This document shows positions 1 through 64,000 of a DNA stretch of 64,000 nt, piece after piece. The stretch lies in assembly GCA_027487845.1 (NCBI GenBank), contig JAIYCV010000026.1, positions 186,001-250,000 of the forward strand, in the 5' to 3' direction. Within the stretch, counting starts at the first letter, position 1, and the number at the start of each line of letters is the position of its first letter. This DNA is from Flammeovirgaceae bacterium. GTDB taxonomy: Bacteria > Bacteroidota > Bacteroidia > Cytophagales > Cyclobacteriaceae. The position numbers and the translations under genes are program-made. Below the pieces are notes generated by a model that searched no databases, was not told where the DNA came from, and saw nothing but the letters and a program-made list of their open reading frames with translations.

Positions 1-2226
1 GGTACAATTTTTATGTGCTTGGCATTGCTCAGCGCACAAGCACAAGACATACCCAAACCAGATACTATCGCAACCTCTTACCTTAATGAAGTTGTTGTAT
101 CGGCAAATAAAACGCCTGAACAGCGCAAAGAGATTGCTCAACAATTGGTGGTTATAAAACCTTCTGTTATAAAATCATATAATGCTCAAACCACTGCCGA
201 CTTACTTCAAAACACTGGTGCAGTAGCTATGCAAAGAAGCCAACAAGGTGGCGGCAGCCCCATCTTGAGGGGCTTTGAGGCCAGCAGGGTATTGTTGGTG
301 GTAGATGGGGTCCGTATGAATAACGCCATCTTTAGGGCCGGCCATTTGCAGAATGCACTTCGCGTGGATAACAATAACCTTGACCGTGCAGAAATACTTT
401 TTGGCCCGTCTTCAACGGTTTATGGGAGCGATGCGTTAGGAGGCGTTATCCATTTTTACACTAGGCAACCGCTGTTGGCAAAGGCCGGGGAGTTCAAAAA
501 ATCGGGCGAGGGTTTTCTGCGGCTAGGTTCAGTAAACAATGAAAAAACATTTCATTTCGATGTCAATCTCGCAGATGAACACTTCGGTTCTTTCACCTCT
601 TTCACCTTAAGTGATTTTCGCGATTTACGGATGGGCGAAAAAAACAATCCCAGCTTGGATAAGCCCTTTGGCTTGCGGACGCAATATGCTCAACGTTCCG
701 CTGACGGACTAACCGATATTCTGGTAGATAACCCTGATCCGTTTGTTCAAAAGTTCAGTGGCTACAAACAATGGGACATCCTTCAAAAATTCCATTACAA
801 GGCAAGCGACCGGGTAAATCACACGCTTAATTTTCAATACTCCAATACTACCAATGTGCCGCGGTATGACCGGCTCACCGATGCTGGCGCCAATAAAGTT
901 GGTTTAAATTCAGCTGAATGGAACTATGGGCCTGAAAAGCGCTTCTTCAGCAGCTATGTTGTTAAGGTTAGCAACCTAGGTAAGTGGGCCGATGCGGTAA
1001 CAGCAACGCTTAGCTATCAAGATATTGAAGAAAGTAGAATTAATAGAAACTTCAATAGCAACAATAGAGACAGCCGAGTCGAGAAAATAAGCGTGTATGG
1101 ATTGAACATAGATTTGAGCAAAGATTACAAGGGAAACAAAATACGGTATGGTTTTGATGGCCAGTATAACGTACTAAATTCTACCGCCTTGCGCACCAAT
1201 ATACTTACCCAAGCAATAACGTCCGTTAATACACGCTATCCTGATGGAAGCAACACGATGGGTCTTTATGCCTTTTACATTAGCCATACCAAAGAATTGA
1301 CAAAAAATCTGTACCTCAACGATGGACTTAGAATTGGGATTAGCAGTCTGTATTCCAGCTTTATAAGTCAGCAATTTTTTGCATTTCCGTTTAAGGATAT
1401 TACTCAACAAAACGCCTATGCCAGTGGAAACGCAGGGCTTATCTACACTCCAACTTCTTGGAAATTTTCACTTATGGCCAGTACTGGATTTAGGGTGCCA
1501 AACTTTGATGACCTAACCAAAATTTTTGATACCAAAGTGGGCACTGCAACATCAGCAGGATCGTTAGTGATTCCCAATTCCGATTTAGGGCCAGAAAAAA
1601 CAATTAATTTCGATTTGAGTGCCGCACGATTTTTTGGCTCAAAAACACGAATTGAGGTGGTTGGCTTTTACACGAAATTTAGAGATGCCATCATAGTAAA
1701 AGCGGCCACGTTTAATGGGCTGCCAACTGTGCAGTATAATGGCTTTCCTGCGAACGTCTTTAGCAGTCAAAACGCTGCGGAGGCCTATTTATATGGTTAC
1801 AACCTGAGCGCAAATGTTGAGCTAACAGATGCCCTCTCGATTGCCGGTTCTTATAATTATACCTACGGCAGAGTTGTTAACGAGGGAAGCAGCGATACGC
1901 CACTCGATCATATTGCACCCGCTTTTGGTAGAGTGGGTATAGTTTATGCCCACAAAGCGTTGCGTGCAGAGGCATTCACCAATTTCAGTGCTCGAAAAAA
2001 ATTAGATGATTACAGCGCTAGCGGAGAAGACAACTTGCAATATGCACCGCCAGATGGAATGCCTGACTGGTTGACTATTGGAGTTAGAGCTTCGTATGAA
2101 GTTAACAAGACGTGGTTGATCCAAACTGGTATTGATAATTTAACTGACCTTCAATACCGAACGTTTGCATCGGGAATCAATGCCCCAGGAAGAAATGTTT
2201 TTGGAACATTGAGGGTGAGGTTTTAA
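1..2226 (+). CDS. TonB-dependent outer-membrane receptor, heme/hemoglobin type (5' end outside window)
   Basis: Outer-membrane beta-barrel that would import a ligand using TonB energy. The N-terminal plug (about residues 25-150) carries SPILRGFEASRVLLVVDGVR followed by MNNAIFRAGHLQN, a pattern typical of heme/hemoglobin receptors. The protein ends in a typical receptor strand (IDNLTDLQYR ... LRVRF) with terminal Phe. The first Met in the window (base 13) leaves only a stub of the signal peptide (MCLALLSAQAQ). The frame is open back to base 1, so the real start lies upstream and the gene is partial. It is followed by a strong hairpin and was probably convergent with the ABC exporter before the island at 2277-20435 arrived. 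Heme as substrate is inferred from the plug motif. Confidence 0.9.
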   Translation, partial: GTIFMCLALLSAQAQDIPKPDTIATSYLNEVVVSANKTPEQRKEIAQQLVVIKPSVIKSYNAQTTADLLQNTGAVAMQRSQQGGGSPILRGFEASRVLLVVDGVRMNNAIFRAGHLQNALRVDNNNLDRAEILFGPSSTVYGSDALGGVIHFYTRQPLLAKAGEFKKSGEGFLRLGSVNNEKTFHFDVNLADEHFGSFTSFTLSDFRDLRMGEKNNPSLDKPFGLRTQYAQRSADGLTDILVDNPDPFVQKFSGYKQWDILQKFHYKASDRVNHTLNFQYSNTTNVPRYDRLTDAGANKVGLNSAEWNYGPEKRFFSSYVVKVSNLGKWADAVTATLSYQDIEESRINRNFNSNNRDSRVEKISVYGLNIDLSKDYKGNKIRYGFDGQYNVLNSTALRTNILTQAITSVNTRYPDGSNTMGLYAFYISHTKELTKNLYLNDGLRIGISSLYSSFISQQFFAFPFKDITQQNAYASGNAGLIYTPTSWKFSLMASTGFRVPNFDDLTKIFDTKVGTATSAGSLVIPNSDLGPEKTINFDLSAARFFGSKTRIEVVGFYTKFRDAIIVKAATFNGLPTVQYNGFPANVFSSQNAAEAYLYGYNLSANVELTDALSIAGSYNYTYGRVVNEGSSDTPLDHIAPAFGRVGIVYAHKALRAEAFTNFSARKKLDDYSASGEDNLQYAPPDGMPDWLTIGVRASYEVNKTWLIQTGIDNLTDLQYRTFASGINAPGRNVFGTLRVRF

Positions 2227-2233
2227 CTAATAT

Positions 2234-2263
2234 TCACTGTTGGCTAGAAATAGTCAACAGTGA
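2234..2263. terminator. Bidirectional hairpin terminator after the TonB receptor
   Basis: A 13-bp inverted repeat (TCACTGTTGGCTA and TAGTCAACAGTGA, one mismatch) closes a GAAA loop just after the receptor stop codon. It sits between the rightward receptor and the leftward ABC-exporter fragment, so it probably served both convergent genes in the ancestral order. Confidence 0.65.
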
Positions 2264-2276
2264 TTCTGCTGAATTT

Positions 2277-2439
2277 CTATTCCCCGATCTCCTCCGCTTG
2301 CATTTGCTTGTCATATAATTCGCGATAAGCACCTCCTTTTTCAATCAGACTTTCGTGTGTGCCCTCTTCTACCATTGCACCATCGTGTAGAACAATTATT
2401 TTATTCGCCAGCTTGGCTGAGGAAACACGATGCGAAATG
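2277..2439 (-). pseudogene. Duplicated 3' fragment of the MsbA-like ABC exporter gene
   Basis: Bases 2283-2439 match 20439-20595 almost perfectly; I see two mismatches before identity ends. The segment encodes roughly the last 53 residues of the exporter, from the SHR switch-histidine region through ELYDKQMQAEEIG, in the same orientation as the intact gene. This copy ends IGE-stop (TAG at 2277-2279), whereas the intact copy ends IG-stop. Nothing upstream continues the gene, so it is a remnant. It sits right after the terminator that would naturally follow the exporter, so this may be the original 3' end, and the copy at 20439 the regenerated one. Confidence 0.9.
2283..2439. repeat. Left copy of the 157-bp direct repeat bracketing the 18-kb island
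   Basis: Direct repeat with 20439-20595, offset 18,156 bp, same orientation. The left boundary (after TCC at 2280-2282) and right boundary (after GATGCGAAAT) are sharp. Confidence 0.88.
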
Positions 2440-2642
2440 ATGAAGTAAGCGATAAAGGAGTTCTCCCTGATCGAATCTATTTCATAAAGCTTCGATTTGT
2501 TATCATTAGCCTAAGTGCTTCCGTGGATCAGCGGTGTGTGTATCAGCGATTGGGTGGCTTGCTCAATTTAAATTTCGGCTTGTTTGAAATTGTGATTTGC
2601 GTTTCAGAGCACACCAAATTCTAATTGAACCATGAGCCTGTG

Positions 2643-4334
2643 CTACTCTAATGATCGCTGCATTTCACGAATTACACCATCCAGCCTTTCCGTAAGTTGA
2701 TCTACCTGATTAAGAAAAGCCTCACGCTCATTTTCATTTAAGCCATTGTGTTTATACAAATAGATTAATCCCAACAGGGTTGCTACTGGTGCCCTTAGTT
2801 TATGTGCGTTTATAAAAGCGAAATTCGTTAACTGCTGGTTTTTCTGCTCCAGCTCTTTTGTGCGCTCAGCCACACGTATTTCCAAACTGCCGTTTAACTC
2901 AATCAATTGCTGATTAAAGCTCCTGACTTGAATTGTTTGGGAAATGCGCTGTTTGATGTTAAACACCAGTGAAATGATGGAAAAAAGCGAAAGGATAAAG
3001 GCGATCGTAAACAAGATGCGCTCGGATCTTTTCTGATTTGACAATATCGAAACGATTTCTTTCTGTTTGTCGGCATATTTCTCAAAAAAAAGGCGCTGCA
3101 CCTCGCTGTGGCCCGCCAAGGAATCGTACTTCTTTTGGTAGGCATACGATGTGTTGATGGCTTGTAAGGCTAGATCAGGACGGTTAATCTTTTCATAATA
3201 ATCACTGCGCAAGTGGTAGACGGAAACGAGCTCGTGTAAAAAATTATTTTTCTTTGCAAATTGTTCAAACTGATCAATGACTACCAAAGCGCTATCGTAT
3301 TGATGTTGCTTCAGTAACGTCTTTATGAGTAGAGATAATCCAGGCGCTGTATAGTTTTTTTCTGCTTTTTCAATTGCTTCCGCTAATGTTTTTTTTGCCA
3401 TTACCTTAGCTGAGTCCAAATTACCTTCTTCCAGATACAATTCAGCTAACTCGGTTAGTGGCCTTACAATAGAGTATTCGGTTTTACTCCACCTTGTCAA
3501 ATCTCTTTTAAGGTACACTTTTAGACTGTCCAAGTATTTTAGTTTATGATAATATACGCTCCACTGCCTCGCCTGGTAGGGTGAGCTTGTAAATCCGGAT
3601 AACAAGGCTCGTGCCGAATCATACTTACCAATCAACATGAAATAATTAAAGCGTTGAAGCTGAATATTGTGTACAATAAAACCTGGCCACGATTGATTAG
3701 GTCGTAAGGACATAGTTTCTTTTAATAGTTCCTGAGCCTTATCTTCTATAAACATTCTATTTAGCCTGATTTTTACTTGTGCAATTAAAAGACGTGCATG
3801 CGGTGCTTCTTTGTCTAACAACTCGTTGCATTTCAATAACAGTTGCATTTGCTTTACTCTGTGTTTTTTTGAGAGTGCCAATTTGGTAAGAAAAAAATAA
3901 TGGTATGCTTTAATGACAGAGTCTTTAGAAACGCGAGCGAGCGAATCAAATCTTCTTTCTGCCACTTCTGCCCCACCTTCCTCCAAGGGAAAAGCGCTTA
4001 GGTATTCGAATGCTTGTGCGGTACACAGCTCGCACGGATGTTTCTGCGTCAACCGTAAGATTTGTTTTATTTCGGGTAAAGAAACGTCTGCCCTTTTGTA
4101 CGATTGCAAAAATATGTAAACCCCCAAATAGAACAAACTATCCTCTGGCGTTTTTGCTTTTGCTAAATAAATCTTGGCGCTATCCGCACTTAGCCCGGTA
4201 GTTCTGTATCGTTCATATTCCGGATAGCAGTCTGTAGTACTACTTAGTTTGATCCAACTGAAGTAAAGCACAATAGCGAATAGCAACGCAATTGCTGAAA
4301 GGACAAAATATCGGAGCGGGAATTTGGGCTTCAT
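2643..4334 (-). CDS. TPR sensor protein ending in a histidine-phosphoacceptor (DHp) domain, no kinase domain
   Basis: A 563-residue membrane sensor. It has an N-terminal membrane segment (about 8-26), a long helical TPR-like region to about 430, a second membrane segment (about 440-462, ERILFTIAFILSLFSIISLV), a coiled coil, then a two-helix DHp hairpin. The H-box is NFAFINAHKLRAPVATLLGL with the phospho-His at about 511. The protein stops right after the second DHp helix (REMQRSLE). No ATP-binding HATPase domain follows, and none is visible in other frames downstream. It is paralogous to 9904-11598 and to the sensor half of 11727-14672. A role as phosphotransfer partner or heterodimer partner of a complete kinase is inferred. 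Confidence 0.82.
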   Translation of the reverse strand: MKPKFPLRYFVLSAIALLFAIVLYFSWIKLSSTTDCYPEYERYRTTGLSADSAKIYLAKAKTPEDSLFYLGVYIFLQSYKRADVSLPEIKQILRLTQKHPCELCTAQAFEYLSAFPLEEGGAEVAERRFDSLARVSKDSVIKAYHYFFLTKLALSKKHRVKQMQLLLKCNELLDKEAPHARLLIAQVKIRLNRMFIEDKAQELLKETMSLRPNQSWPGFIVHNIQLQRFNYFMLIGKYDSARALLSGFTSSPYQARQWSVYYHKLKYLDSLKVYLKRDLTRWSKTEYSIVRPLTELAELYLEEGNLDSAKVMAKKTLAEAIEKAEKNYTAPGLSLLIKTLLKQHQYDSALVVIDQFEQFAKKNNFLHELVSVYHLRSDYYEKINRPDLALQAINTSYAYQKKYDSLAGHSEVQRLFFEKYADKQKEIVSILSNQKRSERILFTIAFILSLFSIISLVFNIKQRISQTIQVRSFNQQLIELNGSLEIRVAERTKELEQKNQQLTNFAFINAHKLRAPVATLLGLIYLYKHNGLNENEREAFLNQVDQLTERLDGVIREMQRSLE

Positions 4335-4945
4335 AAGTAAAAAGGCAAGTAGTCAACTATTTTGTACTGAATTAAAATTTAAGATTCCGATCCGTTTGGT
4401 GATTTCAATCAAAGAAAAATAATCCACAATTGCTTTTCTAACCGATCCAAGACTAAGTACTACTAACAAAGTGATAATGGTAGAAAACTTGGTAGCCGAT
4501 GCCAATGCTATGAAAATCAAAGAAATTAAAAACTTTCTGTCAAAAAAAGATGAAAGCACGTGTCAACAAAAAATACAAGCCTTCGGTATAGGGTATAAAA
4601 AAAACCACAATTAGCGGTAAACAACGAAAATAGCGTACACAACTTTCATTAGCCAAGTTTGTTTTTCTCAATAAACTAAGTCCACAGATAAATTTCGCTA
4701 AATACCTTTCTCACTGTTATCTCAAAAAAAACTTCGTTGCGAGTTCAAATTTCGAGTTAGGAATTTTATTTGACTGGTATTTTTAAACCAAAATCAGGTA
4801 TTTTTAATAGACAATAATGAGATTGCCTCCGTCTTTAGGCATTAGAAGACCACTTTCTCTGTTTTTGGTTTCAATCTTCCATGAAGTATGGGCGGTGACA
4901 TGGGCTCTGGCCTTTAGTTTTGAATTACTTTTTTTTACAAATCAA
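4335..4945. other. 611-bp AT-rich intergenic region
   Basis: No convincing gene. A 68-codon leftward frame (4353-4559) and a 45-codon rightward frame (4477-4614) are open but have no recognisable family or coding character. The only structured element I see is the 21-bp-spaced direct-repeat box at 4776-4805. Confidence 0.5.
4776..4805 (-). promoter_or_regulatory. Direct-repeat box 1 (GGTATTTTT x2, 21-bp period)
   Basis: GGTATTTTT at 4776-4784 and again at 4797-4805, separated by TAAACCAAAATCA-type sequence. It lies about 440 bp upstream of the leftward sensor gene that starts at 4334. The same architecture recurs at four other places in the island. Confidence 0.55.
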
Positions 4946-5755
4946 TTATAGAGTCAACACAAAGGAGTTATACCCTGCAAAAATGCCGAGTCCATTTTCA
5001 ATGTTATTAAATAATTGAACGGGTTGAGCAAAAGGGTCATCGCGAGTTTCTTGCTGCAGATTTTTAGTGGTGAAGTATTGATAATACTCTTCGCTGACGC
5101 TTACTAAAATAATTTTTTCAATAGGTGGGGAATCGGCAGTCAAACGAAAATCAATTGTTCTTCCATTAAACAAATTATCATTGAAAAGTATACCCGGAAT
5201 CTCATGCGTTTTGTTATTGTATGTCGGATCAACGGCCTCAACAAAAAGATCATCCCCGTTGCTGTTTAAAACTTTTAAAAGGTAAAAGTTCTTTTCCTTT
5301 GCATTGTCCGTGAACGAAACACTTACTTGAACTTTATTGTTTTCCAAAGGGATTATCTTGGAGCTAGAGATTGGCGTAACCACAGGAATTTTGCTTGTTG
5401 CGCTTATATTTTTTTGTTTTACAGTTTCCACTCTAATGGAATATTCCTTGCCCACATCTGGCTTGGACTTTCCTTTGTAAAAACGCCTGTTGAACTGATC
5501 GTAAACTGGTAGAAGGGTTTCAATAATGCTATTCTTCGAGTCTCTAATGGTAACACTTGCTTGCTCTACCTCATCGAAATTATATTGATTAGTTAGAATA
5601 AATCGGCTCTTGGTTACTCTCACTTGCCAAACACTGTCGGGAGAGAATAAAGAATTGACAACAAGTTGCGGATCGGGTTCTTTCAAATCAACGGCTACGA
5701 TTGACTCACACGATAAGTTAACAAGTATCAGTAAAATGATCCATCCTCTATTCAT
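4946..5755 (-). CDS. DUF4249 family lipoprotein, partner of a TonB receptor
   Basis: A 269-residue predicted lipoprotein: signal peptide with lipobox LVNLSC near residue 15, then an extracytoplasmic beta-rich domain starting VDLKEPDPQLVVNSLFSPD, the usual opening of DUF4249 proteins. It follows the TonB receptor at 5759-8110 with a 3-bp gap, so the two form an operon. In Bacteroidota DUF4249 genes commonly sit directly after such receptors, where they are assumed to be surface-exposed ligand-binding or accessory subunits. The substrate is unknown. Confidence 0.88.
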   Translation of the reverse strand: MNRGWIILLILVNLSCESIVAVDLKEPDPQLVVNSLFSPDSVWQVRVTKSRFILTNQYNFDEVEQASVTIRDSKNSIIETLLPVYDQFNRRFYKGKSKPDVGKEYSIRVETVKQKNISATSKIPVVTPISSSKIIPLENNKVQVSVSFTDNAKEKNFYLLKVLNSNGDDLFVEAVDPTYNNKTHEIPGILFNDNLFNGRTIDFRLTADSPPIEKIILVSVSEEYYQYFTTKNLQQETRDDPFAQPVQLFNNIENGLGIFAGYNSFVLTL

Positions 5756-5758
5756 AAC

Positions 5759-8110
5759 TCAAAATTTAAAGCTGTAACTAATGGACGGTAAAATTGGAAA
5801 AAGTGAAAATTGAATAAATTTTTTATTGCCAGAATTGTCCCTAGATATGTCCATATAAAATGGGTTTTTTTGGCTGTATGCATTGTATATGCTAATAGTC
5901 CATTTGCGCTGTCCCCATTTCTTGTCTTTCCACCAACTGAAACTTAAGTCGAGCCTATGGTAACTATTCATCCGATAGGAGTTACGATCACCATAGAAGG
6001 TAACGTCTTGATAATAGTTTCCCCGACCTAAACTGCCAATTGCGTTAGATGCCCCTTCATAGTTTTCCACAGGTAACGTAATGGCATTACCTGTGCCAAA
6101 GACCCATGCCATCGAAAAATCCATTCGTTTTTTTAATTTTCGAGTAAGTGCAATGCTTACATCGTGCCGTCTATCATACTTGTAGGGAAATTCTTTGCCA
6201 AAATTCAACTCATCAAATTGCCTTAGCGACTTAGAAAGAGTGTAACCAAGCCATCCTGTAACAACACCCGTTTTCTTTTGCAACAGCAATTCCAAGCCAT
6301 AACTTTTGCCCTGCCCATTCACAACTACTTTATCTTGCCAATTTTCATCGGTACTTAAGTAACTAGCCCCATTCTTATACTCTATCAGATTATTCATTGT
6401 TTTATAATAAACTTCGGCACTAAACTCATATTCAGACTTATAGGTTTTAGCTAACCCAAAGGCCCATTGATTAGCTTGTTGAGGTTTTACTTTGGCCGTG
6501 CTTGGCACCCATAAATCGGTGGGAAGGCCAAGCCCCGCATTTGTCAGCAGGTGGATAAACTGAGTCATGGTGGCGAAAGAAGCTTTTATAGCAAAGTCAT
6601 TGGCAAGCAAAAGCCTGGTTGAAAGTCGTGGCTGAAGTGAGTTATAATGTTGGCCTTCAACGGAAAATGAAGAGGCATGCAACCCAAAATTTGCTTTTAG
6701 TCGATTACTTATTTTCCAATCATCCTCCGCGTAGGCGGATATTTCAAATGCATTTGTAATTGCGGCCCCTGCCACAGAATCAATTCGCTCAGACGAAGCA
6801 ATTGTCAAAACACCAGGCGAAAAGCGATGCGCTATGCCCTGTAAACCAAAACGAACAAGGTGGTTGGGTGTGGGGAAATACTCAAGGTCAACCTTAGTGG
6901 CAACATCCCTGATACCAGAAAAGTATTGGTTTTGATAGTATAAATTTTTGGTAGGTAAATTTGCTTGCGTTTGAGTTTGCTGAAAGTTTTGAGATATATC
7001 GAACAAGTACCTGCTGTATGTTGCACTAAAATTGCCGAAAAGCTTCGGGTGAAACACATGATTCCATCGCATGGCAGTTATTATGTTGCCCCATTTTAAA
7101 CCAAAGGCGTCTTTCTCATCATATTGAATTGACCCACTACCATAACTACTTTTTGATTGGGCGTAGGCCTTGTCATCGCCTAGGTAGGTGCTTAAATAAA
7201 GTCTATTGTTTGGGTTTATAATATGATTGAATTTCAAATTCAAATCGTAGAAATAATACCCAAAAGAGTTTTGGCTTTGAATAAAAGGTTGAGCTAATAA
7301 ATCAATATAAGTACGTCTAGCTGAGAAAATAAATGAAGTTTTGTCCTTTAAAATCGGCCCTTCTACGGTGGCCTTGGCGGCTATGATACCGATAGAGCCT
7401 TCGCCTTTTATTTTTTTCATGTCGCCATCTTTCATATTGATATCGATAACCGAGGAAAGGCGGCCACCATAGCGCGCAGGAAATCCACCCTTTACCAATT
7501 CCACATGATTGATGGCATCGGCATTAAATACAGAGAAAAAACCAAACAAATGCGATGCGTTATAAATGGGCACATCATCAAGTAAAATTAAATTCTGGTC
7601 TGCTCCACCTCCTCTTACATACAGACCTGTACTGCCCTCGTTACCCGATTGAACACCCGGCATTAACTGCAAAATTTTAAAAATGTCAACCTCCCCCATA
7701 AATGCAGGTAGTGCTTTTATTTGCTCAATAGGCACACTAAAACTGCTCATTTTAGTGCTTTCATGGATTTCTTCTGCTTTAGTCGAGGTTACCACTATTT
7801 CGTTGAGTGTTACCGCAGACGACATGGTCGCGTTGATAACAGTGTCGTTTACCAGTTTAAATTTTACCAAAATAGGCTGGTAGCCAACATAGCTATACAC
7901 TAAGGTTATTGAATCGCTTGGTAGTGTAAGGCTATAAAACCCATGGGCATTCGCAGTGGTACCCAAAGAGTTTTTAGGTTGAAAGATAGAAGCACCAATA
8001 AGGCTTTCACTCGACTCGTTATCTTTTACATAACCGCTAATGGTAAATTTCTGAGAAAAAATGATGGTATTAAAACTCAGATAAAAAATGAAGAGAAGAA
8101 CAATCCTCAT
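5759..8110 (-). CDS. TonB-dependent receptor with carboxypeptidase-regulatory-like N-terminal domain
   Basis: A 783-residue outer-membrane receptor. After the signal peptide comes a carboxypeptidase regulatory-like beta-sandwich (about 20-105, FTISGYVKDNESSESLIGAS). The plug follows (about 120-225, with LMPGVQSGNEGSTGLYVRGG and VELVKGGFPARYGGRLSSVI). The C-terminal barrel ends SYSFKF. It is the first gene of an operon with the DUF4249 lipoprotein. The N-terminal domain has a close but broken paralogue at 9147-9428. The substrate cannot be told from sequence. Confidence 0.93.
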   Translation of the reverse strand: MRIVLLFIFYLSFNTIIFSQKFTISGYVKDNESSESLIGASIFQPKNSLGTTANAHGFYSLTLPSDSITLVYSYVGYQPILVKFKLVNDTVINATMSSAVTLNEIVVTSTKAEEIHESTKMSSFSVPIEQIKALPAFMGEVDIFKILQLMPGVQSGNEGSTGLYVRGGGADQNLILLDDVPIYNASHLFGFFSVFNADAINHVELVKGGFPARYGGRLSSVIDINMKDGDMKKIKGEGSIGIIAAKATVEGPILKDKTSFIFSARRTYIDLLAQPFIQSQNSFGYYFYDLNLKFNHIINPNNRLYLSTYLGDDKAYAQSKSSYGSGSIQYDEKDAFGLKWGNIITAMRWNHVFHPKLFGNFSATYSRYLFDISQNFQQTQTQANLPTKNLYYQNQYFSGIRDVATKVDLEYFPTPNHLVRFGLQGIAHRFSPGVLTIASSERIDSVAGAAITNAFEISAYAEDDWKISNRLKANFGLHASSFSVEGQHYNSLQPRLSTRLLLANDFAIKASFATMTQFIHLLTNAGLGLPTDLWVPSTAKVKPQQANQWAFGLAKTYKSEYEFSAEVYYKTMNNLIEYKNGASYLSTDENWQDKVVVNGQGKSYGLELLLQKKTGVVTGWLGYTLSKSLRQFDELNFGKEFPYKYDRRHDVSIALTRKLKKRMDFSMAWVFGTGNAITLPVENYEGASNAIGSLGRGNYYQDVTFYGDRNSYRMNSYHRLDLSFSWWKDKKWGQRKWTISIYNAYSQKNPFYMDISRDNSGNKKFIQFSLFPILPSISYSFKF

Positions 8111-8536
8111 AATTGATAATGTCTACTATTTATCTAAAAAGTAATTATTTACTAACTGGTATTCTGGTATTAAATGGAGCAAAACGTTTAAGTATTTTTA
8201 AAAAGATAGCCTTATAACAATTTTTGGTTTAAAGTCTAAAACTTCTAGGCTTGGTGCTTTCGCAGCTCTCTTCAAGGTTTACAATTGCGTTAACTAAGTT
8301 CATATCTCCTACTTGCATAATTTTAATTGCTTAGTTGATTAAAGTTAAATCGTTTAAATATGTCCAAAATTAAATTCGATAGTCCGTCAGGCATTTCGCC
8401 TAACGATTTGTGCTTGTGTCAGTAGCGGGATTTTGAAACTGCGCCTTTTCCCACAAGCACAACTAGATTTAGAAAACAAACCGAACTGCCAACACGTCAC
8501 CCCGTTATTGCATATGCACAGTGGTGTGTGCAGTTT
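8111..8536. other. 426-bp intergenic region holding a structured repeat
   Basis: No gene. The left part (8111-8380) is AT-rich and should contain the promoter of the receptor/DUF4249 operon. A degenerate relative of the island box may lie at 8158-8199 (GGTATTCTGGTATT ... AGTATTTTT), but its spacing is not 21 bp. The right part is the inverted-repeat element described separately. Confidence 0.45.
8391..8530. repeat. Structured inverted-repeat element directly downstream of the DUF4375 gene
   Basis: Perfect 11-bp arms TTGTGCTTGTG (8408-8418) and CACAAGCACAA (8452-8462) enclose a GC-richer loop. The heptamer GCCTAAC lies just outside the left arm. To the right are the palindrome TGCATATGCA and a second small stem (TGCACA ... 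TGTGCA, about 8513-8530). The element abuts the stop codon of the gene at 8537. Its composition differs from the surrounding DNA. It resembles an interspersed or recombination-site type of repeat, but a full integron attC consensus is not met. Confidence 0.45.
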
Positions 8537-9139
8537 TTATTCTACAGGCACTTCAACGTGTCCTTCAAAATAGAAACCCGCTTTATTTTTTAGAATGTAG
8601 TCCGCGATCCTCTCAGTAATATTTACCGCGCGGTCTAGCTTGTAAAATCGAGAATCAAGGTCGTCAAAATTCTTGTCCAATTTATCCAACGCTATCCTTC
8701 TTTCTGTTCGATCAAAGCTCGGTCTTGTCTCAAACCGTTTAGCAGATTCTTCAATAATTTCTTTTCCTTCAATTAGTCCAATCAGTTCAAAGCCGTTCAT
8801 CGCATCTTCCCAAACGATGCCTGTTGAATTGGAATAGAATTGAGAATGTCCACCATTGTCAACTTCGTAAATGTACCACATCATCGCAAATACTGCTCGT
8901 TGATGAGAAGAGAATGGTTGCAGGTTCTTTTCATATTCGTCCTTCGAGTCTTCAATGCTTACTGACAACCACAAAGGCTGGATTACTTTCATCGGGTCTC
9001 GTGCTTCGATCACTTTTTCGTCAATTTTCATATGTTCCATTTTCGTTCTTGTCCCAGTATCAAGGCTACATGACAATACAAATTGCCCAAGAAGTATAAT
9101 TAATAAAAGTTGTCTGGCTTGTCTCACAATATTGCACAT
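8537..9139 (-). CDS. DUF4375 (DMP19-like) domain lipoprotein
   Basis: 200 residues. A signal peptide ends in lipobox FVLSC (Cys about 24). The mature part contains QRAVFAMMWYIYEVDNGGHS followed by QFYSNSTG, the hallmark N-G-G-x-x-Q-(F/Y)-x-x-N-S pattern of DUF4375, then a helical tail. The family's biochemical function is not established; such genes are often scattered and mobile in Bacteroidota. Here it lies between a structured repeat on its 3' side and a TonB-receptor remnant that begins 8 bp upstream of its start, so it may have arrived as a small cassette. Family assignment rests on the NGG motif by eye. Confidence 0.72.
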   Translation of the reverse strand: MCNIVRQARQLLLIILLGQFVLSCSLDTGTRTKMEHMKIDEKVIEARDPMKVIQPLWLSVSIEDSKDEYEKNLQPFSSHQRAVFAMMWYIYEVDNGGHSQFYSNSTGIVWEDAMNGFELIGLIEGKEIIEESAKRFETRPSFDRTERRIALDKLDKNFDDLDSRFYKLDRAVNITERIADYILKNKAGFYFEGHVEVPVE

Positions 9140-9146
9140 AAAAATG

Positions 9147-9428
9147 TTATTGACTCGGTCGGTAGTGTAAGGCTATAAAACCCGCGGGCGTTTTAGGTTG
9201 AAAGATATCAGCACCGATAAGGCTTTCACTCAATTCTTTATCTTTTACATAACCGTTGAGGGTAAATTTCTGAGCAGGAAGTAGAGTACTAAAGCTTACT
9301 AATGCAAAAATCACAAGGAGAAACTTGTTTTTTAAAAAGTGAATTTCGCCATAGATATTATCTGTGGCCTTGGTTAATATTAGGTGCATTAAAGAAGATG
9401 AAACTAACGAATTGATAACTTTTCTCAC
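9147..9428 (-). pseudogene. Remnant of a second TonB receptor (signal peptide and part of the regulatory-like domain)
   Basis: The frame encodes a signal peptide (KNKFLLVIFALVSFSTLLPA) and then QKFTLNGYVKDKELSESLIG, nearly the same as the start of the receptor at 5759-8110. After IFQPK a deletion of about 26 bp relative to the intact paralogue shifts the frame, so the GFYSLTLP region continues only out of frame. DNA similarity stops at about 9147, next to the DUF4375 gene. The rest of the receptor (more than 650 residues) is absent, so the gene is dead. Confidence 0.8.
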
Positions 9429-9903
9429 CTTTCAAATTTTCTTTTGTTGAAGTGAAAAAAGGTTCCTTTTCGCTAAACCCAGATTGGCAATGGCTGCGAA
9501 ACAACTGCTTATTTCGTATGACATAGTTGTCAAATTATGTTTTTCAGCAAAAGTCACTGATTTATAAGCTCGCTGAATAAAACTTATAAACCAAAATCAG
9601 GTATTTTTCAACTCACATAACTTAAAATCAGCTTTGGAGGTGAAAATATTCCGTAGAAATTACTTATTGTAGACCTTTGGAGTGATAAGATTTAGAATAG
9701 CGGAATTTGAACTTTAGTCACTAGTCTGGGGCGAATTGCCTTGCACTTTTCGGAATTTAGAAGGTATTTCAATTTCCGAATTGTCGTTACGAGAATATAT
9801 CGACAGTCAAAAATCTAGGTTCACCATAGGAAATCGGGATGCCTTAACTAACAGCGTGCCGATAAGTAATAGCCAGGTTGCATCGAACTCAAGTTTCCGC
9901 AAC
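9429..9903. other. 475-bp intergenic region
   Basis: No recognisable gene on either strand. It is AT-rich and holds one copy of the island box (9579-9608). It separates the dead receptor from the DHp-only sensor gene that ends at 9904. Confidence 0.45.
9579..9608 (-). promoter_or_regulatory. Direct-repeat box 2 (one half-site degenerate)
   Basis: The core TAAACCAAAATCAGG and the half-site GGTATTTTT (9600-9608) match box 1 exactly. The second half-site 21 bp away (9579-9587) has decayed. It lies about 150 bp upstream of the receptor remnant, consistent with an operator losing function together with its gene. Confidence 0.45.
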
Positions 9904-11598
9904 TTATTCTAAGGCTCGTTGAGTAGTCCTTATTTCAGAGTCCAATTTCTGCGCTAATTCATTAATGGTATCTACAAAACCCTCTTTTTCCTGAACCGTC
10001 AATTGATTATTTTTATAAAGGTTCATCAGCCCAAGAATTGTTGCCACGGGTGCTCTCAGCTTATGAGCATTGACAAATGCAAAGTTTATTAGCTGTTGAT
10101 TTTTATTTTCAAGTTCAATGGTGCGCAACCTAACCTTAGTGTCTAGCTCGGCATTCATTTCTAATAACTTTCTATTGAATTCATCTATTTTTTTAATTTT
10201 CGATGCTCTTTGCTTAATGTTAAGATATAAAGAAGTGGTAAGAACGATGGCAAGCAATGAAACGACAAGAAGCACAACTCTTTCATTGCGCTTTTCTTTG
10301 TTTAACAAATTAAGAATCTCGTTTTGCTTGATATAATTCTCTTTAAGCAATAATTCCTGCATACCTAACGGGTTTGTTAGTGAATCTGCTTTCTTCTTAT
10401 AGTCTACATATTTTATGGTTGACTCTAATTCCTTTGAACGCTCACCCAACAATTTGTAATACCTACTTTCAATTTGATATGTCCTTGCTAATATTTCAAA
10501 GAACCCATTTGTCTCAGCAAATTTTTTATTTCGCGCCAACATAATTAATGTGCTATCATAATTGTGCTGCTCTAAAAATGTTTCAGCCATAAGATTCAAG
10601 CCTATTGCCTCATCTAGATACTCAATTTTTTCATCGGCTTCCTTTATCAGCTTATCAAGTAGAATTTTGGCAGTTTGAAGTTCACCTTCAGATACTTTAA
10701 TTTTAGCCAACTCGCGAAGCGGAACCCCTACATAATGAATTTCAGAATCCCAACGATTTATTTCTTTTTCCAGATAAATTTTAAGACTATCCATCTTCCC
10801 CAGCTTTGTATAGTAGTCAGCCCAATGTTTTGCATGGTAAGGGCTGGAGGTAAATTTTACCAACAGTGGTCTCGCGCTGTCATATTTGCCTGTAGCAATA
10901 TAATAATCCACCATGGTTGCTTCATGGCTTACAATTAGGTTAGGCCACTTCTTATAGTCAAAAAAATTTACCTTCACCTGATCATAAACCTTCTTTTCAA
11001 CCAAAGTATTATTTAACCTTGATTGGGTATTTGCTATCATTAATTCAGCATATGGGGCATCCTTGGTTAAGATTTCCATTATTCTCATTAATGAATAGAC
11101 TTGGCCGATTGTATTTTCGCGGATATACATAACCTCGGAAAGGGCCGTGTAACAGAGTGCTTTTACTATCGGGTCTTTTGAAGTTTCGGAAATTCTTTCA
11201 AGTTCTTTTAAATACGCTTGTTTTTTATCATCTGGAAAATACATCAACTTCGTAAGTGCTTCAACTATATAAAATTCATTTTTGATTTTGGTCGCTAATT
11301 TTAGTTCTTCCAAGATTTCTGGCAAACAGATCTCAGACCTTATCTTAGATTGAACATATATGTAAGTATCCAACCAAAGGAGGCTATCCTCAATAGTTGT
11401 TGCCTTTGATATTGCGTTTTTAGCAGTTTGAGGCTGAAGCTTAGAAGTTCTTATTTTTAAATACAGATCGTAGCTGTCGCTCTTGGGGCTTTCAAAGCTA
11501 TTTAAATAATAAAGTAGCGCGAGAACAGTAGTTGATAAAACTGTTAGCCAAAGTCCTTTCGAGAAATATTGACTCATGCATTTTTTTATTGAAAACAA
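9904..11598 (-). CDS. TPR sensor protein ending in a DHp domain, no kinase domain (paralogue 2)
   Basis: A 564-residue sensor. An N-terminal membrane segment precedes a TPR-like helical region that is closely similar to the hybrid kinase at 11727-14672 (shared SYDLYLKI and RSEICLPEILEELKLATKI). A second membrane segment (ERVVLLVVSLLAIVLTTSLY, about 440) and a coiled coil follow, then a DHp hairpin with H-box NFAFVNAHKLRAPVATILGL (His about 512). It ends RTTQRALE, right after DHp helix 2. As in 2643-4334, there is no HATPase domain. It lies 128 bp downstream of the complete kinase in the same orientation, so the two may be co-transcribed and act as partners. Confidence 0.83.
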   Translation of the reverse strand: MFSIKKCMSQYFSKGLWLTVLSTTVLALLYYLNSFESPKSDSYDLYLKIRTSKLQPQTAKNAISKATTIEDSLLWLDTYIYVQSKIRSEICLPEILEELKLATKIKNEFYIVEALTKLMYFPDDKKQAYLKELERISETSKDPIVKALCYTALSEVMYIRENTIGQVYSLMRIMEILTKDAPYAELMIANTQSRLNNTLVEKKVYDQVKVNFFDYKKWPNLIVSHEATMVDYYIATGKYDSARPLLVKFTSSPYHAKHWADYYTKLGKMDSLKIYLEKEINRWDSEIHYVGVPLRELAKIKVSEGELQTAKILLDKLIKEADEKIEYLDEAIGLNLMAETFLEQHNYDSTLIMLARNKKFAETNGFFEILARTYQIESRYYKLLGERSKELESTIKYVDYKKKADSLTNPLGMQELLLKENYIKQNEILNLLNKEKRNERVVLLVVSLLAIVLTTSLYLNIKQRASKIKKIDEFNRKLLEMNAELDTKVRLRTIELENKNQQLINFAFVNAHKLRAPVATILGLMNLYKNNQLTVQEKEGFVDTINELAQKLDSEIRTTQRALE

Positions 11599-11726
11599 AA
11601 TAGAACAAATTCCTATTTAGAGAAAAAGCTCGCATTTTACTATTTTGTCTCAACATAATTACTAACTTTTAATAGAACCTATTGACTATTAGAATATTAT
11701 AATCAGATCAATCTCTTTTACAAAGC

Positions 11727-14672
11727 TTAAACTTTCCCATATTCACTTGGTGATTTGTTAAATTTATTTTTAAAGCATTTAGTGAAATAAGATTGATCGT
11801 TAAACCCAACTGAATAGGCTATCTGAGAGATGGTATCTGTTTTTTGGCTGATCATCTGTGCAGCCTTGGTTAAGCGCAAATCGCGTATAAATTCATTAGG
11901 AGATAAGTTGGTTAAAGCTTTCATTTTTCTATTTAGGTGAGTTCTACTTAATCCCATTTCTTCCGCCATTTTTTCAACGCCAAATGATACTTCCACCATA
12001 TTGCTTTCAACCACTTTACGCAATCTAATTAGAAACTTTTCATCCAACGATAGTTCTTCACCCTGCGTTGGCAACACTAATATCCTTTCGTTAAATTTCG
12101 TAGCTAATTTTTTGCGCTGGTGAATCAAATTTCTAATCCTTACTTTTAACTCTTCATTAGAAAAAGGCTTAGCTAGGTAATCATCAGCGCCTGAATTTAA
12201 ACCATCAAGTTTCGACTTTAATTCGTTCTTCGCAGTCAACAATATCACGGGAATATGACTGGTTCGTTCATCTTCCTTTATTTGCCGCGTAAGCTGAATT
12301 CCATCTATTTTTGGCATCATTAAGTCGCTCAGTATTAAATTTGGTAAGTTCTTCAATGCCAGCCCAATTCCTTCTTCACCATCTTTAGCCAACAATACAT
12401 CGTATTCCACAGACAACATTGAAGCCATGTACTTTCTCATATCGTCATGATCCTCCACAATCAGCACAATTTCCTTTCCACTAACAAATTCCTCGCTTAT
12501 AACCTCATTTGCCTGGTCATCCATCGAACGAGAAAGTGTATGCGATTTTTTCGTTTTTGATTCACTCAAATTACTTGGTGAGAAAATCGCTGGGTTAGTT
12601 GGAATCTCGACAGTGAATTGTGTGCCCACGTTTTCTTCAGTTTTAAGATCAATTTTGCCCCGATAAAGCGATACTAATTCATGAACAAGAGACAATCCTA
12701 AACCAGTACCCTGCTGAAGGGAGTCTCTTGTTTGGAGTATCTGGTAAAAAGGGGAAAATATCTCAGATCGATTCAATTCAGGAATTCCATTGCCTGAGTC
12801 ACTGACTAAAATAACTAATCTCTCGCCTAATTGTTTAATTTCCAGCCTTATTGATCCTTTTTCTGGTGTGAATTTAAATGCGTTAGATAACAGGTTATTT
12901 ATTATCTTTTCAATGGCGTCTATATCGCACCATATAGCTGTTTCATTTAACAGGATATTTTTTTCAAAACTCACTTGCTTGTATTCTGCCAAAGAGTCAA
13001 AAGCTGCCACCACCGCTTTAACTTCTTGATCAACTCGTTGATATTTTATTTGCAGCTTCATTTTTCCTGCATCAAGTTTTGAAAGGTCTAGAAGCTGATT
13101 AACAAGTTCTAAGAGGCGATTGGCGTTGCGTTGCATGAGGGCAAAAACCTCCATTTGCTCTGGCTTGGCTTTCTTCACTTGCTCCTCAAGTGGCGAAAGC
13201 AACAATGTGATTGGCGTTCGAAATTCATGTGAGATATAGGCAAAGAATCTCGACTTGAGTGTATCGGTCTGCATCAATTTTTCATTAAGTTCTCTTTGAC
13301 GCTTAAGCAGTACTTTATTCGCGTAAAAAGAAGTTGTGATAATCAATGCTAGAATAGCAATAGTGACTAATACAATTCGCTCATCGCGCTTTTGCTTAGT
13401 TAATAAGCTGAGAATTTCACTCTGTTTGTTATAGTTATCTTTAAGAACTAATTCCTGAATGCCGAGGGGGTTTGACAGTGAATCTGCTTTTTTTCGGTAA
13501 AGTAGATACTTGATGGATGACTCTAATTCATGTGTATGCTCGCCTATTTGTTTAAAAAACTTACTTTCGATTTGATAGGCTGTTGCAAGAATATCAAAAA
13601 AGTCTTTTTCTAACGTCAGTTTTTTTGCTCGATCTAATACAATTCGGGAGCTATCATATTTATGTTGTTCCAAAAAAATTTGGGCTAATAGATTCAAACC
13701 AATTGCCTTATCTCGATAGTGCCATTTTTCATCAGCCTCACTAATTAACCTGTTAACTATCCTTTTGGCAGGCTCAAGTTCACCGTTGGCAATTTTAATT
13801 CTTGCCAATTCACGAAGTGGAACTCCAACATAATTAACTTCCGGATTCCAACGATTAATCTCTTTTTCAAGATATATTTCGAGACTATCCATTTTTCCTA
13901 CTTTTGTATAGTAATCAGTCCAGAGTTTAGCATCGTAAGAGTTGGTTGTATAGTTAGACAATAACGTTCTTGCAGAGTCGTATTTGCCAACGGCAATAAA
14001 ATAATCCAACATAGTTACGTCATTAGTTTTGACTAGATGTGGCCATTTTTCTTGGTCAAAAAAATTTCTCTTCACTTGATCATGCGCATTTATTTTAACC
14101 AAAATCCTATTTAACCTTAGCTGAGTATTAAGAATCATTAATTCAGCATAAGGGGCATCCCTTTTTAAGGTTTCCATTGTCTTCATCAACCAGTAAACTT
14201 GATCGACTTTATTTCCATTTCTAAACATACGCTGGGAAATGGCCGAATAACAGAGTGCTTTTACAAAGGGGTCTGCTGAAGTCTCGGCAATCCCTTTAAA
14301 CCTTTTTAAACTTGTTTCCTCTTTATACTCAGGAAAAGAACTTAAATACCGAAGCGCTTCGACTGTATAATATAGATTGTTAATTTTAGTTGCTAACTTT
14401 AGTTCTTCCAAAATTTCAGGAAGACATATTTCAGATCTTATCCTCGATTGGCTAGTGATATAAGTATCCAACCAAAATAGACTGTCCTCGGTAGTCCTTG
14501 CCTCAGATATAGAGTTTTTGGCCGCTTGAGGTTGAATATCAAAAGTTTTTATTTTTAAATACAGATCGTAGCTGTCGTTCCTGCGTGGTCTATAGTTCCA
14601 CAGATAATAAAAAATCAGCAAAGCTGGTACGAATAAAAATATGACCCTGAATCGCTTGAAAAAATAAATCAT
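11727..14672 (-). CDS. Hybrid sensor kinase: TPR sensor, DHp, HATPase, receiver, AraC DNA-binding domain
   Basis: A 981-residue one-protein two-component system. In order: an N-terminal membrane segment; a TPR-like sensor (about 30-430); a second membrane segment (about 445-465); DHp with H-box SHEFRTPITLLLSPL; an HATPase domain with N box NNLLSNAFKF, G1 VSDSGNGIP and G2 GTGLGLSLV; a receiver with acidic pair VEDHDD, phospho-Asp in LILSDLMMPKIDG and KP motif; and an AraC-type HTH (about 880-981, ending NKFNKSPSEYGKV). All catalytic residues I can check are present. The layout is that of Bacteroidota hybrid two-component regulators, except that the sensor is TPR-like and not a beta-propeller. 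It is the best candidate to bind the 21-bp direct-repeat boxes in the island. Confidence 0.93.
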   Translation of the reverse strand: MIYFFKRFRVIFLFVPALLIFYYLWNYRPRRNDSYDLYLKIKTFDIQPQAAKNSISEARTTEDSLFWLDTYITSQSRIRSEICLPEILEELKLATKINNLYYTVEALRYLSSFPEYKEETSLKRFKGIAETSADPFVKALCYSAISQRMFRNGNKVDQVYWLMKTMETLKRDAPYAELMILNTQLRLNRILVKINAHDQVKRNFFDQEKWPHLVKTNDVTMLDYFIAVGKYDSARTLLSNYTTNSYDAKLWTDYYTKVGKMDSLEIYLEKEINRWNPEVNYVGVPLRELARIKIANGELEPAKRIVNRLISEADEKWHYRDKAIGLNLLAQIFLEQHKYDSSRIVLDRAKKLTLEKDFFDILATAYQIESKFFKQIGEHTHELESSIKYLLYRKKADSLSNPLGIQELVLKDNYNKQSEILSLLTKQKRDERIVLVTIAILALIITTSFYANKVLLKRQRELNEKLMQTDTLKSRFFAYISHEFRTPITLLLSPLEEQVKKAKPEQMEVFALMQRNANRLLELVNQLLDLSKLDAGKMKLQIKYQRVDQEVKAVVAAFDSLAEYKQVSFEKNILLNETAIWCDIDAIEKIINNLLSNAFKFTPEKGSIRLEIKQLGERLVILVSDSGNGIPELNRSEIFSPFYQILQTRDSLQQGTGLGLSLVHELVSLYRGKIDLKTEENVGTQFTVEIPTNPAIFSPSNLSESKTKKSHTLSRSMDDQANEVISEEFVSGKEIVLIVEDHDDMRKYMASMLSVEYDVLLAKDGEEGIGLALKNLPNLILSDLMMPKIDGIQLTRQIKEDERTSHIPVILLTAKNELKSKLDGLNSGADDYLAKPFSNEELKVRIRNLIHQRKKLATKFNERILVLPTQGEELSLDEKFLIRLRKVVESNMVEVSFGVEKMAEEMGLSRTHLNRKMKALTNLSPNEFIRDLRLTKAAQMISQKTDTISQIAYSVGFNDQSYFTKCFKNKFNKSPSEYGKV

Positions 14673-14929
14673 AATTTATACTGTATTGATGTATAAAATT
14701 GCAATTTAAGTTTTGATTTGATAAAACGCACCTTGATCGGCCAATTATTGCCTGGGTCACCGGCTCAATTGACTTTCATTCGTCAATTAAAAAGCTATAG
14801 CTTTTTGATAAGGTTATGTGTTTCAAACTTTATAGATAGAACTTGTGTTGATGGTTCGAGGCCTATTGGCAAGAAGACAATTACTCTAAACATTTCATTT
14901 CCCGTTTAGTTCGCGGTGTCTATTTTAAC

Positions 14930-15283
14930 TCAAACTATGCATATTTCATTACTTGAAAACATGCCTATTTGAGTTAAGAACCGGAGTTCGCTTTCATGGA
15001 ATTTTCCATCTGCGGCTGCCATTGTATGTAGAATAGAAAAAACCCTAATTCGCTCTCCTTCGGTGCATAAACCTACTAGCTTTACTCCTCGATTGAAAAT
15101 TTCTTGATCATTAAGCTTGCTTAATTGCACTTTGAAATCCGTTAATAATTCATCTGAAATGTCTTCTTCTTGTAAAATTCTTTCTAAATACTTAACCTCT
15201 CTAAAGTCAATTTCATTATCTACCTTCATTAACAGATAGATAAGATGAAGAAGTGCCAATTTGAAAACTGATTTTGAATTCAT
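14930..15283 (-). CDS. TerB-like small protein (copy A)
   Basis: A 117-residue, all-helical cytoplasmic protein. LLHLIYLLMKVDNEIDFREV and MAAADGKFHESELRFL are the two acidic motif regions expected of a TerB/DjlA-type domain. It is about 90 percent identical by eye to copy B (16545-16889) and clearly related to the N-terminal half of 18996-19760. Its last 12 residues (MFSSNEICIV) do not match either relative, which suggests it is truncated compared with an ancestor like 18996-19760. TerB domains are known from tellurite/stress systems; the role here is unknown. Confidence 0.68.
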   Translation of the reverse strand: MNSKSVFKLALLHLIYLLMKVDNEIDFREVKYLERILQEEDISDELLTDFKVQLSKLNDQEIFNRGVKLVGLCTEGERIRVFSILHTMAAADGKFHESELRFLTQIGMFSSNEICIV

Positions 15284-15615
15284 CTAATTATTTTTTTGGA
15301 AAAAAGCTTGACGTGAGGCTCTATACTAAATGGGCGATTTTCAAACGGTACTAACTGTACTATTAAATTCACTGAGGTTGTGAACTGGAAAACTCGGCCA
15401 TCTGCTTCCTCACTATCACAACAAATTTCTGCCTTTCTTATTTTCTGATTTGGTACTTTTAAAACAAATTCGGGTATTTTTTATACCAAAAGCTTACTTA
15501 AGTGTCTTGAATATATCTACAGCAAAATAGAGGCTAACGTATTAAATAGGATGAAACTGTTACATAGTTTGTGCTGAACCAAAAATCTTAAATAAGGAGG
15601 TTGATTAATCGATAA
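14955..15615. repeat. Segmental direct duplication, left copy (TerB-like gene plus upstream region)
   Basis: Near-identical to about 16551-17213, including some 330 bp of upstream non-coding sequence. The end at GATTAATCGATAA is the same in both copies. The glycine-rich gene at 15666-16520 lies between them. Confidence 0.85.
15452..15481 (-). promoter_or_regulatory. Direct-repeat box 3
   Basis: Half-sites GGTACTTTT (15452-15460) and GGTATTTTT (15473-15481), 21 bp apart, separated by AAAACAAATTCG. It lies about 170 bp upstream of TerB-like copy A. Confidence 0.55.
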
Positions 15616-15665
15616 TTCTTCAAACGCAGAAGTAACCTGCTTACATTCAAAAAACACACAATCTA

Positions 15666-16520
15666 TTATGGCTTATCATCCAATACCTCAATGGACTTAT
15701 AGAAAAATAGTTTCCCCTCTCGCCCTGTTAATCCGTTACTACCTTCGCCACCTTTGTTTCCTGATACCGATTTCTTTTCATTGCGCCCCTCGCCCCAATA
15801 TCCACCCTCACCACCCACACCCCCTATACCTTTATAGCCACCTCTATTAACAAGACGTATTTTTTCATAAATCAAATCTTTATTTACTTGCGTCATTACC
15901 TTGAGTAGCAATTGCCCTCCGCGCCCACCATTTGCACCATTCCCTCCATTTCCTCCATTCCCTCCATTTGTGATGCAGTAAGGCGTAGTAATCCCCGCGT
16001 CACCCCCTCTTCCACCGTTACCCCCATCACCTCCGTCTCCACCAGCAAGATTTATCATGAGTGTTTTCTTAATTTCGAAGTTCCCAACTACTAAGATTAA
16101 TTCTTTGCCATTAGAGCCATCGGCACCATTTGATCCTTTTTCTCCAATTTTACCTGATTGACAAAGTCCGCGTTTTGAAGAAGGTCGGCCGTTTCTGCCA
16201 TTTTCGCCTGTTTTTCCAGATCCGTCAATTATTGCATCCGTATACACTATTAACTTGTTTACTTTTATGAAGCTTTTAGGTCGTGTTAAAACTAGTTTGG
16301 AAGAATCTAATAAGATTAAATTATCAAGAACTAGTGTATCCCCTGTCATCTCATAAGATTTTCTTTTTCCGATTTCAATAACCTCATCATTTTTTCTTGT
16401 ATAAGAAGGGTGAACTAGGAATGAAATAATGATCAGCGGTGTCAAGTATATTGTATAAGAACAACATTTAATGTTATTGTTTAAATGTGTTCGGGAACTT
16501 TTTGATTCAAGAAATTTCAT
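15666..16520 (-). CDS. Glycine-rich (collagen-like) exported protein
   Basis: 284 residues. A hydrophobic segment near residues 21-40 (YTIYLTPLIIISFLV) suggests export or anchoring. It is followed by a short beta-rich stretch (LDNLILLDSSKLVL) and long glycine-rich runs: GKTGENGRNG, GGDGGDGGNGGRGGDAG, NGGNGGNGGNGANGGRGG and GVGGEGGYWGEG. These are interrupted by beta-strand stretches. Periodic Gly-x-Gly and Gly-Asn-Gly repeats are typical of secreted structural or adhesive proteins. The gene is framed by the duplicated TerB segments, so it may travel with them. No enzymatic motif is visible and the function is unknown. Confidence 0.68.
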   Translation of the reverse strand: MKFLESKSSRTHLNNNIKCCSYTIYLTPLIIISFLVHPSYTRKNDEVIEIGKRKSYEMTGDTLVLDNLILLDSSKLVLTRPKSFIKVNKLIVYTDAIIDGSGKTGENGRNGRPSSKRGLCQSGKIGEKGSNGADGSNGKELILVVGNFEIKKTLMINLAGGDGGDGGNGGRGGDAGITTPYCITNGGNGGNGGNGANGGRGGQLLLKVMTQVNKDLIYEKIRLVNRGGYKGIGGVGGEGGYWGEGRNEKKSVSGNKGGEGSNGLTGREGKLFFYKSIEVLDDKP

Positions 16521-16544
16521 TGTCTCTTAGCAAGTCAAATGCGC

Positions 16545-16889
16545 TTAGTTCAATGCTCGAAAACATACTACATTAGTTAAGAATCGGAGTTCGCTTTCAT
16601 GGAACTTCCCTTCTGCGGCTGCCATATTTTTATACAGAATCGAATAAATCCTAATTCGCTCTCCTTCGGTGCATAAACCAATTAGCTTTATTCCTCGATT
16701 GAAAATTTCCTGCTCATTAAGCTTGCTTAATTGCGCTTTGAAATCCGTTAATAACTCATCTGAAATGTCTTCTTCTTGTAAAATTCTTTCTAAATACTTA
16801 ACCTCTCTAAAGTCAATTTCATTATCTACCTTCATTAACAGATAGATAAGATGAAGGAGTGCCAATTTGAAAACTGATTTTGAATTCAT
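16545..16889 (-). CDS. TerB-like small protein (copy B)
   Basis: 114 residues, nearly identical to copy A through MAAAEGKFHESELRFLTN. It then has a different, short tail (VVCFRALN). It carries one extra codon (SILYKNMAAA against SILHTMAAA). The matching VV at the end of the shared part fits the related protein 18996-19760 (FLADVVYEIS), so copy B is probably a truncated version of that longer form. It lies just upstream of the glycine-rich gene (24-bp gap) in the same orientation and may be co-transcribed with it. Confidence 0.65.
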   Translation of the reverse strand: MNSKSVFKLALLHLIYLLMKVDNEIDFREVKYLERILQEEDISDELLTDFKAQLSKLNEQEIFNRGIKLIGLCTEGERIRIYSILYKNMAAAEGKFHESELRFLTNVVCFRALN

Positions 16890-17213
16890 CTAACTATTTT
16901 TTAATTACAAGATTGACATGAAGCTCTATACTAAATGGGCGATTTTCAAACTGTCCTAACTGTACTATTAAATTCACTGAGGTTGTGAACTGGAAAACCC
17001 GGCCATCTGCTTCCTCTCAATCGCAACAAATTTCGGCTTTTCGGTTTTTCTGATTTGGTACTTTTAAAACAAAATCGGGTATTTTTTATACCAAAAGCAG
17101 TGTCTTGAAAGTATCTACAGCAAAATAGAGGCTAACGTATTAAATAGGATGAAACTGTTACATAGTTTGTGCTGAACCAAAAATCTTAAATAAGGAGGTT
17201 GATTAATCGATAA
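16551..17213. repeat. Segmental direct duplication, right copy (TerB-like gene plus upstream region)
   Basis: Partner of 14955-15615. The upstream portion (about 17095-17213) is almost perfectly conserved despite being non-coding, apart from a short deletion after ATACCAAAAGC. Confidence 0.85.
17057..17086 (-). promoter_or_regulatory. Direct-repeat box 4
   Basis: Half-sites GGTACTTTT (17057-17065) and GGTATTTTT (17078-17086), 21 bp apart. It lies about 170 bp upstream of TerB-like copy B and forms part of the segmental duplication. Confidence 0.55.
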
Positions 17214-17220
17214 ACCTACA

Positions 17221-17769
17221 TTAACCCACCTCGCCACTATCTAAGGCAACATGCTTTTGCAAAAATTGCAATTCGATGGTCAGTAGCTCCAAGGTCCAAT
17301 TTGCCCTCAACCAATCGAAATAGACATCCGCTACACGTTCCTGCCCTACTTCAGCTTGCCGCTGCAGCCAAAAATCTTTCTCACGGCTTTCTAACAGATT
17401 AAAATCGGGCGCCCCCATTACCTGTTCATGAAGTTTTTTTTGCGTTGCCAATAGCAGTAAATGCTCTTTTGCCTGTGCCACCTTTATTTGCAGACGGGTC
17501 AATTCCCACGTTTTCTTTCTTATTTCGTTGACTATTCGACTGATGTAAGGGGCTTTTTTAACAGCGGCAAACAACGGCTCCTCTTCATGGGTTGTTGGCA
17601 GCAATTGAATCAATTTAAGCAGGCGCAGGTAGGCAGTCATGGGCAAATCGCGCTCACCCACCTCGGCCATGGAGAGCAACGTACGGGTAATACCAAGATA
17701 GTTGGCTAAGGTGGCTTGGTTCCACCCTACACGTAGCCGAGTAGTGTAAAGAAGTGTTTTGGTTGCCAT
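17221..17769 (-). CDS. XRE-type helix-turn-helix regulator with coiled-coil tail
   Basis: 182 residues from the ATG at 17769 (an ATG 13 codons upstream also exists, but its extension looks non-native). The N-terminal HTH is visible as LRVGWNQATLANYLGITRTL followed by LSMAEVGERDLPMTAYLRLL. The rest is a Lys/Gln/Glu-rich coiled coil. The start codon lies inside the first of four palindromic repeats spaced 39-40 bp (17763-17900), strongly suggesting autoregulation. Base composition is visibly more GC-rich than in the neighbouring TerB-like genes, so this gene and 17947-18363 probably have a separate origin. Confidence 0.75.
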   Translation of the reverse strand: MATKTLLYTTRLRVGWNQATLANYLGITRTLLSMAEVGERDLPMTAYLRLLKLIQLLPTTHEEEPLFAAVKKAPYISRIVNEIRKKTWELTRLQIKVAQAKEHLLLLATQKKLHEQVMGAPDFNLLESREKDFWLQRQAEVGQERVADVYFDWLRANWTLELLTIELQFLQKHVALDSGEVG

Positions 17770-17900
17770 AGTTTGTGGCAAAAAGAAATCAACAGAAAAA
17801 ATTGCCACAACTCTGTGGCAAAAAAAAATCTATCAGAAAATTTGCCACAACTTTGTGGCATTTTCAAATCTACGAAAAAGTTTGCCACACTATTCGCCAA
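17763..17900 (-). promoter_or_regulatory. Array of four palindromic operator-like repeats, 39-40 bp period
   Basis: Inverted repeats of the form TTGCCACA-n4-TGTGGCAA begin at 17763, 17802, 17842 and 17882. The two central ones are near perfect; the outer two are degenerate. The intervening sequence is also similar (AAATC ... GAAAA), so this is a 40-bp tandem repeat. The first palindrome covers the start codon of the XRE regulator and the array fills most of the gap to the next gene. Confidence 0.72.
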
Positions 17901-17946
17901 AAAAATCTCTCGGCATACACCAGAGAGATTAAAAAAAGCTAATGGC

Positions 17947-18363
17947 CTAACCCGCTAACGTATTTTTCTTGACCTCAACAGCCTGGTAGAACACGTCCAT
18001 CTCATCCAGTTGCTTTTCTATAAGGGTAATTTCCATCTCTTTCTCCAACAGGGGTACAACCCCGTATTGGTCGCTTTGCTCGTTTAGCGTAAAAAGGTGG
18101 TACTCTGCTTTTGTTTTCTTTACACTGGCATCATCTTTCGCATCGCCTTCGGGCAACGTTGCCAAAATAGTGGTAAGGGCACTAATCTCGGTTTTGGTAA
18201 GCGCCAAGTCGCTCGTAATCTTGGTAGATCGCTCCAGGTAGTTGGCATGGCTTCGCTGAAGCGTTAGTTTTTTGTACTGTAAATCCGATTTTTCTTTGTT
18301 TACCAAAGCCTGCAAGGAGTTACAATCGGCCGCAGTTTGTAGTTTCTCAATTGAGTAGTCCAT
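17947..18363 (-). CDS. Coiled-coil protein of unknown function
   Basis: 138 residues, cytoplasmic, highly helical, with long charged heptad-like stretches (LEKEMEITLIEKQLDEMDVF). No catalytic motif or signal peptide. It is leftward and directly upstream of the XRE regulator, with the operator array in between, and shares the regulator's higher GC content. The two are probably a functional pair, with this protein either read into the array or controlled by it. I do not recognise the family. Confidence 0.65.
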   Translation of the reverse strand: MDYSIEKLQTAADCNSLQALVNKEKSDLQYKKLTLQRSHANYLERSTKITSDLALTKTEISALTTILATLPEGDAKDDASVKKTKAEYHLFTLNEQSDQYGVVPLLEKEMEITLIEKQLDEMDVFYQAVEVKKNTLAG

Positions 18364-18586
18364 AACTTTTTTGTTTTTAATTGTTAATAATTTGACAAAC
18401 TTTTATATTAACGACACATCAGGTGGGTTTGTTGTTGTTTAGTAATTAAATTTTTTTAACTCAAATAAATATTTAACCCAGGATATTTTAAACTGTAATA
18501 AAGACGGCCGTTAAAATCATTCACTTGTGCAATTGTATGGCAGCCCAGGTACAAGAGCGCTTTTACAAATGGACACATGAAATGCT

Positions 18587-18967
18587 TTACAATTCTTCCA
18601 TTATGATTTCCTTCACTGAATCGGCAAGTGTTTCATCCTTAATAACATAGTTTCTGATTCCCCTTTGGATAAATTTTAATACCATATTTCCATCATCTAA
18701 TGAACTGATCATTATTAGAATTGATTTACTTGTAATTTTCTTACGTATCGCTTCAAAGAAATCAATTCCTGTCATTCCAGGTAGGTTATATTCAAATAGT
18801 ATAACATCTGGAATATTCTCAAAAACAAAGGGCAGTGCTTCTTCGGCAGAAGTAAAGCTTAAAATTTTCACACTATATCCTAACTCTGGTACTAGCTTTT
18901 GCCATGTAGAATTATCAGTATCAATAACACTTACTAATTTTAAATTGGTTAGTTTACTTAGACTCAT
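18587..18967 (-). CDS. Stand-alone receiver-domain protein with Glu at the phospho-Asp position
   Basis: 126 residues with the full receiver fold and no output domain. Acidic pair VIDTDN near residue 16; the expected phospho-Asp motif reads VILFEYNLPGMTGIDFF, so Glu replaces Asp; switch Ser in IMISS; conserved Lys in YVIKDE. Without the Asp it should not accept phosphate in the usual way, and Glu at this place often mimics the phosphorylated state. It lies 28 bp downstream of the TerB-receiver fusion at 18996-19760, probably in one operon. Confidence 0.8.
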   Translation of the reverse strand: MSLSKLTNLKLVSVIDTDNSTWQKLVPELGYSVKILSFTSAEEALPFVFENIPDVILFEYNLPGMTGIDFFEAIRKKITSKSILIMISSLDDGNMVLKFIQRGIRNYVIKDETLADSVKEIIMEEL

Positions 18968-18995
18968 TTACATATCAATTACTTATTTTTTAAAC

Positions 18996-19760
18996 TCAGT
19001 TAACAAAATGAAAGCTATTTTCTTGTGTTATTTTTCGCATATCGTACCTCATCAATGGTTTCACTACTACCCCCCTAAAAAAGGGAGAAATTTGGAGTGA
19101 ATTGAAATTCTCAAAGGGGAAACTACTTGGTTCGATTAGTGCGTAAGTAGGTAAATCAATTTTCGTATATAACTTCCGTGTAAAAAAATATACTTCACGA
19201 TTACTACTTAAATCAATTGCAAAAAATAAGAGACTTCTGTTGTTTCGATTTTTTTTTATACTTTCAATAGCTAATTCAATTTCAACGTGAGATTCAATCG
19301 AAGTATTTTTAAAATATTCAGCAAATACTTTTTCAGAAATTCTTAAATCAATTTCATTCCGATCAACCAAGTAGATTTTTACTTCATTAGATTCATTTCG
19401 AGATGTATTCCCAAAACGAATTTTGCTTATCTCGTAGACCACATCTGCTAAAAACCTGACTTTGCTCTCATTAACTTTAGCATCTGCTTCTGCCATTTTA
19501 CATAGAATCGAAAAAGCCCTTGTTTTTTCACTTTCGCTGCATAAACTTATTAGTTTTATTCCTCGGTCGAAAATAGCTTGGTCGTCTAACGTGTTTAAAA
19601 GATCCTTGAAATCCAACAATAACTCCTCGGAGATGTCTTCTTCTTTTTGAATTTTTTCAAAATACTTAACCTCTCTAAAATGTATTGCATCATCAATTTT
19701 CATTAAAAGATAAATAAGATGAAGAAGTCCGAATTTGTATACTATCCTTGAAATTATCAT
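18996..19760 (-). CDS. TerB-like domain fused to a degenerate receiver-like domain
   Basis: 254 residues. The N-terminal 105 residues are homologous to the two small TerB-like proteins (FGLLHLIYLLMKIDDAIHFR). The C-terminal part has receiver-like strand order: KIYLVDRNEIDLR (strand 1 with an acidic cluster), LLFFAIDLSSN where a phospho-Asp would fall, and GVVVKPL resembling the conserved Lys-Pro. The receiver assignment is by pattern only. It is probably co-transcribed with the pseudo-receiver 18587-18967. A TerB plus receiver combination would link this stress-type fold to phosphosignalling; that is an inference. Confidence 0.66.
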   Translation of the reverse strand: MIISRIVYKFGLLHLIYLLMKIDDAIHFREVKYFEKIQKEEDISEELLLDFKDLLNTLDDQAIFDRGIKLISLCSESEKTRAFSILCKMAEADAKVNESKVRFLADVVYEISKIRFGNTSRNESNEVKIYLVDRNEIDLRISEKVFAEYFKNTSIESHVEIELAIESIKKNRNNRSLLFFAIDLSSNREVYFFTRKLYTKIDLPTYALIEPSSFPFENFNSLQISPFFRGVVVKPLMRYDMRKITQENSFHFVN

Positions 19761-19866
19761 GTCAATGTTTTACGCGTTGCACCATAAGATGAGCGCACAA
19801 TTGACTCTGACAATCATAGACTTTCCGCAAAGTTTTGCATCTCCTTTATTCATTTAAACTTATAAA

Positions 19867-20037
19867 TTAATTCCATTGTCCTTTTAGATATTCTATTATC
19901 TCTTCTCTCTTAGAATTTGCGCCTTTAAACCTATTTTTTCCACATTTTCTATTTGATTTAATTCAACAAAGCCCACAATACATTTGATTCGCATTACTGC
20001 GGTCTAAATAGAGTTGCCAAGATTCTCTTGAAGTCAT
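19867..20037 (-). pseudogene. Possible broken small CxxC-containing gene
   Basis: From the ATG at 20037 the frame reads MTSRESWQLYLDRSNANQMY and CGLC, meets TGA at codon 25, and continues in the same frame with RKCGKNRFKGANSKREEIIE and YLKGQWN to TAA. Composition on both sides of the stop looks protein-like, and a CxxC pair plus a later Cys suggests a small metal-binding protein. I do not recognise the family, and chance cannot be excluded for so short a frame. Confidence 0.3.
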
Positions 20038-20149
20038 AATAAAATTATTGCTGGTAATGAAAACATTTTATTCATTTTGAATTTGGTTATTAGTGCACGT
20101 TGAAAGTTGCATTAAAAAACAAATCTCCTAATTATGCCCGTCCCATTTA

Positions 20150-20179
20150 GGTTATTTTAAACCATAATCAGGTATTTTT
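20150..20179 (-). promoter_or_regulatory. Direct-repeat box 5
   Basis: Half-sites GGTTATTTT (20150-20158) and GGTATTTTT (20171-20179), 21 bp apart, with the familiar core AAACCATAATCA between. It lies about 390 bp upstream of the TerB-receiver gene. Confidence 0.52.
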
Positions 20180-20435
20180 GACAATAGTTTGATTAACGAG
20201 AATTCAGTTCATACAAATCTGGGAATATTACCGGAAGTTTGGAATGAATCCGATCTGTAGCGCTATCTCTCCTAACCTATCTAAAGCGCATAGTGGCTTT
20301 GTCTTTTATTTTGCAGAGCGTTGCAAAATATCTTTTCTTTTCAAACTCAAGAAATGGAAAAAGAACTTTAGGATAAGGGCAAGAATGGCAATAAAGCTTG
20401 TTCAATTTAAGGCGGAGTATCGTCTTTTCAACTTA

Positions 20436-22220
20436 CTACCCAATCTCCTCCGCTTGCATTTGCTTGTCATATAATTCGCTATAAGCACCTCCTTTTTCAA
20501 TCAGACTTTCGTGTGTGCCCTCTTCTACCATTGCACCATCGTGTAGAACAATTATTTTATTCGCCAGCTTGGCTGAGGAAACACGATGCGAAATAATAAT
20601 GCTCGTTCGCCCTTCCATGATTTTCTTCATGCTGTTGAGAATGGTGTTTTCTGTTTTTGTATCTACAGCCGAAAGCGCATCATCTAGCATCAATATTTTA
20701 GGTTCGCGCACAATAGCGCGGGCAATAGACACGCGTTGTTTCTGTCCACCCGACAGTGTAATGCCTCGTTCGCCAACGCGGGTGTTAAAGCCTTGTGGGA
20801 AGGCCATAATATTATCGTATACATCGGCATCTTTGGCAGCTTGTTTTATTTTATCTTCATGCGGAGTAGCCAATCCAAATGAGATGTTATTGTAAATGGT
20901 ATCACTAAACAAAAACACATCTTGAGGTACTGTGCCTATTTGACTTCTTAAACTTTCTAATCTGTACTCCTGAATCAAAATATCGTCAATAAAAATCGCT
21001 CCTTTTGTAACATCATATAGGCGACCTATCAGCGTTGCCGTAGTACTCTTGCCTGAACCAGTGGTGCCAATAATAGCTAGCGATTCTCCCGGATTAATCG
21101 TGAATGAAAGGTTCTTCAATGCCTTCACGCCAGTGTCGGGATACTCAAATGAAACATTTCTAAATTCAATTTTTCCGGCAAGTTCCCTTTCAATATTCTT
21201 TGTGGTTACAATGTCCGTCTTGGTTTTTAAAAATTCATTGATCCGTTTTTGCGAAGCTTCTGCACGCTGAACCTGGCTGCTTGTCCAGCCTAGTAGCGTT
21301 ACTGGCCACGTAAGAATATTTACGTAGATGATAAATTCAGCGATATTGCCAAATGTTAAGTTTTCTTTTATAACCTCCACGCTTCCGGCATATACTGTCA
21401 AAACACTGCTCAACCCCACCAAGCCTGTAACAAGCGGAAAAAACAATGCCTGCACACGTGTAAGTTTCATTGATTGATGCTTATAGATATCGCTCTCTTT
21501 CGTGAAATTGTGAACCGATTCTTGTTCCCGCGTAAAAGACTTCAACACCCGAATTCCAGAAAAAGCTTCTTGCACAAATGTGCTTAATCGCGATTGACTT
21601 TTCTGAATTTCTTCAGAGCGCTTCTCGATTACAGTATTCACAAAAAAGATGCTGATGGATAAAAACGGCAGAGGAAGTAAGGCAAAGAGAGTGAGTTTCA
21701 CACTAATGCTCAACATAAAAGGTATGAGCATTAAAAACAAGGTTATCAATGTTAATCCATACATTATTGATGGCCCCACATACATGCGCACTCGGCCCAC
21801 GTCTTCGGAAATCCGGTTCATCAAATCTCCCGTGTTATTTCTTCTATAAAAACTTAATGGTAAAGTCTGGTAATGATTGAAAATTTCGTTCTTAAGATCA
21901 AACTCCACCCAACGGCTCATTACAATCAACGTTTGCCTAACGTAATACAAAAAAAGTCCTCGAAGCAACGCCACCACTAAAATGAGAATGGCGTAAAGTA
22001 AAATCCCTTTGGTGAATTCGGTAAAGAAATCAGCGGGTACGTTGTCTTTCGGCAATGCTTTAAAGGCCTTAATATTGTTGATAACGAGATCAATAGAGTA
22101 GCGAACGAGGGCACCTGGCAAAATCTGAAAAGCGTTTGAAATGATAACAAAAAAGAGCCCCCAAATGAGGTAACGCTTGTACTTTACTAAGTATTTGTTG
22201 ATGTACTGAAGTTCTTTCAC
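20436..22220 (-). CDS. MsbA-like ABC exporter, fused permease and ATPase
   Basis: A 594-residue half-transporter that would act as a homodimer in the inner membrane. Six transmembrane helices occupy about residues 15-310. The nucleotide-binding domain has Walker A GTTGSGKST at 385, signature LSGGQKQR at 489, Walker B ILMLDD just after, and switch His in IIISHR. The family exports lipids (lipid A in the case of MsbA), drugs or peptides; the substrate here is open. The 3' end is duplicated at 2277-2439. The gene is divergent from nusB, which starts 156 bp away. Confidence 0.94.
   Translation of the reverse strand: MKELQYINKYLVKYKRYLIWGLFFVIISNAFQILPGALVRYSIDLVINNIKAFKALPKDNVPADFFTEFTKGILLYAILILVVALLRGLFLYYVRQTLIVMSRWVEFDLKNEIFNHYQTLPLSFYRRNNTGDLMNRISEDVGRVRMYVGPSIMYGLTLITLFLMLIPFMLSISVKLTLFALLPLPFLSISIFFVNTVIEKRSEEIQKSQSRLSTFVQEAFSGIRVLKSFTREQESVHNFTKESDIYKHQSMKLTRVQALFFPLVTGLVGLSSVLTVYAGSVEVIKENLTFGNIAEFIIYVNILTWPVTLLGWTSSQVQRAEASQKRINEFLKTKTDIVTTKNIERELAGKIEFRNVSFEYPDTGVKALKNLSFTINPGESLAIIGTTGSGKSTTATLIGRLYDVTKGAIFIDDILIQEYRLESLRSQIGTVPQDVFLFSDTIYNNISFGLATPHEDKIKQAAKDADVYDNIMAFPQGFNTRVGERGITLSGGQKQRVSIARAIVREPKILMLDDALSAVDTKTENTILNSMKKIMEGRTSIIISHRVSSAKLANKIIVLHDGAMVEEGTHESLIEKGGAYSELYDKQMQAEEIG
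20439..20595. repeat. Right copy of the 157-bp direct repeat bracketing the island
   Basis: Lies inside the intact exporter gene and matches 2283-2439. See the left copy for the boundaries. Confidence 0.88.
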
Positions 22221-22343
22221 AAAAGAGGAGTTGGCAAATAAAACGAAAGATGATTGTTTTAGTTCATTTGAAAAAATTTGGTGGGGTTAGCCTAATTAAA
22301 AAAAACTTAATCAACAAAACAGAAAGATTAAGAATCATTGCTG

Positions 22344-22351
22344 TAAATTTG
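22344..22351 (+). promoter_or_regulatory. Bacteroidota -7 promoter element before nusB
   Basis: TAAATTTG matches the TAnnTTTG consensus 26 bp before the nusB ATG. No good -33 TTG is visible at the standard distance. Confidence 0.45.
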
Positions 22352-22376
22352 CCGCTCAGATAACGTTCTTACCCTT

Positions 22377-23510
22377 ATGCTCAACAGGCGCACCCTTCGT
22401 ACCAAAATAATGCAAAGTCTTTTTTCGTTTGAGCAATGTAAAGAAGCCAATTACCAACTTGCGCTCAATCAACTGGAAGATTTCTTTCAGCCCGATTTAA
22501 ACTCGATGGAAGTTCAAAACAAAGAGCTTCTTAAAAGTCAACGAAAGCTGGCAAAAAACACAATAGAAAAATATTTTCATTCAGGCACAACGCCCACTAC
22601 CACAGACGAATCGGTAAACAACGCGGTGGCCGATGCCATCACAGTATATAACAATCGGGTAGCAAAAGATTTCTCTTTCTTCAGGAAAAACATGATTTCA
22701 GAGGTAGAGCGGCTAAATGATTATTACCGCTCGGTGCTCAACCTATTAATCCAGTTTGCCGATTTAGCCGCTGAGGAAAAAAAACTAAATTTTTCCAACT
22801 TTATTCAACTTCCGTGGATTAAGGCCTTTCGCGACCATGCAGAGCTTTTTGGGAAAACATCAAAAGGAACTGTTACGTGGAATGGGAAATCAGATCAGGT
22901 GAAAAATTGGTTTACTAGCATCCTAAAACCCAACGAAGAATTTCAAAAATTTTGCCAATTAGCATCGCCCAGTTTTGAAGATCAGCAAACCATTATGAAA
23001 CACGTTGTTCGGAAGTTGATTATTGGCAAAACCGACATCAATGACTATTTCGAACAAGAAGATATCCGTTGGGCAGAAGACAAAGACATTATTAAAAGCC
23101 TAGTAGATAAAACACTCAAATCGCTTACCGAAGAAAACCGATCCGTTCAACTTGAAAAAATTTCACTCGACTGGGAAGACGACAAGTTGTTTATGGAAAA
23201 ACTTTTTGAAAAAGCAGTGGCGATTGAAAGTGCCCATAAAGAGCTCATTGCAAACAACACCAAAAATTGGGAAGTAGAGCGGTTGCCTTTGACGGACAGA
23301 ATTACCCTTGAAATGGCGATTTCGGAACTTATTCATTTTCCGAACATTCCCGTGAAGGTGAGTATTAACGAATACATTGAAATGTCAAAACATTATAGCA
23401 CACCCAAAAGCAGTCAGTTTATTAATGGCATTTTGGATGTGATTGCCAAAGAATTGATTGCGGCCGGGGTGGTTAAAAAGAGTGGCCGAGGGCTAATTGA
23501 CAACAAATAA
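22377..23510 (+). CDS. nusB: Transcription antitermination factor NusB (long Bacteroidota form)
   Basis: 377 residues, against about 140 for the enterobacterial protein; the long N-terminal half is normal in Bacteroidota. It starts MLNRRTLRTKIMQSLFSFEQ. The NusB helical core is C-terminal (about 240-365), with WEVERLPLTDRITLEMAISE and IPVKVSINEYIEMSKHYSTP. NusB binds BoxA RNA with NusE to promote rRNA transcription antitermination. It opens a co-directional cluster (nusB, ytxH-type, DUF1573, yajC, ybbR-type, coaE) that is a familiar Bacteroidota gene order. Confidence 0.95.
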   Translation: MLNRRTLRTKIMQSLFSFEQCKEANYQLALNQLEDFFQPDLNSMEVQNKELLKSQRKLAKNTIEKYFHSGTTPTTTDESVNNAVADAITVYNNRVAKDFSFFRKNMISEVERLNDYYRSVLNLLIQFADLAAEEKKLNFSNFIQLPWIKAFRDHAELFGKTSKGTVTWNGKSDQVKNWFTSILKPNEEFQKFCQLASPSFEDQQTIMKHVVRKLIIGKTDINDYFEQEDIRWAEDKDIIKSLVDKTLKSLTEENRSVQLEKISLDWEDDKLFMEKLFEKAVAIESAHKELIANNTKNWEVERLPLTDRITLEMAISELIHFPNIPVKVSINEYIEMSKHYSTPKSSQFINGILDVIAKELIAAGVVKKSGRGLIDNK

Positions 23511-23548
23511 GTAGTGATTTTTGATGCAAAGGGCTCAAAGTGCCTAGC

Positions 23549-23579
23549 TTGCAGCGAGGTTTTATTAATATTATCTTTG
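23549..23579 (+). promoter_or_regulatory. Promoter for the YtxH-type gene
   Basis: TTG at 23549 and TATCTTTG at 23572-23579, separated by 20 bp, fit the TTG-N19-21-TAnnTTTG Bacteroidota promoter. Confidence 0.45.
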
Positions 23580-23595
23580 ACGTAAAAAGAAGTCT

Positions 23596-23907
23596 ATGAG
23601 TAAGAAAAGTGGGAATACGTTAATTGCTTTTTTGGCTGGAGCAGCTGCAGGCGCCATTTTAGGAATTTTATATGCCCCCGACAAGGGAACAGTTACCCGC
23701 GAGAAGCTTTCTTTTACACTGGATAAATACAAAAAAATGTTGGAGGAATTCCTAGATGATCTCGTTACGGGCAAGGAATCCCCACTTACAACCGAGGCAA
23801 AATCTCAAGGGCAAAAGGTTGTTTCAGAAGCGAAAGGAAAAGCGGAAAGGCTTTTGGAGGATGTGGACGAGTTATTAGCTCAAATTAGGGGAGAAAAGAA
23901 GAGTTAA
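23596..23907 (+). CDS. YtxH domain protein
   Basis: 103 residues. The glycine-rich membrane segment near residues 8-28 (NTLIAFLAGAAAGAILGILY) followed by APDKGTVTREKL is the classic YtxH pattern. The rest is a charged helical tail. The family is a membrane-anchored stress-associated protein without known activity. It lies between nusB and the DUF1573 gene, all rightward. Confidence 0.87.
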   Translation: MSKKSGNTLIAFLAGAAAGAILGILYAPDKGTVTREKLSFTLDKYKKMLEEFLDDLVTGKESPLTTEAKSQGQKVVSEAKGKAERLLEDVDELLAQIRGEKKS

Positions 23908-23982
23908 TGATATGTTAAACCACCACGAACCATTGACTAAAATTAATCTTTAATTCAATTTTACAACGATAACTTAAAAAAT

Positions 23983-24540
23983 ATGAACATGGTAAATAAA
24001 ATCGCATTGGTAGCTATTGTGATCCTTGCATTCGCTGCATGCCGCGATCGCGCTGCCGAAAAAAGAATTGCTGAGCTCGAAAGCCGCCTAAATTCTATAG
24101 AAGGAAAGAAGTCTGCCTCTCTGCCTGCCCAATCGTCATCCACCGATGTGGCCGCTGCGCAAGCACCAGCCGCAGATGAAAAACCGGAAGGCCCTCTTCC
24201 TGTGGCAGCTTTTGCGGTAGTTGAACATGATTTCGGAACCGTGCCAGAAGGTCCCAAAGTAGTTTATGAGTATAAAGTAAAAAACACTGGGCAGGCTCCG
24301 CTAATTATTCAAAATGCACAGCCTTCTTGCGGGTGCACCGTCCCCAACTGGACCAAAGAACCAATACCTGTAGGTGGAACTGGCTTTGTAAAAGCTGAAT
24401 TTGATACGAACGGAAAACAGGGTGTACAAAACAAAACTATTACTGTTACTGCCAATACGTGGCCAAAAGTAACCACCCTGCGGTTTAAAGCCATGGTAAC
24501 ACCCAAACCAGATGGAGCCAATGGACCTCTAAATCAATAA
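23983..24540 (+). CDS. DUF1573 lipoprotein
   Basis: 185 residues. A lipoprotein signal ends LAFAACRDR (Cys about 19), then a short coiled coil and an Ala/Pro linker, then the DUF1573 immunoglobulin-like domain (about 70-175) with VVEHDFGTVPEGPKVVYEYK and NAQPSCGCTVPNW, the family's C-G-C signature. The function is undetermined; it is common in Bacteroidota next to nusB and yajC. A second Met two codons in is an alternative start. Confidence 0.9.
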   Translation: MNMVNKIALVAIVILAFAACRDRAAEKRIAELESRLNSIEGKKSASLPAQSSSTDVAAAQAPAADEKPEGPLPVAAFAVVEHDFGTVPEGPKVVYEYKVKNTGQAPLIIQNAQPSCGCTVPNWTKEPIPVGGTGFVKAEFDTNGKQGVQNKTITVTANTWPKVTTLRFKAMVTPKPDGANGPLNQ

Positions 24541-24566
24541 GCAGCGCTATTATTATGTTCTTCACC

Positions 24567-24597
24567 AACATCCCAAACCAAAACGGTTTGGGATGTT
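24567..24597 (+). terminator. Hairpin after the DUF1573 gene
   Basis: A perfect 13-bp stem AACATCCCAAACC / GGTTTGGGATGTT with loop AAAAC, followed by TGCTTT. It lies 26 bp after the stop codon and 43 bp before yajC. The weak T-tract suggests partial termination or RNA-end protection inside the cluster. Confidence 0.6.
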
Positions 24598-24639
24598 TGC
24601 TTTAATAGATAACTTGCACACTTAAACTTAACCAATAGT

Positions 24640-24942
24640 ATGTTCTCAATTTTACTACAAGCAGCAAACAGTTATATGCAATTCATTCCGTTGATTGGTA
24701 TCATCGTGGTGTTTTATTTTTTCATGATTCGTCCGCAGCAAAAAAAGGCGAAAGAACAAAAGAAATTTGTAGATGAAATTAAGAAGGGAGACGATGTAGT
24801 TACTATCGCGGGCATTTACGGCCGTGTGGCTGAAATAGAAGGTGAGACCATCAGCTTAGAAGTAGAAAGAGGGGGAAGAATAAAAATGTCGAAATCTGCC
24901 ATTTCTATGGAAACAACCAAAGCGGTCTTTGGCAAGAAATAG
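24640..24942 (+). CDS. yajC: Preprotein translocase accessory subunit YajC
   Basis: 100 residues. One membrane helix (about 15-32, FIPLIGIIVVFYFFMI) is followed directly by RPQQKKAKEQKKFVDEIKKG and the small beta domain DDVVTIAGIYGRVAEIE, as in all YajC proteins. It works with SecDF at the Sec translocon. Its place in the nusB-coaE cluster is usual for the phylum. Confidence 0.95.
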   Translation: MFSILLQAANSYMQFIPLIGIIVVFYFFMIRPQQKKAKEQKKFVDEIKKGDDVVTIAGIYGRVAEIEGETISLEVERGGRIKMSKSAISMETTKAVFGKK

Positions 24943-24954
24943 ATACCTTACCAT

Positions 24955-25899
24955 GTGAGTTTTTTAAGGCTATTCATAAACCTATTTCAATTTAACCGCA
25001 CCAATTGGAAGGCAGTTTTACTTTGCCTTTTTGCTGCAAGTGTGTTTTGGGTTTTTAACGCTTTAAACAAGGAATACACATCCAATATAAAGTTTCCGGT
25101 TCATTTTGAATATGATGAGGAAAAGGCGAGTCCATTAGAAGAACTTCCTGATCAAGTATTGTTAAACGTAACGGGCAATGGCTGGCAGCTTTTCAGCCAA
25201 GCGGTGGGCTACAAACTTCCCGTGCTAACAATCCCTTTAGAAAAACCGCTAGAGGTTAAAAAGATTGTTGGAAGCACGTTGCCGCCATTGCTGGCAGACC
25301 AGCTCGGCAAACTCCACATCAACTTCGTTCTAACCGACACGCTGTATCTTCAACTGGATCAAAAAGACAAGCACAAGTTGAAGCTTTTTGTAGATTTAAA
25401 GGCCATTTCATACGAAAAAGGATATGGTAGGATCAGTCCAATTGTGATTTTACCTGATTCTATTTTGTTGCAGGGGCCAAAAAGCCTTTTGCATAAACTA
25501 CCCGATTCGTTGATGGTGGCACTTCCTGAAAAAAAAGTAAGCTCAAACTACCGCGAAAAACTGGCCATTACCATTCCGGGATTTGAAATGATTGACCGCA
25601 ACCCCGCGCAAGCCGAAGTCATTTTCGAGGTGGACGAAGTAATTCAGGTTGAAATGAAATCGAGAATAGAAATACGCAATTTGCAAAAGGGAAGGCACGC
25701 TGAAACTCAAGACAGTCTGCAAATCAGCATGCAAGTTCCCAAATCAAGGGAAGAAGATTTTAAAAATGTCATGCCTACGCTTACGCTCGATCTTAAGAAA
25801 ATAAAAAGGGGTCAACACATTCTTAAACCGAGAGTGGAAGGAATTCCACCCTACGCAAGCGTTGTAAAGTTGGATTCTATAGTGGTTAAAGTGGAGTAA
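24955..25899 (+). CDS. YbbR-like domain protein
   Basis: 314 residues from a GTG start; the ATG two bases earlier is immediately followed by TGA, so GTG is the only sensible choice. One N-terminal membrane helix (about 19-36, AVLLCLFAASVFWVFNALNK) precedes extracytoplasmic YbbR-type repeats (for example LPDQVLLNVTGNGWQLF and LPDSILLQGPKSLL). In Firmicutes YbbR (CdaR) modulates a diadenylate cyclase; no cyclase gene is seen here, so the role is open. It lies 12 bp after yajC and 3 bp before coaE. Confidence 0.85.
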   Translation: MSFLRLFINLFQFNRTNWKAVLLCLFAASVFWVFNALNKEYTSNIKFPVHFEYDEEKASPLEELPDQVLLNVTGNGWQLFSQAVGYKLPVLTIPLEKPLEVKKIVGSTLPPLLADQLGKLHINFVLTDTLYLQLDQKDKHKLKLFVDLKAISYEKGYGRISPIVILPDSILLQGPKSLLHKLPDSLMVALPEKKVSSNYREKLAITIPGFEMIDRNPAQAEVIFEVDEVIQVEMKSRIEIRNLQKGRHAETQDSLQISMQVPKSREEDFKNVMPTLTLDLKKIKRGQHILKPRVEGIPPYASVVKLDSIVVKVE

Positions 25900-25902
25900 A
25901 CA

Positions 25903-26514
25903 ATGAGAAAACCGATGTGCATTGGTGTAACAGGAGGAATAGGTTCTGGTAAGAGCATTGTTTGCAAAATATTCAACGCATTAGATGTTTTGAGCTACGA
26001 TGCAGACAGTCGCGCTAAAATAATTCTTAATACTGATGAAGTTTTAAAAGAGCAAATAAAAGACGAGTTCGGCCCGTTTGCCTATGATGAAGACGGTAAA
26101 TTAAACAGGGGGCATATCTCGAAGATGGCCTTCAGCATGCCCGAGAAACTTGCCCGCCTTAATCAATTAGTGCACCCCAGAGTAACCGCTGACTTTGTTA
26201 CGTGGACGGACGAGCACCATTCACACCATTACCTTATAAAAGAGGCCGCGCTGATGTTTGAAACTGGCTCATATAAGGAATTAGACAAAGTGATACTCGT
26301 TTCTGCACCGCAATCGTTAAGAATTGAAAGAGTGCTAGCGCGTGATCCCTACCGAACCGAGGCGGATTTACAAAAGATAATGGCCAACCAGATGAGTGAA
26401 GAAGAAAAAATGAAACGTGCAGATTTTGTGATTGTAAATGACGAAAGTGAATTATTAATTCCCCAAGTTTTAAGATTACATGATCTGTTTAGTAACATGG
26501 AAATTACTGGCTAA
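25903..26514 (+). CDS. coaE: Dephospho-CoA kinase
   Basis: 203 residues, a normal length. P-loop CIGVTGGIGSGKS at the N terminus, DADSRAK and a lid region (RVLARDPYRTEADLQKIMAN) typical of CoaE. It phosphorylates dephospho-CoA with ATP in the last step of CoA synthesis. It is the last gene of the rightward cluster, and its 3' end overlaps that of the convergent mutS by 4 bp. Confidence 0.94.
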   Translation: MRKPMCIGVTGGIGSGKSIVCKIFNALDVLSYDADSRAKIILNTDEVLKEQIKDEFGPFAYDEDGKLNRGHISKMAFSMPEKLARLNQLVHPRVTADFVTWTDEHHSHHYLIKEAALMFETGSYKELDKVILVSAPQSLRIERVLARDPYRTEADLQKIMANQMSEEEKMKRADFVIVNDESELLIPQVLRLHDLFSNMEITG

Positions 26515-29123
26515 TTTTTCCTCTTCATCACATTCAATAATTCATTTAATTTCAACAATGCCTCCACTGGTGAAATAGTATTGATGTCAATCTTAGAAAG
26601 CATCTCCTGAACCGACTTCGTTTGTGGATCGATATCGAATAAGCTCATTTGCACCTGAGGTTTTGGCAACGCATCAAACTTTGTTGACTCACTTTTGTGT
26701 TTGTCTTTCTCTAAGAAGTGGAGTATCTCGTTGGCGCGCAACACCACTTTGTTTGGCATGCCCGCCAATTGTGCTACGTGGATACCGAAGCTGTGCTCGC
26801 TCCCGCCTTCCATCAGCTTGCGCATGAAAATAATTTTTTCGCCAATTTCCTTTACAGAGACATTGAAGTTTTTCACGCGAGTAAGTTCCTCGGTCAATTG
26901 ATTGAGTTCATGATAGTGCGTGGCAAAAAGCGTTTTGGGCCTGGCCTCTTTATGATTATGCAGGTACTCAACAATTGCCCACGCAATAGAAACCCCATCA
27001 TACGTGCTAGTGCCGCGCCCAATCTCATCCATTAAAATCAAACTACGGTCGCTCAGGTTATTCAGGATACTAGCGGTCTCCGTCATCTCCACCATAAAAG
27101 TCGATTCGCCTCTGGACAGATTATCGCTTGCGCCCACACGCGTAAAGATTTTATCTACCAGGCCAATGGTAGCCTTTTCAGCTGGCACATAACTACCCAT
27201 TTGAGCCATTAGTACGATTAAAGCAACCTGCCTAAGCAAGGCCGATTTACCAGCCATGTTCGGACCCGTTATAATGAGTATTTGCTGATTTTCGGTATCG
27301 AGGTAAATGTCATTTGGCACATAGCTTTCGCCTTGGGGCAATTGTTTTTCAATTACTGGATGGCGACCTGCTTCAATGTATAATTGAGTAGAATCATTAA
27401 TTTCTGGCTTACAGTACTTATTCGCTTTGGCTATCACAGCAAATGACAAAAGACAATCTAGTGTTGCAATTACTTTCGCATTCTGTTGTATCTGCGAAAT
27501 GAAATCAGCCGTATGGCGAACAAGTTCTTGAAAAATCCTAAACTCAATTGATCCAAGCTTTTCTTCGGCTGTAAGGATTTTTTCCTCGTATACTTTTAGC
27601 TCTTCAGTTATGTATCGCTCTGCATTTACAAGAGTTTGTTTTCTAATCCAATCGGTTGGCACCTTATCTTTGTTTGAATTACTTACCTCCAAGTAATAAC
27701 CAAACACTTTGTTAAAAGAAACTTTAAGAGAACCGATGCCGGTGCGCTCTACTTCCCGCTTTTGCACTTGCAGCAAATAATCTTTCCCTGAAAAGGCAAT
27801 AGCACGAAGTTCATCCAGTTCTGCATCAACACCTGTTTTAATAATCCCACCTTGATGGACCAGCATGGGTGCGTCTTCATTCAATTCCTTATCGATCTTG
27901 TCCAACAAAAATTCGCAGCGGTGCAACTGATCTCCCATTTTCATAAGCACTTGCGAATCCATCGAGCTAAGCAGTTGCTTTATGGGAAGGATGGCTTGCA
28001 GCGAGCGTTTCAACTGGACTAACTCGCGGGGATTTATCCTACCAACGGCAACTTTTGAAATCAACCGTTCAAGGTCTGAAATTTGTCTTAGCTGATGTGC
28101 AATTTTTTCGGCTGCTTCACCATCTGTAACAAGCTTTTCAACTATTGCCAGTCGTTCATCGATCGGCTGTTTTTCTTTAAGTGGCAATATCATCCACTTA
28201 TGTAATTGCCGCGAGCCCATGGGCGTAATCGTGCTATCAATTATCTCCAGCAGCGACACGCCCCCGTCCTGCGAAGAGGACACAATTTCCAAATTGCGGA
28301 TGGTGAATTTATCCAGCCACACATGCTGATCTTGATCTATTCGCGAAATAGACGCTATGTGATGCGTGTCCTTGTGCTCGGTTGCTTCTAGGTAATGCAG
28401 TATCGCGCCAGCCGCAATAATCGCTTCATTAAAATTTTCAATGCCAAAGCCCTTGAGCGATACCGTTTTGAAATGAGAGAGCAGTTTGTTCTGTGCGAAG
28501 TCGAGGGCGTATACCCAATCGTCAAGCGCAAAGGTGGCGTAGCCCTCGCTAAATTGCGACTCAATTTTTGCTCGATTGGTTTTGCTGAAAATGATTTCAG
28601 CTGGCCGGAAGCTTTGAATCAGTTTTAAAATATAGCTCTCAGGCCCTTGTGCCACAAAAAACTCCCCCGTGCTGATATCTAGAAATGAAACCCCCACAGT
28701 AGTTTTTGAGTGGTAAAGGGATGCTAAAAAATTGTTTTGCCGCTTCTCTAATACATTATCATTAAACGAAACACCTGGGGTAACTAATTCCGTAACACCT
28801 CTTTTTACGATGCCTTTTACAAACCGAGGATCTTCCAATTGATCGCAAATAGCTACCCGGTTGCCTGCCCTTACTAATTTGGGCAAATAAGTATCGAGCG
28901 CATGATGCGGAAAGCCTGCCAGTTCAATTTCGGAAGCATAGCCAGCGCCTCTTTTGGTAAGCACGATGTCCAATACTTTGCTTGCCGCGATGGCATCTTC
29001 TCCAAAAGTTTCGTAAAAATCGCCCACCCTAAAAAGAAGCAATGCCCCAGGGTACTTCGCCTTTATGGCATTGTACTGTTTCATTAATGGGGTTTCGGTG
29101 GGGGTTTCCTTCATGGATGGCAA
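26511..29123 (-). CDS. mutS: DNA mismatch repair protein MutS
   Basis: 870 residues, full length. The N-terminal mismatch-binding domain has LLFRVGDFYETFGEDA with the Phe-x-Glu (FYE) mismatch-recognition motif. The ATPase end has Walker A ITGPNMAGKSALLRQ and Walker B/signature LILMDEIGRGTSTYDG plus FATHYHEL. A first Met three codons before the KETPTETP start leaves the exact N terminus slightly open. Confidence 0.97.
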   Translation of the reverse strand: MPSMKETPTETPLMKQYNAIKAKYPGALLLFRVGDFYETFGEDAIAASKVLDIVLTKRGAGYASEIELAGFPHHALDTYLPKLVRAGNRVAICDQLEDPRFVKGIVKRGVTELVTPGVSFNDNVLEKRQNNFLASLYHSKTTVGVSFLDISTGEFFVAQGPESYILKLIQSFRPAEIIFSKTNRAKIESQFSEGYATFALDDWVYALDFAQNKLLSHFKTVSLKGFGIENFNEAIIAAGAILHYLEATEHKDTHHIASISRIDQDQHVWLDKFTIRNLEIVSSSQDGGVSLLEIIDSTITPMGSRQLHKWMILPLKEKQPIDERLAIVEKLVTDGEAAEKIAHQLRQISDLERLISKVAVGRINPRELVQLKRSLQAILPIKQLLSSMDSQVLMKMGDQLHRCEFLLDKIDKELNEDAPMLVHQGGIIKTGVDAELDELRAIAFSGKDYLLQVQKREVERTGIGSLKVSFNKVFGYYLEVSNSNKDKVPTDWIRKQTLVNAERYITEELKVYEEKILTAEEKLGSIEFRIFQELVRHTADFISQIQQNAKVIATLDCLLSFAVIAKANKYCKPEINDSTQLYIEAGRHPVIEKQLPQGESYVPNDIYLDTENQQILIITGPNMAGKSALLRQVALIVLMAQMGSYVPAEKATIGLVDKIFTRVGASDNLSRGESTFMVEMTETASILNNLSDRSLILMDEIGRGTSTYDGVSIAWAIVEYLHNHKEARPKTLFATHYHELNQLTEELTRVKNFNVSVKEIGEKIIFMRKLMEGGSEHSFGIHVAQLAGMPNKVVLRANEILHFLEKDKHKSESTKFDALPKPQVQMSLFDIDPQTKSVQEMLSKIDINTISPVEALLKLNELLNVMKRKN

Positions 29124-29218
29124 AGATAGCAGCCTTGTTCTTTTTTTATGTGAGTAAAATTAGTTGTGGTTGTAATATTTGCCGTGGTTGTGCTACTTAA
29201 TTACTAAAATGATTTTTT

Positions 29219-29329
29219 ATGAATGATATACTCATTCTGATTTGTTTTGTGATTTGTATATCGATAGCCATTATCTTGCCCTTGACAGAAAAAAAAGCCG
29301 TTAGCAGTAAATGCAGGAAGCGAGATTAA
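29219..29329 (+). CDS. Possible 36-residue single-pass membrane peptide
   Basis: ATG to TAA encodes MNDILILICFVICISIAIIL followed by a basic tail ending KCRKRD: a hydrophobic helix with a positive end. It lies between mutS and the sigma-factor gene and overlaps the possible upstream start (29311) of that gene in another frame. No homology is recognised and this may be chance. Confidence 0.28.
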   Translation: MNDILILICFVICISIAIILPLTEKKAVSSKCRKRD

Positions 29330-29403
29330 TTTTTTAACCGATCGAAAATCTGGAACGAGAATTTACAAGTCAGATACAAAGCTGCCGAGGCATCATCTAC
29401 AAG

Positions 29404-29817
29404 GTGATTCGCTTGTACATAAACCATGAGGAAGATGAGAAGGATTTGTTCCAGGAAATTCTTTTTCAGGCGTGGAAGTCGTTCCCCAATTTCGATGGGC
29501 GCTCCAAGTTCTCGACTTGGCTCTATCGCGTAAGCTTAAACACGGTACTTACATTTAAGCGTAGGCCAGTAAAAGTAGAAGCGAGAGAAAATTTAGAAGC
29601 GCTTAACCATTCGGAAAAAACGGAGAAAGATGAGAGCGAGGCACTGTACTACGCCATTCGGCAATTGAACGAGATCGATAGAATGATTATCACACTTCAT
29701 TTAGATGGCTATGAAAACGAAGAGATTGCTGAGATCTCAGGATTAACAAAAAACAATACAGCTGTTAAACTGCACAGAATTAAAGATGGCTTGATAAAAA
29801 CATTAAAAGCAATGTGA
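29404..29817 (+). CDS. ECF-type RNA polymerase sigma factor (5' end in doubt)
   Basis: Sigma-70 region 2 (DLFQEILFQAWKSFPNFDGR, STWLYRVSLNTVLTFKRR) and region 4 (IRQLNEIDRMIITLHLDGYE, NEEIAEISGL) are clear. The GTG at 29404 cuts off the first helix of region 2. The same frame continues upstream with sigma-like sequence (IENLEREFTSQIQSCRGIIY) to a TAA at 29335, and beyond that stop an ATG at 29311 (MQEARLIF) is in frame. So either the start is an unusual codon near 29341-29350, or codon 9 has mutated to a stop. The stop codon is one base from the ATG of the membrane partner at 29819. Confidence 0.82.
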   Translation: MIRLYINHEEDEKDLFQEILFQAWKSFPNFDGRSKFSTWLYRVSLNTVLTFKRRPVKVEARENLEALNHSEKTEKDESEALYYAIRQLNEIDRMIITLHLDGYENEEIAEISGLTKNNTAVKLHRIKDGLIKTLKAM

Positions 29818-29818
29818 C

Positions 29819-30424
29819 ATGGATTTGCAAGAAGCCTGGAAAAAATTAGACAAGAGTAAATTTAAAGTGCCGCTGCCCGATGAGCACGAAATCAACCTAC
29901 GGAAAAAATCGCATCATCCGGTAAAGAAATTAATTCAATACTTTCAATTGGGGCTGGCTTTTTGCCTTTTGTTTGAAGCTGCCTTTATTTTTTTGGCCAT
30001 TGCACTTCCGCAGCCCATTGTAAAAATTTTTTTAGTAATCCTCGTTGCTCTCTATGTTTTCTTTTTTGTATTGAACTATCGTATTCTCAAAAATATTGAG
30101 ACACTCTATAAACTAGATAACGATATAAAATCTACGCTTCAAAACATCTACCATTCAACTACAAGTCTTCTGGCTTTCCAGCGCAAGGCGGCACTTTTTA
30201 TATACCCCATCTGCGGCACAGCGGGCTTTTTAATGGGACTATCCGTGCAACGAGACGCACTCGCATTAATTCAGCGACCCTCTGTTCTTATTATCTTAAT
30301 AATCACACTGGTCATTCTTACACCGCTAGCACATCTTTTGGCCAAGTGGTTGGAAAACATTTCTTACAACAAATACCTTCGCCAACTTAAAGACATAATT
30401 CGGCAATTGGATGAACCTAGCTAG
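29819..30424 (+). CDS. Membrane protein, probable sigma-factor partner
   Basis: 201 residues. A soluble N terminus of about 40 residues (MDLQEAWKKLDKSKFKVPLP) is followed by four predicted membrane helices (about 45-65, 67-85, 120-140, 155-175) and a charged C terminus. It starts one base after the ECF sigma gene, so translation is coupled. Position and layout fit an anti-sigma factor, but no ZAS-type His/Cys motif is present, so this is inferred from context. Confidence 0.68.
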   Translation: MDLQEAWKKLDKSKFKVPLPDEHEINLRKKSHHPVKKLIQYFQLGLAFCLLFEAAFIFLAIALPQPIVKIFLVILVALYVFFFVLNYRILKNIETLYKLDNDIKSTLQNIYHSTTSLLAFQRKAALFIYPICGTAGFLMGLSVQRDALALIQRPSVLIILIITLVILTPLAHLLAKWLENISYNKYLRQLKDIIRQLDEPS

Positions 30425-30455
30425 CGAAGCAAACTCTGGCTTGTTTGTTATTCGT

Positions 30456-30463
30456 TAAATTTG
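30456..30463 (+). promoter_or_regulatory. -7 element before the TrmH-type methylase
   Basis: TAAATTTG ends only 6 bp before the ATG at 30470, so a transcript from it would be nearly leaderless. No good -33 element is visible. Confidence 0.4.
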
Positions 30464-30469
30464 CCACCC

Positions 30470-31000
30470 ATGAAAAAACTAAAACTCGATGAACTAGGAA
30501 GAATTTCAGTTGACGAATTCAAAGAATCTAAAAAACTTCCCGTTTGTATTTTATTAGATAATGTTAGAAGCCTGCACAACGTGGGTTCTACATTTCGCAC
30601 AGCCGATGCATTTAAAATAGAAAAAATTATCCTTACGGGAATAACAGGCACGCCTCCACACCGCGAAATACAAAAGACCGCCCTAGGTTCCACCGAATCG
30701 GTTAGTTGGGAGTATGTTGAAAATGCAGCCTTGGCCGCTCAAAATTTAAAAACAGAAGGCTATAAAATAGTAGCCATTGAACAAACCAACGAGAGCAAAC
30801 CACTGCAAGAATTTGAGCCAGTAGCTTCAGAAAAATATTGCCTTGTATTTGGCAACGAAGTGGATGGTGTAAGCGATGAAGTAATGGCGCTGTGCGACTT
30901 AGCCTTAGAAATACCGCAAGGCGGCACCAAGCATTCGCTTAACATTTCTGTTTGTGTAGGTGTTGTGACGTGGGAGGTTTTTAGGAAGCTAAGCAACTAA
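30470..31000 (+). CDS. TrmH/SpoU-family RNA 2'-O-methyltransferase
   Basis: 176 residues from the ATG at 30470; an in-frame TTG three codons earlier overlaps the promoter element. The three SpoU motifs are present: LLDNVRSLHNVGSTFRTADA, LVFGNEVDGVS and IPQGGTKHSLNISVCVGV. It transfers methyl from S-adenosylmethionine to ribose in tRNA or rRNA, using the knotted C-terminal fold. There is no N-terminal substrate-binding extension, so the RNA target is unclear. Confidence 0.92.
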   Translation: MKKLKLDELGRISVDEFKESKKLPVCILLDNVRSLHNVGSTFRTADAFKIEKIILTGITGTPPHREIQKTALGSTESVSWEYVENAALAAQNLKTEGYKIVAIEQTNESKPLQEFEPVASEKYCLVFGNEVDGVSDEVMALCDLALEIPQGGTKHSLNISVCVGVVTWEVFRKLSN

Positions 31001-31056
31001 TACAGCTTCAATTTTCTTTTTGTAACCCAATTTCTTTTTTCAATACAAAACTCATT

Positions 31057-31158
31057 TCAAGCAGCCGCGAAGATTACGCTGATGAGAATAATAAAGTCAA
31101 GCATGAACAACAAAACCTTAAACCATTTCGGCAATTCATTCCATTCCTTCAAATTCAT
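31057..31158 (-). CDS. Small 33-residue membrane peptide
   Basis: ATG to TGA encodes MNLKEWNELPKWFKVLLFML then DFIILISVIFAAA: an amphipathic start, Pro-Lys-Trp, then one hydrophobic helix. The pattern is typical of genuine small membrane proteins and codon use looks normal for this genome. It lies between the methylase and the restriction unit and is antisense to both. No family recognised. Confidence 0.42.
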   Translation of the reverse strand: MNLKEWNELPKWFKVLLFMLDFIILISVIFAAA

Positions 31159-31256
31159 AACTTACTGTTTAGAAATGTCTGTTTAAATGAGAAATTAATA
31201 CGGTTTTGAGGGATGAATAGTTGTAAACCAGAGTGTTTTGAGGTCTTGCGACTTTA

Positions 31257-31352
31257 CAAGAAGTACTAACTTGCGCATTCAAAACAATTTGAAATTTGAC
31301 TTCCGATCGTTATCACCAGCTCGGTGTTTCCGCTGCCAAAGAAGATGTTTGC
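31257..31352. repeat. Left copy of the direct repeat bracketing the restriction-modification unit
   Basis: Matches 34126-34216 (the purM promoter region and first 18 codons) with roughly one difference in eight plus small indels. AAGAAGTACTAACTTGC and TCCGATCGTTAT are shared. Confidence 0.85.
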
Positions 31353-31379
31353 ACAAATTTAAAGAGTCGAATATGCTAA
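31296..31379 (+). pseudogene. purM 5' fragment, now a 27-codon leader ORF
   Basis: TTG-started frame encoding TSDRYHQLGVSAAKEDV, the beginning of PurM (compare TSDRYNQRGVSASKEDV at 34162), then non-homologous codons to TAA at 31377-31379. The TAA overlaps the ATG of the restriction gene (31373) in the sequence ATGCTAA, so the fragment may couple translation into it. Confidence 0.75.
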
Positions 31380-32323
31380 AAATATCGTTTGAAGACTGGA
31401 AAAACAGTATGTCATTTATGATTGATGACAATTTTGATAATAACTTTTTACTTTCAATAGAGCCGCTCACTCGGTTTATAAATCAGAATTGTCAACTATT
31501 TTCAAATGCTGAGCCGCTCTCCATTTTTTTGACTTCGGATAGTGAACTTAAAGCCGTTGATAAGTTAAAGGCGTTTGTTTCTCTAATAGGTTTATCCGAA
31601 GAACGGCTCAAAAGAGTTGTATCGTTAGTGCGATTCAGATTCTATCAAGAAGATTTTAAATCTGAATGGACGGTAAATCAAATAAGCAGAAAACTAATTA
31701 CCGATAAAGGGTTTAAAGATTTGATGATTGAATTCTTTATCGATGGCCGAAACTCTCAAATTGGAGCAGAAATACCGCTTTACTACATGAAGAATTTCAA
31801 ATTGACCGACCAAGAGTTTATATCAGAACTAAGAAATTATAAGTATGTTGAAAGAATATTAAACGATAATGAAATCCAAGGAAAATATTCTAATGAAGTT
31901 GGCGCGCATGTCGAACGAATCATCCAAACCAAGCTAGAGGATTATAAGGAGCATATCAATGCAACCTTGCAATATGAAATTCAGAAAGAATTTCCACTAC
32001 TGAATAAGAATATTGATTTCCTAATCCCAAGTGTTAATTCTCCAATCATTTTAATTGAATCATCTTACAACATTACAACTGGAAGTGGCCAATCAAAAAG
32101 GGCAGATCAACTGGTCGAATTTTATGGAACATTAATGCGGCACAATGCAAACCATAGGGCTAACAAAATAATCATTCTAAATTACTGCGATGGCTTTGGT
32201 TGGGTTGGAAGACAAAACGATCTTCATAGAATTTATGACGCAAGCGATTTTGTCTTCAACCAAAGAACAATTAATGTACTGGATGTTGTTTTGAATGAAT
32301 ATATTCCAAATCCAATGGCCTAA
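31373..32323 (+). CDS. Type II restriction endonuclease
   Basis: 316 residues from the ATG at 31373; the frame is open further upstream, but that part reads through the purM remnant in a wrong frame. The C-terminal half has NKNIDFLIPSVNSPIILIES followed by SYNITTGSGQSKRADQL, the spacing of a PD-(D/E)xK nuclease core of the DpnII-like type (acidic residue, hydrophobic strand, Glu, then GSG). It is convergent with and overlaps the cytosine methyltransferase, its presumed cognate. The recognition site is not predictable. Confidence 0.8.
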   Translation: MLKISFEDWKNSMSFMIDDNFDNNFLLSIEPLTRFINQNCQLFSNAEPLSIFLTSDSELKAVDKLKAFVSLIGLSEERLKRVVSLVRFRFYQEDFKSEWTVNQISRKLITDKGFKDLMIEFFIDGRNSQIGAEIPLYYMKNFKLTDQEFISELRNYKYVERILNDNEIQGKYSNEVGAHVERIIQTKLEDYKEHINATLQYEIQKEFPLLNKNIDFLIPSVNSPIILIESSYNITTGSGQSKRADQLVEFYGTLMRHNANHRANKIIILNYCDGFGWVGRQNDLHRIYDASDFVFNQRTINVLDVVLNEYIPNPMA

Positions 32324-33653
32324 TTTTCCGACTTAGAAAAACGTCTGTTGTCTCGGCTACTTTAGATACAACAAATTCAACGACTGGAACTGCAACCGTG
32401 TTACCTAATAGATCAAAAGCGTCATCTTCTTTGACGGGAATTTCGTACCATTCTGGATAGCCAAAAAGCCGCAAGCCCTCTCTTATGGTTAATCGTCTTA
32501 ACCCTTCACCATCAGGCACAGCAAGGCGCGATACATCCGTTGCTACTAACGTTGGTGCAATTGAATTTGGATCTAAAATCTTATTTATCTCAAAACTAAG
32601 CTTGCCCGTAACAATGTTGTAACCCTTTGGCTTTGTCAAATCATATTCTCGATAAGTCTTGATGCCATTTTCAGTTGGTTCTTTCACAAGTTTTTTTGGA
32701 TATTCAAATTTTAAATATCCTTTTTCCACTAAATCATCAAGCATTTTTTTAAGTTCTGCTTTCGTTTTTTTTATAAAGGTATTGATCTGCTCTAACGTTA
32801 ACGTCATACCATCCATCCATTCAATTCCGATTTCTTCGGCCCACTGTTTCCTTCTTCGTTCCTTAAAAAGCTTATTTAATAAACGGCATTGTTCAACCGA
32901 GACTTCACCTTTTATCCCAATGTCCCAACTATGAATATTGTTATCGCCACCTCTTTTATCTTTGATCGATTTGCCATACAGATCTTCAATTTTAAAATGC
33001 GACAATAGTTTGTCAACAAAGTCCGATTTTAAAGGGCTGAGGCCTTTCTGCAAAATACTTTTAAGGGTATTGAATATAGGTTCATTGCCGTCTAGATTAA
33101 CTTTCTCGTTTTTGGTACCAACAATAAAAATGCGTTTCCTTGATTGGGGTAATCCAAATTCCAATGAGTCAAAGACTTTCCACGATACTTTATATTTCAA
33201 ATCATTTTCAAGTGTGTTTAATATAGTTGAAAGCGTTCTGCCTATTTCATGGTTCTTGGTCTCCAAGTCATGCTTTACAAGCCCTTCAACATTTTCCAAA
33301 ATAAAGCCATAAGGTTTTTTATCTCTTAAAATGCGCTCGATTTCAAAAAAAAGTGTGCCTCTTGTATCTAAAAAGCCTTGTCTTTTACCACTCGCACTAA
33401 ATGGTTGGCAAGGGAAACCGCCAAGAAGAAAATCGAAGTCAGGAATAAATTCATTTTCGATTTCGAAAATATCTCCTGCCAAAAAATTATGAGCGAAGTT
33501 ATGTTTTAAAGTTTTTACTGCGTACGGTTTAATTTCGGAGGTCATTACACATTCGGTTTCATAACCAAGATTTTTAAACACGTTTTCAAAGCCTAGCCTT
33601 ATTCCACCAAGTCCGGCAAACAAATCAATGAATTTAATTTTCTTATTTTCCAT
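32271..33653 (-). CDS. DNA (cytosine-5) methyltransferase
   Basis: 460 residues starting MENKKIKFIDLFAGLGGIRL. Motif I (DLFAGLGG), motif IV with catalytic Cys (GGFPCQPFSASGKRQGF), motif VI (FILENVEGL), motif VIII (QSRKRIFIVG), motif IX (TIREGLRLFGYP) and motif X (DLLGNTVAVPVVEF) are in the canonical order. It adds a methyl at C5 of cytosine to protect sites from the partner nuclease. It overlaps the 3' end of the HTH gene by 11 bp and the 3' end of the nuclease gene by 53 bp. Confidence 0.96.
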   Translation of the reverse strand: MENKKIKFIDLFAGLGGIRLGFENVFKNLGYETECVMTSEIKPYAVKTLKHNFAHNFLAGDIFEIENEFIPDFDFLLGGFPCQPFSASGKRQGFLDTRGTLFFEIERILRDKKPYGFILENVEGLVKHDLETKNHEIGRTLSTILNTLENDLKYKVSWKVFDSLEFGLPQSRKRIFIVGTKNEKVNLDGNEPIFNTLKSILQKGLSPLKSDFVDKLLSHFKIEDLYGKSIKDKRGGDNNIHSWDIGIKGEVSVEQCRLLNKLFKERRRKQWAEEIGIEWMDGMTLTLEQINTFIKKTKAELKKMLDDLVEKGYLKFEYPKKLVKEPTENGIKTYREYDLTKPKGYNIVTGKLSFEINKILDPNSIAPTLVATDVSRLAVPDGEGLRRLTIREGLRLFGYPEWYEIPVKEDDAFDLLGNTVAVPVVEFVVSKVAETTDVFLSRKIRPLDLEYIHSKQHPVH

Positions 33654-33933
33654 TGTTTTCTTTTTTAGAATAATTGATTTCTGGCTCGGCAGCGATAGGA
33701 AATACATTTTCATACTCCTCTATTTCAATTCTTGAACAGCCTATAACCGAAAGGCATTGAAGGAAAAATGAGGCGCTAAAACTGCCACGGCTAATTTTGC
33801 TATCGATGCTCGCCTTTGTCTCCGTTTCCCCTATCTCCTTTAAAAGTAATGCTAGATCTGTATTCGATATGCCTCTTTTAACTAATTCCGATTTAAGCAA
33901 TCGCTTGGCTTTATCATTCCAGTTAACCATCAT
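33643..33933 (-). CDS. DUF6471 HTH-like protein, probable restriction-modification controller
   Basis: 96 residues. NWNDKAKRLLKSELVKRGIS and SKISRGSFSASFFLQCLSVI fit DUF6471, a small helix-turn-helix-like family often found beside modification enzymes. It precedes the methyltransferase and overlaps it by 11 bp. Upstream, TTATG(C/T)GCAAA-like motifs recur at about 33985-34019, possible operator sites. A controller role is inferred from position. Confidence 0.76.
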   Translation of the reverse strand: MMVNWNDKAKRLLKSELVKRGISNTDLALLLKEIGETETKASIDSKISRGSFSASFFLQCLSVIGCSRIEIEEYENVFPIAAEPEINYSKKENNGK

Positions 33934-34009
33934 TAGAGAAAATGTTTTTTGCGAAATTATGCAATAATTATCATATATGACAATTTATGTGCAAAAATAA
34001 GAATTTATT

Positions 34010-34165
34010 ATGCGCAAACGAATATTGACCAAATGGCCTAAAAACATTAAACGGTGGCTAAAAAGAATCTTCGATCTACCTTTTAAGAGGAGTATAAATA
34101 AGATTATGCTCTTAACGGGTAGGAAAAGAAGTACTAACTTGCATTCAAAACAACCAGAAATTTGA
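34010..34165 (+). CDS. Possible 51-residue Lys/Arg-rich leader peptide before purM
   Basis: ATG to TGA encodes MRKRILTKWPKNIKRWLKRI and a further basic stretch. The TGA overlaps the purM TTG start (TTGA at 34162-34165). Very basic and amphipathic at its N terminus. The last 13 codons lie in the duplicated purM leader. It could be a chance frame; no family recognised. Confidence 0.28.
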   Translation: MRKRILTKWPKNIKRWLKRIFDLPFKRSINKIMLLTGRKRSTNLHSKQPEI

Positions 34166-34216
34166 CCTCCGATCGTTATAACCAGCGCGGTGTTTCCGCA
34201 TCAAAGGAAGATGTGC
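34126..34216. repeat. Right copy of the direct repeat bracketing the restriction-modification unit
   Basis: Contains the purM promoter region and codons 1-18 of the intact gene. Partner of 31257-31352. Confidence 0.85.
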
Positions 34217-35328
34217 ACCAAGCCATTCAAAAATTAGACAAAGGGCTTTTCCCTAAAGCCTTTTGCAAAATTGTACCCGATTTTTTGGCCAATGATCCTG
34301 ACTATTGCACGGTAATGCATGCCGATGGCGCGGGGACTAAATCATCGCTGGCATATTTGTATTGGAAAGAAACGGGCGACCTCTCGGTGTGGCGCGGCAT
34401 TGCGCAAGATGCCATCATCATGAATGTGGACGACTTGCTTTGTGTGGGGGCAACTCAAAATATTTTGCTTTCATCTACCATCGGAAGAAACAAAAATCTG
34501 ATTCCCAGTGAGGTGATTTCGGCCATCATCAACGGCACTGAAGAAGTACTTGAAATGCTTCGCAACAATGGATTAAATATTATCAGCACGGGTGGCGAAA
34601 CGGCCGATGTAGGCGATTTGGTGCGCACCATTATTGTAGATAGCACGGTAACGGCTCGTATGAAACGCTCTGAAGTTGTGTCGAATCATACCATTCAGGC
34701 GGGCGATGTTATTGTTGGACTTTCTTCGTTTGGTCAAGCCTCGTACGAAAACGAATACAATGGGGGCATGGGCAGCAACGGCCTTACTTCTGCGCGACAC
34801 GATGTGTTTTCAAATGTATACGCAACTAACTATCCTGAGTCATTTGATGCAGCCGTTCCAGCCAGCCTTGTTTATTCCGGAAAGTATTTACTTACAGATA
34901 CAATTCCTGAGTCTCCGCTAACTGTCGGCAAACTGGTGCTATCACCCACCAGAACGTATGCTCCAATTATTGTAAAAATATTGGCAGAGTTACGAAACCA
35001 ACTTCATGGCATTGTGCATTGTAGTGGCGGTGGACAAACCAAGGTGCTGCACTTTGTTGATAATCTCCATATCATTAAAGATAGCCTGTTTGATGTTCCT
35101 CCCTTGTTCAAACTGATTCAAGAACAGTCGGGCACCGACTGGAAAGAGATGTATAAAGTATTTAACATGGGGCATCGCATGGAACTCTATTTGAACGAAA
35201 AGATATCCTCACAGGTAATTGAACTTTCTAAAAGCTTTGGTGTAGATGCTAAGATTATTGGCAGGGTAGAGCCTTCAGATAAAAAGCAACTTACCATCTC
35301 AACAAGCAATGGCGTTTTTGAATATTAA
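34162..35328 (+). CDS. purM: AIR synthetase (phosphoribosylformylglycinamidine cyclo-ligase), Bacteroidota type
   Basis: 388 residues from a TTG start (TSDRYNQRGVSASKEDV). There is no in-frame ATG nearby, and the duplicated leader keeps the same TTG. The ATP/substrate region VMHADGAGTKSSLAYLYW and STGGETADVGDLVRTIIVDS are diagnostic for the AIR synthase fold. It converts FGAM to AIR in purine synthesis. The Bacteroidota form is longer than the approximately 345 residues of E. coli PurM and forms a distinct subfamily, so the enzymatic assignment is by family. Confidence 0.88.
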   Translation: MTSDRYNQRGVSASKEDVHQAIQKLDKGLFPKAFCKIVPDFLANDPDYCTVMHADGAGTKSSLAYLYWKETGDLSVWRGIAQDAIIMNVDDLLCVGATQNILLSSTIGRNKNLIPSEVISAIINGTEEVLEMLRNNGLNIISTGGETADVGDLVRTIIVDSTVTARMKRSEVVSNHTIQAGDVIVGLSSFGQASYENEYNGGMGSNGLTSARHDVFSNVYATNYPESFDAAVPASLVYSGKYLLTDTIPESPLTVGKLVLSPTRTYAPIIVKILAELRNQLHGIVHCSGGGQTKVLHFVDNLHIIKDSLFDVPPLFKLIQEQSGTDWKEMYKVFNMGHRMELYLNEKISSQVIELSKSFGVDAKIIGRVEPSDKKQLTISTSNGVFEY

Positions 35329-35400
35329 AACATCTAAACCCCTAAGGTTTCGCTTTCTTAGCAAATGAAATGGGAGGGTTTTATAACACAAATTTAAAAA

Positions 35401-35712
35401 ATGAAAAAATACTTAATTACCGACATAGGGCGACTTAGGCTAATTGCATTTTTAGAAGGCATTTCACTATTGATTCTTGTGTTTGCCGGGATGCCGTTAA
35501 AATATTACTTGCAAAGTCCTGGTTTGGTTAAGACGTTAGGCCCCATTCATGGTGTACTTTTTATTGCCTTTGTTATTTTAACGATACAAGTGAGCATTAC
35601 CTCAAAATGGAATATTTTAAAAACGACCGCGCCCGTGCTTATATCAAGCTTTATTCCGTTCGGTACTTTTTATATCGATAGAAAAATTTTAAAGAAGTTT
35701 GAGGCTGATTAA
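35401..35712 (+). CDS. DUF3817 integral membrane protein
   Basis: 103 residues with three predicted membrane helices. LRLIAFLEGISLLILVFAGM and GPIHGVLFIAFVILTIQV are the family signature (conserved E-G-x-S and H-G). The function is unknown. Rightward after purM with a 72-bp gap. Confidence 0.88.
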   Translation: MKKYLITDIGRLRLIAFLEGISLLILVFAGMPLKYYLQSPGLVKTLGPIHGVLFIAFVILTIQVSITSKWNILKTTAPVLISSFIPFGTFYIDRKILKKFEAD

Positions 35713-35728
35713 AAATTTCAGGCGTCAA

Positions 35729-35745
35729 GACACCTTGAAGGTGTC
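35729..35745. terminator. Hairpin between convergent genes
   Basis: GACACC-TTGAA-GGTGTC stem-loop, with further flanking GGCG/CGCC pairing possible, in the 55-bp gap between the convergent genes ending at 35712 and 35768. No clear T-tract. Confidence 0.4.
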
Positions 35746-35767
35746 AGGCGCCTATCTGCGCGTTTAC

Positions 35768-36508
35768 TTAATAAAGTTTAAAAGTAAGCCCTGCTGTGAA
35801 TGCCCACACGTTGGTCTTTCCATAATATTGTTGAAAAACACCTCCCCCTGTTAAGTACCCATGAATTCTTTTTCGATCGAACAGTTTTTTGTTTAGGTGT
35901 GCGTTTAGTTCCCAGCGTGGCGTTGAGCCTGTAGCTAAATCTGCTGCCTGCCTAAATTCAAATTCGCCATTGTAAATCTTGTTTTTTGAAGTTAACCCTA
36001 ACGCAATAGTATATTCTGTAAATGTTTGTCTGGCCTCAAATGCTTCGCTCATAATACCGCCACCAATTCTAAACCTTGCTGCCGCTGTATTAACCAAGTT
36101 TAGTTGCAGTAGTTGCCAGTCATTCCAACTTATGTCTTTTGTAGGGCCTAATGGATTTGATTCAATAAGATAACTGCGCCTATAATCGGTAGAAAAAGCA
36201 CCCCAGTTAGCCCTAATTCGCGGAAGCGCCAAATAATACGTGGAGGGCTGTAACCCCGTTTGCAAACGCAGTTCGAGGCTAACCAATTCTGGTATCTCCG
36301 TCCTTTTTTGCAATACCTGTTGTTGCCATGGAATAATATTATCAACCAGTAGGTAAACGAAGAAGTCGGCTGCGCCAGCAGCTCCTCTACCCGAACTTCG
36401 CTCGCCACCCGAACTATTGTTAGACGAGGACGATTTTATGGCATCTACTTGAGCGTAAACACCGAGCGCTGAAAAAAAGACGAGCAAAATTGCGACTAAC
36501 TTTTTCAT
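35768..36508 (-). CDS. Secreted protein of unknown function, probable outer-membrane barrel
   Basis: 246 residues with signal peptide MKKLVAILLVFFSALGVYAQ, a Ser/Gly-rich linker (SSSSNNSSGGERSSGRGAAG) and then alternating beta-strand sequence rich in aromatic residues that ends in aromatic TFKLY. This is typical of small outer-membrane barrels. No family is recognised. Leftward, downstream of the PorE-like gene with an 84-bp gap. Confidence 0.7.
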   Translation of the reverse strand: MKKLVAILLVFFSALGVYAQVDAIKSSSSNNSSGGERSSGRGAAGAADFFVYLLVDNIIPWQQQVLQKRTEIPELVSLELRLQTGLQPSTYYLALPRIRANWGAFSTDYRRSYLIESNPLGPTKDISWNDWQLLQLNLVNTAAARFRIGGGIMSEAFEARQTFTEYTIALGLTSKNKIYNGEFEFRQAADLATGSTPRWELNAHLNKKLFDRKRIHGYLTGGGVFQQYYGKTNVWAFTAGLTFKLY

Positions 36509-36592
36509 AGTGCTGAAACAACAAGTCTAAGCAAATTAAATGCCTTTAAAGAGGCAACTATTTATTAGACGAAAAAACTGGCAGGATGTTTC

Positions 36593-38611
36593 TTAGTTAT
36601 TTTTCTTTACGGGTTCCGATTCTTTAAAATACCTATCGTCATCATCTTCCTCCAACGGCTTTTTAGGAAGCTCACCTATTTCGAGAATCTTAAACTCTGT
36701 TCTTCTGTTTCGCTGCCTTCCTTCCGGGTTGTCGGTGCCATCGGGGTTTGTATTTCGAGCCACGGGTTTGCTTTCGCCATAGCCTTGTGCCACCAATCGC
36801 TTCTCATCAATGCCCTTCTTTATCAAATAATTTACCGTTGAGCGCGCTCTTCTTTGTGATAGTTGAAGATTATACGAATCGGACGCGATACTATCGGTAT
36901 GTGAACCCATTTCAATTTTTATTTCTGGATTGTCGTTAAGTAGCTGCACTAGTTTATTCAGTTCCAGTGCTGCCGCTGGACGAATGTCGGCACTATCTAA
37001 GCCAAAGTAAATATTCTGAAGCACGAAGATTTTATTCTTCTCCAGCCTATTGAGAACGAGAATAGTATCGAGGGTAATATTCGTTATAAGTTCTTTTAAC
37101 GTTTCTACGGGTACCGATTTGCCTTTGGTAGAGTACTTTTCTCTTTCTATCAAATAACCGCTCGTTTCCCCAATCAACGTGTAATCTTCATTTTCATACA
37201 CTCTAAAATTAAATTTTCCGTCAATTCCCGAAACAGTTTCGTTCATCACTTCGCCTTGATCGTCTAGCAGTGTAACTTTAGTATTGGGCAAAATGTCATT
37301 CCCCTTTTCGTTTTTCTTAGGCGTCAGGGTTACGCCTTGTAAAAAGTAATTGACCACCTTTAGGTTTGGGTCTTCATTCACGAAAGTATAAATGTCATCA
37401 TCTCCCTTTCCGCCTTCGCGATTGGAAGTGAAAAATCCGCGATCTACCTTGAAAAGAAACATGCCAAAATCATCGCCAGTTGAGTTTACTGGCTGCCCCA
37501 AATTCTCTATTATTGTTTTTCCGTTGGCACGATTTACCACAAAGATGTCGAGCATGCCATAGCCAGGGTGGCCATCCGAAGAGAAGTATAACTTCCCATT
37601 TTCAGCAACATAGGGAAACAATTCATCGCCAGGTGTATTTATCGTAGGTCCTAAGTTCTTAACTTTTCCAAACCTTCCTCGCGAATCCATTTGCGAACTA
37701 TAAATATCAAGCCCTCCATAACCTCCTTTACGATTGGAAGAGAAGTATAAGGTGCGGCCATCGTTGGCAAAAGCGGGTGATGAATCCCAACCATCGGGTT
37801 GATTAATGTTGATTAAGGTTGGTTCAGACCACGTTTCGGTTCTAAAACGCGACATGTAAAGATCCACATCGTTGGTGCCTTTGCGTTTACCAGAATTTCC
37901 CTTTCCAAAAACCATAATTTTTCCGTCAGGGGAAAAGGTAATGCAGCCTTCATTAACGTTTGGAGCATTGATGGTAAGTGGCAGGGGCTTTATAGAACTA
38001 ACATCCACGTTGGCTCCTTTGGTGGTGGCTTTGTATATGTCAGAGAAGGGTGTACCATTGGCTTCATAAATTTTTGACCCCGAGCGAGATGCAGAAAAAT
38101 ATAATTCGCTATTTAGATAAACAGGTGCATACTCGCTGAGTGGGGTGTTTACCGACTCCAAGTTCTTCACTTTATAATAACTCTTTTTTTCCGCGAGTTT
38201 ATCCAGGTAGTTCAATCCGTCAATTGCTTTTTGCGCGCGATCTTTCATCTTGTCGTCTTCCGAATTCAATTCCAGCTCTTCCAGTTTTTTGCGCGCTTCT
38301 TCATACTTACCGTTAGCCTTTAGCGATTCGCTGTAATAGAGAAGTACAGAATCCCTTGGCACGCCAGGCCCTTTTGCCCGCTCGTAATACTTTTCTGATT
38401 CTTTTATGCGATTGGAAAGTCGAAAGGATTCTGCAACAAAATAGTTGGCTTTGCCATTGCTCGGTTGCTTCGCCAACACATCTTTATAAAAATTTATAAC
38501 GTTTTGGTATTTTCCCAACCTAAAAGCTTTAATCGCCTTTTTCTCAGGGCTGCAGGAAAACAGCAGCAGTATAAAAAAAACATTTAGTAAAAACTTCACG
38601 CGCATTTTCAT
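36593..38611 (-). CDS. OmpA-family lipoprotein with TPR, beta-propeller and regulatory-like domains (PorE-like)
   Basis: 672 residues. A lipoprotein signal (LLLFSCSPEKK) precedes TPR helices (about 25-140), WD40/PD40-type beta-propeller repeats (about 150-400; FSPDGKIMVFGKGNSG, LYFSSNRKGGYGGLDIYSS), a carboxypeptidase regulatory-like domain (about 415-500) and an OmpA peptidoglycan-binding domain (about 535-650; IEMGSHTDSIAS, GYGESKPV, QRNRRTEF). The domain order and length match PorE of the type IX secretion system, which anchors that machine to peptidoglycan. Bacteroidota have several such paralogues, so the PorE role is only probable. Confidence 0.86.
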   Translation of the reverse strand: MKMRVKFLLNVFFILLLFSCSPEKKAIKAFRLGKYQNVINFYKDVLAKQPSNGKANYFVAESFRLSNRIKESEKYYERAKGPGVPRDSVLLYYSESLKANGKYEEARKKLEELELNSEDDKMKDRAQKAIDGLNYLDKLAEKKSYYKVKNLESVNTPLSEYAPVYLNSELYFSASRSGSKIYEANGTPFSDIYKATTKGANVDVSSIKPLPLTINAPNVNEGCITFSPDGKIMVFGKGNSGKRKGTNDVDLYMSRFRTETWSEPTLININQPDGWDSSPAFANDGRTLYFSSNRKGGYGGLDIYSSQMDSRGRFGKVKNLGPTINTPGDELFPYVAENGKLYFSSDGHPGYGMLDIFVVNRANGKTIIENLGQPVNSTGDDFGMFLFKVDRGFFTSNREGGKGDDDIYTFVNEDPNLKVVNYFLQGVTLTPKKNEKGNDILPNTKVTLLDDQGEVMNETVSGIDGKFNFRVYENEDYTLIGETSGYLIEREKYSTKGKSVPVETLKELITNITLDTILVLNRLEKNKIFVLQNIYFGLDSADIRPAAALELNKLVQLLNDNPEIKIEMGSHTDSIASDSYNLQLSQRRARSTVNYLIKKGIDEKRLVAQGYGESKPVARNTNPDGTDNPEGRQRNRRTEFKILEIGELPKKPLEEDDDDRYFKESEPVKKNN

Positions 38612-38662
38612 TTCTTTATCTCCTCAACTTAACCATTGTTAAAATTACGCAAAGAGTTTGCG

Positions 38663-39163
38663 CTACGCCAACTCCGCTTTAGGTAAATATTTTGAAAGCC
38701 AACTCTTGTCCGATGAAACCAGCCAGCTCTTCTCAAATTCCGCTTTCGAAGAAATGGCATTATTAAACGAAAGGGAATCGCGTTTTAGTATCCCCTCTGC
38801 AAAAAGCGTTTTTAATTCGTTGAGCTTGTAAAGTTGTATAGAGCCGTCAATCAAGAATGCACTTTTTGATCGGTCAAAAAAGTCAATTCCAATTGTTAAT
38901 TGAAGTTCTTTCAACATCCTAACTGACCCATCAATGGAACAACCGCTCGCGCCTGCCATACGCTCGTCTACTGCCAACACAATGAAAACGCTGTGCTCTA
39001 TTTTGAAAGAAGCTTTTAATGGGTGGCCATGCGCCAACCATTGATCGCAAAAAGTAGTTAGTTTAGCCTGCACGATTTCTTTTTCTGCAGAAGTTAACAA
39101 GCGGTTCGCCTGATAAACCCATAGCCGTGATTCTGATGGCAAATCTTGAAATGGAACTAGCAT
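38663..39163 (-). CDS. Conserved Bacteroidota protein of unknown function
   Basis: 166 residues, cytoplasmic, no signal peptide. It begins MLVPFQDLPSESRLWVYQAN with a later HPLKASFKIEHSVFIVLAVD. I recognise this as a widespread Bacteroidota protein that is often labelled an ABC transporter ATPase in databases, but it has no Walker motifs, so that label is not supported. It lies 17 bp downstream of the Fe-S protein at 39181-39975 and is probably co-transcribed. Confidence 0.75.
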   Translation of the reverse strand: MLVPFQDLPSESRLWVYQANRLLTSAEKEIVQAKLTTFCDQWLAHGHPLKASFKIEHSVFIVLAVDERMAGASGCSIDGSVRMLKELQLTIGIDFFDRSKSAFLIDGSIQLYKLNELKTLFAEGILKRDSLSFNNAISSKAEFEKSWLVSSDKSWLSKYLPKAELA

Positions 39164-39180
39164 AATATTCTTTTTTTAGG

Positions 39181-39975
39181 CTACAACCCTTGTCCCTCGG
39201 CAATAAGTTCAGCAATGTCTTTTACCTTCACTTCGCTTTCTTTCTCCTTGTTCTTTACGCCATCGTTCATCATCGTCATGCAAAACGGACAAGCTACAGC
39301 AATAGTGGTTGCCCCTGTTGCCAAGGCTTCTTCCGTGCGCTCTATGTTGATATCTTTTTTGCCGTGTTCAGGTTCTTTAAACATTTGAGCTCCCCCTGCC
39401 CCGCAACAGAGGCCAGTAGTTCGGCAGCGTTTCATTTCCACTAGATCTGCATCCAAACTCGCCAAAACTTCCCGAGGTGCTTCATAAATATTGTTGGCTC
39501 TGCCAATGTAGCATGAATCGTGATAAGTAATTTTTTTTCCTTTGAACGAACCGCCCTCCTTCAGTTTAATTTTGCCGTCATTGATTAACTGTTGAAGGAA
39601 GGTAGTATGGTGAATTACCTCATAGTTTCCGCCCAATTCTGGATATTCGTTCTTTAACGTGTTGAAGCAATGTGGGCAAGCAGTTACTATTTTTTTTATG
39701 TTGTAGCCGTTGAGCACTTGAATGTTGCTCATGGCTTGCATTTGAAATAAGAACTCGTTGCCGGCCCTGCGTGCCGGATCGCCTGAACAAGATTCTTCAT
39801 TGCCAAGCACCGCGAAATCGACATTCACAGCGTTTAAAATTTTCACAAACGCAACGGTTACACGCTTTGCCCGATCGTCAAACGAACCGGCACAGCCTAC
39901 CCAGAAAAGAACTTCTGGGGTTTTGTCTTGCGCTGCAAGATCAGAAACGGTGGGTATTTTGATATTCTCTGTCAT
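39181..39975 (-). CDS. CCG-domain Fe-S oxidoreductase (HdrB/GlpC-like)
   Basis: 264 residues. Two cysteine-rich CCG-type regions: an early LFWVGCAGSFDDRAK with ACPHCFNTL, and a later HDSCYIGRANNIYEAPREVL with CCGAGGAQMFK and CPFCMTMM. Such proteins hold an unusual Fe-S cluster and pass electrons in heterodisulfide-reductase or glycerol/lactate-type complexes. It lies 5 bp after the membrane Fe-S protein, forming a two-subunit electron-transfer module. The donor and acceptor are not known. Confidence 0.91.
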   Translation of the reverse strand: MTENIKIPTVSDLAAQDKTPEVLFWVGCAGSFDDRAKRVTVAFVKILNAVNVDFAVLGNEESCSGDPARRAGNEFLFQMQAMSNIQVLNGYNIKKIVTACPHCFNTLKNEYPELGGNYEVIHHTTFLQQLINDGKIKLKEGGSFKGKKITYHDSCYIGRANNIYEAPREVLASLDADLVEMKRCRTTGLCCGAGGAQMFKEPEHGKKDINIERTEEALATGATTIAVACPFCMTMMNDGVKNKEKESEVKVKDIAELIAEGQGL

Positions 39976-39980
39976 ACTTT

Positions 39981-41294
39981 CTATTTGATTTCTTTAGCCC
40001 AGTTAAAACGATCGCTCGGAGCAAATTTCCAAGGCGCAAAGTTGGTCTCTATATTTTGAAATACTGCATTCCATTGGGCGGGTGCCCCCGATTCTTCCAT
40101 GGCCACATACCTTCGCAATTCTAAAATTATCTCTAGTGGATTAATAAGCACCGGACAGGCTTCTACGCAAGCATTGCAACTGGTGCAGGCATTGATTTCT
40201 TCTTTTGTGATGTAATCTCCCAATAGAAATTTCCCATCGTTTAATCCGGCCCCACCGGCTTCTAAACTTCTTCCAACTTCTTCCATCCTATCGCGTGTAT
40301 CCATCATGATCTTGCGAGGCGAAAGCTTCTTTCCCGTAAGGTTGGCAGGGCATTCTGACGTACATCGGCCGCATTCTGTACACGAGTAAGCTGACATCAA
40401 CACATTCCAAGTAAGGTCGTTTATGTCTTTTGCGCCAAACCGGCCAGGTTCGGTAGTGGCTGCGGTTTCACTTGGCAACCCCAACATAGACTTCACCTCA
40501 TTAGTTACAATTGGCATATTCTTGACATGACCTTTCTGCTCAAGATTTGAATAGTAAGTGTTGGGAAAAGCCAAGAAAATATGGAGGTGTTTTGAGTAGG
40601 TAACATAAACGGTAAAGCCAAGTATACCGATGATGTGAAACCACCAGGCAAATCGTTCAATGAATATGAGTGCTGGCGTGCTGAGGTTTGAGAAGATGGG
40701 TGTTAAAAATGAGCTAAAGAAAATCGAACCGGTTGAAACATAATGGTGAGGTTCTCGGCTTTGCAGAAGTTGATCGCTCGCATTCATGGTGAGAATAGCC
40801 GCCATTAATACAATTTCTATGGTGAGTATCAAGTTGGCATCTAGCTTTGCCCAGCCTTTTATCTCGGGCGATTGGAAGCGCTCTACTTTAGTAACATTTC
40901 GTCTCACCAAAAAGCAAACGCAGGCTATTAAAACCGCTACTGCCAGAAACTCAAAAAGGTTCATTAGAACAGGGTAAAGACCACCGAGAAAAGGCGCAAA
41001 TACCCTGTGAGTGCCAACTATTCCATCAATAATAAACTCAAGAACTTCTAGATTAATGATCAAGAACCCTGCGTAAATAAAAAAATGTAACACTGCGGGA
41101 GTGATTTTTTTAAACATTTTTTGTTGACCAAAAGCGATTAACAACACGTTCTTTAGTCTTTCATTTGGATGATCTTTAATATCGTTCGGTTTACCAAGAT
41201 GTATGTTTGCTTTAATCCGCAAAACCCTCTTTCTTATCACGAATGATGCGCTTGCCAAGACAAGAACGAAAACAATTTGTTGTAAAATTTCCAC
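39981..41294 (-). CDS. Membrane-bound 4Fe-4S dicluster protein
   Basis: 437 residues. Several membrane helices occupy about residues 1-250 (for example AVLIACVCFLVRRN and WWFHIIGILGFTVYVTY). Two 4Fe-4S motifs follow, CTECGRCTSECP and CTSCNACVEACP. The His-bearing helices resemble a cytochrome-b/NarI-like domain. With the CCG protein it would form a membrane electron-transfer complex. It is the first gene of a leftward operon that also includes 38663-39163. Confidence 0.9.
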   Translation of the reverse strand: MEILQQIVFVLVLASASFVIRKRVLRIKANIHLGKPNDIKDHPNERLKNVLLIAFGQQKMFKKITPAVLHFFIYAGFLIINLEVLEFIIDGIVGTHRVFAPFLGGLYPVLMNLFEFLAVAVLIACVCFLVRRNVTKVERFQSPEIKGWAKLDANLILTIEIVLMAAILTMNASDQLLQSREPHHYVSTGSIFFSSFLTPIFSNLSTPALIFIERFAWWFHIIGILGFTVYVTYSKHLHIFLAFPNTYYSNLEQKGHVKNMPIVTNEVKSMLGLPSETAATTEPGRFGAKDINDLTWNVLMSAYSCTECGRCTSECPANLTGKKLSPRKIMMDTRDRMEEVGRSLEAGGAGLNDGKFLLGDYITKEEINACTSCNACVEACPVLINPLEIILELRRYVAMEESGAPAQWNAVFQNIETNFAPWKFAPSDRFNWAKEIK

Positions 41295-41380
41295 GCTGTT
41301 AAGATTTTGATTGAAATTTAGGTTAGGAATCGATTTATACCTAAGAAATTTGAGCTAAACCATGAAATTTAACCTATAAG

Positions 41381-41411
41381 TTTGCAGCCCACTTAAAAAA
41401 GCATACTTTTG
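41381..41411 (+). promoter_or_regulatory. Promoter of tRNA-Phe
   Basis: TTTG (41381-41384), 19 bp spacer, TACTTTTG (41404-41411): a full match to the Bacteroidota TTTG-N19-TAnnTTTG promoter, 13 bp before the tRNA. Confidence 0.65.
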
Positions 41412-41424
41412 TGGCCTTATTTCC

Positions 41425-41497
41425 GGTGACGTAGCTCAGTTGGTAGAGCAAAGGACTGAAAATCCTTGTGTCGGGGGTTCAATTCCCTCCGTCACCA
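41425..41497 (+). tRNA. tRNA-Phe (anticodon GAA)
   Basis: 73 bases with all four arms: acceptor GGTGACG/CGTCACC, D arm GCTC/GAGC, anticodon stem AAGGA/TCCTT with loop CTGAAAA, T arm GGGGG-TTCAATT-CCCTC (one G-U pair). Discriminator A; the CCA end is not encoded. Confidence 0.97.
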
Positions 41498-41502
41498 CTT
41501 CT

Positions 41503-41534
41503 AAAAAAAGCCTCCGCGATGAGGCTTTTTTTTT
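41503..41534 (+). terminator. Intrinsic terminator of tRNA-Phe
   Basis: AAAAAAAGCCTC - CGCGAT - GAGGCTTTTTTTTT: a GC stem extended by A/T pairs and a run of nine T. Confidence 0.85.
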
Positions 41535-41720
41535 GTTGTCCCAAATTACCTCTGATTCAATTAGCGATTAGTTTAAGTTATGGAAGCCGAGCTTGGGCTA
41601 GGAGCGTTTCTATGAACTAGCAATCCGTTCTGATTATAAATTAAGTACCTGGGATTGATTCAACTTGTAATTCATCTAAAAAACACTGTAATAAATTCAG
41701 ATTTAGAAATGATGATATCA

Positions 41721-41742
41721 AATATCTATTGCAATAGATATT
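41721..41742. repeat. Perfect 22-bp palindrome
   Basis: AATATCTATTG followed directly by its exact reverse complement, in the non-coding gap between the tRNA terminator and the 3' end of the glycosidase gene. No T-tract, so more like a protein-binding site than a terminator. Confidence 0.5.
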
Positions 41743-41801
41743 ACCAAGATCACTTGTCTTCAAAACTTCTTAGAAAACAGCGTTTTACTTAGAACGAAAA
41801 A

Positions 41802-43028
41802 TTAAGCCTTCTTTTTCAACTTCCGCAATTTCTTTTTATCTGGTTTTGAGACCGCCAATTGGTCTTGGTATTGTTGGTTTAGCTTTTTCAATCGCTGTAA
41901 TTCCGCGTAGGCATTCGCCAAATCAAGCTGCTCGTTTTCATTCTTTAACTTTGACTTTAGTTTTAGTATGCGTTTAAACGATTGATTGATTCGCTCTCTA
42001 CTAATTTCGCCTGACTCCACATAACGCCTGATAATTGTATGTACAGTATCTACTGTTCTTACTTTAGATTGGCGAATATTATTAGAGAAACACATAATGT
42101 CAATGCCGCCATTAATGGCCAACTTGATTGATTCGCCCAAACCATAATATTTGTCAATGGCGCTCATTTGCATATCATCGGAATAAACTACTCCATCATA
42201 CCCTATTACTCGCCTTAACAAACTATCTAATACGCGTTGTGAAAGTGTGCCGGGTAATGCTTTTGGATCTAAATTTTGATTCACGATATGAGACGACATT
42301 ACACCGTCTACATACCCTTCTTTCAACAATTGTTTATAGGGCTTTATCTCCCGTTCGTTCCATGTTTTGGTTACATCGGCAATACCAAAATGCGTGTCTA
42401 CTGTTGAGCTGCCATGTCCGGGAAAATGTTTAAGCGAGGTTAAGATGCCGAACTTACGATGTGCCTTCACCACTTCTCGCGCATACATAACTACCGAATC
42501 CTCATTGTTGGAATAAGGTCTTTCCACTTTTACTATCACCGTGTTTTCTGGATTTGCCGCCAAATCAACGCAAGGCGCAAAGTTTACGTTGATACCCAGC
42601 CCAGCCAAGGTGGCTGCAGTTGATTCAGCATAAAATTGTGCTGAATCAAGTGACTTGGATTTACCGATAGCAGTAGCGGTAATTGACCTCGGAAATCCAT
42701 ATTTTTCTTTGAGTCGATTCACTTTACCGCCTTCTTGGTCGATGCAAATGAGCAGCGGAATGGGGGCTGCCTTTTGGTAGGTCCAACTCATCTTTTTAAA
42801 CCCCGCAAAAGAATTTGTTTTGGGTATGTTCTTTTCAAAATAAATAATGGCACCTACTTTTCCGGTGCTCACCTCTCGCAGCACGGCTGAGTCGACAGTA
42901 GTGCCTGGCATACCTATTAAAATCATTTGACCTATTTTAATATCAAGGCTGTCTAATTTTTGAGCTTCTGCACAACAAAAAAAAGAGGCTATAATTAAGA
43001 ATGTGAGATAAATTCTAATAAATCGCAT
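41802..43028 (-). CDS. Glycoside hydrolase family 3, NagZ-like beta-N-acetylhexosaminidase
   Basis: 408 residues with signal peptide (FLIIASFFCCAEAQ). Family signatures: ICIDQEGGKVNRL, LKHFPGHGSSTVDTHFG and the nucleophile Asp in VVYSDDMQMSAI. It would release N-acetylglucosamine from peptidoglycan fragments. The signal peptide places it outside the cytoplasm, unlike E. coli NagZ. The Lys-rich tail (about 380-408) is an extension. It is co-directional with a PBP4-type gene 4 bp away, consistent with cell-wall turnover. Confidence 0.92.
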   Translation of the reverse strand: MRFIRIYLTFLIIASFFCCAEAQKLDSLDIKIGQMILIGMPGTTVDSAVLREVSTGKVGAIIYFEKNIPKTNSFAGFKKMSWTYQKAAPIPLLICIDQEGGKVNRLKEKYGFPRSITATAIGKSKSLDSAQFYAESTAATLAGLGINVNFAPCVDLAANPENTVIVKVERPYSNNEDSVVMYAREVVKAHRKFGILTSLKHFPGHGSSTVDTHFGIADVTKTWNEREIKPYKQLLKEGYVDGVMSSHIVNQNLDPKALPGTLSQRVLDSLLRRVIGYDGVVYSDDMQMSAIDKYYGLGESIKLAINGGIDIMCFSNNIRQSKVRTVDTVHTIIRRYVESGEISRERINQSFKRILKLKSKLKNENEQLDLANAYAELQRLKKLNQQYQDQLAVSKPDKKKLRKLKKKA

Positions 43029-43032
43029 AGTT

Positions 43033-44316
43033 TCAATAGTTATCGTGGAGGTGAGTAAGTACGCGTTGCATCATGGCTCTTACTTCGCGTGAGGGGGCAA
43101 CAAAATTACTGTTCATAAAGCTAAAAATAAAAATCTTCCCTTTCTTAGTTATCAAATAACCACTTAAGCAATGGTTGTTTGAGAGGGAGCCTGTTTTGCC
43201 AAACACAAACGGTTTATCTGCTTGATAGAATGATTCGAGCGTTCCAGGCTGGCCACCAGTAGCCAATAGTTTAAATAGGCGTTCTTGCGGAACTTCTTCG
43301 TAAATTTTCTGCCAAATTTTTACTACGGAGCGGGGTGTAAATAAATTATAACGCGATAGACCCGAACCGTCTACCCATCTTAAATCATCTGGCAAATCCA
43401 ATAAAAAATGTTCTAAAGAATATTTAATAGCAATGTCTGTATTCAAGGTGTCGCTTACCTTAGCCGCGCAGGCCAGCAACAATTGCTCGGCAATAAAGTT
43501 ATCGCTCACTTTCATCAAGGTGCTGTAAAGACTATCGTTGGGTATGCTCTTCATCGTTTTCGTGTTTTTTGGCAATGGCAGATTTACTTCGGTTATCTGC
43601 TTCTTTACGGTGTCTGCCAAAAGCTCTACCAACAAGTCGTTGCTATAATTGTAGGGTACTTGCCACTCTTGTTTGCTTGTGTTGTGTGGAAAGAAGGTCA
43701 AGTTATTGGAATCCAAATCGCGCTTTAGGCCAGTTTTACCCTTTACGGAATCAGCAATTGAAAAATGATTCATAAATAAAAGGGGTTGGGTAACCCAGTT
43801 GCCTTTTTTCTTTACCAAAGACACTAGATTGCCAAAGATTGGAAGGGGCGATCGTTCCACAGAATAATCCTCATTGTAATCGTCCCATGCCCAACCGGGC
43901 CCGAAGTGTTCTTCACTAAAATTTGAAGAGGAAAAAAATAGCTTTTTTTTGGACTGGCTTAAGAAATTATAGATGCGATCGTTATGGAAAGAATTTCTAT
44001 AAAGGAAAGATGGGTCGCCTAATCCCCAAAATATCAGCGAGTCATTCTTCTCAACGTATTTGAGTGACGGCAGAGAATCGCCTAACAGTTTTAATGAAGT
44101 GTAGAAGGTAAAGATTTTGGTGTTAGATGCAGGGGTAAAATAGGTTGACGAGTTATATTCAACAATCGACTTCTTTCCTTTCAGGTCATATAACATGAAA
44201 CCAATATGATCGTGAAATTGATCTTCTGCCTTCGCTAACTCGTTAGAAATGTATGCCTTTGGCGAACAGGCCACCAAGCCTATAAGAAGGAAGAATAAAA
44301 GGAATGTTACTCGCAT
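43033..44316 (-). CDS. D-alanyl-D-alanine carboxypeptidase/endopeptidase, PBP4 (peptidase S13) type
   Basis: 427 residues; lipoprotein signal LIGLVACSPK. Catalytic motifs: SxxK in TPASNTKIFTFYTS (Ser-Asn-Thr-Lys), SxN in KVSDNFIAEQLL, KTG in FVFGKTGSLSNN. It trims or cleaves peptidoglycan peptides in the periplasm. It is directly followed by the DinB-like gene upstream (44317) and by the glycosidase, forming a compact leftward operon. Confidence 0.92.
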   Translation of the reverse strand: MRVTFLLFFLLIGLVACSPKAYISNELAKAEDQFHDHIGFMLYDLKGKKSIVEYNSSTYFTPASNTKIFTFYTSLKLLGDSLPSLKYVEKNDSLIFWGLGDPSFLYRNSFHNDRIYNFLSQSKKKLFFSSSNFSEEHFGPGWAWDDYNEDYSVERSPLPIFGNLVSLVKKKGNWVTQPLLFMNHFSIADSVKGKTGLKRDLDSNNLTFFPHNTSKQEWQVPYNYSNDLLVELLADTVKKQITEVNLPLPKNTKTMKSIPNDSLYSTLMKVSDNFIAEQLLLACAAKVSDTLNTDIAIKYSLEHFLLDLPDDLRWVDGSGLSRYNLFTPRSVVKIWQKIYEEVPQERLFKLLATGGQPGTLESFYQADKPFVFGKTGSLSNNHCLSGYLITKKGKIFIFSFMNSNFVAPSREVRAMMQRVLTHLHDNY

Positions 44317-44832
44317 CTAGTTGGTGCTAAGGTACCGCTCCATCAACACTTTTCGATGATGTGTTTCATGACCAGCGATAATAAACGCCAGTGATACAAC
44401 TGAAAGTTCATTGTTGTTCGCCATTCCCTTTCTGGCAAGCATTTCTGGCGCAAAGCCGTCAAACATATCAATGGTCGACACGCGTAAATGAGCCATCTCG
44501 TCCGCAATTTTTTTTAAGCTTCGCCCTGCCGCATTGGCTTCTGGCGCGTATGTATTTTCATCAAAGCCTGGCAAGTTGGTTTTATCACCACGAGCAAAAG
44601 TTAAAGCGCGATAGGCAAAAATTCGTTCGGCATCAATAATATGACAAAGTAGCTCGCGAATGCTCCACTTGCCTTCGGCATAACGAAAATCAGCTTTCTC
44701 TTCTTTGATAAAATGAACGAGTTCTAACATCCGGTGCCCCGAAATGCGGAGTGCTTGAATCAAATCCGTTTCTTCAATCTGTTTTACATAATTTTTGTAG
44801 AAATGAGGAACGGATTCGAGGTTGAGTAACAT
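44317..44832 (-). CDS. DinB-like four-helix metal-binding protein
   Basis: 171 residues from the ATG at 44832 (MLLNLESVPHFYKNYV). An upstream ATG at 44904 would add a non-conserved stretch that overlaps the promoter region. Metal-ligand motifs LLCHIIDAERIFAYRAL and IIAGHETHHRKVL are those of DinB/DfsB-type proteins. The family includes thiol-dependent transferases; the substrate is unknown. It is the first gene of an operon with the PBP4 and NagZ-like genes. Confidence 0.85.
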   Translation of the reverse strand: MLLNLESVPHFYKNYVKQIEETDLIQALRISGHRMLELVHFIKEEKADFRYAEGKWSIRELLCHIIDAERIFAYRALTFARGDKTNLPGFDENTYAPEANAAGRSLKKIADEMAHLRVSTIDMFDGFAPEMLARKGMANNNELSVVSLAFIIAGHETHHRKVLMERYLSTN

Positions 44833-44920
44833 AGCGGTAATATGAGTTGAATCTAAAATTAGAAAAAATTTATACATTAGTTCAAAAGAAGATCTATTAG
44901 ACAAATTTTAATCCATAAAC

Positions 44921-47008
44921 ATGAAGAAAATACTGGTTTTAGTTTTGCTGCCATTTCAGCTTTTCTCTCAAAACAGCCCATTCTCTGATTATAAATCATA
45001 TCCTTTTCCAACAGAGTTACATGCTTCTTCAAAGGGATCGAAAATTACTTGGGCTTTTGACGAACAAGGCAGGCGAAACATTTACGTGGCAGAGGGCCCC
45101 GATTTTAAGACTCGCAGACTAACTAGTTTCTCAGCTGATGACGGTCAAGAAATCACCTCCCTCTCGATCTCTGACGATGGCAAATGGGTGGTGTTTGTAA
45201 GAGGAGGAGATCATGGCTCCAATTGGGATGATGAATTGCCAATCAATCCAACTGGTGCGTTGAATCCCTTCAAAGTGCAGTTAGCCAGCATCCCTTTTGA
45301 AGGAGGTGAAGTGAAATACTTGTCAGAAGGTGACTATCCTGTAATTGCCCCATCAAACAACACTGTTTCTTTTATCAAATCGAATCAAGTGTGGTCCGTG
45401 CCAATTGACGGAGGTTTGCCAGCTAAAAATGTTTTTACCACAAGGGGAAAGGTCAACTCATTAGAATATAACGCCAATGGCGATATGCTGTTTGTTGCCG
45501 ACCGCACCGATCACTCCATCATCGGTGTTTATTCAAATGAAAAGGAACCGTTGAAATGGATAGCACCGTCTTTTGGTTTTGACAGTTCGCCACGCTGGTC
45601 GCCTGACGGTCAGAAAATAGTGTTTGTGAGAACAATGGGCGGTGGCGGTGCACCAGATTCCTTGCTCGTCAAAAAGCATAGAACATGGAGCATTTTCTCA
45701 GCCGATGTTGCCAGCAACAAAGCCACATTAGTTTGGAAAGCCCCTGCTACGTTGCAAGGTTCTGTGCCCACAACTCATGGTGGCTTCAATCTGCATTGGG
45801 CTGCAAACAATAAGATTGTGTTTCTTTCTTACCAAGACGGCTGGCCTCACTTGTATTCTATAAATTCAACAGGAGGCAAAGAACTATTGCTAACCCCTGG
45901 AAATTTCATGTGCGAACACATCTCATTAAGTGCCGATGGAAAATACTTAACATTTAGTGCCAATACTGGAAGTTCTAACCTGGATATAGAAAAAAGGCAC
46001 GCTGTGAAAGTAAGTGTGGATAAAGCCGATATGCAGGTAGTAACAAATGGCAGCGGGCTAGAATGGAATCCTGTTTTACTTGCCGATGGAATCACAATAG
46101 CATTTATCAGTGCCACCGCACAAAGGCCTCCTTTGCCAGCAGTAATGAATCTTGCCGATAAGAAAATAGTGGTGTTGTGCGAAGATAAAATTGCCGCTAA
46201 TTTTCCCCAGTCAAAATTAGTAACGCCACAGCAGGTAATTTTCAAAGCAGCGGATGGAGTGACCGTGCACGCGGATTTATTTATGCCTAAGAATGCAACA
46301 AGTAAAAGCCCGGCTATTGTTTATGTTCACGGTGGTCCACCTCGGCAAATGTTGTTGGGTTGGCATTACTCTGATTACTACAGCAACGCATATGCGTCTA
46401 ACCAGTATCTGGCAAGCTTAGGATTTGTAGTCCTATCCGTAAATTATCGATTAGGCATAGGTTATGGTTACGATTTCCATCAGGCACCAAAATCTGGCAT
46501 TTCAGGAGCAGCCGAGTATTTGGATGTAAAAGCGGCCGGTGAGTGGCTGCAACGGCAGTCTTTTGTAAACCCGAACAAGGTGGGGATTTATGGAGGCTCA
46601 TACGGTGGTTATTTAACGGCAATGGCCTTAGCAAAAGATTCCAAGATTTTTGCTGCCGGTGTCGATATTCACGGAGTCCATAATTGGGCATCTAGGATTA
46701 CAAACCTTTATACAGGTAAGTATGAAAAGGCACCCGACTTTGAACTGGCGTGCAAAACAGCTTGGACCTCATCGCCTGTAGCATATACTTCTACTTGGAC
46801 ATCGCCTGTTTTAATTATTCATGCTGATGATGACCGAAACGTAGAGGTAAACCAAAGCATCGACCTCATAAGCAGGCTTGAAAAGCAAGGAGTGGCCTAC
46901 GAAACGATACTGATTGTAGATGACTCACATCATTGGATGAAATGGAGTAACGCTACACTCGTTTATACTGCGGTTGCTGATTACTTTGTAAGAAAACTTA
47001 CCAACTAA
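44921..47008 (+). CDS. S9 family prolyl oligopeptidase
   Basis: 695 residues with signal peptide MKKILVLVLLPFQLFSQ. An N-terminal PD40/WD40-type beta-propeller (about 30-430; SPRWSPDGQKIVFV, LSADGKYLTFSA) is followed by an alpha/beta hydrolase domain with the catalytic triad: Ser in GIYGGSYGGYLTA, Asp in IIHADDDRNVEV and His in DDSHHWMKW. It cleaves short peptides in the periplasm or outside the cell. The 3' end is 8 bp from the convergent sensor gene. Confidence 0.95.
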   Translation: MKKILVLVLLPFQLFSQNSPFSDYKSYPFPTELHASSKGSKITWAFDEQGRRNIYVAEGPDFKTRRLTSFSADDGQEITSLSISDDGKWVVFVRGGDHGSNWDDELPINPTGALNPFKVQLASIPFEGGEVKYLSEGDYPVIAPSNNTVSFIKSNQVWSVPIDGGLPAKNVFTTRGKVNSLEYNANGDMLFVADRTDHSIIGVYSNEKEPLKWIAPSFGFDSSPRWSPDGQKIVFVRTMGGGGAPDSLLVKKHRTWSIFSADVASNKATLVWKAPATLQGSVPTTHGGFNLHWAANNKIVFLSYQDGWPHLYSINSTGGKELLLTPGNFMCEHISLSADGKYLTFSANTGSSNLDIEKRHAVKVSVDKADMQVVTNGSGLEWNPVLLADGITIAFISATAQRPPLPAVMNLADKKIVVLCEDKIAANFPQSKLVTPQQVIFKAADGVTVHADLFMPKNATSKSPAIVYVHGGPPRQMLLGWHYSDYYSNAYASNQYLASLGFVVLSVNYRLGIGYGYDFHQAPKSGISGAAEYLDVKAAGEWLQRQSFVNPNKVGIYGGSYGGYLTAMALAKDSKIFAAGVDIHGVHNWASRITNLYTGKYEKAPDFELACKTAWTSSPVAYTSTWTSPVLIIHADDDRNVEVNQSIDLISRLEKQGVAYETILIVDDSHHWMKWSNATLVYTAVADYFVRKLTN

Positions 47009-47016
47009 AATTAGCA

Positions 47017-49722
47017 TTAACTGGTCATTGCTTGCCCCTTTGTGATTACTTTTCTTAGGAATCCTTCAACGGGAAGCATGAGCATCGCTATAACAACTTG
47101 AATAAAGAAATCAACCACTGGCCCATTACTAATAGAAATTTGAGAGGCTACAATGTTATCCACTAATTGGATGAGCATAATGATAGTAAGCATCGAGAGT
47201 AATCGACTCAGCAATCGGTACTTTTCGTTCGCTTTGCTTAGCCGTATGGATAAAAATACCAGCGACCCAAAGAACAAAACTTCCAGTGCGTAGAACCAGG
47301 TCTGCTTCCAATAGGGCGGCTCAATTTCCAACCTGATCTCCTCAATGTCAGAAACTTTTCCCATTAAATCTCGTGTCTGAACTTGTACCTTGTAAGTACC
47401 TACCGGCAAGTAAGAGAAGTTGACAATATTGTTTGTTTTTGCCCATGACGACCATTTGTTATTTAACCCATCCACCAGGTACCTATATTCAACCGCTCTC
47501 ATGCCCACGTAGTCAGGCTGAATAAACTCAAACTCGACCGTATTTTCCAGCTGGCTAATCTTGAGGGTGTTAGTTGGTTCGATTTTCCTCTGGTCGCCCC
47601 GCACCTCACGCAAAAACAAAGGATAGCCTGGTGTTTCCAGTATTGTTTTCGTATTCGAAAACTGATACAACTCATTCGAACTCGTAACTATCCATAACCC
47701 TTGTTTTTCGGCAGTAGATATTGATTGGATATTACTAAAAAGACCAAGCCACTGCAGTTGAAATGATTTTTCGATTCTTGGGTCCACGGTTCGCCAGGCG
47801 TGGCCATCATAAAACCAAAAATATCCCGCGGAAGCGAAATATTTTTTTAGCCCTGGCAACGAATCATACTGCGACAGTGTGTTCTTAATTACGTCATACC
47901 GATTGAAAACACCCGAAGCTGCGATATAAACTTCATTGCCGTATGCGAGCCCAACCGTCTCATCTAAAGCCGGATTGTTTAAGGGTAAAAATGCAATATC
48001 CGTAATTTCTTTGTCAACGGTCTCGATTTTATAGGTTCCTGATCGGCTACAAAGCCAAATATTCTCTTGGTTATCATCAAAAATATAGCTTACATAATCG
48101 TGAATAGAATCAAGAACATGTTTTTCTTCCCAACCGCCTTTTGTTGCGGAAAAGGTTTTTATATTTTCGTTGATAGTTCCAGCTATTAATAGATCGAGCG
48201 TTGGCGATAGTGCCACCGACATTACAGGATCATGAAGAACCGTCTTCGCTTTTCCGGCATCTATTTCATAAATGCCGGCAAGGCCTGTTGCCATTAGTTT
48301 TCCTTTTACCTCCATTAACTGGTTTATCTTCCCTTCAATACCTTCCAGTCTCTTAAATGCGTATAGCGTGTTTTTTAAAACCCTCCTTGTTTTTCTTTCA
48401 AGTTTTTGAGGCTCTGCGTTTTTTGGTCCGTTTAAATTATCAGCCGACTTTGCTGCTGCTACCGTTTTATTCCTCTTCAGAAATGAAAAAAGACCTCCTC
48501 TTTTGCTGGTCTCCTTCTGCACTATCGGTTCTGCTACAGGTCGGTTTTCCTTACTTTGCTTTAACTGATAATAAACTTGCTCTTCAAAAACGTCCTCTTT
48601 AGTGAGTTTAAAAAGGCCTAAAGTGGTCCCTACATAAATTTGCCCGTTAAATGAACGGGCAGTTAACAAGTTTCCATCTAAGCCTGGATAATGGTTATAT
48701 GATCGAAAGGGCAGAAAGGGTGCTATGCGAGAAAATCCATAATCATGCGCGGCCCAAACGCCCAAATCATTATCGCAATGAATCGCGTACACCTCATTAT
48801 CGGGTAAGCCTGTGTAATAATTTGTGATCTCTTCTGTATTCCCGTTGGCTGGGTTAAGAAAGAAAACCCCTCCCTTGAGTGTGCCGAACGCAATTAGGTT
48901 TTCTGTCACCCAAGTCGCATTTAACACCACATTGTTCTCAAGGTAAGACGCGTCAGTAGGTTTGATAGGAACGAGGTCATTCTTGCCATTGAGTAAGTAT
49001 AAGTTATCATTAACGCCAACCAATAAGGTCTTATCAGTATTTTTCAAGGTAACTGCCAGATGTATTAGCTCACTGCCCGGCAGTGCTAACGAGGAGGTCA
49101 CCAACCTATCATTCTCCAGCTTGCGAAGCCCTTGTGCGGTATTGACAAAGATTGTTCCTGCTATTTGAAAGAGGCCTGTGAAAGATTCTTGTGTCTCGCG
49201 AGACTTTATTTGCTTTATAATTTCAAAATTAGGTAACGAAACAACGAATAATTCCTGGTCGTTGATGAAATAAGCTTTGTCTTTGTAAAAAGTACTTGCA
49301 AAAACATTTATGGCTTCAGGATGCTTCTCCGAAATACTCTTATATACGTGATGCTTCCCCTGATCCCAGCTTAGCCTACCAATGCCCTTTACTCCTCCCA
49401 GAAGAATTTCGTTTTCGTAAGAAAATACCGTAAACACCGCACCTGACGTAGGTATCAAGCTCCAGTTTTTGCCGTCAAATTCGATTACTCCATTTTTGGT
49501 TGCAAAGTATAAAACGCCTTTATCGCTTTGGGCAATTCCAAAACTAACATGGTCTACGTTGTTCGTTGCTGGGGTAAAATTGGAAAGGAAATAGTTTCCA
49601 GATTGGGCATTAGATATTATGCTCCATAGTGCAAAAATGATAAAAAGTAAAATTTGTGGTTTAAAATTCAAAAATGGTAGTTGGTTAGATTTAAATTCAA
49701 AAGTGAGCCCTTTAACTTTCAT
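47017..49722 (-). CDS. Beta-propeller/Y_Y_Y sensor protein without an output domain
   Basis: 901 residues. A signal/anchor segment near residues 22-38, then two-component-type periplasmic propeller repeats (GVLYFATKNGVIEFDGKNW, LLGGVKGIGRL) with an unusual Lys-rich insertion (about 405-455), and a Y_Y_Y domain (VEYRYLVDGLNNKWSSWAKT). Three membrane helices follow (about 809-828, 842-860, 869-889). The sequence then ends: no kinase, receiver or DNA-binding domain, unlike the hybrid two-component sensors that share its N-terminal half. It may signal through a partner in the membrane. Confidence 0.82.
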   Translation of the reverse strand: MKVKGLTFEFKSNQLPFLNFKPQILLFIIFALWSIISNAQSGNYFLSNFTPATNNVDHVSFGIAQSDKGVLYFATKNGVIEFDGKNWSLIPTSGAVFTVFSYENEILLGGVKGIGRLSWDQGKHHVYKSISEKHPEAINVFASTFYKDKAYFINDQELFVVSLPNFEIIKQIKSRETQESFTGLFQIAGTIFVNTAQGLRKLENDRLVTSSLALPGSELIHLAVTLKNTDKTLLVGVNDNLYLLNGKNDLVPIKPTDASYLENNVVLNATWVTENLIAFGTLKGGVFFLNPANGNTEEITNYYTGLPDNEVYAIHCDNDLGVWAAHDYGFSRIAPFLPFRSYNHYPGLDGNLLTARSFNGQIYVGTTLGLFKLTKEDVFEEQVYYQLKQSKENRPVAEPIVQKETSKRGGLFSFLKRNKTVAAAKSADNLNGPKNAEPQKLERKTRRVLKNTLYAFKRLEGIEGKINQLMEVKGKLMATGLAGIYEIDAGKAKTVLHDPVMSVALSPTLDLLIAGTINENIKTFSATKGGWEEKHVLDSIHDYVSYIFDDNQENIWLCSRSGTYKIETVDKEITDIAFLPLNNPALDETVGLAYGNEVYIAASGVFNRYDVIKNTLSQYDSLPGLKKYFASAGYFWFYDGHAWRTVDPRIEKSFQLQWLGLFSNIQSISTAEKQGLWIVTSSNELYQFSNTKTILETPGYPLFLREVRGDQRKIEPTNTLKISQLENTVEFEFIQPDYVGMRAVEYRYLVDGLNNKWSSWAKTNNIVNFSYLPVGTYKVQVQTRDLMGKVSDIEEIRLEIEPPYWKQTWFYALEVLFFGSLVFLSIRLSKANEKYRLLSRLLSMLTIIMLIQLVDNIVASQISISNGPVVDFFIQVVIAMLMLPVEGFLRKVITKGQAMTS

Positions 49723-49865
49723 TTTCTAAATTGATATATAGTGTTCCTAAAGATTACTCGCAACTAAAACGAAACGACACCACATTGAACAAGAAACAAC
49801 ATTGCCTTGGCGAAACCAAAAACCACATGATCTCGGCTACATCGTTATTCCAAATAAATTAAATT

Positions 49866-52754
49866 TTATTTTTTCAATAATTTAAGTTGAATCAGTTCAT
49901 CCCTATAAAATATTCTGAGGAGGTATACGCCAGAAACTAAATGAGCGGTTGAAGCTGTTAGCGAATCAGCATTTCGTTCAAAAAATAAAGGAAAGGCACA
50001 CCCCTTCATGTCGATCATCTGCATGTCAGTCTCCCCATCTTTTAACCCAGTTACTTGAAATACATCCTCAATAGGATTTGGTGAAACAGTAAATTTTATA
50101 ATTTTTACGTCACCAGTAATTGCAGCTGTTAGAACGGTAATCGCAGAAGAATTATTGGAAATACCTCCTGCATTGACAGCCCTGACCCTATACTGGTATT
50201 GGCTTCCCGCATTTACGCCTTCTACAACGGCAGAAGTTGCTGTTAGCTCCTTGGCGTTATAATTCGCCACAAATGAGGCAAAGTTATCTGTACTTACATC
50301 CAACTGATACTTTGTTGCCCCTTCTACGGTGAACCAAGAAGCTATAAAACTTGATGTAGTAATCTCCGTTGCCGCAGCGGCCACTGGCGCGACAGGTATC
50401 GGTACAACCACGATGGCTAAATCATCGGAAAATGCACTCACACAGTCGTCCACCTCCACATTTACTTTGTATTTGCCAGATTTTTTTACCGTATATGTTG
50501 GGCTTGTAGCACCCTCAATAGCCACGCCATCTAGAAACCATTTATTACCAACTGACGCGTTGCTGGTGAGCACAGGTGCGGCCGGGACAGCATCGGTAAG
50601 GTTAACAGTTGGTTTTGGAGGCTTTATGCAAAAACTCTGAGTTACGGCAGGAGCCGTATTGAACACTGTATTGCCAGATTGATTGGCTACAATCGATGCA
50701 CGACCCGCTTTGGCAAGGGAAACTTGATTGGTATTGATCGCAATTTTATCGGAGGTAGTTGAAAAAGCCACCGCTAAGCTAGAACTCGCAGTTGCTGTGA
50801 GTAAAAAAGCAGCATCCCCAAGGGTTCTGTCTGGCAGCGCTGCAAAGGTGATGGTCTGGTCTTGCTTCGTTGTTGTTATATTAACTACGTTTGAATTAGC
50901 CGATGTTAACGAAGTGTTTTTTGCCCTCACACGATAGCTATATGTCTTTGCTGGTGACAAACCAGTTACAGTTTCTGTAGTAGTTGTCAGTTCCCTCGTA
51001 TTATAACCACTCATGAACGTAACGAAATTATCCGCACTAACGTCTAACAAGTAGCCTGTTGCCCCTACTTCAGTACTCCATGAAGCGCTAAAGCTGGCAG
51101 TGGTTATGGCAGTAGCAGCCGCTGCAACTGGTGCATTTAATAAGAGTGTGGCCGTCACATCATTAGAGAATTCACTTATACAATCGTCTACTTTTACATT
51201 CACCTTGTAGATTCCAGACCGTGTTGCTGTATAGGTTGAGTTTACCGCTCCTTCAATAATTGCCCCGTTGTAATACCATTGATTACCGATTGTTGCATTG
51301 CTGGTGAGTATAGGTGCACTCGGTTCTGTAGTGTTTACTCCAACAGTTGGCTTTGCAGGCCTTATGCAAAAACTCTGAGTAACGACAGGAGCCACATTAA
51401 ACACACTATTGCCTGCTTGGTTGGCTGCGATCGATCCGCGACCCGCCTTGGTAATGGTAACTTGGCTGCTACTGATTGTAATTTTATCAGAGGTAGTTGA
51501 AAAAGTCACGGGCAAGCTTGAACTAGCAGAAGCTGTAAGAGTAAAAGGAGCATCGCCAAGTGTTCTTTCTGCCAAAGCTGCAAAAGTGATCGTTTGATTT
51601 TCCTTTGATGTAGTAACGCTAATTACATTAGAATTGGCCGATGTTAACAACCCATTCTTCGCCCTTACCCTATATCTATATACCTTTACTGGTGCTAAAC
51701 CAGTTACTATATGTGTGGTGGTTGTCAATTCCCTCCCATTATAGCCGCTCACGAACGTAGAAAAATTATCTGCGCTAACATCTAATAGATAGCTTGTTGA
51801 CCCTGTTACGCTGTCCCAAGAAGCGTTAAAGCCAGAACTGGTTATAGCGGTAGCGGCAGCTGCCGTAGGTGCAACGGCAACAGATATATCATTGGACGAA
51901 TTTACACAATCATCTACCATTACACTCACGCTGTAGGCACCCATGCTTGTGGCTGTATGCATTGCGCCTACCGCCCCCGTGATAATTTCCCCGTTATAAT
52001 ACCACTGATTACCCGCTGTCGCATTGCTGGTGAGCACAGGTGCAGTCGGTGCTGTATTATTGACCGAAAACGTTGGTTTTGTAGGCTTTATGCAAAAACT
52101 CTGGGTAACGGCCGGGGCCAAATCATAAGTGGCATCACCCGCTTGATTTGCCACTATTGAGACTCTGCCTGATTTTTTCAAGGTTACTTGATTTTGATTC
52201 AATGTTACCTTATCGGACGTGGTAGAATAGGTTACCGTAAGTCCTGAAGAAGCAGTTGCTGTCAAGGAAAAAACAGCATCCCCAAGGGTCTTATCAAGCA
52301 AAAGTGGAAACGTAATAGTTTGGCTTTGCTTTAACATCGAGACGACTATTGTATTTGAATTTGCTGACATGCCTCTCGTGTTAACAGCTCTTATTCGGTA
52401 TCGGTAATTGGCACCTGCTAAAAGACCTGAAATTGTGTCCTTGTTAACAGTTAATTCCTTGGAAAAGTAGCCCGTTACATAGGTTGTAAAGTTGTTTGAT
52501 GAAACATCGAGTTGATAACTCGTGGCTCCGGACACGGTACTCCACGAGGCAACAAAGCTGCTCGTTGTAATATTTGTCGCTGCGAACGCCACCGGGGCAT
52601 TCGGGCCGTCACCCAACGTTATTAAATCATTGTTTGATCCATCCTTACTTCTGGTAGTATGCTGAATAGGGTGCGGCTTGATTTGCGCCATTAGAAACAA
52701 ACTATCTATCTGAAAAATAAAAAGTGAAAAAACTATGTGAAGTATTATTTTCAT
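49866..52754 (-). CDS. Fibronectin type III repeat protein with T9SS C-terminal sorting domain
   Basis: 962 residues with signal peptide (FSLFIFQIDSLFLMAQ). Four fibronectin III-like units (for example SYQLDVSSNNFTTYV) alternate with three copies of a bacterial Ig-like unit (QTITF ... LGDA ... TQSFCIKP and a short WYYNG domain). The C-terminal 80 residues (VSPNPIEDVFQVTG ... SGVYLLRIF) are a T9SS sorting domain, so it is exported through the type IX system to the surface. It probably has an adhesive role; no catalytic site seen. Confidence 0.9.
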   Translation of the reverse strand: MKIILHIVFSLFIFQIDSLFLMAQIKPHPIQHTTRSKDGSNNDLITLGDGPNAPVAFAATNITTSSFVASWSTVSGATSYQLDVSSNNFTTYVTGYFSKELTVNKDTISGLLAGANYRYRIRAVNTRGMSANSNTIVVSMLKQSQTITFPLLLDKTLGDAVFSLTATASSGLTVTYSTTSDKVTLNQNQVTLKKSGRVSIVANQAGDATYDLAPAVTQSFCIKPTKPTFSVNNTAPTAPVLTSNATAGNQWYYNGEIITGAVGAMHTATSMGAYSVSVMVDDCVNSSNDISVAVAPTAAAATAITSSGFNASWDSVTGSTSYLLDVSADNFSTFVSGYNGRELTTTTHIVTGLAPVKVYRYRVRAKNGLLTSANSNVISVTTSKENQTITFAALAERTLGDAPFTLTASASSSLPVTFSTTSDKITISSSQVTITKAGRGSIAANQAGNSVFNVAPVVTQSFCIRPAKPTVGVNTTEPSAPILTSNATIGNQWYYNGAIIEGAVNSTYTATRSGIYKVNVKVDDCISEFSNDVTATLLLNAPVAAAATAITTASFSASWSTEVGATGYLLDVSADNFVTFMSGYNTRELTTTTETVTGLSPAKTYSYRVRAKNTSLTSANSNVVNITTTKQDQTITFAALPDRTLGDAAFLLTATASSSLAVAFSTTSDKIAINTNQVSLAKAGRASIVANQSGNTVFNTAPAVTQSFCIKPPKPTVNLTDAVPAAPVLTSNASVGNKWFLDGVAIEGATSPTYTVKKSGKYKVNVEVDDCVSAFSDDLAIVVVPIPVAPVAAAATEITTSSFIASWFTVEGATKYQLDVSTDNFASFVANYNAKELTATSAVVEGVNAGSQYQYRVRAVNAGGISNNSSAITVLTAAITGDVKIIKFTVSPNPIEDVFQVTGLKDGETDMQMIDMKGCAFPLFFERNADSLTASTAHLVSGVYLLRIFYRDELIQLKLLKK

Positions 52755-52821
52755 TGGTTGTCTTTATATTTAATAAAGTAAATAACGGTTACAACTTGCT
52801 ACCATAAATAGTCACGATTGG

Positions 52822-54450
52822 CTACCTCCTAACGATAATTCGTCTCGAAAATTGATTTAAGTTGGTCTGAATGTGGCAGATATAAAAACCATTGGGTACT
52901 TGGGCTAAGTCTATCACGAAATCACTTGCCCCAGAGTTGTTCGAGTACTCTACAACATTTTTCCCTTCAATGGTTAAAATATTAACCTGTTTTACAATTT
53001 CATTGGCCACGGCAATAGTCATTAGATCTGCCGTTGGGTTTGGGTAAAGCCAAATTCCGTCTTGTGGCATCTCTTGCAACGCTGTTACAATACCCAGGTC
53101 ACACGCCATGTGGTCTGGCTTGATCAAACCTTCTATTAGCATGTTGCTAAAACCACGGTTGTTGGTGTAATCATAAAAGGCCAGATCTAAGGTCGATTCG
53201 GTTGACCCTAACCAGTTTTTCAAAATAGTTCCAAACACTCTCCTGTAATCATGTTGCACAGTTTTAAACTGAAATCCGTTAGCTTGTATAATCTCATCTA
53301 AGTTAACATTTGTTCCTGAAACGCCAGGGGCAATAGGACTCCCAAAAACAAACATGGGTGCTATGCGGCCGTGATCGGTACCCAAGTTGGCGTTCTCTCT
53401 TGGCGTTCTGCCAAATTCAGAATACGTTATTGCCACCACATCACCACCCAGCCCTTGGCTGTTGATATCGGTAATGAAATTGTTTACGGCATCCGAAAGT
53501 GTTTTCAGGAGATTCGAATGACCACCAGTATGGGAGCTAACAGCACTTGCCACTTGCCGATCGTGCGTATCCCATCCACCGATAGTGACTAAATACACTT
53601 TGGTTTCGAGCCCCCCCGAAATTAACCTTGCCACCGTTTTAAGCTGATTAGAAAGATCGGTATTGGGGTAAGTCACTGTGTTTTTGCCTTTAGCAAACGA
53701 AGTTGAAATAGCTTGGGCATATGCGGTAGTCTGTTGATCATTCGCAATTATGTATTGTATCAAATCTCCATATTCGGAAAGCGGAATGTTGGATGGGGGT
53801 GATCCGCCAAGGCCATTAATAACGGAGTAAAAACCTGCCGGATCTTGCCCCGTTATATTAAGGTTATGTGGCTGGTTTTCAGCTCGAAAAATACTCGAGT
53901 TCGCGGTGCCAGCAAGCTGAATCCCCAAGGGAAATTTATCTTGAGGTAACACTTCATAATGATTTTCTAGAAACCGGCCCAACCAACCCGACTCTAAATC
54001 AAAATTTCGATTAGTTCCGTCACCGCCTGAATGCCATAAATCCGTTGATTTAAAGTGCGAACCGTTCATTGTTGGATAACCCACCCCCTGAATAACCCTC
54101 ATTTTTCCGCTATCATATAAACTTTTAAAACCAGTAAGGCTCGGGTGAAGGCCAATTTGATCGTTTAGGCCGAGGGTTGTATCTAAATTAATCACACCGT
54201 TAGATTCAGTAGTATTTTTCAGCCGGATAGTTGGACGAAGAGCAACGTACTTATCATATTGATTCAGCGGCACTACCGTATTTAAGCCATCGTTTGCACC
54301 ACTCAACTGAATTAAGACCAATTTTTTTCCGTTCAACTGTTGCTTACAGTCGAGGGCATTTACTGATTTGAACATGCTAAAAACTTCCAAGGGCAAAAGC
54401 GACAGGACACTTGCCGTAGAGGTCAGTTTTATAAAATTTCTTCTCTTCAT
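52822..54450 (-). CDS. DUF1501 protein with T9SS sorting domain
   Basis: 542 residues. A twin-arginine-like N terminus (MKRRNFIKLTSTASVLSLLP) precedes the DUF1501 alkaline-phosphatase-like core (KLVLIQLSGANDGLNTVVPL, VAITYSEFGRTPRENANLGT, DHGRIAPMFVFG). The C-terminal sorting domain reads YPNPTADLMTIAV ... LAQVPNGFYICHI. DUF1501 genes commonly pair with DUF1800 genes, as here (54549-56249 upstream). The substrate is unknown. The combination of Tat and T9SS signals is notable. Confidence 0.92.
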   Translation of the reverse strand: MKRRNFIKLTSTASVLSLLPLEVFSMFKSVNALDCKQQLNGKKLVLIQLSGANDGLNTVVPLNQYDKYVALRPTIRLKNTTESNGVINLDTTLGLNDQIGLHPSLTGFKSLYDSGKMRVIQGVGYPTMNGSHFKSTDLWHSGGDGTNRNFDLESGWLGRFLENHYEVLPQDKFPLGIQLAGTANSSIFRAENQPHNLNITGQDPAGFYSVINGLGGSPPSNIPLSEYGDLIQYIIANDQQTTAYAQAISTSFAKGKNTVTYPNTDLSNQLKTVARLISGGLETKVYLVTIGGWDTHDRQVASAVSSHTGGHSNLLKTLSDAVNNFITDINSQGLGGDVVAITYSEFGRTPRENANLGTDHGRIAPMFVFGSPIAPGVSGTNVNLDEIIQANGFQFKTVQHDYRRVFGTILKNWLGSTESTLDLAFYDYTNNRGFSNMLIEGLIKPDHMACDLGIVTALQEMPQDGIWLYPNPTADLMTIAVANEIVKQVNILTIEGKNVVEYSNNSGASDFVIDLAQVPNGFYICHIQTNLNQFSRRIIVRR

Positions 54451-54548
54451 TCGTTGATAGTTTTGTTTTTGTTGTCACTTAGAATTGGGTTGTAAACAAC
54501 ATATTCTTTTACGTGGCGATTATCTTAATTAGATTGTTGGTCAATAAC

Positions 54549-56249
54549 TTAAAACAACTGAAATTCTGGTGAAGAAAGTAGTTCCTTAACCAATTCTTTC
54601 AACCTTGGTTCAACGACCGATTTATTATTATTTGTAAGGTATTTTTCCCATTCTTGTTTCCAATAATTATCGGTAAAATCTCCTACCAACGCCTTTTTGA
54701 AATAAGTGACTCTGTCCAAGTCGGGCTCTTGTCCAAAAAGCGCACCGCATAACTCGGTAGTCAATATAACCGCATCATTGGGTTGAGAAACGATACCGCT
54801 CGATTTTACCGCATTGACAATATCAATTTTTACACCCATGCTAGGAGAACCCGATCTTAGAAGGTTTTTGCCTTCCAGCAACGACTCCCCAATTCGATAT
54901 CTCGCGACCAACGTGGAAGAGGAAATCCACGACTTATCATAACTAGGCTCTTGGTGGTAAGCGTCATGGCCTGCAACATTGCCAGGGGAGAAAAGTTGCA
55001 TATTAGAAAGCACACCATAGCTAAAATCTAAATTACCGTACCAGAGGGTTTGGTAAAAGGCTGTTGCGTTACTGAGTGTATTGGGGTCAGGTATTGCACC
55101 ACCAAAAAAGGTGATTATTTCTGATGCCAATTGTATTGGCGGCTTCACCATTGCGCCTACCACCTCATCAGTTGAATTGGAATCGTCCAGGTCATAAAAA
55201 TGCAAACTATTGAGCAGCCTTTTTACAGTGGGCATTAACTCGTAACTGTTGTCTTTTAATTCCAACGCCAAAGGGGCTATAATGTCATTCTCCACCTCAG
55301 CCGAGATAGTGCTGCGCACAAAATAGCGGTAAAGTTTTCTGCAAATGTGCAAGGCGGTGGCATCTTTGCCGAAAACCATTTCCACAAACTCATTTAGTTC
55401 TGTATCCATACCCAAAGAGGTAGTAGCACCGTTTATTATCTTATTACCAAACGCACTACTAAAAGCCTTGGCGGTGGTGTTATGGTTAGCAATTACATTT
55501 TGCCCCTTGGGTAGACCTGTTTCGGTATCTATGAGGGTTCGGTCGGCTTTCGTGCGAAAACCTGTTAACAATTTGGCCGCCTGCACCACATCTGTTTCTG
55601 TGTAGTTAGTATAATTTCCCTCTCCTATTTGGGGGCCTTTGCCAATGGTAAAAAGTTCGAGAAACTCACGGGCATAGTTCTCGTTGGCAGCGGTTTTACT
55701 ATTGTTTGTGTTATTTAGGTAGTTGAGCATGGAGTTATCCAACGTCATCTTTCTTGCCAGCGTTTTATAATTGCCGTATGCGTAAAATAACAGTAGCCGA
55801 ATGTGGTCATAAAAAGAACTGGCACTGGTGATAGTCAAATCGCCAAACCGACTTGCAACAAACCGTGTCGACAAAAAATGCGATAATTTAAATTTGATGG
55901 TGGGCGTGTTAATGGCATTGAACCACCACCAAGCAGATACGTAGCTTACTTTGCGCTGATAGCCGCCAAAATCGTTGAAAAAGGTGGGCAACACATCGGT
56001 TCGTTCGGTCCAATAACCATCCACTGTGGTTCCGGTGTTTTTTCCGTCTGGGCCTGTTTTAGTGGTGGGGTCGTAAGGTCGTGCCAACAGCAAAGGTTGT
56101 TCTTGAAATAACGACTCAATAGCTTGTGCTGGGGTTAGACTAGAAAAAGACCTAACCAATGCCTGGGAATAATTAAATGTCGCTCTTTTGAGCAGGTGCC
56201 TTGCGTGTTTTTCACCTAGAACTGCATTATTGGGTGCTAGTGATGCCAT
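54549..56249 (-). CDS. DUF1800 protein
   Basis: 566 residues. Family landmarks: HLLKRATFNYSQALVRSFSS near the start, NENYAREFLELFTIG in the middle, and KPPIQLASEIITFFGG towards the end. It has no obvious signal peptide. It lies upstream of the DUF1501 gene (98-bp gap, same strand), the usual partnership. The function of the pair is not established. Confidence 0.92.
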   Translation of the reverse strand: MASLAPNNAVLGEKHARHLLKRATFNYSQALVRSFSSLTPAQAIESLFQEQPLLLARPYDPTTKTGPDGKNTGTTVDGYWTERTDVLPTFFNDFGGYQRKVSYVSAWWWFNAINTPTIKFKLSHFLSTRFVASRFGDLTITSASSFYDHIRLLLFYAYGNYKTLARKMTLDNSMLNYLNNTNNSKTAANENYAREFLELFTIGKGPQIGEGNYTNYTETDVVQAAKLLTGFRTKADRTLIDTETGLPKGQNVIANHNTTAKAFSSAFGNKIINGATTSLGMDTELNEFVEMVFGKDATALHICRKLYRYFVRSTISAEVENDIIAPLALELKDNSYELMPTVKRLLNSLHFYDLDDSNSTDEVVGAMVKPPIQLASEIITFFGGAIPDPNTLSNATAFYQTLWYGNLDFSYGVLSNMQLFSPGNVAGHDAYHQEPSYDKSWISSSTLVARYRIGESLLEGKNLLRSGSPSMGVKIDIVNAVKSSGIVSQPNDAVILTTELCGALFGQEPDLDRVTYFKKALVGDFTDNYWKQEWEKYLTNNNKSVVEPRLKELVKELLSSPEFQLF

Positions 56250-56476
56250 AACTTAGAAATATCTGTTAGCGACAAATGTAAGGATTTTTGGAGTTTATAA
56301 ATTCTGGCAAATTCCACGCCATTACTCGATTCTTGAGAAAATATTCAAGCAATTGATTGTCAATATTATATCAACATATCGGAAGTAGCGGGTCAACAAA
56401 TAGAACCCAAATTGGGAAAAGTGTAACTATAACCCTCCCAAAATGGTAATACTCTCATTTTTTTCGATGTAATGTT

Positions 56477-58570
56477 TTAGCTAATTCTACTCCAATTTAC
56501 AGCTGCTTTCTTTACGGATTCTACCTGAATTTTTATCATCCTATTTTCGGGTTTAATCAAATCAGGGTCGTCCTTCAAAACAGAAGTGGCAACCTCGCGA
56601 GCTTGTTCAAGCAGATGGCCATCTTTAGCCAAATCGGCAATTAATAGATCAAGTGCACCACTCTGCTGGGTGCCCATCAAATCGCCTGGGCCACGCAGTT
56701 TCAAATCGGTCTCCGCAATCTCAAATCCATTATTGGTGCGCACCATGGTTTGCATTCGTTCCCTCGATTCTGCGCCAAGCTTATAATCGGTAATTAAAAT
56801 ACAATACGATTGCTCAGCACCCCGACCCACACGCCCACGCAACTGATGCAACTGCGAAAGCCCAAAACGCTCTGCGTTTTCAATGATCATAACCGAAGCA
56901 TTGGGCACGTCTACACCTACTTCAATTACCGTAGTGGCCACCATAATTTTGGTTTCGCCTTTAACAAAACGAGCCATTTCGTAGTCTTTATCTTTCGGCT
57001 TCATTCTGCCATGCACAATGCTTATTGGTACTTCCGGAAACGCTCGCGCAATACTCTCATAGCCATCCATCAAATGCTTTAAGTCTAACTTCTCTGATTC
57101 CTCAATCAATGGATAGACGATGTAAATTTGCCTGCCTTCTTCTATTTGTTTCTTGATAAAGCCGTTAATCATGAGTCTATTTGAATCAAATCGATGCATT
57201 GTTAAAATAGGCTTGCGGCCTTTGGGCAATTCATCGATAACCGATATTTCTAAATCCCCGTAAAGGGTCATGGCTAACGTACGGGGTATTGGCGTGGCCG
57301 TCATAACAAGTACATGAGGGTAAACATCCGTGTTCTTTTGCCATAGCCTGGACCGTTGAGCTACGCCAAAGCGATGTTGCTCGTCAATAACTGCCAATCC
57401 TAACTTATTAAACTTTACTTCGTCCTCTAACAAAGCATGCGTGCCTACCAATATTTTCAATTCACCGTTTTGCAACGATTCGTGTAATACGTTACGAACT
57501 GCCTTTTTTGTTGACCCTGTAAGCAAGGCAATGGTAACGTTCATCTTCTCAGCATATTTTCTCAGGTTAGCATAGTGTTGTTGTGCTAATATTTCCGTTG
57601 GTGCCATTAATGCAGCTTGCTTACCACTGCCCACGCAAATAAGCATGCAAATGAAGCCCACAATTGTTTTACCACTGCCCACATCGCCCTGCAGCAGGCG
57701 GTTCATCTGTTTGCCCGATTTTAAGTCGGCATAAATTTCCCTTATCACACGCTTTTGCGCTTCTGTTAAAGGAAAAGGTAAATGCTCCTTGTAAAACTGA
57801 GTGAGCATCGCGGTATCGTTAAAAACCTGACCTTTAAACTTCTCTTGCCTTACCAATTTCATCTTGATCAGGCGCAGTTGGATATAAAAAAGCTCTTCAA
57901 ACTTAAGCCTGCTTTGTGCCGCAATCAGCCATTCTTGATTCTGCGGAAAATGGATGTGTAGCAAGGCATCTTTTTTATTAATTAATTTAAGTGATGAAAG
58001 AATGGGTGAAGGCAGCGTTTCGCGGATATGAGATTGAGCCCCTTTTAAAATTTCTTGTTGGCATTTGCCAATAAACTTACTGTCGATGTGCCGTGCGCGA
58101 AGCTTTTCCGTAATGGAATACACAGGTTGAAGAAACCCGCCCACATCATTTTTGTTACTTACCAATTCTATCTCCGGATGTGCAATAGACAGCTTATTCC
58201 CAAATCGATTGGGCTTACCAAATACCATATATTCAATACCTGGTTTTATTTTGTCCAATACCCATTGAATACCTTGAAACCAAACCAACTCCAGTTCACC
58301 AGTTTCATCGGTAAATAAAGCGGTAAGTCGTTTCTTAAATCCTGTGCCAATAACTTCACGGTGACTGATCTTGCCTTTCAATTGAACATAGGGCATTGTT
58401 TCATTCACTTCCAAAACTTGATAAAACTTCGTACGGTCTTCATACCGGAACGGATAATGTTGGATAAAATCACCAAACGTGAAGAGGCGCAACTCTTTTT
58501 GAATAAGTTCCGCCCGTTGGGGCCCAACACCTTTTAAAAATTCTATGGGAGTATCGAAAAAAGTTGCCAC
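56477..58570 (-). CDS. recG: ATP-dependent DNA helicase RecG
   Basis: 697 residues, full length. The N-terminal wedge/OB domain includes FLKGVGPQRAELIQ. Helicase motifs: Walker A GDVGSGKT, DEQH box (VIDEQHRFGVAQR), TATPIPRTLAMTLYGDL, and motif VI QLRGRVGRGAEQSYC. It remodels stalled replication forks and branched recombination intermediates. Confidence 0.97.
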   Translation of the reverse strand: MATFFDTPIEFLKGVGPQRAELIQKELRLFTFGDFIQHYPFRYEDRTKFYQVLEVNETMPYVQLKGKISHREVIGTGFKKRLTALFTDETGELELVWFQGIQWVLDKIKPGIEYMVFGKPNRFGNKLSIAHPEIELVSNKNDVGGFLQPVYSITEKLRARHIDSKFIGKCQQEILKGAQSHIRETLPSPILSSLKLINKKDALLHIHFPQNQEWLIAAQSRLKFEELFYIQLRLIKMKLVRQEKFKGQVFNDTAMLTQFYKEHLPFPLTEAQKRVIREIYADLKSGKQMNRLLQGDVGSGKTIVGFICMLICVGSGKQAALMAPTEILAQQHYANLRKYAEKMNVTIALLTGSTKKAVRNVLHESLQNGELKILVGTHALLEDEVKFNKLGLAVIDEQHRFGVAQRSRLWQKNTDVYPHVLVMTATPIPRTLAMTLYGDLEISVIDELPKGRKPILTMHRFDSNRLMINGFIKKQIEEGRQIYIVYPLIEESEKLDLKHLMDGYESIARAFPEVPISIVHGRMKPKDKDYEMARFVKGETKIMVATTVIEVGVDVPNASVMIIENAERFGLSQLHQLRGRVGRGAEQSYCILITDYKLGAESRERMQTMVRTNNGFEIAETDLKLRGPGDLMGTQQSGALDLLIADLAKDGHLLEQAREVATSVLKDDPDLIKPENRMIKIQVESVKKAAVNWSRIS

Positions 58571-58594
58571 AATGAATCTTAATAGGGTAAGGTA

Positions 58595-58840
58595 TTAATC
58601 TACATATTTTATACTTCTTCTCTTCCCTACCAAATTATAAGTCTTGCCTCTCCATTTTCGGTCATCGTAGTAGGCCTTCAAGGTTCCGCAAACAAGAAAC
58701 AATAAAACAAAGAACCCAACCCAATAAAAACCATGGCCGACACCTATCGTGCTATCATAAGGAGTTGCAAGTCGACTTCTGCTTGGATTCAGATTCTGGA
58801 GTAAGATTGTAAAGCAACTTTGCATATCCGTTATTCGCAA
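58595..58840 (-). CDS. Small membrane protein of unknown function
   Basis: 81 residues with one strong membrane segment (GFYWVGFFVLLFLVCGTLKA) and a basic tail (DDRKWRGKTYNLVGKRRS). The N-terminal 35 residues look less native, so an internal start is possible. It lies between recG and gldD, all leftward. No family recognised. Confidence 0.45.
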   Translation of the reverse strand: MRITDMQSCFTILLQNLNPSRSRLATPYDSTIGVGHGFYWVGFFVLLFLVCGTLKAYYDDRKWRGKTYNLVGKRRSIKYVD

Positions 58841-58865
58841 ATGAGTAACAAAAGACGCTAAGCGA

Positions 58866-59438
58866 TCAATTTTTCCTCCACTCCATTGTGTTGATCATTT
58901 TCATGACCTCTTTCTTCATAAAATCAATGGCAGGTTTAAGTGAATCATTTTGCACCTTCACATTAAAATACAAAGCTCCTCTCAAAAAGTTCTTAGATGA
59001 ATCCGTCATCGTAAATTGAAACTGACTGGGCACTTCGCCATCCAATTCAGCAACGACTGCCGTTTTCCCGAGGGGCGTTTTTAAAATTGCTTCGTCTATT
59101 GAATAGGCCTTTATCTGATGTTTAGCCGTAAGCCGATAGGCGTCATTATAATACTCTTTAAGAAGCTGCTCTTTATTAAATACGCGTTTATAAGTGATAT
59201 GAACTGTAGATTTTAACGTAGGATAAAAGATTTCGATAAAATTTTCTTCCTCCCTCCAAGAAGAGTCTTTTAACAACTTGGCGTGTACAGAGTATTCAAA
59301 TTTATACGGAAGGGTATCGGGCAAGGGTTGATATACTTCGGTAGGCAAGATCAGCCGATTGTATCCTTTCGGTTTTGGCTGATATTCTTTGCCACAAGCC
59401 GAAACCAACAACGCGAAAACAAAAAACCATTTACTCAT
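58866..59438 (-). CDS. gldD: Gliding motility lipoprotein GldD
   Basis: 190 residues from the ATG at 59438, chosen because it overlaps the gldE stop codon as ATGAGTAA (8 bp), a typical coupled arrangement; an ATG six codons upstream also exists. Lipobox LVSACG, then KPKGYNRLILPTEVYQPLPD, the GldD signature. GldD is required for gliding and for type IX secretion in Flavobacterium johnsoniae. Confidence 0.93.
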   Translation of the reverse strand: MSKWFFVFALLVSACGKEYQPKPKGYNRLILPTEVYQPLPDTLPYKFEYSVHAKLLKDSSWREEENFIEIFYPTLKSTVHITYKRVFNKEQLLKEYYNDAYRLTAKHQIKAYSIDEAILKTPLGKTAVVAELDGEVPSQFQFTMTDSSKNFLRGALYFNVKVQNDSLKPAIDFMKKEVMKMINTMEWRKN

Positions 59439-60726
59439 CTTCAACGGCCTTTTCATTTATGGTGATTCGTATCTTATTGATTCGCTTTTGCTCTGCGGCC
59501 GCTATAGTAAAACTAAACTGCTTAAAGACAATTGTTTCATTTATCTGTGGCATTGCACCGTGCAATTCTAGAATTAGACCTCCCAATGATTCACTCTCTC
59601 CTCTTACAGCTTCAAACATTGCCGGTTCTACATCTACTATTTTGCACACATCCGTTAATGGTGTTTTTCCTTCAAAGACAAATGTTTTATCATCTATCTT
59701 TTGATACACAATGCTTTCTTCATCAAACTCGTCATTTATGTCGCCAATTATCTCCTCAATCAAATCCTCTAACGTTATCACCCCTGCTGTACCTCCGTAT
59801 TCATCAACCACTACTGCCATGTGCACATGCTTGCTTTGAAAATCCTTCAATAGAGAATCCAATTTTTTTGATTCTGGAACGAAGAAACCTGGTCGTAAAA
59901 GACTTTGCCATTTAAAGTCGGTATTTGTACCCAAATAAGGGAGTAAATCTTTAGTGTAAAGAATACCCTCAATCGTGTCAATCGACTCACTATAGACCGG
60001 TATTCTTGAAAAGCCTGATCTGTGCACCTGATCCATTAGCTCTTTGAAAGTAAGCTCGGCATCAACTGCAGAAATATCCATTCTACTTTTCATTACCTGC
60101 TTTACTGTAAGCGTTCCAAAATTAACGATGCCCTTTAAAATATCTTTTTCCTCCTCAGAGGTATTGTTGTCGGTGGTGGTAAGGTCAAGCGCTTCGTTAA
60201 GTTCATCGAGGGTTGTGCTGTATCCCTTCTTTTTTATTCTCCTTTCAATAATGTTGGTGAGGCTCATAAGCGGCCAAGAAATAGGTCTGCAGATAATTTG
60301 TACTACTGTCCACAAGCCTCCCACTCGTCTGGCTATGGTAAGGTTATTTTGTGTAGCATACACTTTTGGGATGATCTCTGCGAAAAACGTAATAAAGAAG
60401 GTAACACCAAAAGTTACAATGCCCACAATAATGTCTGCGGGCTTGTGGGTTCCGGTCATTTCCCACATCAAAAAAGTAGCAATCGTTACGATCCCTACAT
60501 TGACAAGATCGTGAATAATAAGTATCGATGCCAACAGCAGTCTTGGTCTCTTTAGCAAATAAAAAATGTTTTGAAAAGACGTGTCGTCAGAATCGATATG
60601 TTTATCTAAGTCGTCTGGTTTCAAGGAGAAAAACGCCACTTCTGATGCTGAAACTATCGCTGAAATTAGCAACAATAAAACAATAGAAGAAAACGAAAAA
60701 AAATAAAAATAATTAAACGCTCCCAT
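59431..60726 (-). CDS. gldE: Gliding motility-associated protein GldE (CNNM/CBS membrane protein)
   Basis: 431 residues. A DUF21/CNNM membrane domain (about 10-195, IVSASEVAFFSLKPDDLDKH) is followed by a CBS pair (about 210-335; VKQVMKSRMDISAVDAELTF, VVVDEYGGTAGVITLEDLIE) and a CorC-type C-terminal domain. Related proteins act in Mg or other cation transport. The gene overlaps gldD, and in Flavobacterium GldE partly supports GldD function. Confidence 0.93.
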   Translation of the reverse strand: MGAFNYFYFFSFSSIVLLLLISAIVSASEVAFFSLKPDDLDKHIDSDDTSFQNIFYLLKRPRLLLASILIIHDLVNVGIVTIATFLMWEMTGTHKPADIIVGIVTFGVTFFITFFAEIIPKVYATQNNLTIARRVGGLWTVVQIICRPISWPLMSLTNIIERRIKKKGYSTTLDELNEALDLTTTDNNTSEEEKDILKGIVNFGTLTVKQVMKSRMDISAVDAELTFKELMDQVHRSGFSRIPVYSESIDTIEGILYTKDLLPYLGTNTDFKWQSLLRPGFFVPESKKLDSLLKDFQSKHVHMAVVVDEYGGTAGVITLEDLIEEIIGDINDEFDEESIVYQKIDDKTFVFEGKTPLTDVCKIVDVEPAMFEAVRGESESLGGLILELHGAMPQINETIVFKQFSFTIAAAEQKRINKIRITINEKAVEDE

Positions 60727-60781
60727 GTCACATTACATTAATCGCACGTGCGCGTTGGTGCATGTGGAAATCATGGGCGAT

Positions 60782-61231
60782 TTAAAAAGGCAGATCATCG
60801 GTTGTGTTATCAGATGAAGGCCTGCTAACATCTTCCGCGTTGCCCATGCTTTTTGGCTGCGTGGAAGAAGGTGAATACTCTGAGTTGCCGCTCCCGCCTG
60901 GCTTACTGCTGAGCATCGTCATATTATCTCCCACAATCTCGGTGGTGTATCGAGTTACATTGTCCTTTTCCCAAGAGCGTGTCCTGAGCTTTCCTTCAAT
61001 ATACACCATGTCTCCTTTATGCAGATACTTTGCCGCCACTTCCGCAAGGCCTCGCCACAAAACAATGTTATGCCATTCGGTAATCTCTTTTCGTTCATTT
61101 GTTGTTTTATCCTTGTAGGCCTCCGAAGTCGCAATCGAAAAATTGGCAACCACAGCACCATTTTCAAGGTTTCTAACTTCTGGATCTTTGCCCAACCGAC
61201 CTACTAAAATAACTTTATTGACGCCTGACAT
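60782..61231 (-). CDS. ssb: Single-stranded DNA-binding protein
   Basis: 149 residues. The OB fold is visible in [20 protein letters not shown] and [20 protein letters not shown], followed by a flexible Ser/Pro-rich linker and the acidic tip TDDLPF that recruits repair proteins. It is part of a leftward block mutY-ssb-gldE-gldD that is common in Bacteroidota. Confidence 0.97.
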
Positions 61232-61310
61232 ACTGATTTAGAATTTATTGTTTTTGTTCACGACTCTTTTGATCCCCTTTTTGAATCGAGGTTACAAAAA
61301 TACCAAATTT

Positions 61311-62384
61311 TCAAAGCTTTGTGAAAAAGTTGATATCTGCCAAGTAACGACTCACCAATACTGGCTTTGGAAGTTCATCCACTTGATTTTGAGCATAAAA
61401 GTTAAATCCACAGTTAGCTAAATTGATAAATTTTCGATTAGTGCTTTCAACTTCTACCGGTATAAACCGAGCAAATAAGTGCTGGTGAGAAAGTATATGC
61501 TTGTAGGGTTTGGAGGGCTTTCCAACTGTTAAATCTGCTAATAGCGTATCCGATTTTGCGAGTTTAGTCACATTGGTTGGTCTTTTGGCCTCGATAAGGT
61601 AAAAGTCGTAGAGGCCCTGCCAGATGTCTTTTGGTCCGCGCTCCCTCATTAAAAATCTACTTCCTATTTTGATGACGAAGTAATAGAAATATCGCGTCCG
61701 CACGGAAGCTTTTTTGGTTTTTACGGGGAACAATGACTGGTTGCCTTCTTTAAAGGCCACACATGATTTTTTTAGCACGCAGTCGTCACACCTTGGGTTT
61801 TGTGGCGTGCAATTCAACGCACCAAATTCCATTATAGCCTGATTAAAAACTGCGGGCTGCTGGGGCGGGATGCATTCGCTTGCTTTTTTAAAAAAGAACT
61901 CTTTGCCAGCCGCAGTCGAAATATCTTTATCGATGCCAAAGTGCCTGGCTAAAACTCGAAAAACATTGCCGTCTACTACTGGCACAGCTTCCGCGAAAGC
62001 GAAAGAAGCGATGGCAGCAGCGGTGTACGAGCCAATGCCTTTGAGTTTTAACAGTGCTGAGTAATTACTTGGAAAAAGACCTTTATGAATCTCAACGATT
62101 GTTTTTGAACATGAGTGAAGGTTTCGAGCCCGAGAGTAATAGCCGAGTCCTTGCCAAAGGCGAAGCACTTCTTGCTCGGAGGCCGCGGCCAAGTCAAAAA
62201 CCGTTGGGTACTTTTCTATAAAGTTCAGGTAATAGGGCAGCCCCTGGTTAACACGCGTCTGTTGAAGGATAATTTCTGAAAGCCATATTTTATAGGGGTC
62301 GCTTGTTTTGCGCCAAGGCAATGCCCGTTTATTAACCTGATACCAGTTAATTATTAATTCTGAAAATTTTTTTTCGCCTGCCAT
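61311..62384 (-). CDS. mutY: A/G-specific adenine glycosylase MutY
   Basis: 357 residues. The helix-hairpin-helix (LLKLKGIGSYTAAAIASFAF) and catalytic Asp in VPVVDGNVFRVLARHFG are present. The 4Fe-4S cluster motif is CTPQNPRCDDCVLKKSC. The C-terminal NUDIX-like domain recognises 8-oxoG. It removes adenine mispaired with 8-oxoguanine. Divergent from the HU gene. Confidence 0.96.
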   Translation of the reverse strand: MAGEKKFSELIINWYQVNKRALPWRKTSDPYKIWLSEIILQQTRVNQGLPYYLNFIEKYPTVFDLAAASEQEVLRLWQGLGYYSRARNLHSCSKTIVEIHKGLFPSNYSALLKLKGIGSYTAAAIASFAFAEAVPVVDGNVFRVLARHFGIDKDISTAAGKEFFFKKASECIPPQQPAVFNQAIMEFGALNCTPQNPRCDDCVLKKSCVAFKEGNQSLFPVKTKKASVRTRYFYYFVIKIGSRFLMRERGPKDIWQGLYDFYLIEAKRPTNVTKLAKSDTLLADLTVGKPSKPYKHILSHQHLFARFIPVEVESTNRKFINLANCGFNFYAQNQVDELPKPVLVSRYLADINFFTKL

Positions 62385-62482
62385 TTCAATCGTTAAAGTC
62401 CGAATTTATTGTCATTTCTCGCTACATTAAGGTGATGATCAAAACTAAATTCCTGTTAATTAAGCATTTGAAAATTATTTCT

Positions 62483-62513
62483 CTTTGTGTTTGAACATTC
62501 TGCGTTTAAATTT
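62483..62513 (+). promoter_or_regulatory. Promoter of the HU-type gene
   Basis: TTTG (62483-62486), 19 bp spacer, TAAATTTG (62506-62513): an exact Bacteroidota promoter match 35 bp before the GTG start. Confidence 0.65.
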
Positions 62514-62548
62514 GCCGTCCTGAATTTTAAGACTCAACCCTAAGTAAC

Positions 62549-62857
62549 GTGACCAAGGCAGACGTAATCAACCAAATAGCTGACAAAACCGGAATAGACA
62601 AAGCCGATGTATCAGCGTCAGTAGAGGCATTTTTTAATATTGTGAAATCAAGCATGACCAGTGGACAAAATATCTATATCCGCGGTTTTGGCAGCTTCAT
62701 CAATAAAAAGAGGAAAAAGAAAATAGCCCGCAACATATCTCGTAACACGGCCATTGTTATTGAAGAGCATTACATACCTAGCTTTAAGCCAGCCAAGATT
62801 TTTGTAAATAAAATTAAGAACAGCGAAAAGGTAAAACAGTTTGCTGAGAAGATTTAA
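62549..62857 (+). CDS. HU/IHF-family DNA-binding protein
   Basis: 102 residues from a GTG start. MTKADVINQIADKTGIDKAD is the standard HU N terminus; the DNA-binding arm region is IYIRGFGSFINKKRKKKIAR. It bends DNA and compacts the chromosome. Divergent from mutY and followed by a TPR gene, a conserved Bacteroidota arrangement leading to ribonuclease G. Confidence 0.94.
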   Translation: MTKADVINQIADKTGIDKADVSASVEAFFNIVKSSMTSGQNIYIRGFGSFINKKRKKKIARNISRNTAIVIEEHYIPSFKPAKIFVNKIKNSEKVKQFAEKI

Positions 62858-62872
62858 TTTGAAAATTAGCCG

Positions 62873-62945
62873 ATTTGAAGATTTGAAAATTATGCGCATA
62901 ACTTCGACTCAATTTCCAAATCAATTCATTTTCAAATCTTCAAAT
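62873..62945. repeat. Perfect 18-bp inverted repeat between the HU and TPR genes
   Basis: Left arm ATTTGAAGATTTGAAAAT (62873-62890), right arm ATTTTCAAATCTTCAAAT (62928-62945), 37-bp loop. The right arm ends 4 bp before the TPR start codon. Both arms are built of GATTTGAA-type units. Confidence 0.6.
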
Positions 62946-62949
62946 TAGT

Positions 62950-63768
62950 ATGTTAAAAACCCGCATTATTTTAGTCGTTGCAAGTGCTGCCATTATTGGC
63001 ATGATCTTTATGCTGCCTAAAGCGGTTGTGGAAAATGATAGCGAAATGGAGGCGAGTGGGCATGTGGATTCTACTGCCTCGTTGCCATTGGCGAGCCCCC
63101 ATCAAGCACTTAGTAAAGGTTCATCAGAAAAGATCAAAGGTTTGAGAGCCCGTTACTTGTCTGATCCAACAAATGAAAAAAATGCTATCTTTGCCGACTC
63201 TTTAGCAAAATTGTACAAAGAAGCTGGCAAATTTGACAGCGCTGCGTGGTTTGCAAAAGAGGTTTCAACGTTCTTAAAAACAAAAGAGAGTTTCCTGAAG
63301 GCCGGTGATTATTATTATCAGGCTTTCACCTTTGCGGTGGATGCGTTAAAGCAACAACAGCTTGCTGAAGAAGCCAGAGGTTTCTTTGAAAAGGTGCTGG
63401 TCATTGAGCCCGGCAATCTAGAAGCAAAGACCAAAATGGCGATGACTTACGTAAGTTCATCTACCCCGATGAAAGGAATTTTGATGCTTCGGGAAGTGAT
63501 CGCGCAAGATCCAAAAAATGAACTTGCTCTCTTCAACTTAGGAATGCTTTCTGTGCAGTCTGGTCAGTATGACAAAGCCATTGAGAGATTAGAGGAACTA
63601 GAAAAAATAAACCCTGAAAATATACAGGGACAATTGCTGTTAGGTGTTGCTTATATGAACAAAGGCGACAAAGCAAAAGCAAAACAGCAATTTGAAAAAG
63701 TAAAGAAGTTAGATAAAGACCCATCTGTGCAGGCCACAGCCGATTCCTATCTAAATGATTTAAAATAA
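62950..63768 (+). CDS. TPR protein
   Basis: 272 residues. One N-terminal membrane helix (about 5-22, IILVVASAAIIGMIFMLP) precedes several TPR units in the periplasm-facing part (LALFNLGMLSVQSGQYDKAI, GQLLLGVAYMNKGDKAKAKQ). It is probably a scaffold. The gene order HU, TPR, tiny basic protein, ribonuclease G is conserved in Bacteroidota. Confidence 0.88.
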   Translation: MLKTRIILVVASAAIIGMIFMLPKAVVENDSEMEASGHVDSTASLPLASPHQALSKGSSEKIKGLRARYLSDPTNEKNAIFADSLAKLYKEAGKFDSAAWFAKEVSTFLKTKESFLKAGDYYYQAFTFAVDALKQQQLAEEARGFFEKVLVIEPGNLEAKTKMAMTYVSSSTPMKGILMLREVIAQDPKNELALFNLGMLSVQSGQYDKAIERLEELEKINPENIQGQLLLGVAYMNKGDKAKAKQQFEKVKKLDKDPSVQATADSYLNDLK

Positions 63769-63805
63769 AATTATTGCCAACATTTTTTAAACAAGTTACA
63801 ACAGT

Positions 63806-63895
63806 ATGCCGAGCGGTAAAAAAAGAAAGAAGCACAAAATGGCCACCCATAAACGCAAAAAGCGTTTGAGAAAGAACCGCCATAAGAAAAAATAA
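63806..63895 (+). CDS. 29-residue Lys/Arg-rich protein
   Basis: ATG CCG AGC GGT to TAA encodes MPSGKKRKKHKMATHKRKKR followed by a further nine mostly basic residues; about 60 percent Lys, Arg or His. Near-identical tiny basic proteins occur immediately before ribonuclease G in many Bacteroidota, often unannotated because of their length. Probably binds RNA or the ribosome; this is inferred from charge and context. Confidence 0.8.
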   Translation: MPSGKKRKKHKMATHKRKKRLRKNRHKKK

Positions 63896-63965
63896 TCGAA
63901 TTTATTTCGATCATTTCTTTCTTAATTTTTAGTCTTAATTTCATCATTGTACATTCTTATCAATT

Positions 63966-64000
63966 TTGAGTAACGAGCTTATTATCAGTGCTACTCAGGA
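63966..64000 (+). CDS. rng: Ribonuclease E/G, first codons only
   Basis: A TTG start gives (M)SNELIISATQ, the usual beginning of Bacteroidota ribonuclease G proteins. The gene runs off the window after 11 full codons. Context (HU, TPR, tiny basic protein) supports the call. RNase G/E processes rRNA and mRNA. Confidence 0.7.
   Translation, partial: MSNELIISATQ

Follow-up and report, generated by a model that had tools for sequence, protein, structure and literature searches.

A restriction-modification unit between two copies of the purM start, and similar brackets elsewhere in the same genome

In a stretch of 64,000 nucleotides from a Flammeovirgaceae bacterium (assembly GCA_027487845.1, contig JAIYCV010000026.1, positions 186,001 to 250,000 of the forward strand; this whole stretch is called the window here, and its own numbering is used) a restriction-modification unit of three genes lies between two copies of the start of purM. 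The account that we prefer, with moderate confidence, is that the unit was inserted with a long duplication of its target and that the joining was the host's own work. The two copies, at 31258-31348 and 34126-34214, both on the forward strand, form a direct repeat of 91 columns with 86.8% identity (they differ at 12 of the 91 columns) and with an ungapped core of 74 nt; self-comparison of the window puts the match at E ~1.6e-23. A reading made from the sequence only had taken 31257-31352 for a diverged copy of 34126-34216. That proposal stands, its coordinates for both copies being correct to within a few bases and the similarity lying far beyond chance.

Each copy holds 36-38 nt of the purM leader, a TTG start (at 31296 in the left copy, at 34162 in the right one) and about 17 codons. 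The right copy is continuous with an intact purM (34162-35328, forward strand, 388 amino acids), the start of which is thereby rebuilt in frame behind the unit; the product scores 110 bits against TIGR00878, below the cut-off of 236, yet this is its best model, and it has the AIRS domains PF00586 and PF02769. The left copy has a native-like upstream context, and its neighbour on that side is a gene for a SpoU/TrmH-type RNA methylase (30470-31000, forward strand; PF00588, E 8.4e-34). An arginine at purM codon 8 that is invariant in 38 of 38 relatives has been lost from the left copy. Searching the whole genome with 31240-31372 gives matches with E <0.1 at these two places only (the next best has E 0.15), and a genome-wide repeat family is rejected on that ground. 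An RNA element or a tRNA as the insertion site is likewise rejected: no RNA element was matched by an Rfam search of 30900-34400, and the only tRNA of the window is at 41425.

The copies enclose the three genes together with 24 nt between the left copy and the nuclease start and 192 nt on the right, and the gene calls and profile matches bear out the earlier statement that a nuclease, a methyltransferase and a DUF6471 gene are what is bracketed. The first gene (31373-32323, forward strand, 316 amino acids) encodes a putative restriction endonuclease, with a match to the DpnII family PF04556 above the cut-off (30.6 bits; cut-off 23) and one to the BanI family PF24447 just below it (27.4 bits; cut-off 28). 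Its product has no match in NCBIfam or PADLOC, and a structure model (mean pLDDT 77.9) found no secure match in a fold search, the best being a weak one to BstEII (E 0.025, TM 0.35). The second gene (32271-33653, reverse strand, 460 amino acids) is convergent to the nuclease gene and overlaps its end; the prediction of a C5 cytosine DNA methyltransferase is secure (PF00145, E 2.7e-75; TIGR00675, E 2.8e-96; M.HhaI, E 4.7e-44). Methyltransferase and family-matched nuclease together make a predicted type II restriction-modification system. Only these three genes are found between the purM-start copies by open reading frames and profile search, none of them for a recombinase or transposase, and no inverted repeat of at least 20 nt joining the two ends of the unit was found.

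The third gene (33643-33933, reverse strand, 96 amino acids; PF20075, E 5.6e-26) encodes a DUF6471 protein that is predicted from its structure model and from Foldseek to be of the helix-turn-helix type. The model consists of four helices, with mean pLDDT 94-98 over residues 11-60. Foldseek lists HipB and the control (C) proteins C.EcoT38I (rank 9, E 0.42, rmsd 1.6) and C.BclI (rank 17, E 0.53) among its matches, with POU domains in the top rows and no match at E <0.001. Upstream of the gene and 15 nt before it (33934-33990, reverse strand) is a promoter- or operator-like element, TTGTCATATATGATAATTATTGCATAATTTCGCAA. Of 16 loci, 10 have a similar element 12-18 nt upstream of their DUF6471 gene, according to a pattern drawn up once the loci had been inspected. 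As in type II systems with a C protein, nuclease, methyltransferase and a small predicted helix-turn-helix protein are found together, and the DUF6471 protein may act like a control protein of the unit. Unlike the arrangement in those systems, its gene stands before the methyltransferase and not before the nuclease, and, unlike C proteins, it has no sequence match to a solved C protein (up to E 5). The literature searched yielded no mention of DUF6471.

The purM neighbourhood was compared in 34 loci retrieved from the same genus. A trmH-type gene lies upstream of purM in the same order in 27 of them, directly adjacent (52-79 nt) in only four; the other 23 have 829-6517 nt of unrelated genes in between. 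In seven loci no trmH-type gene was found upstream of purM; two of these are contig ends, and one belongs to the closest relative, G004, whose purM is 86% identical and has other genes upstream. The sequence-only reading had expected trmH, a single leader and purM to be contiguous in relatives that lack the unit, and it is the single leader that holds: a second purM leader is absent from all 37 genus loci in which 1.3 kb or more upstream of purM is available (the 34 loci and five more, two with 24 and 65 nt upstream being left uncounted), the best chance-like match elsewhere in the 34 loci measuring 31 nt. Relatives with two leaders and no restriction genes, which would speak against insertion, did not turn up. 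Contiguity with trmH holds in the four adjacent loci and not in G004, and the lack of a visible empty site in this closest relative counts against a clean case of insertion.

With G004 as outgroup the differences between the copies can be polarised. Over 89 gap-free columns the copies have 10 differences between themselves, and the right one has 18 from G004 and the left one 19; at 13 columns the copies agree against G004, four changes fall on the purM copy, five on the left copy, and one is ambiguous. Since 13 columns unite the copies, the duplication would be younger than the split from G004; the copy divergence, which had been proposed as a gauge of age, places it at roughly half the depth of that split, with a wide error. 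The region preceding the left copy is similar to the one preceding purM in G004, with a score attained by 5 of 500 shuffles; the region preceding the right copy shows no such similarity (449 of 500 shuffles). The native context is thus kept upstream by the left copy and downstream by the right copy, which is what one would expect of a unit set into the purM start with duplication of its target. These alignments do not prove that the left copy decayed from a state identical to the other copy: the changes at purM are even (4 against 5), and pooling three brackets gives 8 changes on the working gene against 19 on the fragment (p 0.052).

The unit itself is a horizontally travelling module. Its nuclease is present in 2 of 62 genomes of the genus, and none of the others has the unit at purM. 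In the second of the two genomes (G471) the gene trio is complete, the nuclease starts 17 nt after a gene that by eye was named fumarase-like, and self-comparison detects no repeat flanking the unit; purM lies about 0.79 Mb away on the same contig, and in the 3.1 kb examined there its leader is single. A scan of one genome per species added 17 more distant loci, in 16 of which the nuclease is 65-79% identical, the remaining one keeping only the nuclease ends; tblastn matches all three genes in 15 of the 17 (one DUF6471 match among these being cut by the end of the locus and one nuclease lacking its middle), and the genes beside the unit differ from locus to locus. It is on the trio's presence in 15 of 17 distant loci, the differing neighbours and the scatter within the genus that horizontal travel is argued. 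In a sample of 395 genomes of the class, seven have a match, most of them weak.

These occurrences also bear on whether a long duplication is a trait of the unit, a view that is rejected. The flanks were compared at 16 distant loci and in G471 (L081 was excluded; flanks are short in L077, with 194 and 251 nt, and on the right side of L079, with 265 nt, L082, with 352 nt, and L072, with 919 nt), and one of these 17 occurrences, L079, has a long direct repeat. It is 96 nt long and 85% identical and was judged by eye to be the palindromic intergenic repeat of an array-like locus. At L083 the flanking repeats, of 61 and 71 nt, are inverted and not direct.

Insertion of restriction-modification units with long target duplication is reportedly known from Nobusato et al. 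in 2000 and Furuta et al. in 2010. In excerpts of the reviews PMC3874152 (which speak of long target duplication for restriction-modification systems), PMC3031569 and PMC1643837, the target duplications that some such systems leave on insertion are described as long, variable and in the region of 100 bp. Read as an insertion, the purM case is a further instance of this kind: a restriction-modification unit stands between direct repeats of about 100 bp, there is no transposase, and the target is single in genomes without the unit. It differs from the cases described, which in those excerpts come mainly from comparisons of Helicobacter pylori strains, in that a core-gene start is the target, that the copies differ by 13%, and that similar brackets in this genome enclose modules that are not restriction-modification units. 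PMC2654758, in which toxin-antitoxin modules are also mentioned, has the phrase long target duplication in the title of a reference; toxin-antitoxin modules with duplications of this sort may already have been described.

The most serious rival, which we regard as rather unlikely, has the unit arriving on DNA from a strain related to this one that carried it in front of purM already, the two copies then being two alleles. Homologous exchange inside purM would have fixed the right side and an illegitimate join in the recipient's purM start the left. Homology-facilitated illegitimate recombination, with one homologous and one illegitimate end (as given in the excerpts of PMC5361080; see also PMC3240628), could produce the same final structure; it needs no duplication step and explains 13% divergence without great age. 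The left copy has GCTGCCAAAGAAGATGT, letter for letter as in the working purM of a congener (L101), which fits an allele that had already diverged. The differences at the three codon positions over seven brackets, 11/13/30, lean the same way with an excess at third positions over one third (p 6e-4), but such an excess is partly expected also if the working copy evolves under selection, and it is compatible with target duplication and donor allele alike. This account predicts that the two alleles had diverged before the insertion. The 13 states that the copies have in common against G004 would require a donor closer than any genome compared, and the other genus genomes offer no second example of the unit at purM.

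Two further accounts fare worse. In one of them the purM region was first duplicated in tandem over a greater length, after which, as separate events, one copy was mostly lost and the unit entered between the two; this would draw on the partial gene copies and tandem rearrangements that occur in this genome (contig C26, about 511-523 kb). It is improbable, since at least two events would be needed and the remnant sits exactly at the edge of the unit, 24 nt before the nuclease start. More improbable still is a site-specific element that integrates at the 5' end of purM and restores the gene, in the manner of integrases that supply a new gene start: the in-frame rebuilding of purM is what such an element would leave, but there is no recombinase gene between the copies and the same unit occupies other sites elsewhere. 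Chance similarity or an assembly artefact is scarcely credible: the genome is a draft of 51 contigs, but the E value tells against chance, an assembler that had placed one sequence twice would not have left differences at 12 of 91 columns, and the locus is inside a 382 kb contig.

Insertion with target duplication, the reading that we prefer, places the nuclease gene directly behind a copied core-gene start. From the left TTG runs an open frame of 27 codons (31296-31379, forward strand) that translates as purM-like LTSDRYHQLGVSAAKEDV and then continues with other residues; its TAA stop (31377-31379) overlaps the nuclease start as ATGCTAA. This overlap suggests that the nuclease is read from the purM-derived leader, and the left frame and the nuclease may be translationally coupled. 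The sequence-only reading went further and held that nuclease and purM both keep a promoter. That is more than the sequence shows. The consensus promoter of the phylum, as given in the excerpts of PMC6847099, has TTTG at -33 and TAnnTTTG at -7, and by eye it is poorly matched in both copies (CTAACTTGC); the duplicated stretch, which begins only 36-38 nt upstream of the TTG, holds at most a box of the -7 type, and the -33 region falls outside it. A nuclease gene behind the copied start of a core gene suggests how a new toxic gene could gain expression without harming the host gene.

The purM start is not the only gene end duplicated in this genome. The claim that a second accessory block in the window is bracketed in the same way is real: an ABC-transporter gene has its 3' end (20439-20597) copied, with 98% identity, at 2283-2441, 18 kb away. 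A survey of 1.58 Mb of the genome (contig C33 and parts of C26, C15, C38, C23, C5, C10 and C25) gave 27 direct and nine inverted pairs under one filter, and nine of the direct pairs were judged by eye, not blind, to bracket accessory blocks. Besides the purM start around the restriction-modification unit and the ABC-transporter 3' end, these are the 3' end of proC around a 477-aa gene, the 5' end of a TonB-receptor gene around a DMP19 gene, the 5' end of a 132-aa gene around an ORF6N gene, the 3' end of a transporter gene around a gene for a CAAX-protease-like protein, the 3' end of a 241-aa gene around ParDE and an IS200-like transposase, a repeat that reaches into the 3' end of a uridine-kinase-like gene, around UPF0175/DUF3368, and a terminator-like repeat of 31 nt behind glutamine synthetase, around HicAB. 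The 18 direct pairs that were set aside, also by eye, are within-gene repeats, paralogues, multi-copy AT-rich or REP-like repeats, and a doubtful rearranged gene pair at 511-523 kb of C26.

The brackets differ in their distribution among relatives. The proC block is absent from G004, where the end of proC is single, and HicA/HicB were not found behind glutamine synthetase in 15 relatives (in flanks of up to 1.5 kb). The duplication of the transporter 3' end occurs also in G004 with the same spacing of about 930 nt and is thus older. A 0.4 Mb sample of another relative, G031, gave nine direct pairs, of which one was judged by eye to be a bracket. Brackets are present in this genome; an excess over relatives, as set against that single bracket in 0.4 Mb, is statistically unproven.

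Duplications of this sort enclose unrelated modules here, and most other occurrences of the unit lack them; it is for this reason that the duplication is ascribed to the host, and it appears tied to the host genome more than to the unit. The course of events that we propose at purM begins with a travelling module (a nuclease gene convergent to that of the methyltransferase, preceded on the methyltransferase's strand by the DUF6471 gene) that would have been joined into the purM start after the split from the nearest sequenced relative. Joining would have copied about 91 nt of the target, comprising the end of the promoter region, the TTG start and about 17 codons; one copy stayed before the module, and the other rebuilt the purM start behind it. 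Most likely the duplication was made as the host joined the incoming DNA, by illegitimate end joining of the replication or repair type or by template switching. The left copy, directly before the nuclease, would since have served as its leader for transcription and translation, with purM continuing from the right copy, the methyltransferase presumably protecting the DNA and the DUF6471 protein acting like a control protein.

It has long been asked by what means restriction-modification and toxin-antitoxin modules get into chromosomes when they bring no transposase. The present unit allows a comparison of purM, where the site is duplicated, with sites that are not, and the genome described here supplies brackets of different ages; the comparison lets one ask whether it is the module or the host that makes the duplication. 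A wider proposal, which we offer tentatively as a possibility, is that the host, and not the modules, has a pathway by which small modules of a selfish or defensive nature (restriction-modification, HicAB, ParDE, UPF0175/DUF3368 and others) come to lie next to core genes. A stretch of 31-159 nt from the neighbouring gene end, leader or terminator would be copied to the other side, and the core gene would stay intact. If this is true, long target duplication would mark the capture of modules in general rather than being peculiar to restriction-modification units.

By bracket we mean an accessory block lying between direct-repeat copies of a neighbouring gene end, leader or terminator, picked by eye. 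In the window, an ABC-transporter gene on the minus strand (20436-22220) has its 3' end (20439-20597) copied at 2283-2441, 18 kb away and 98% identical; no recombinase was seen among the large ORFs of the block between these copies. In the relatives that were looked at, the ABC and TonB genes do not lie within 1.5 kb of each other. The 5' end of a TonB-receptor-like gene is likewise repeated, at 7902-8055 and 9143-9274 (75%), with a DMP19-family gene (8537-9139) between the copies.

Elsewhere, the 3' end of proC is repeated with 87.5% identity (L116:16316-16457 and 17961-18104), the second copy lying past a 477-aa gene, and the closest relative is without this block. A transporter 3' end (L156:11173-11239 and 12104-12169, 90%) encloses a CAAX-protease-like gene; G004, the closest relative in the genus, has this duplication too, with equal spacing. 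Other modules, among them toxin-antitoxin pairs, are also bracketed. A HicAB pair behind glutamine synthetase is flanked by identical copies of a 31-nt terminator-like repeat (L186:4066-4096 and 4592-4622), and HicAB was not found at that site in 15 relatives, with flanks of up to 1.5 kb covered. Copies of a gene 3' end (L168:9108-9180 and 10593-10664, 89%) enclose ParDE and an IS200-like transposase gene, and a repeat around UPF0175 and DUF3368 genes (L180:13738-13812 and 14611-14680, 84%) extends into the 3' end of a uridine-kinase-like gene. On contig C26 of the genome under study (511429-523483; L215-L216), two gene pieces, 97% and 87% identical to their copies, recur in altered order and enclose an 11 kb block; this is a rearranged partial duplication.

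The restriction unit itself (nuclease, C5 cytosine methyltransferase and DUF6471 genes) occurs at other sites. The second copy in the genus (L272:7155-9709) lies 17 nt downstream of a fumarase-like gene, and no flanking repeat was found around it in that locus. At the distant locus L088 (6001-6247) the central part of the nuclease gene is gone, with the methyltransferase and DUF6471 genes still present. Palindromic repeats flank the unit at L079 (1834-1929 and 4743-4837), and inverted GTTACC(T/C)... motifs were noticed by eye near both unit ends in several flavobacterial loci (ends of L072, L073, L077, L080 and L082). As judged by eye, these repeats and motifs are perhaps cassette-like ends.
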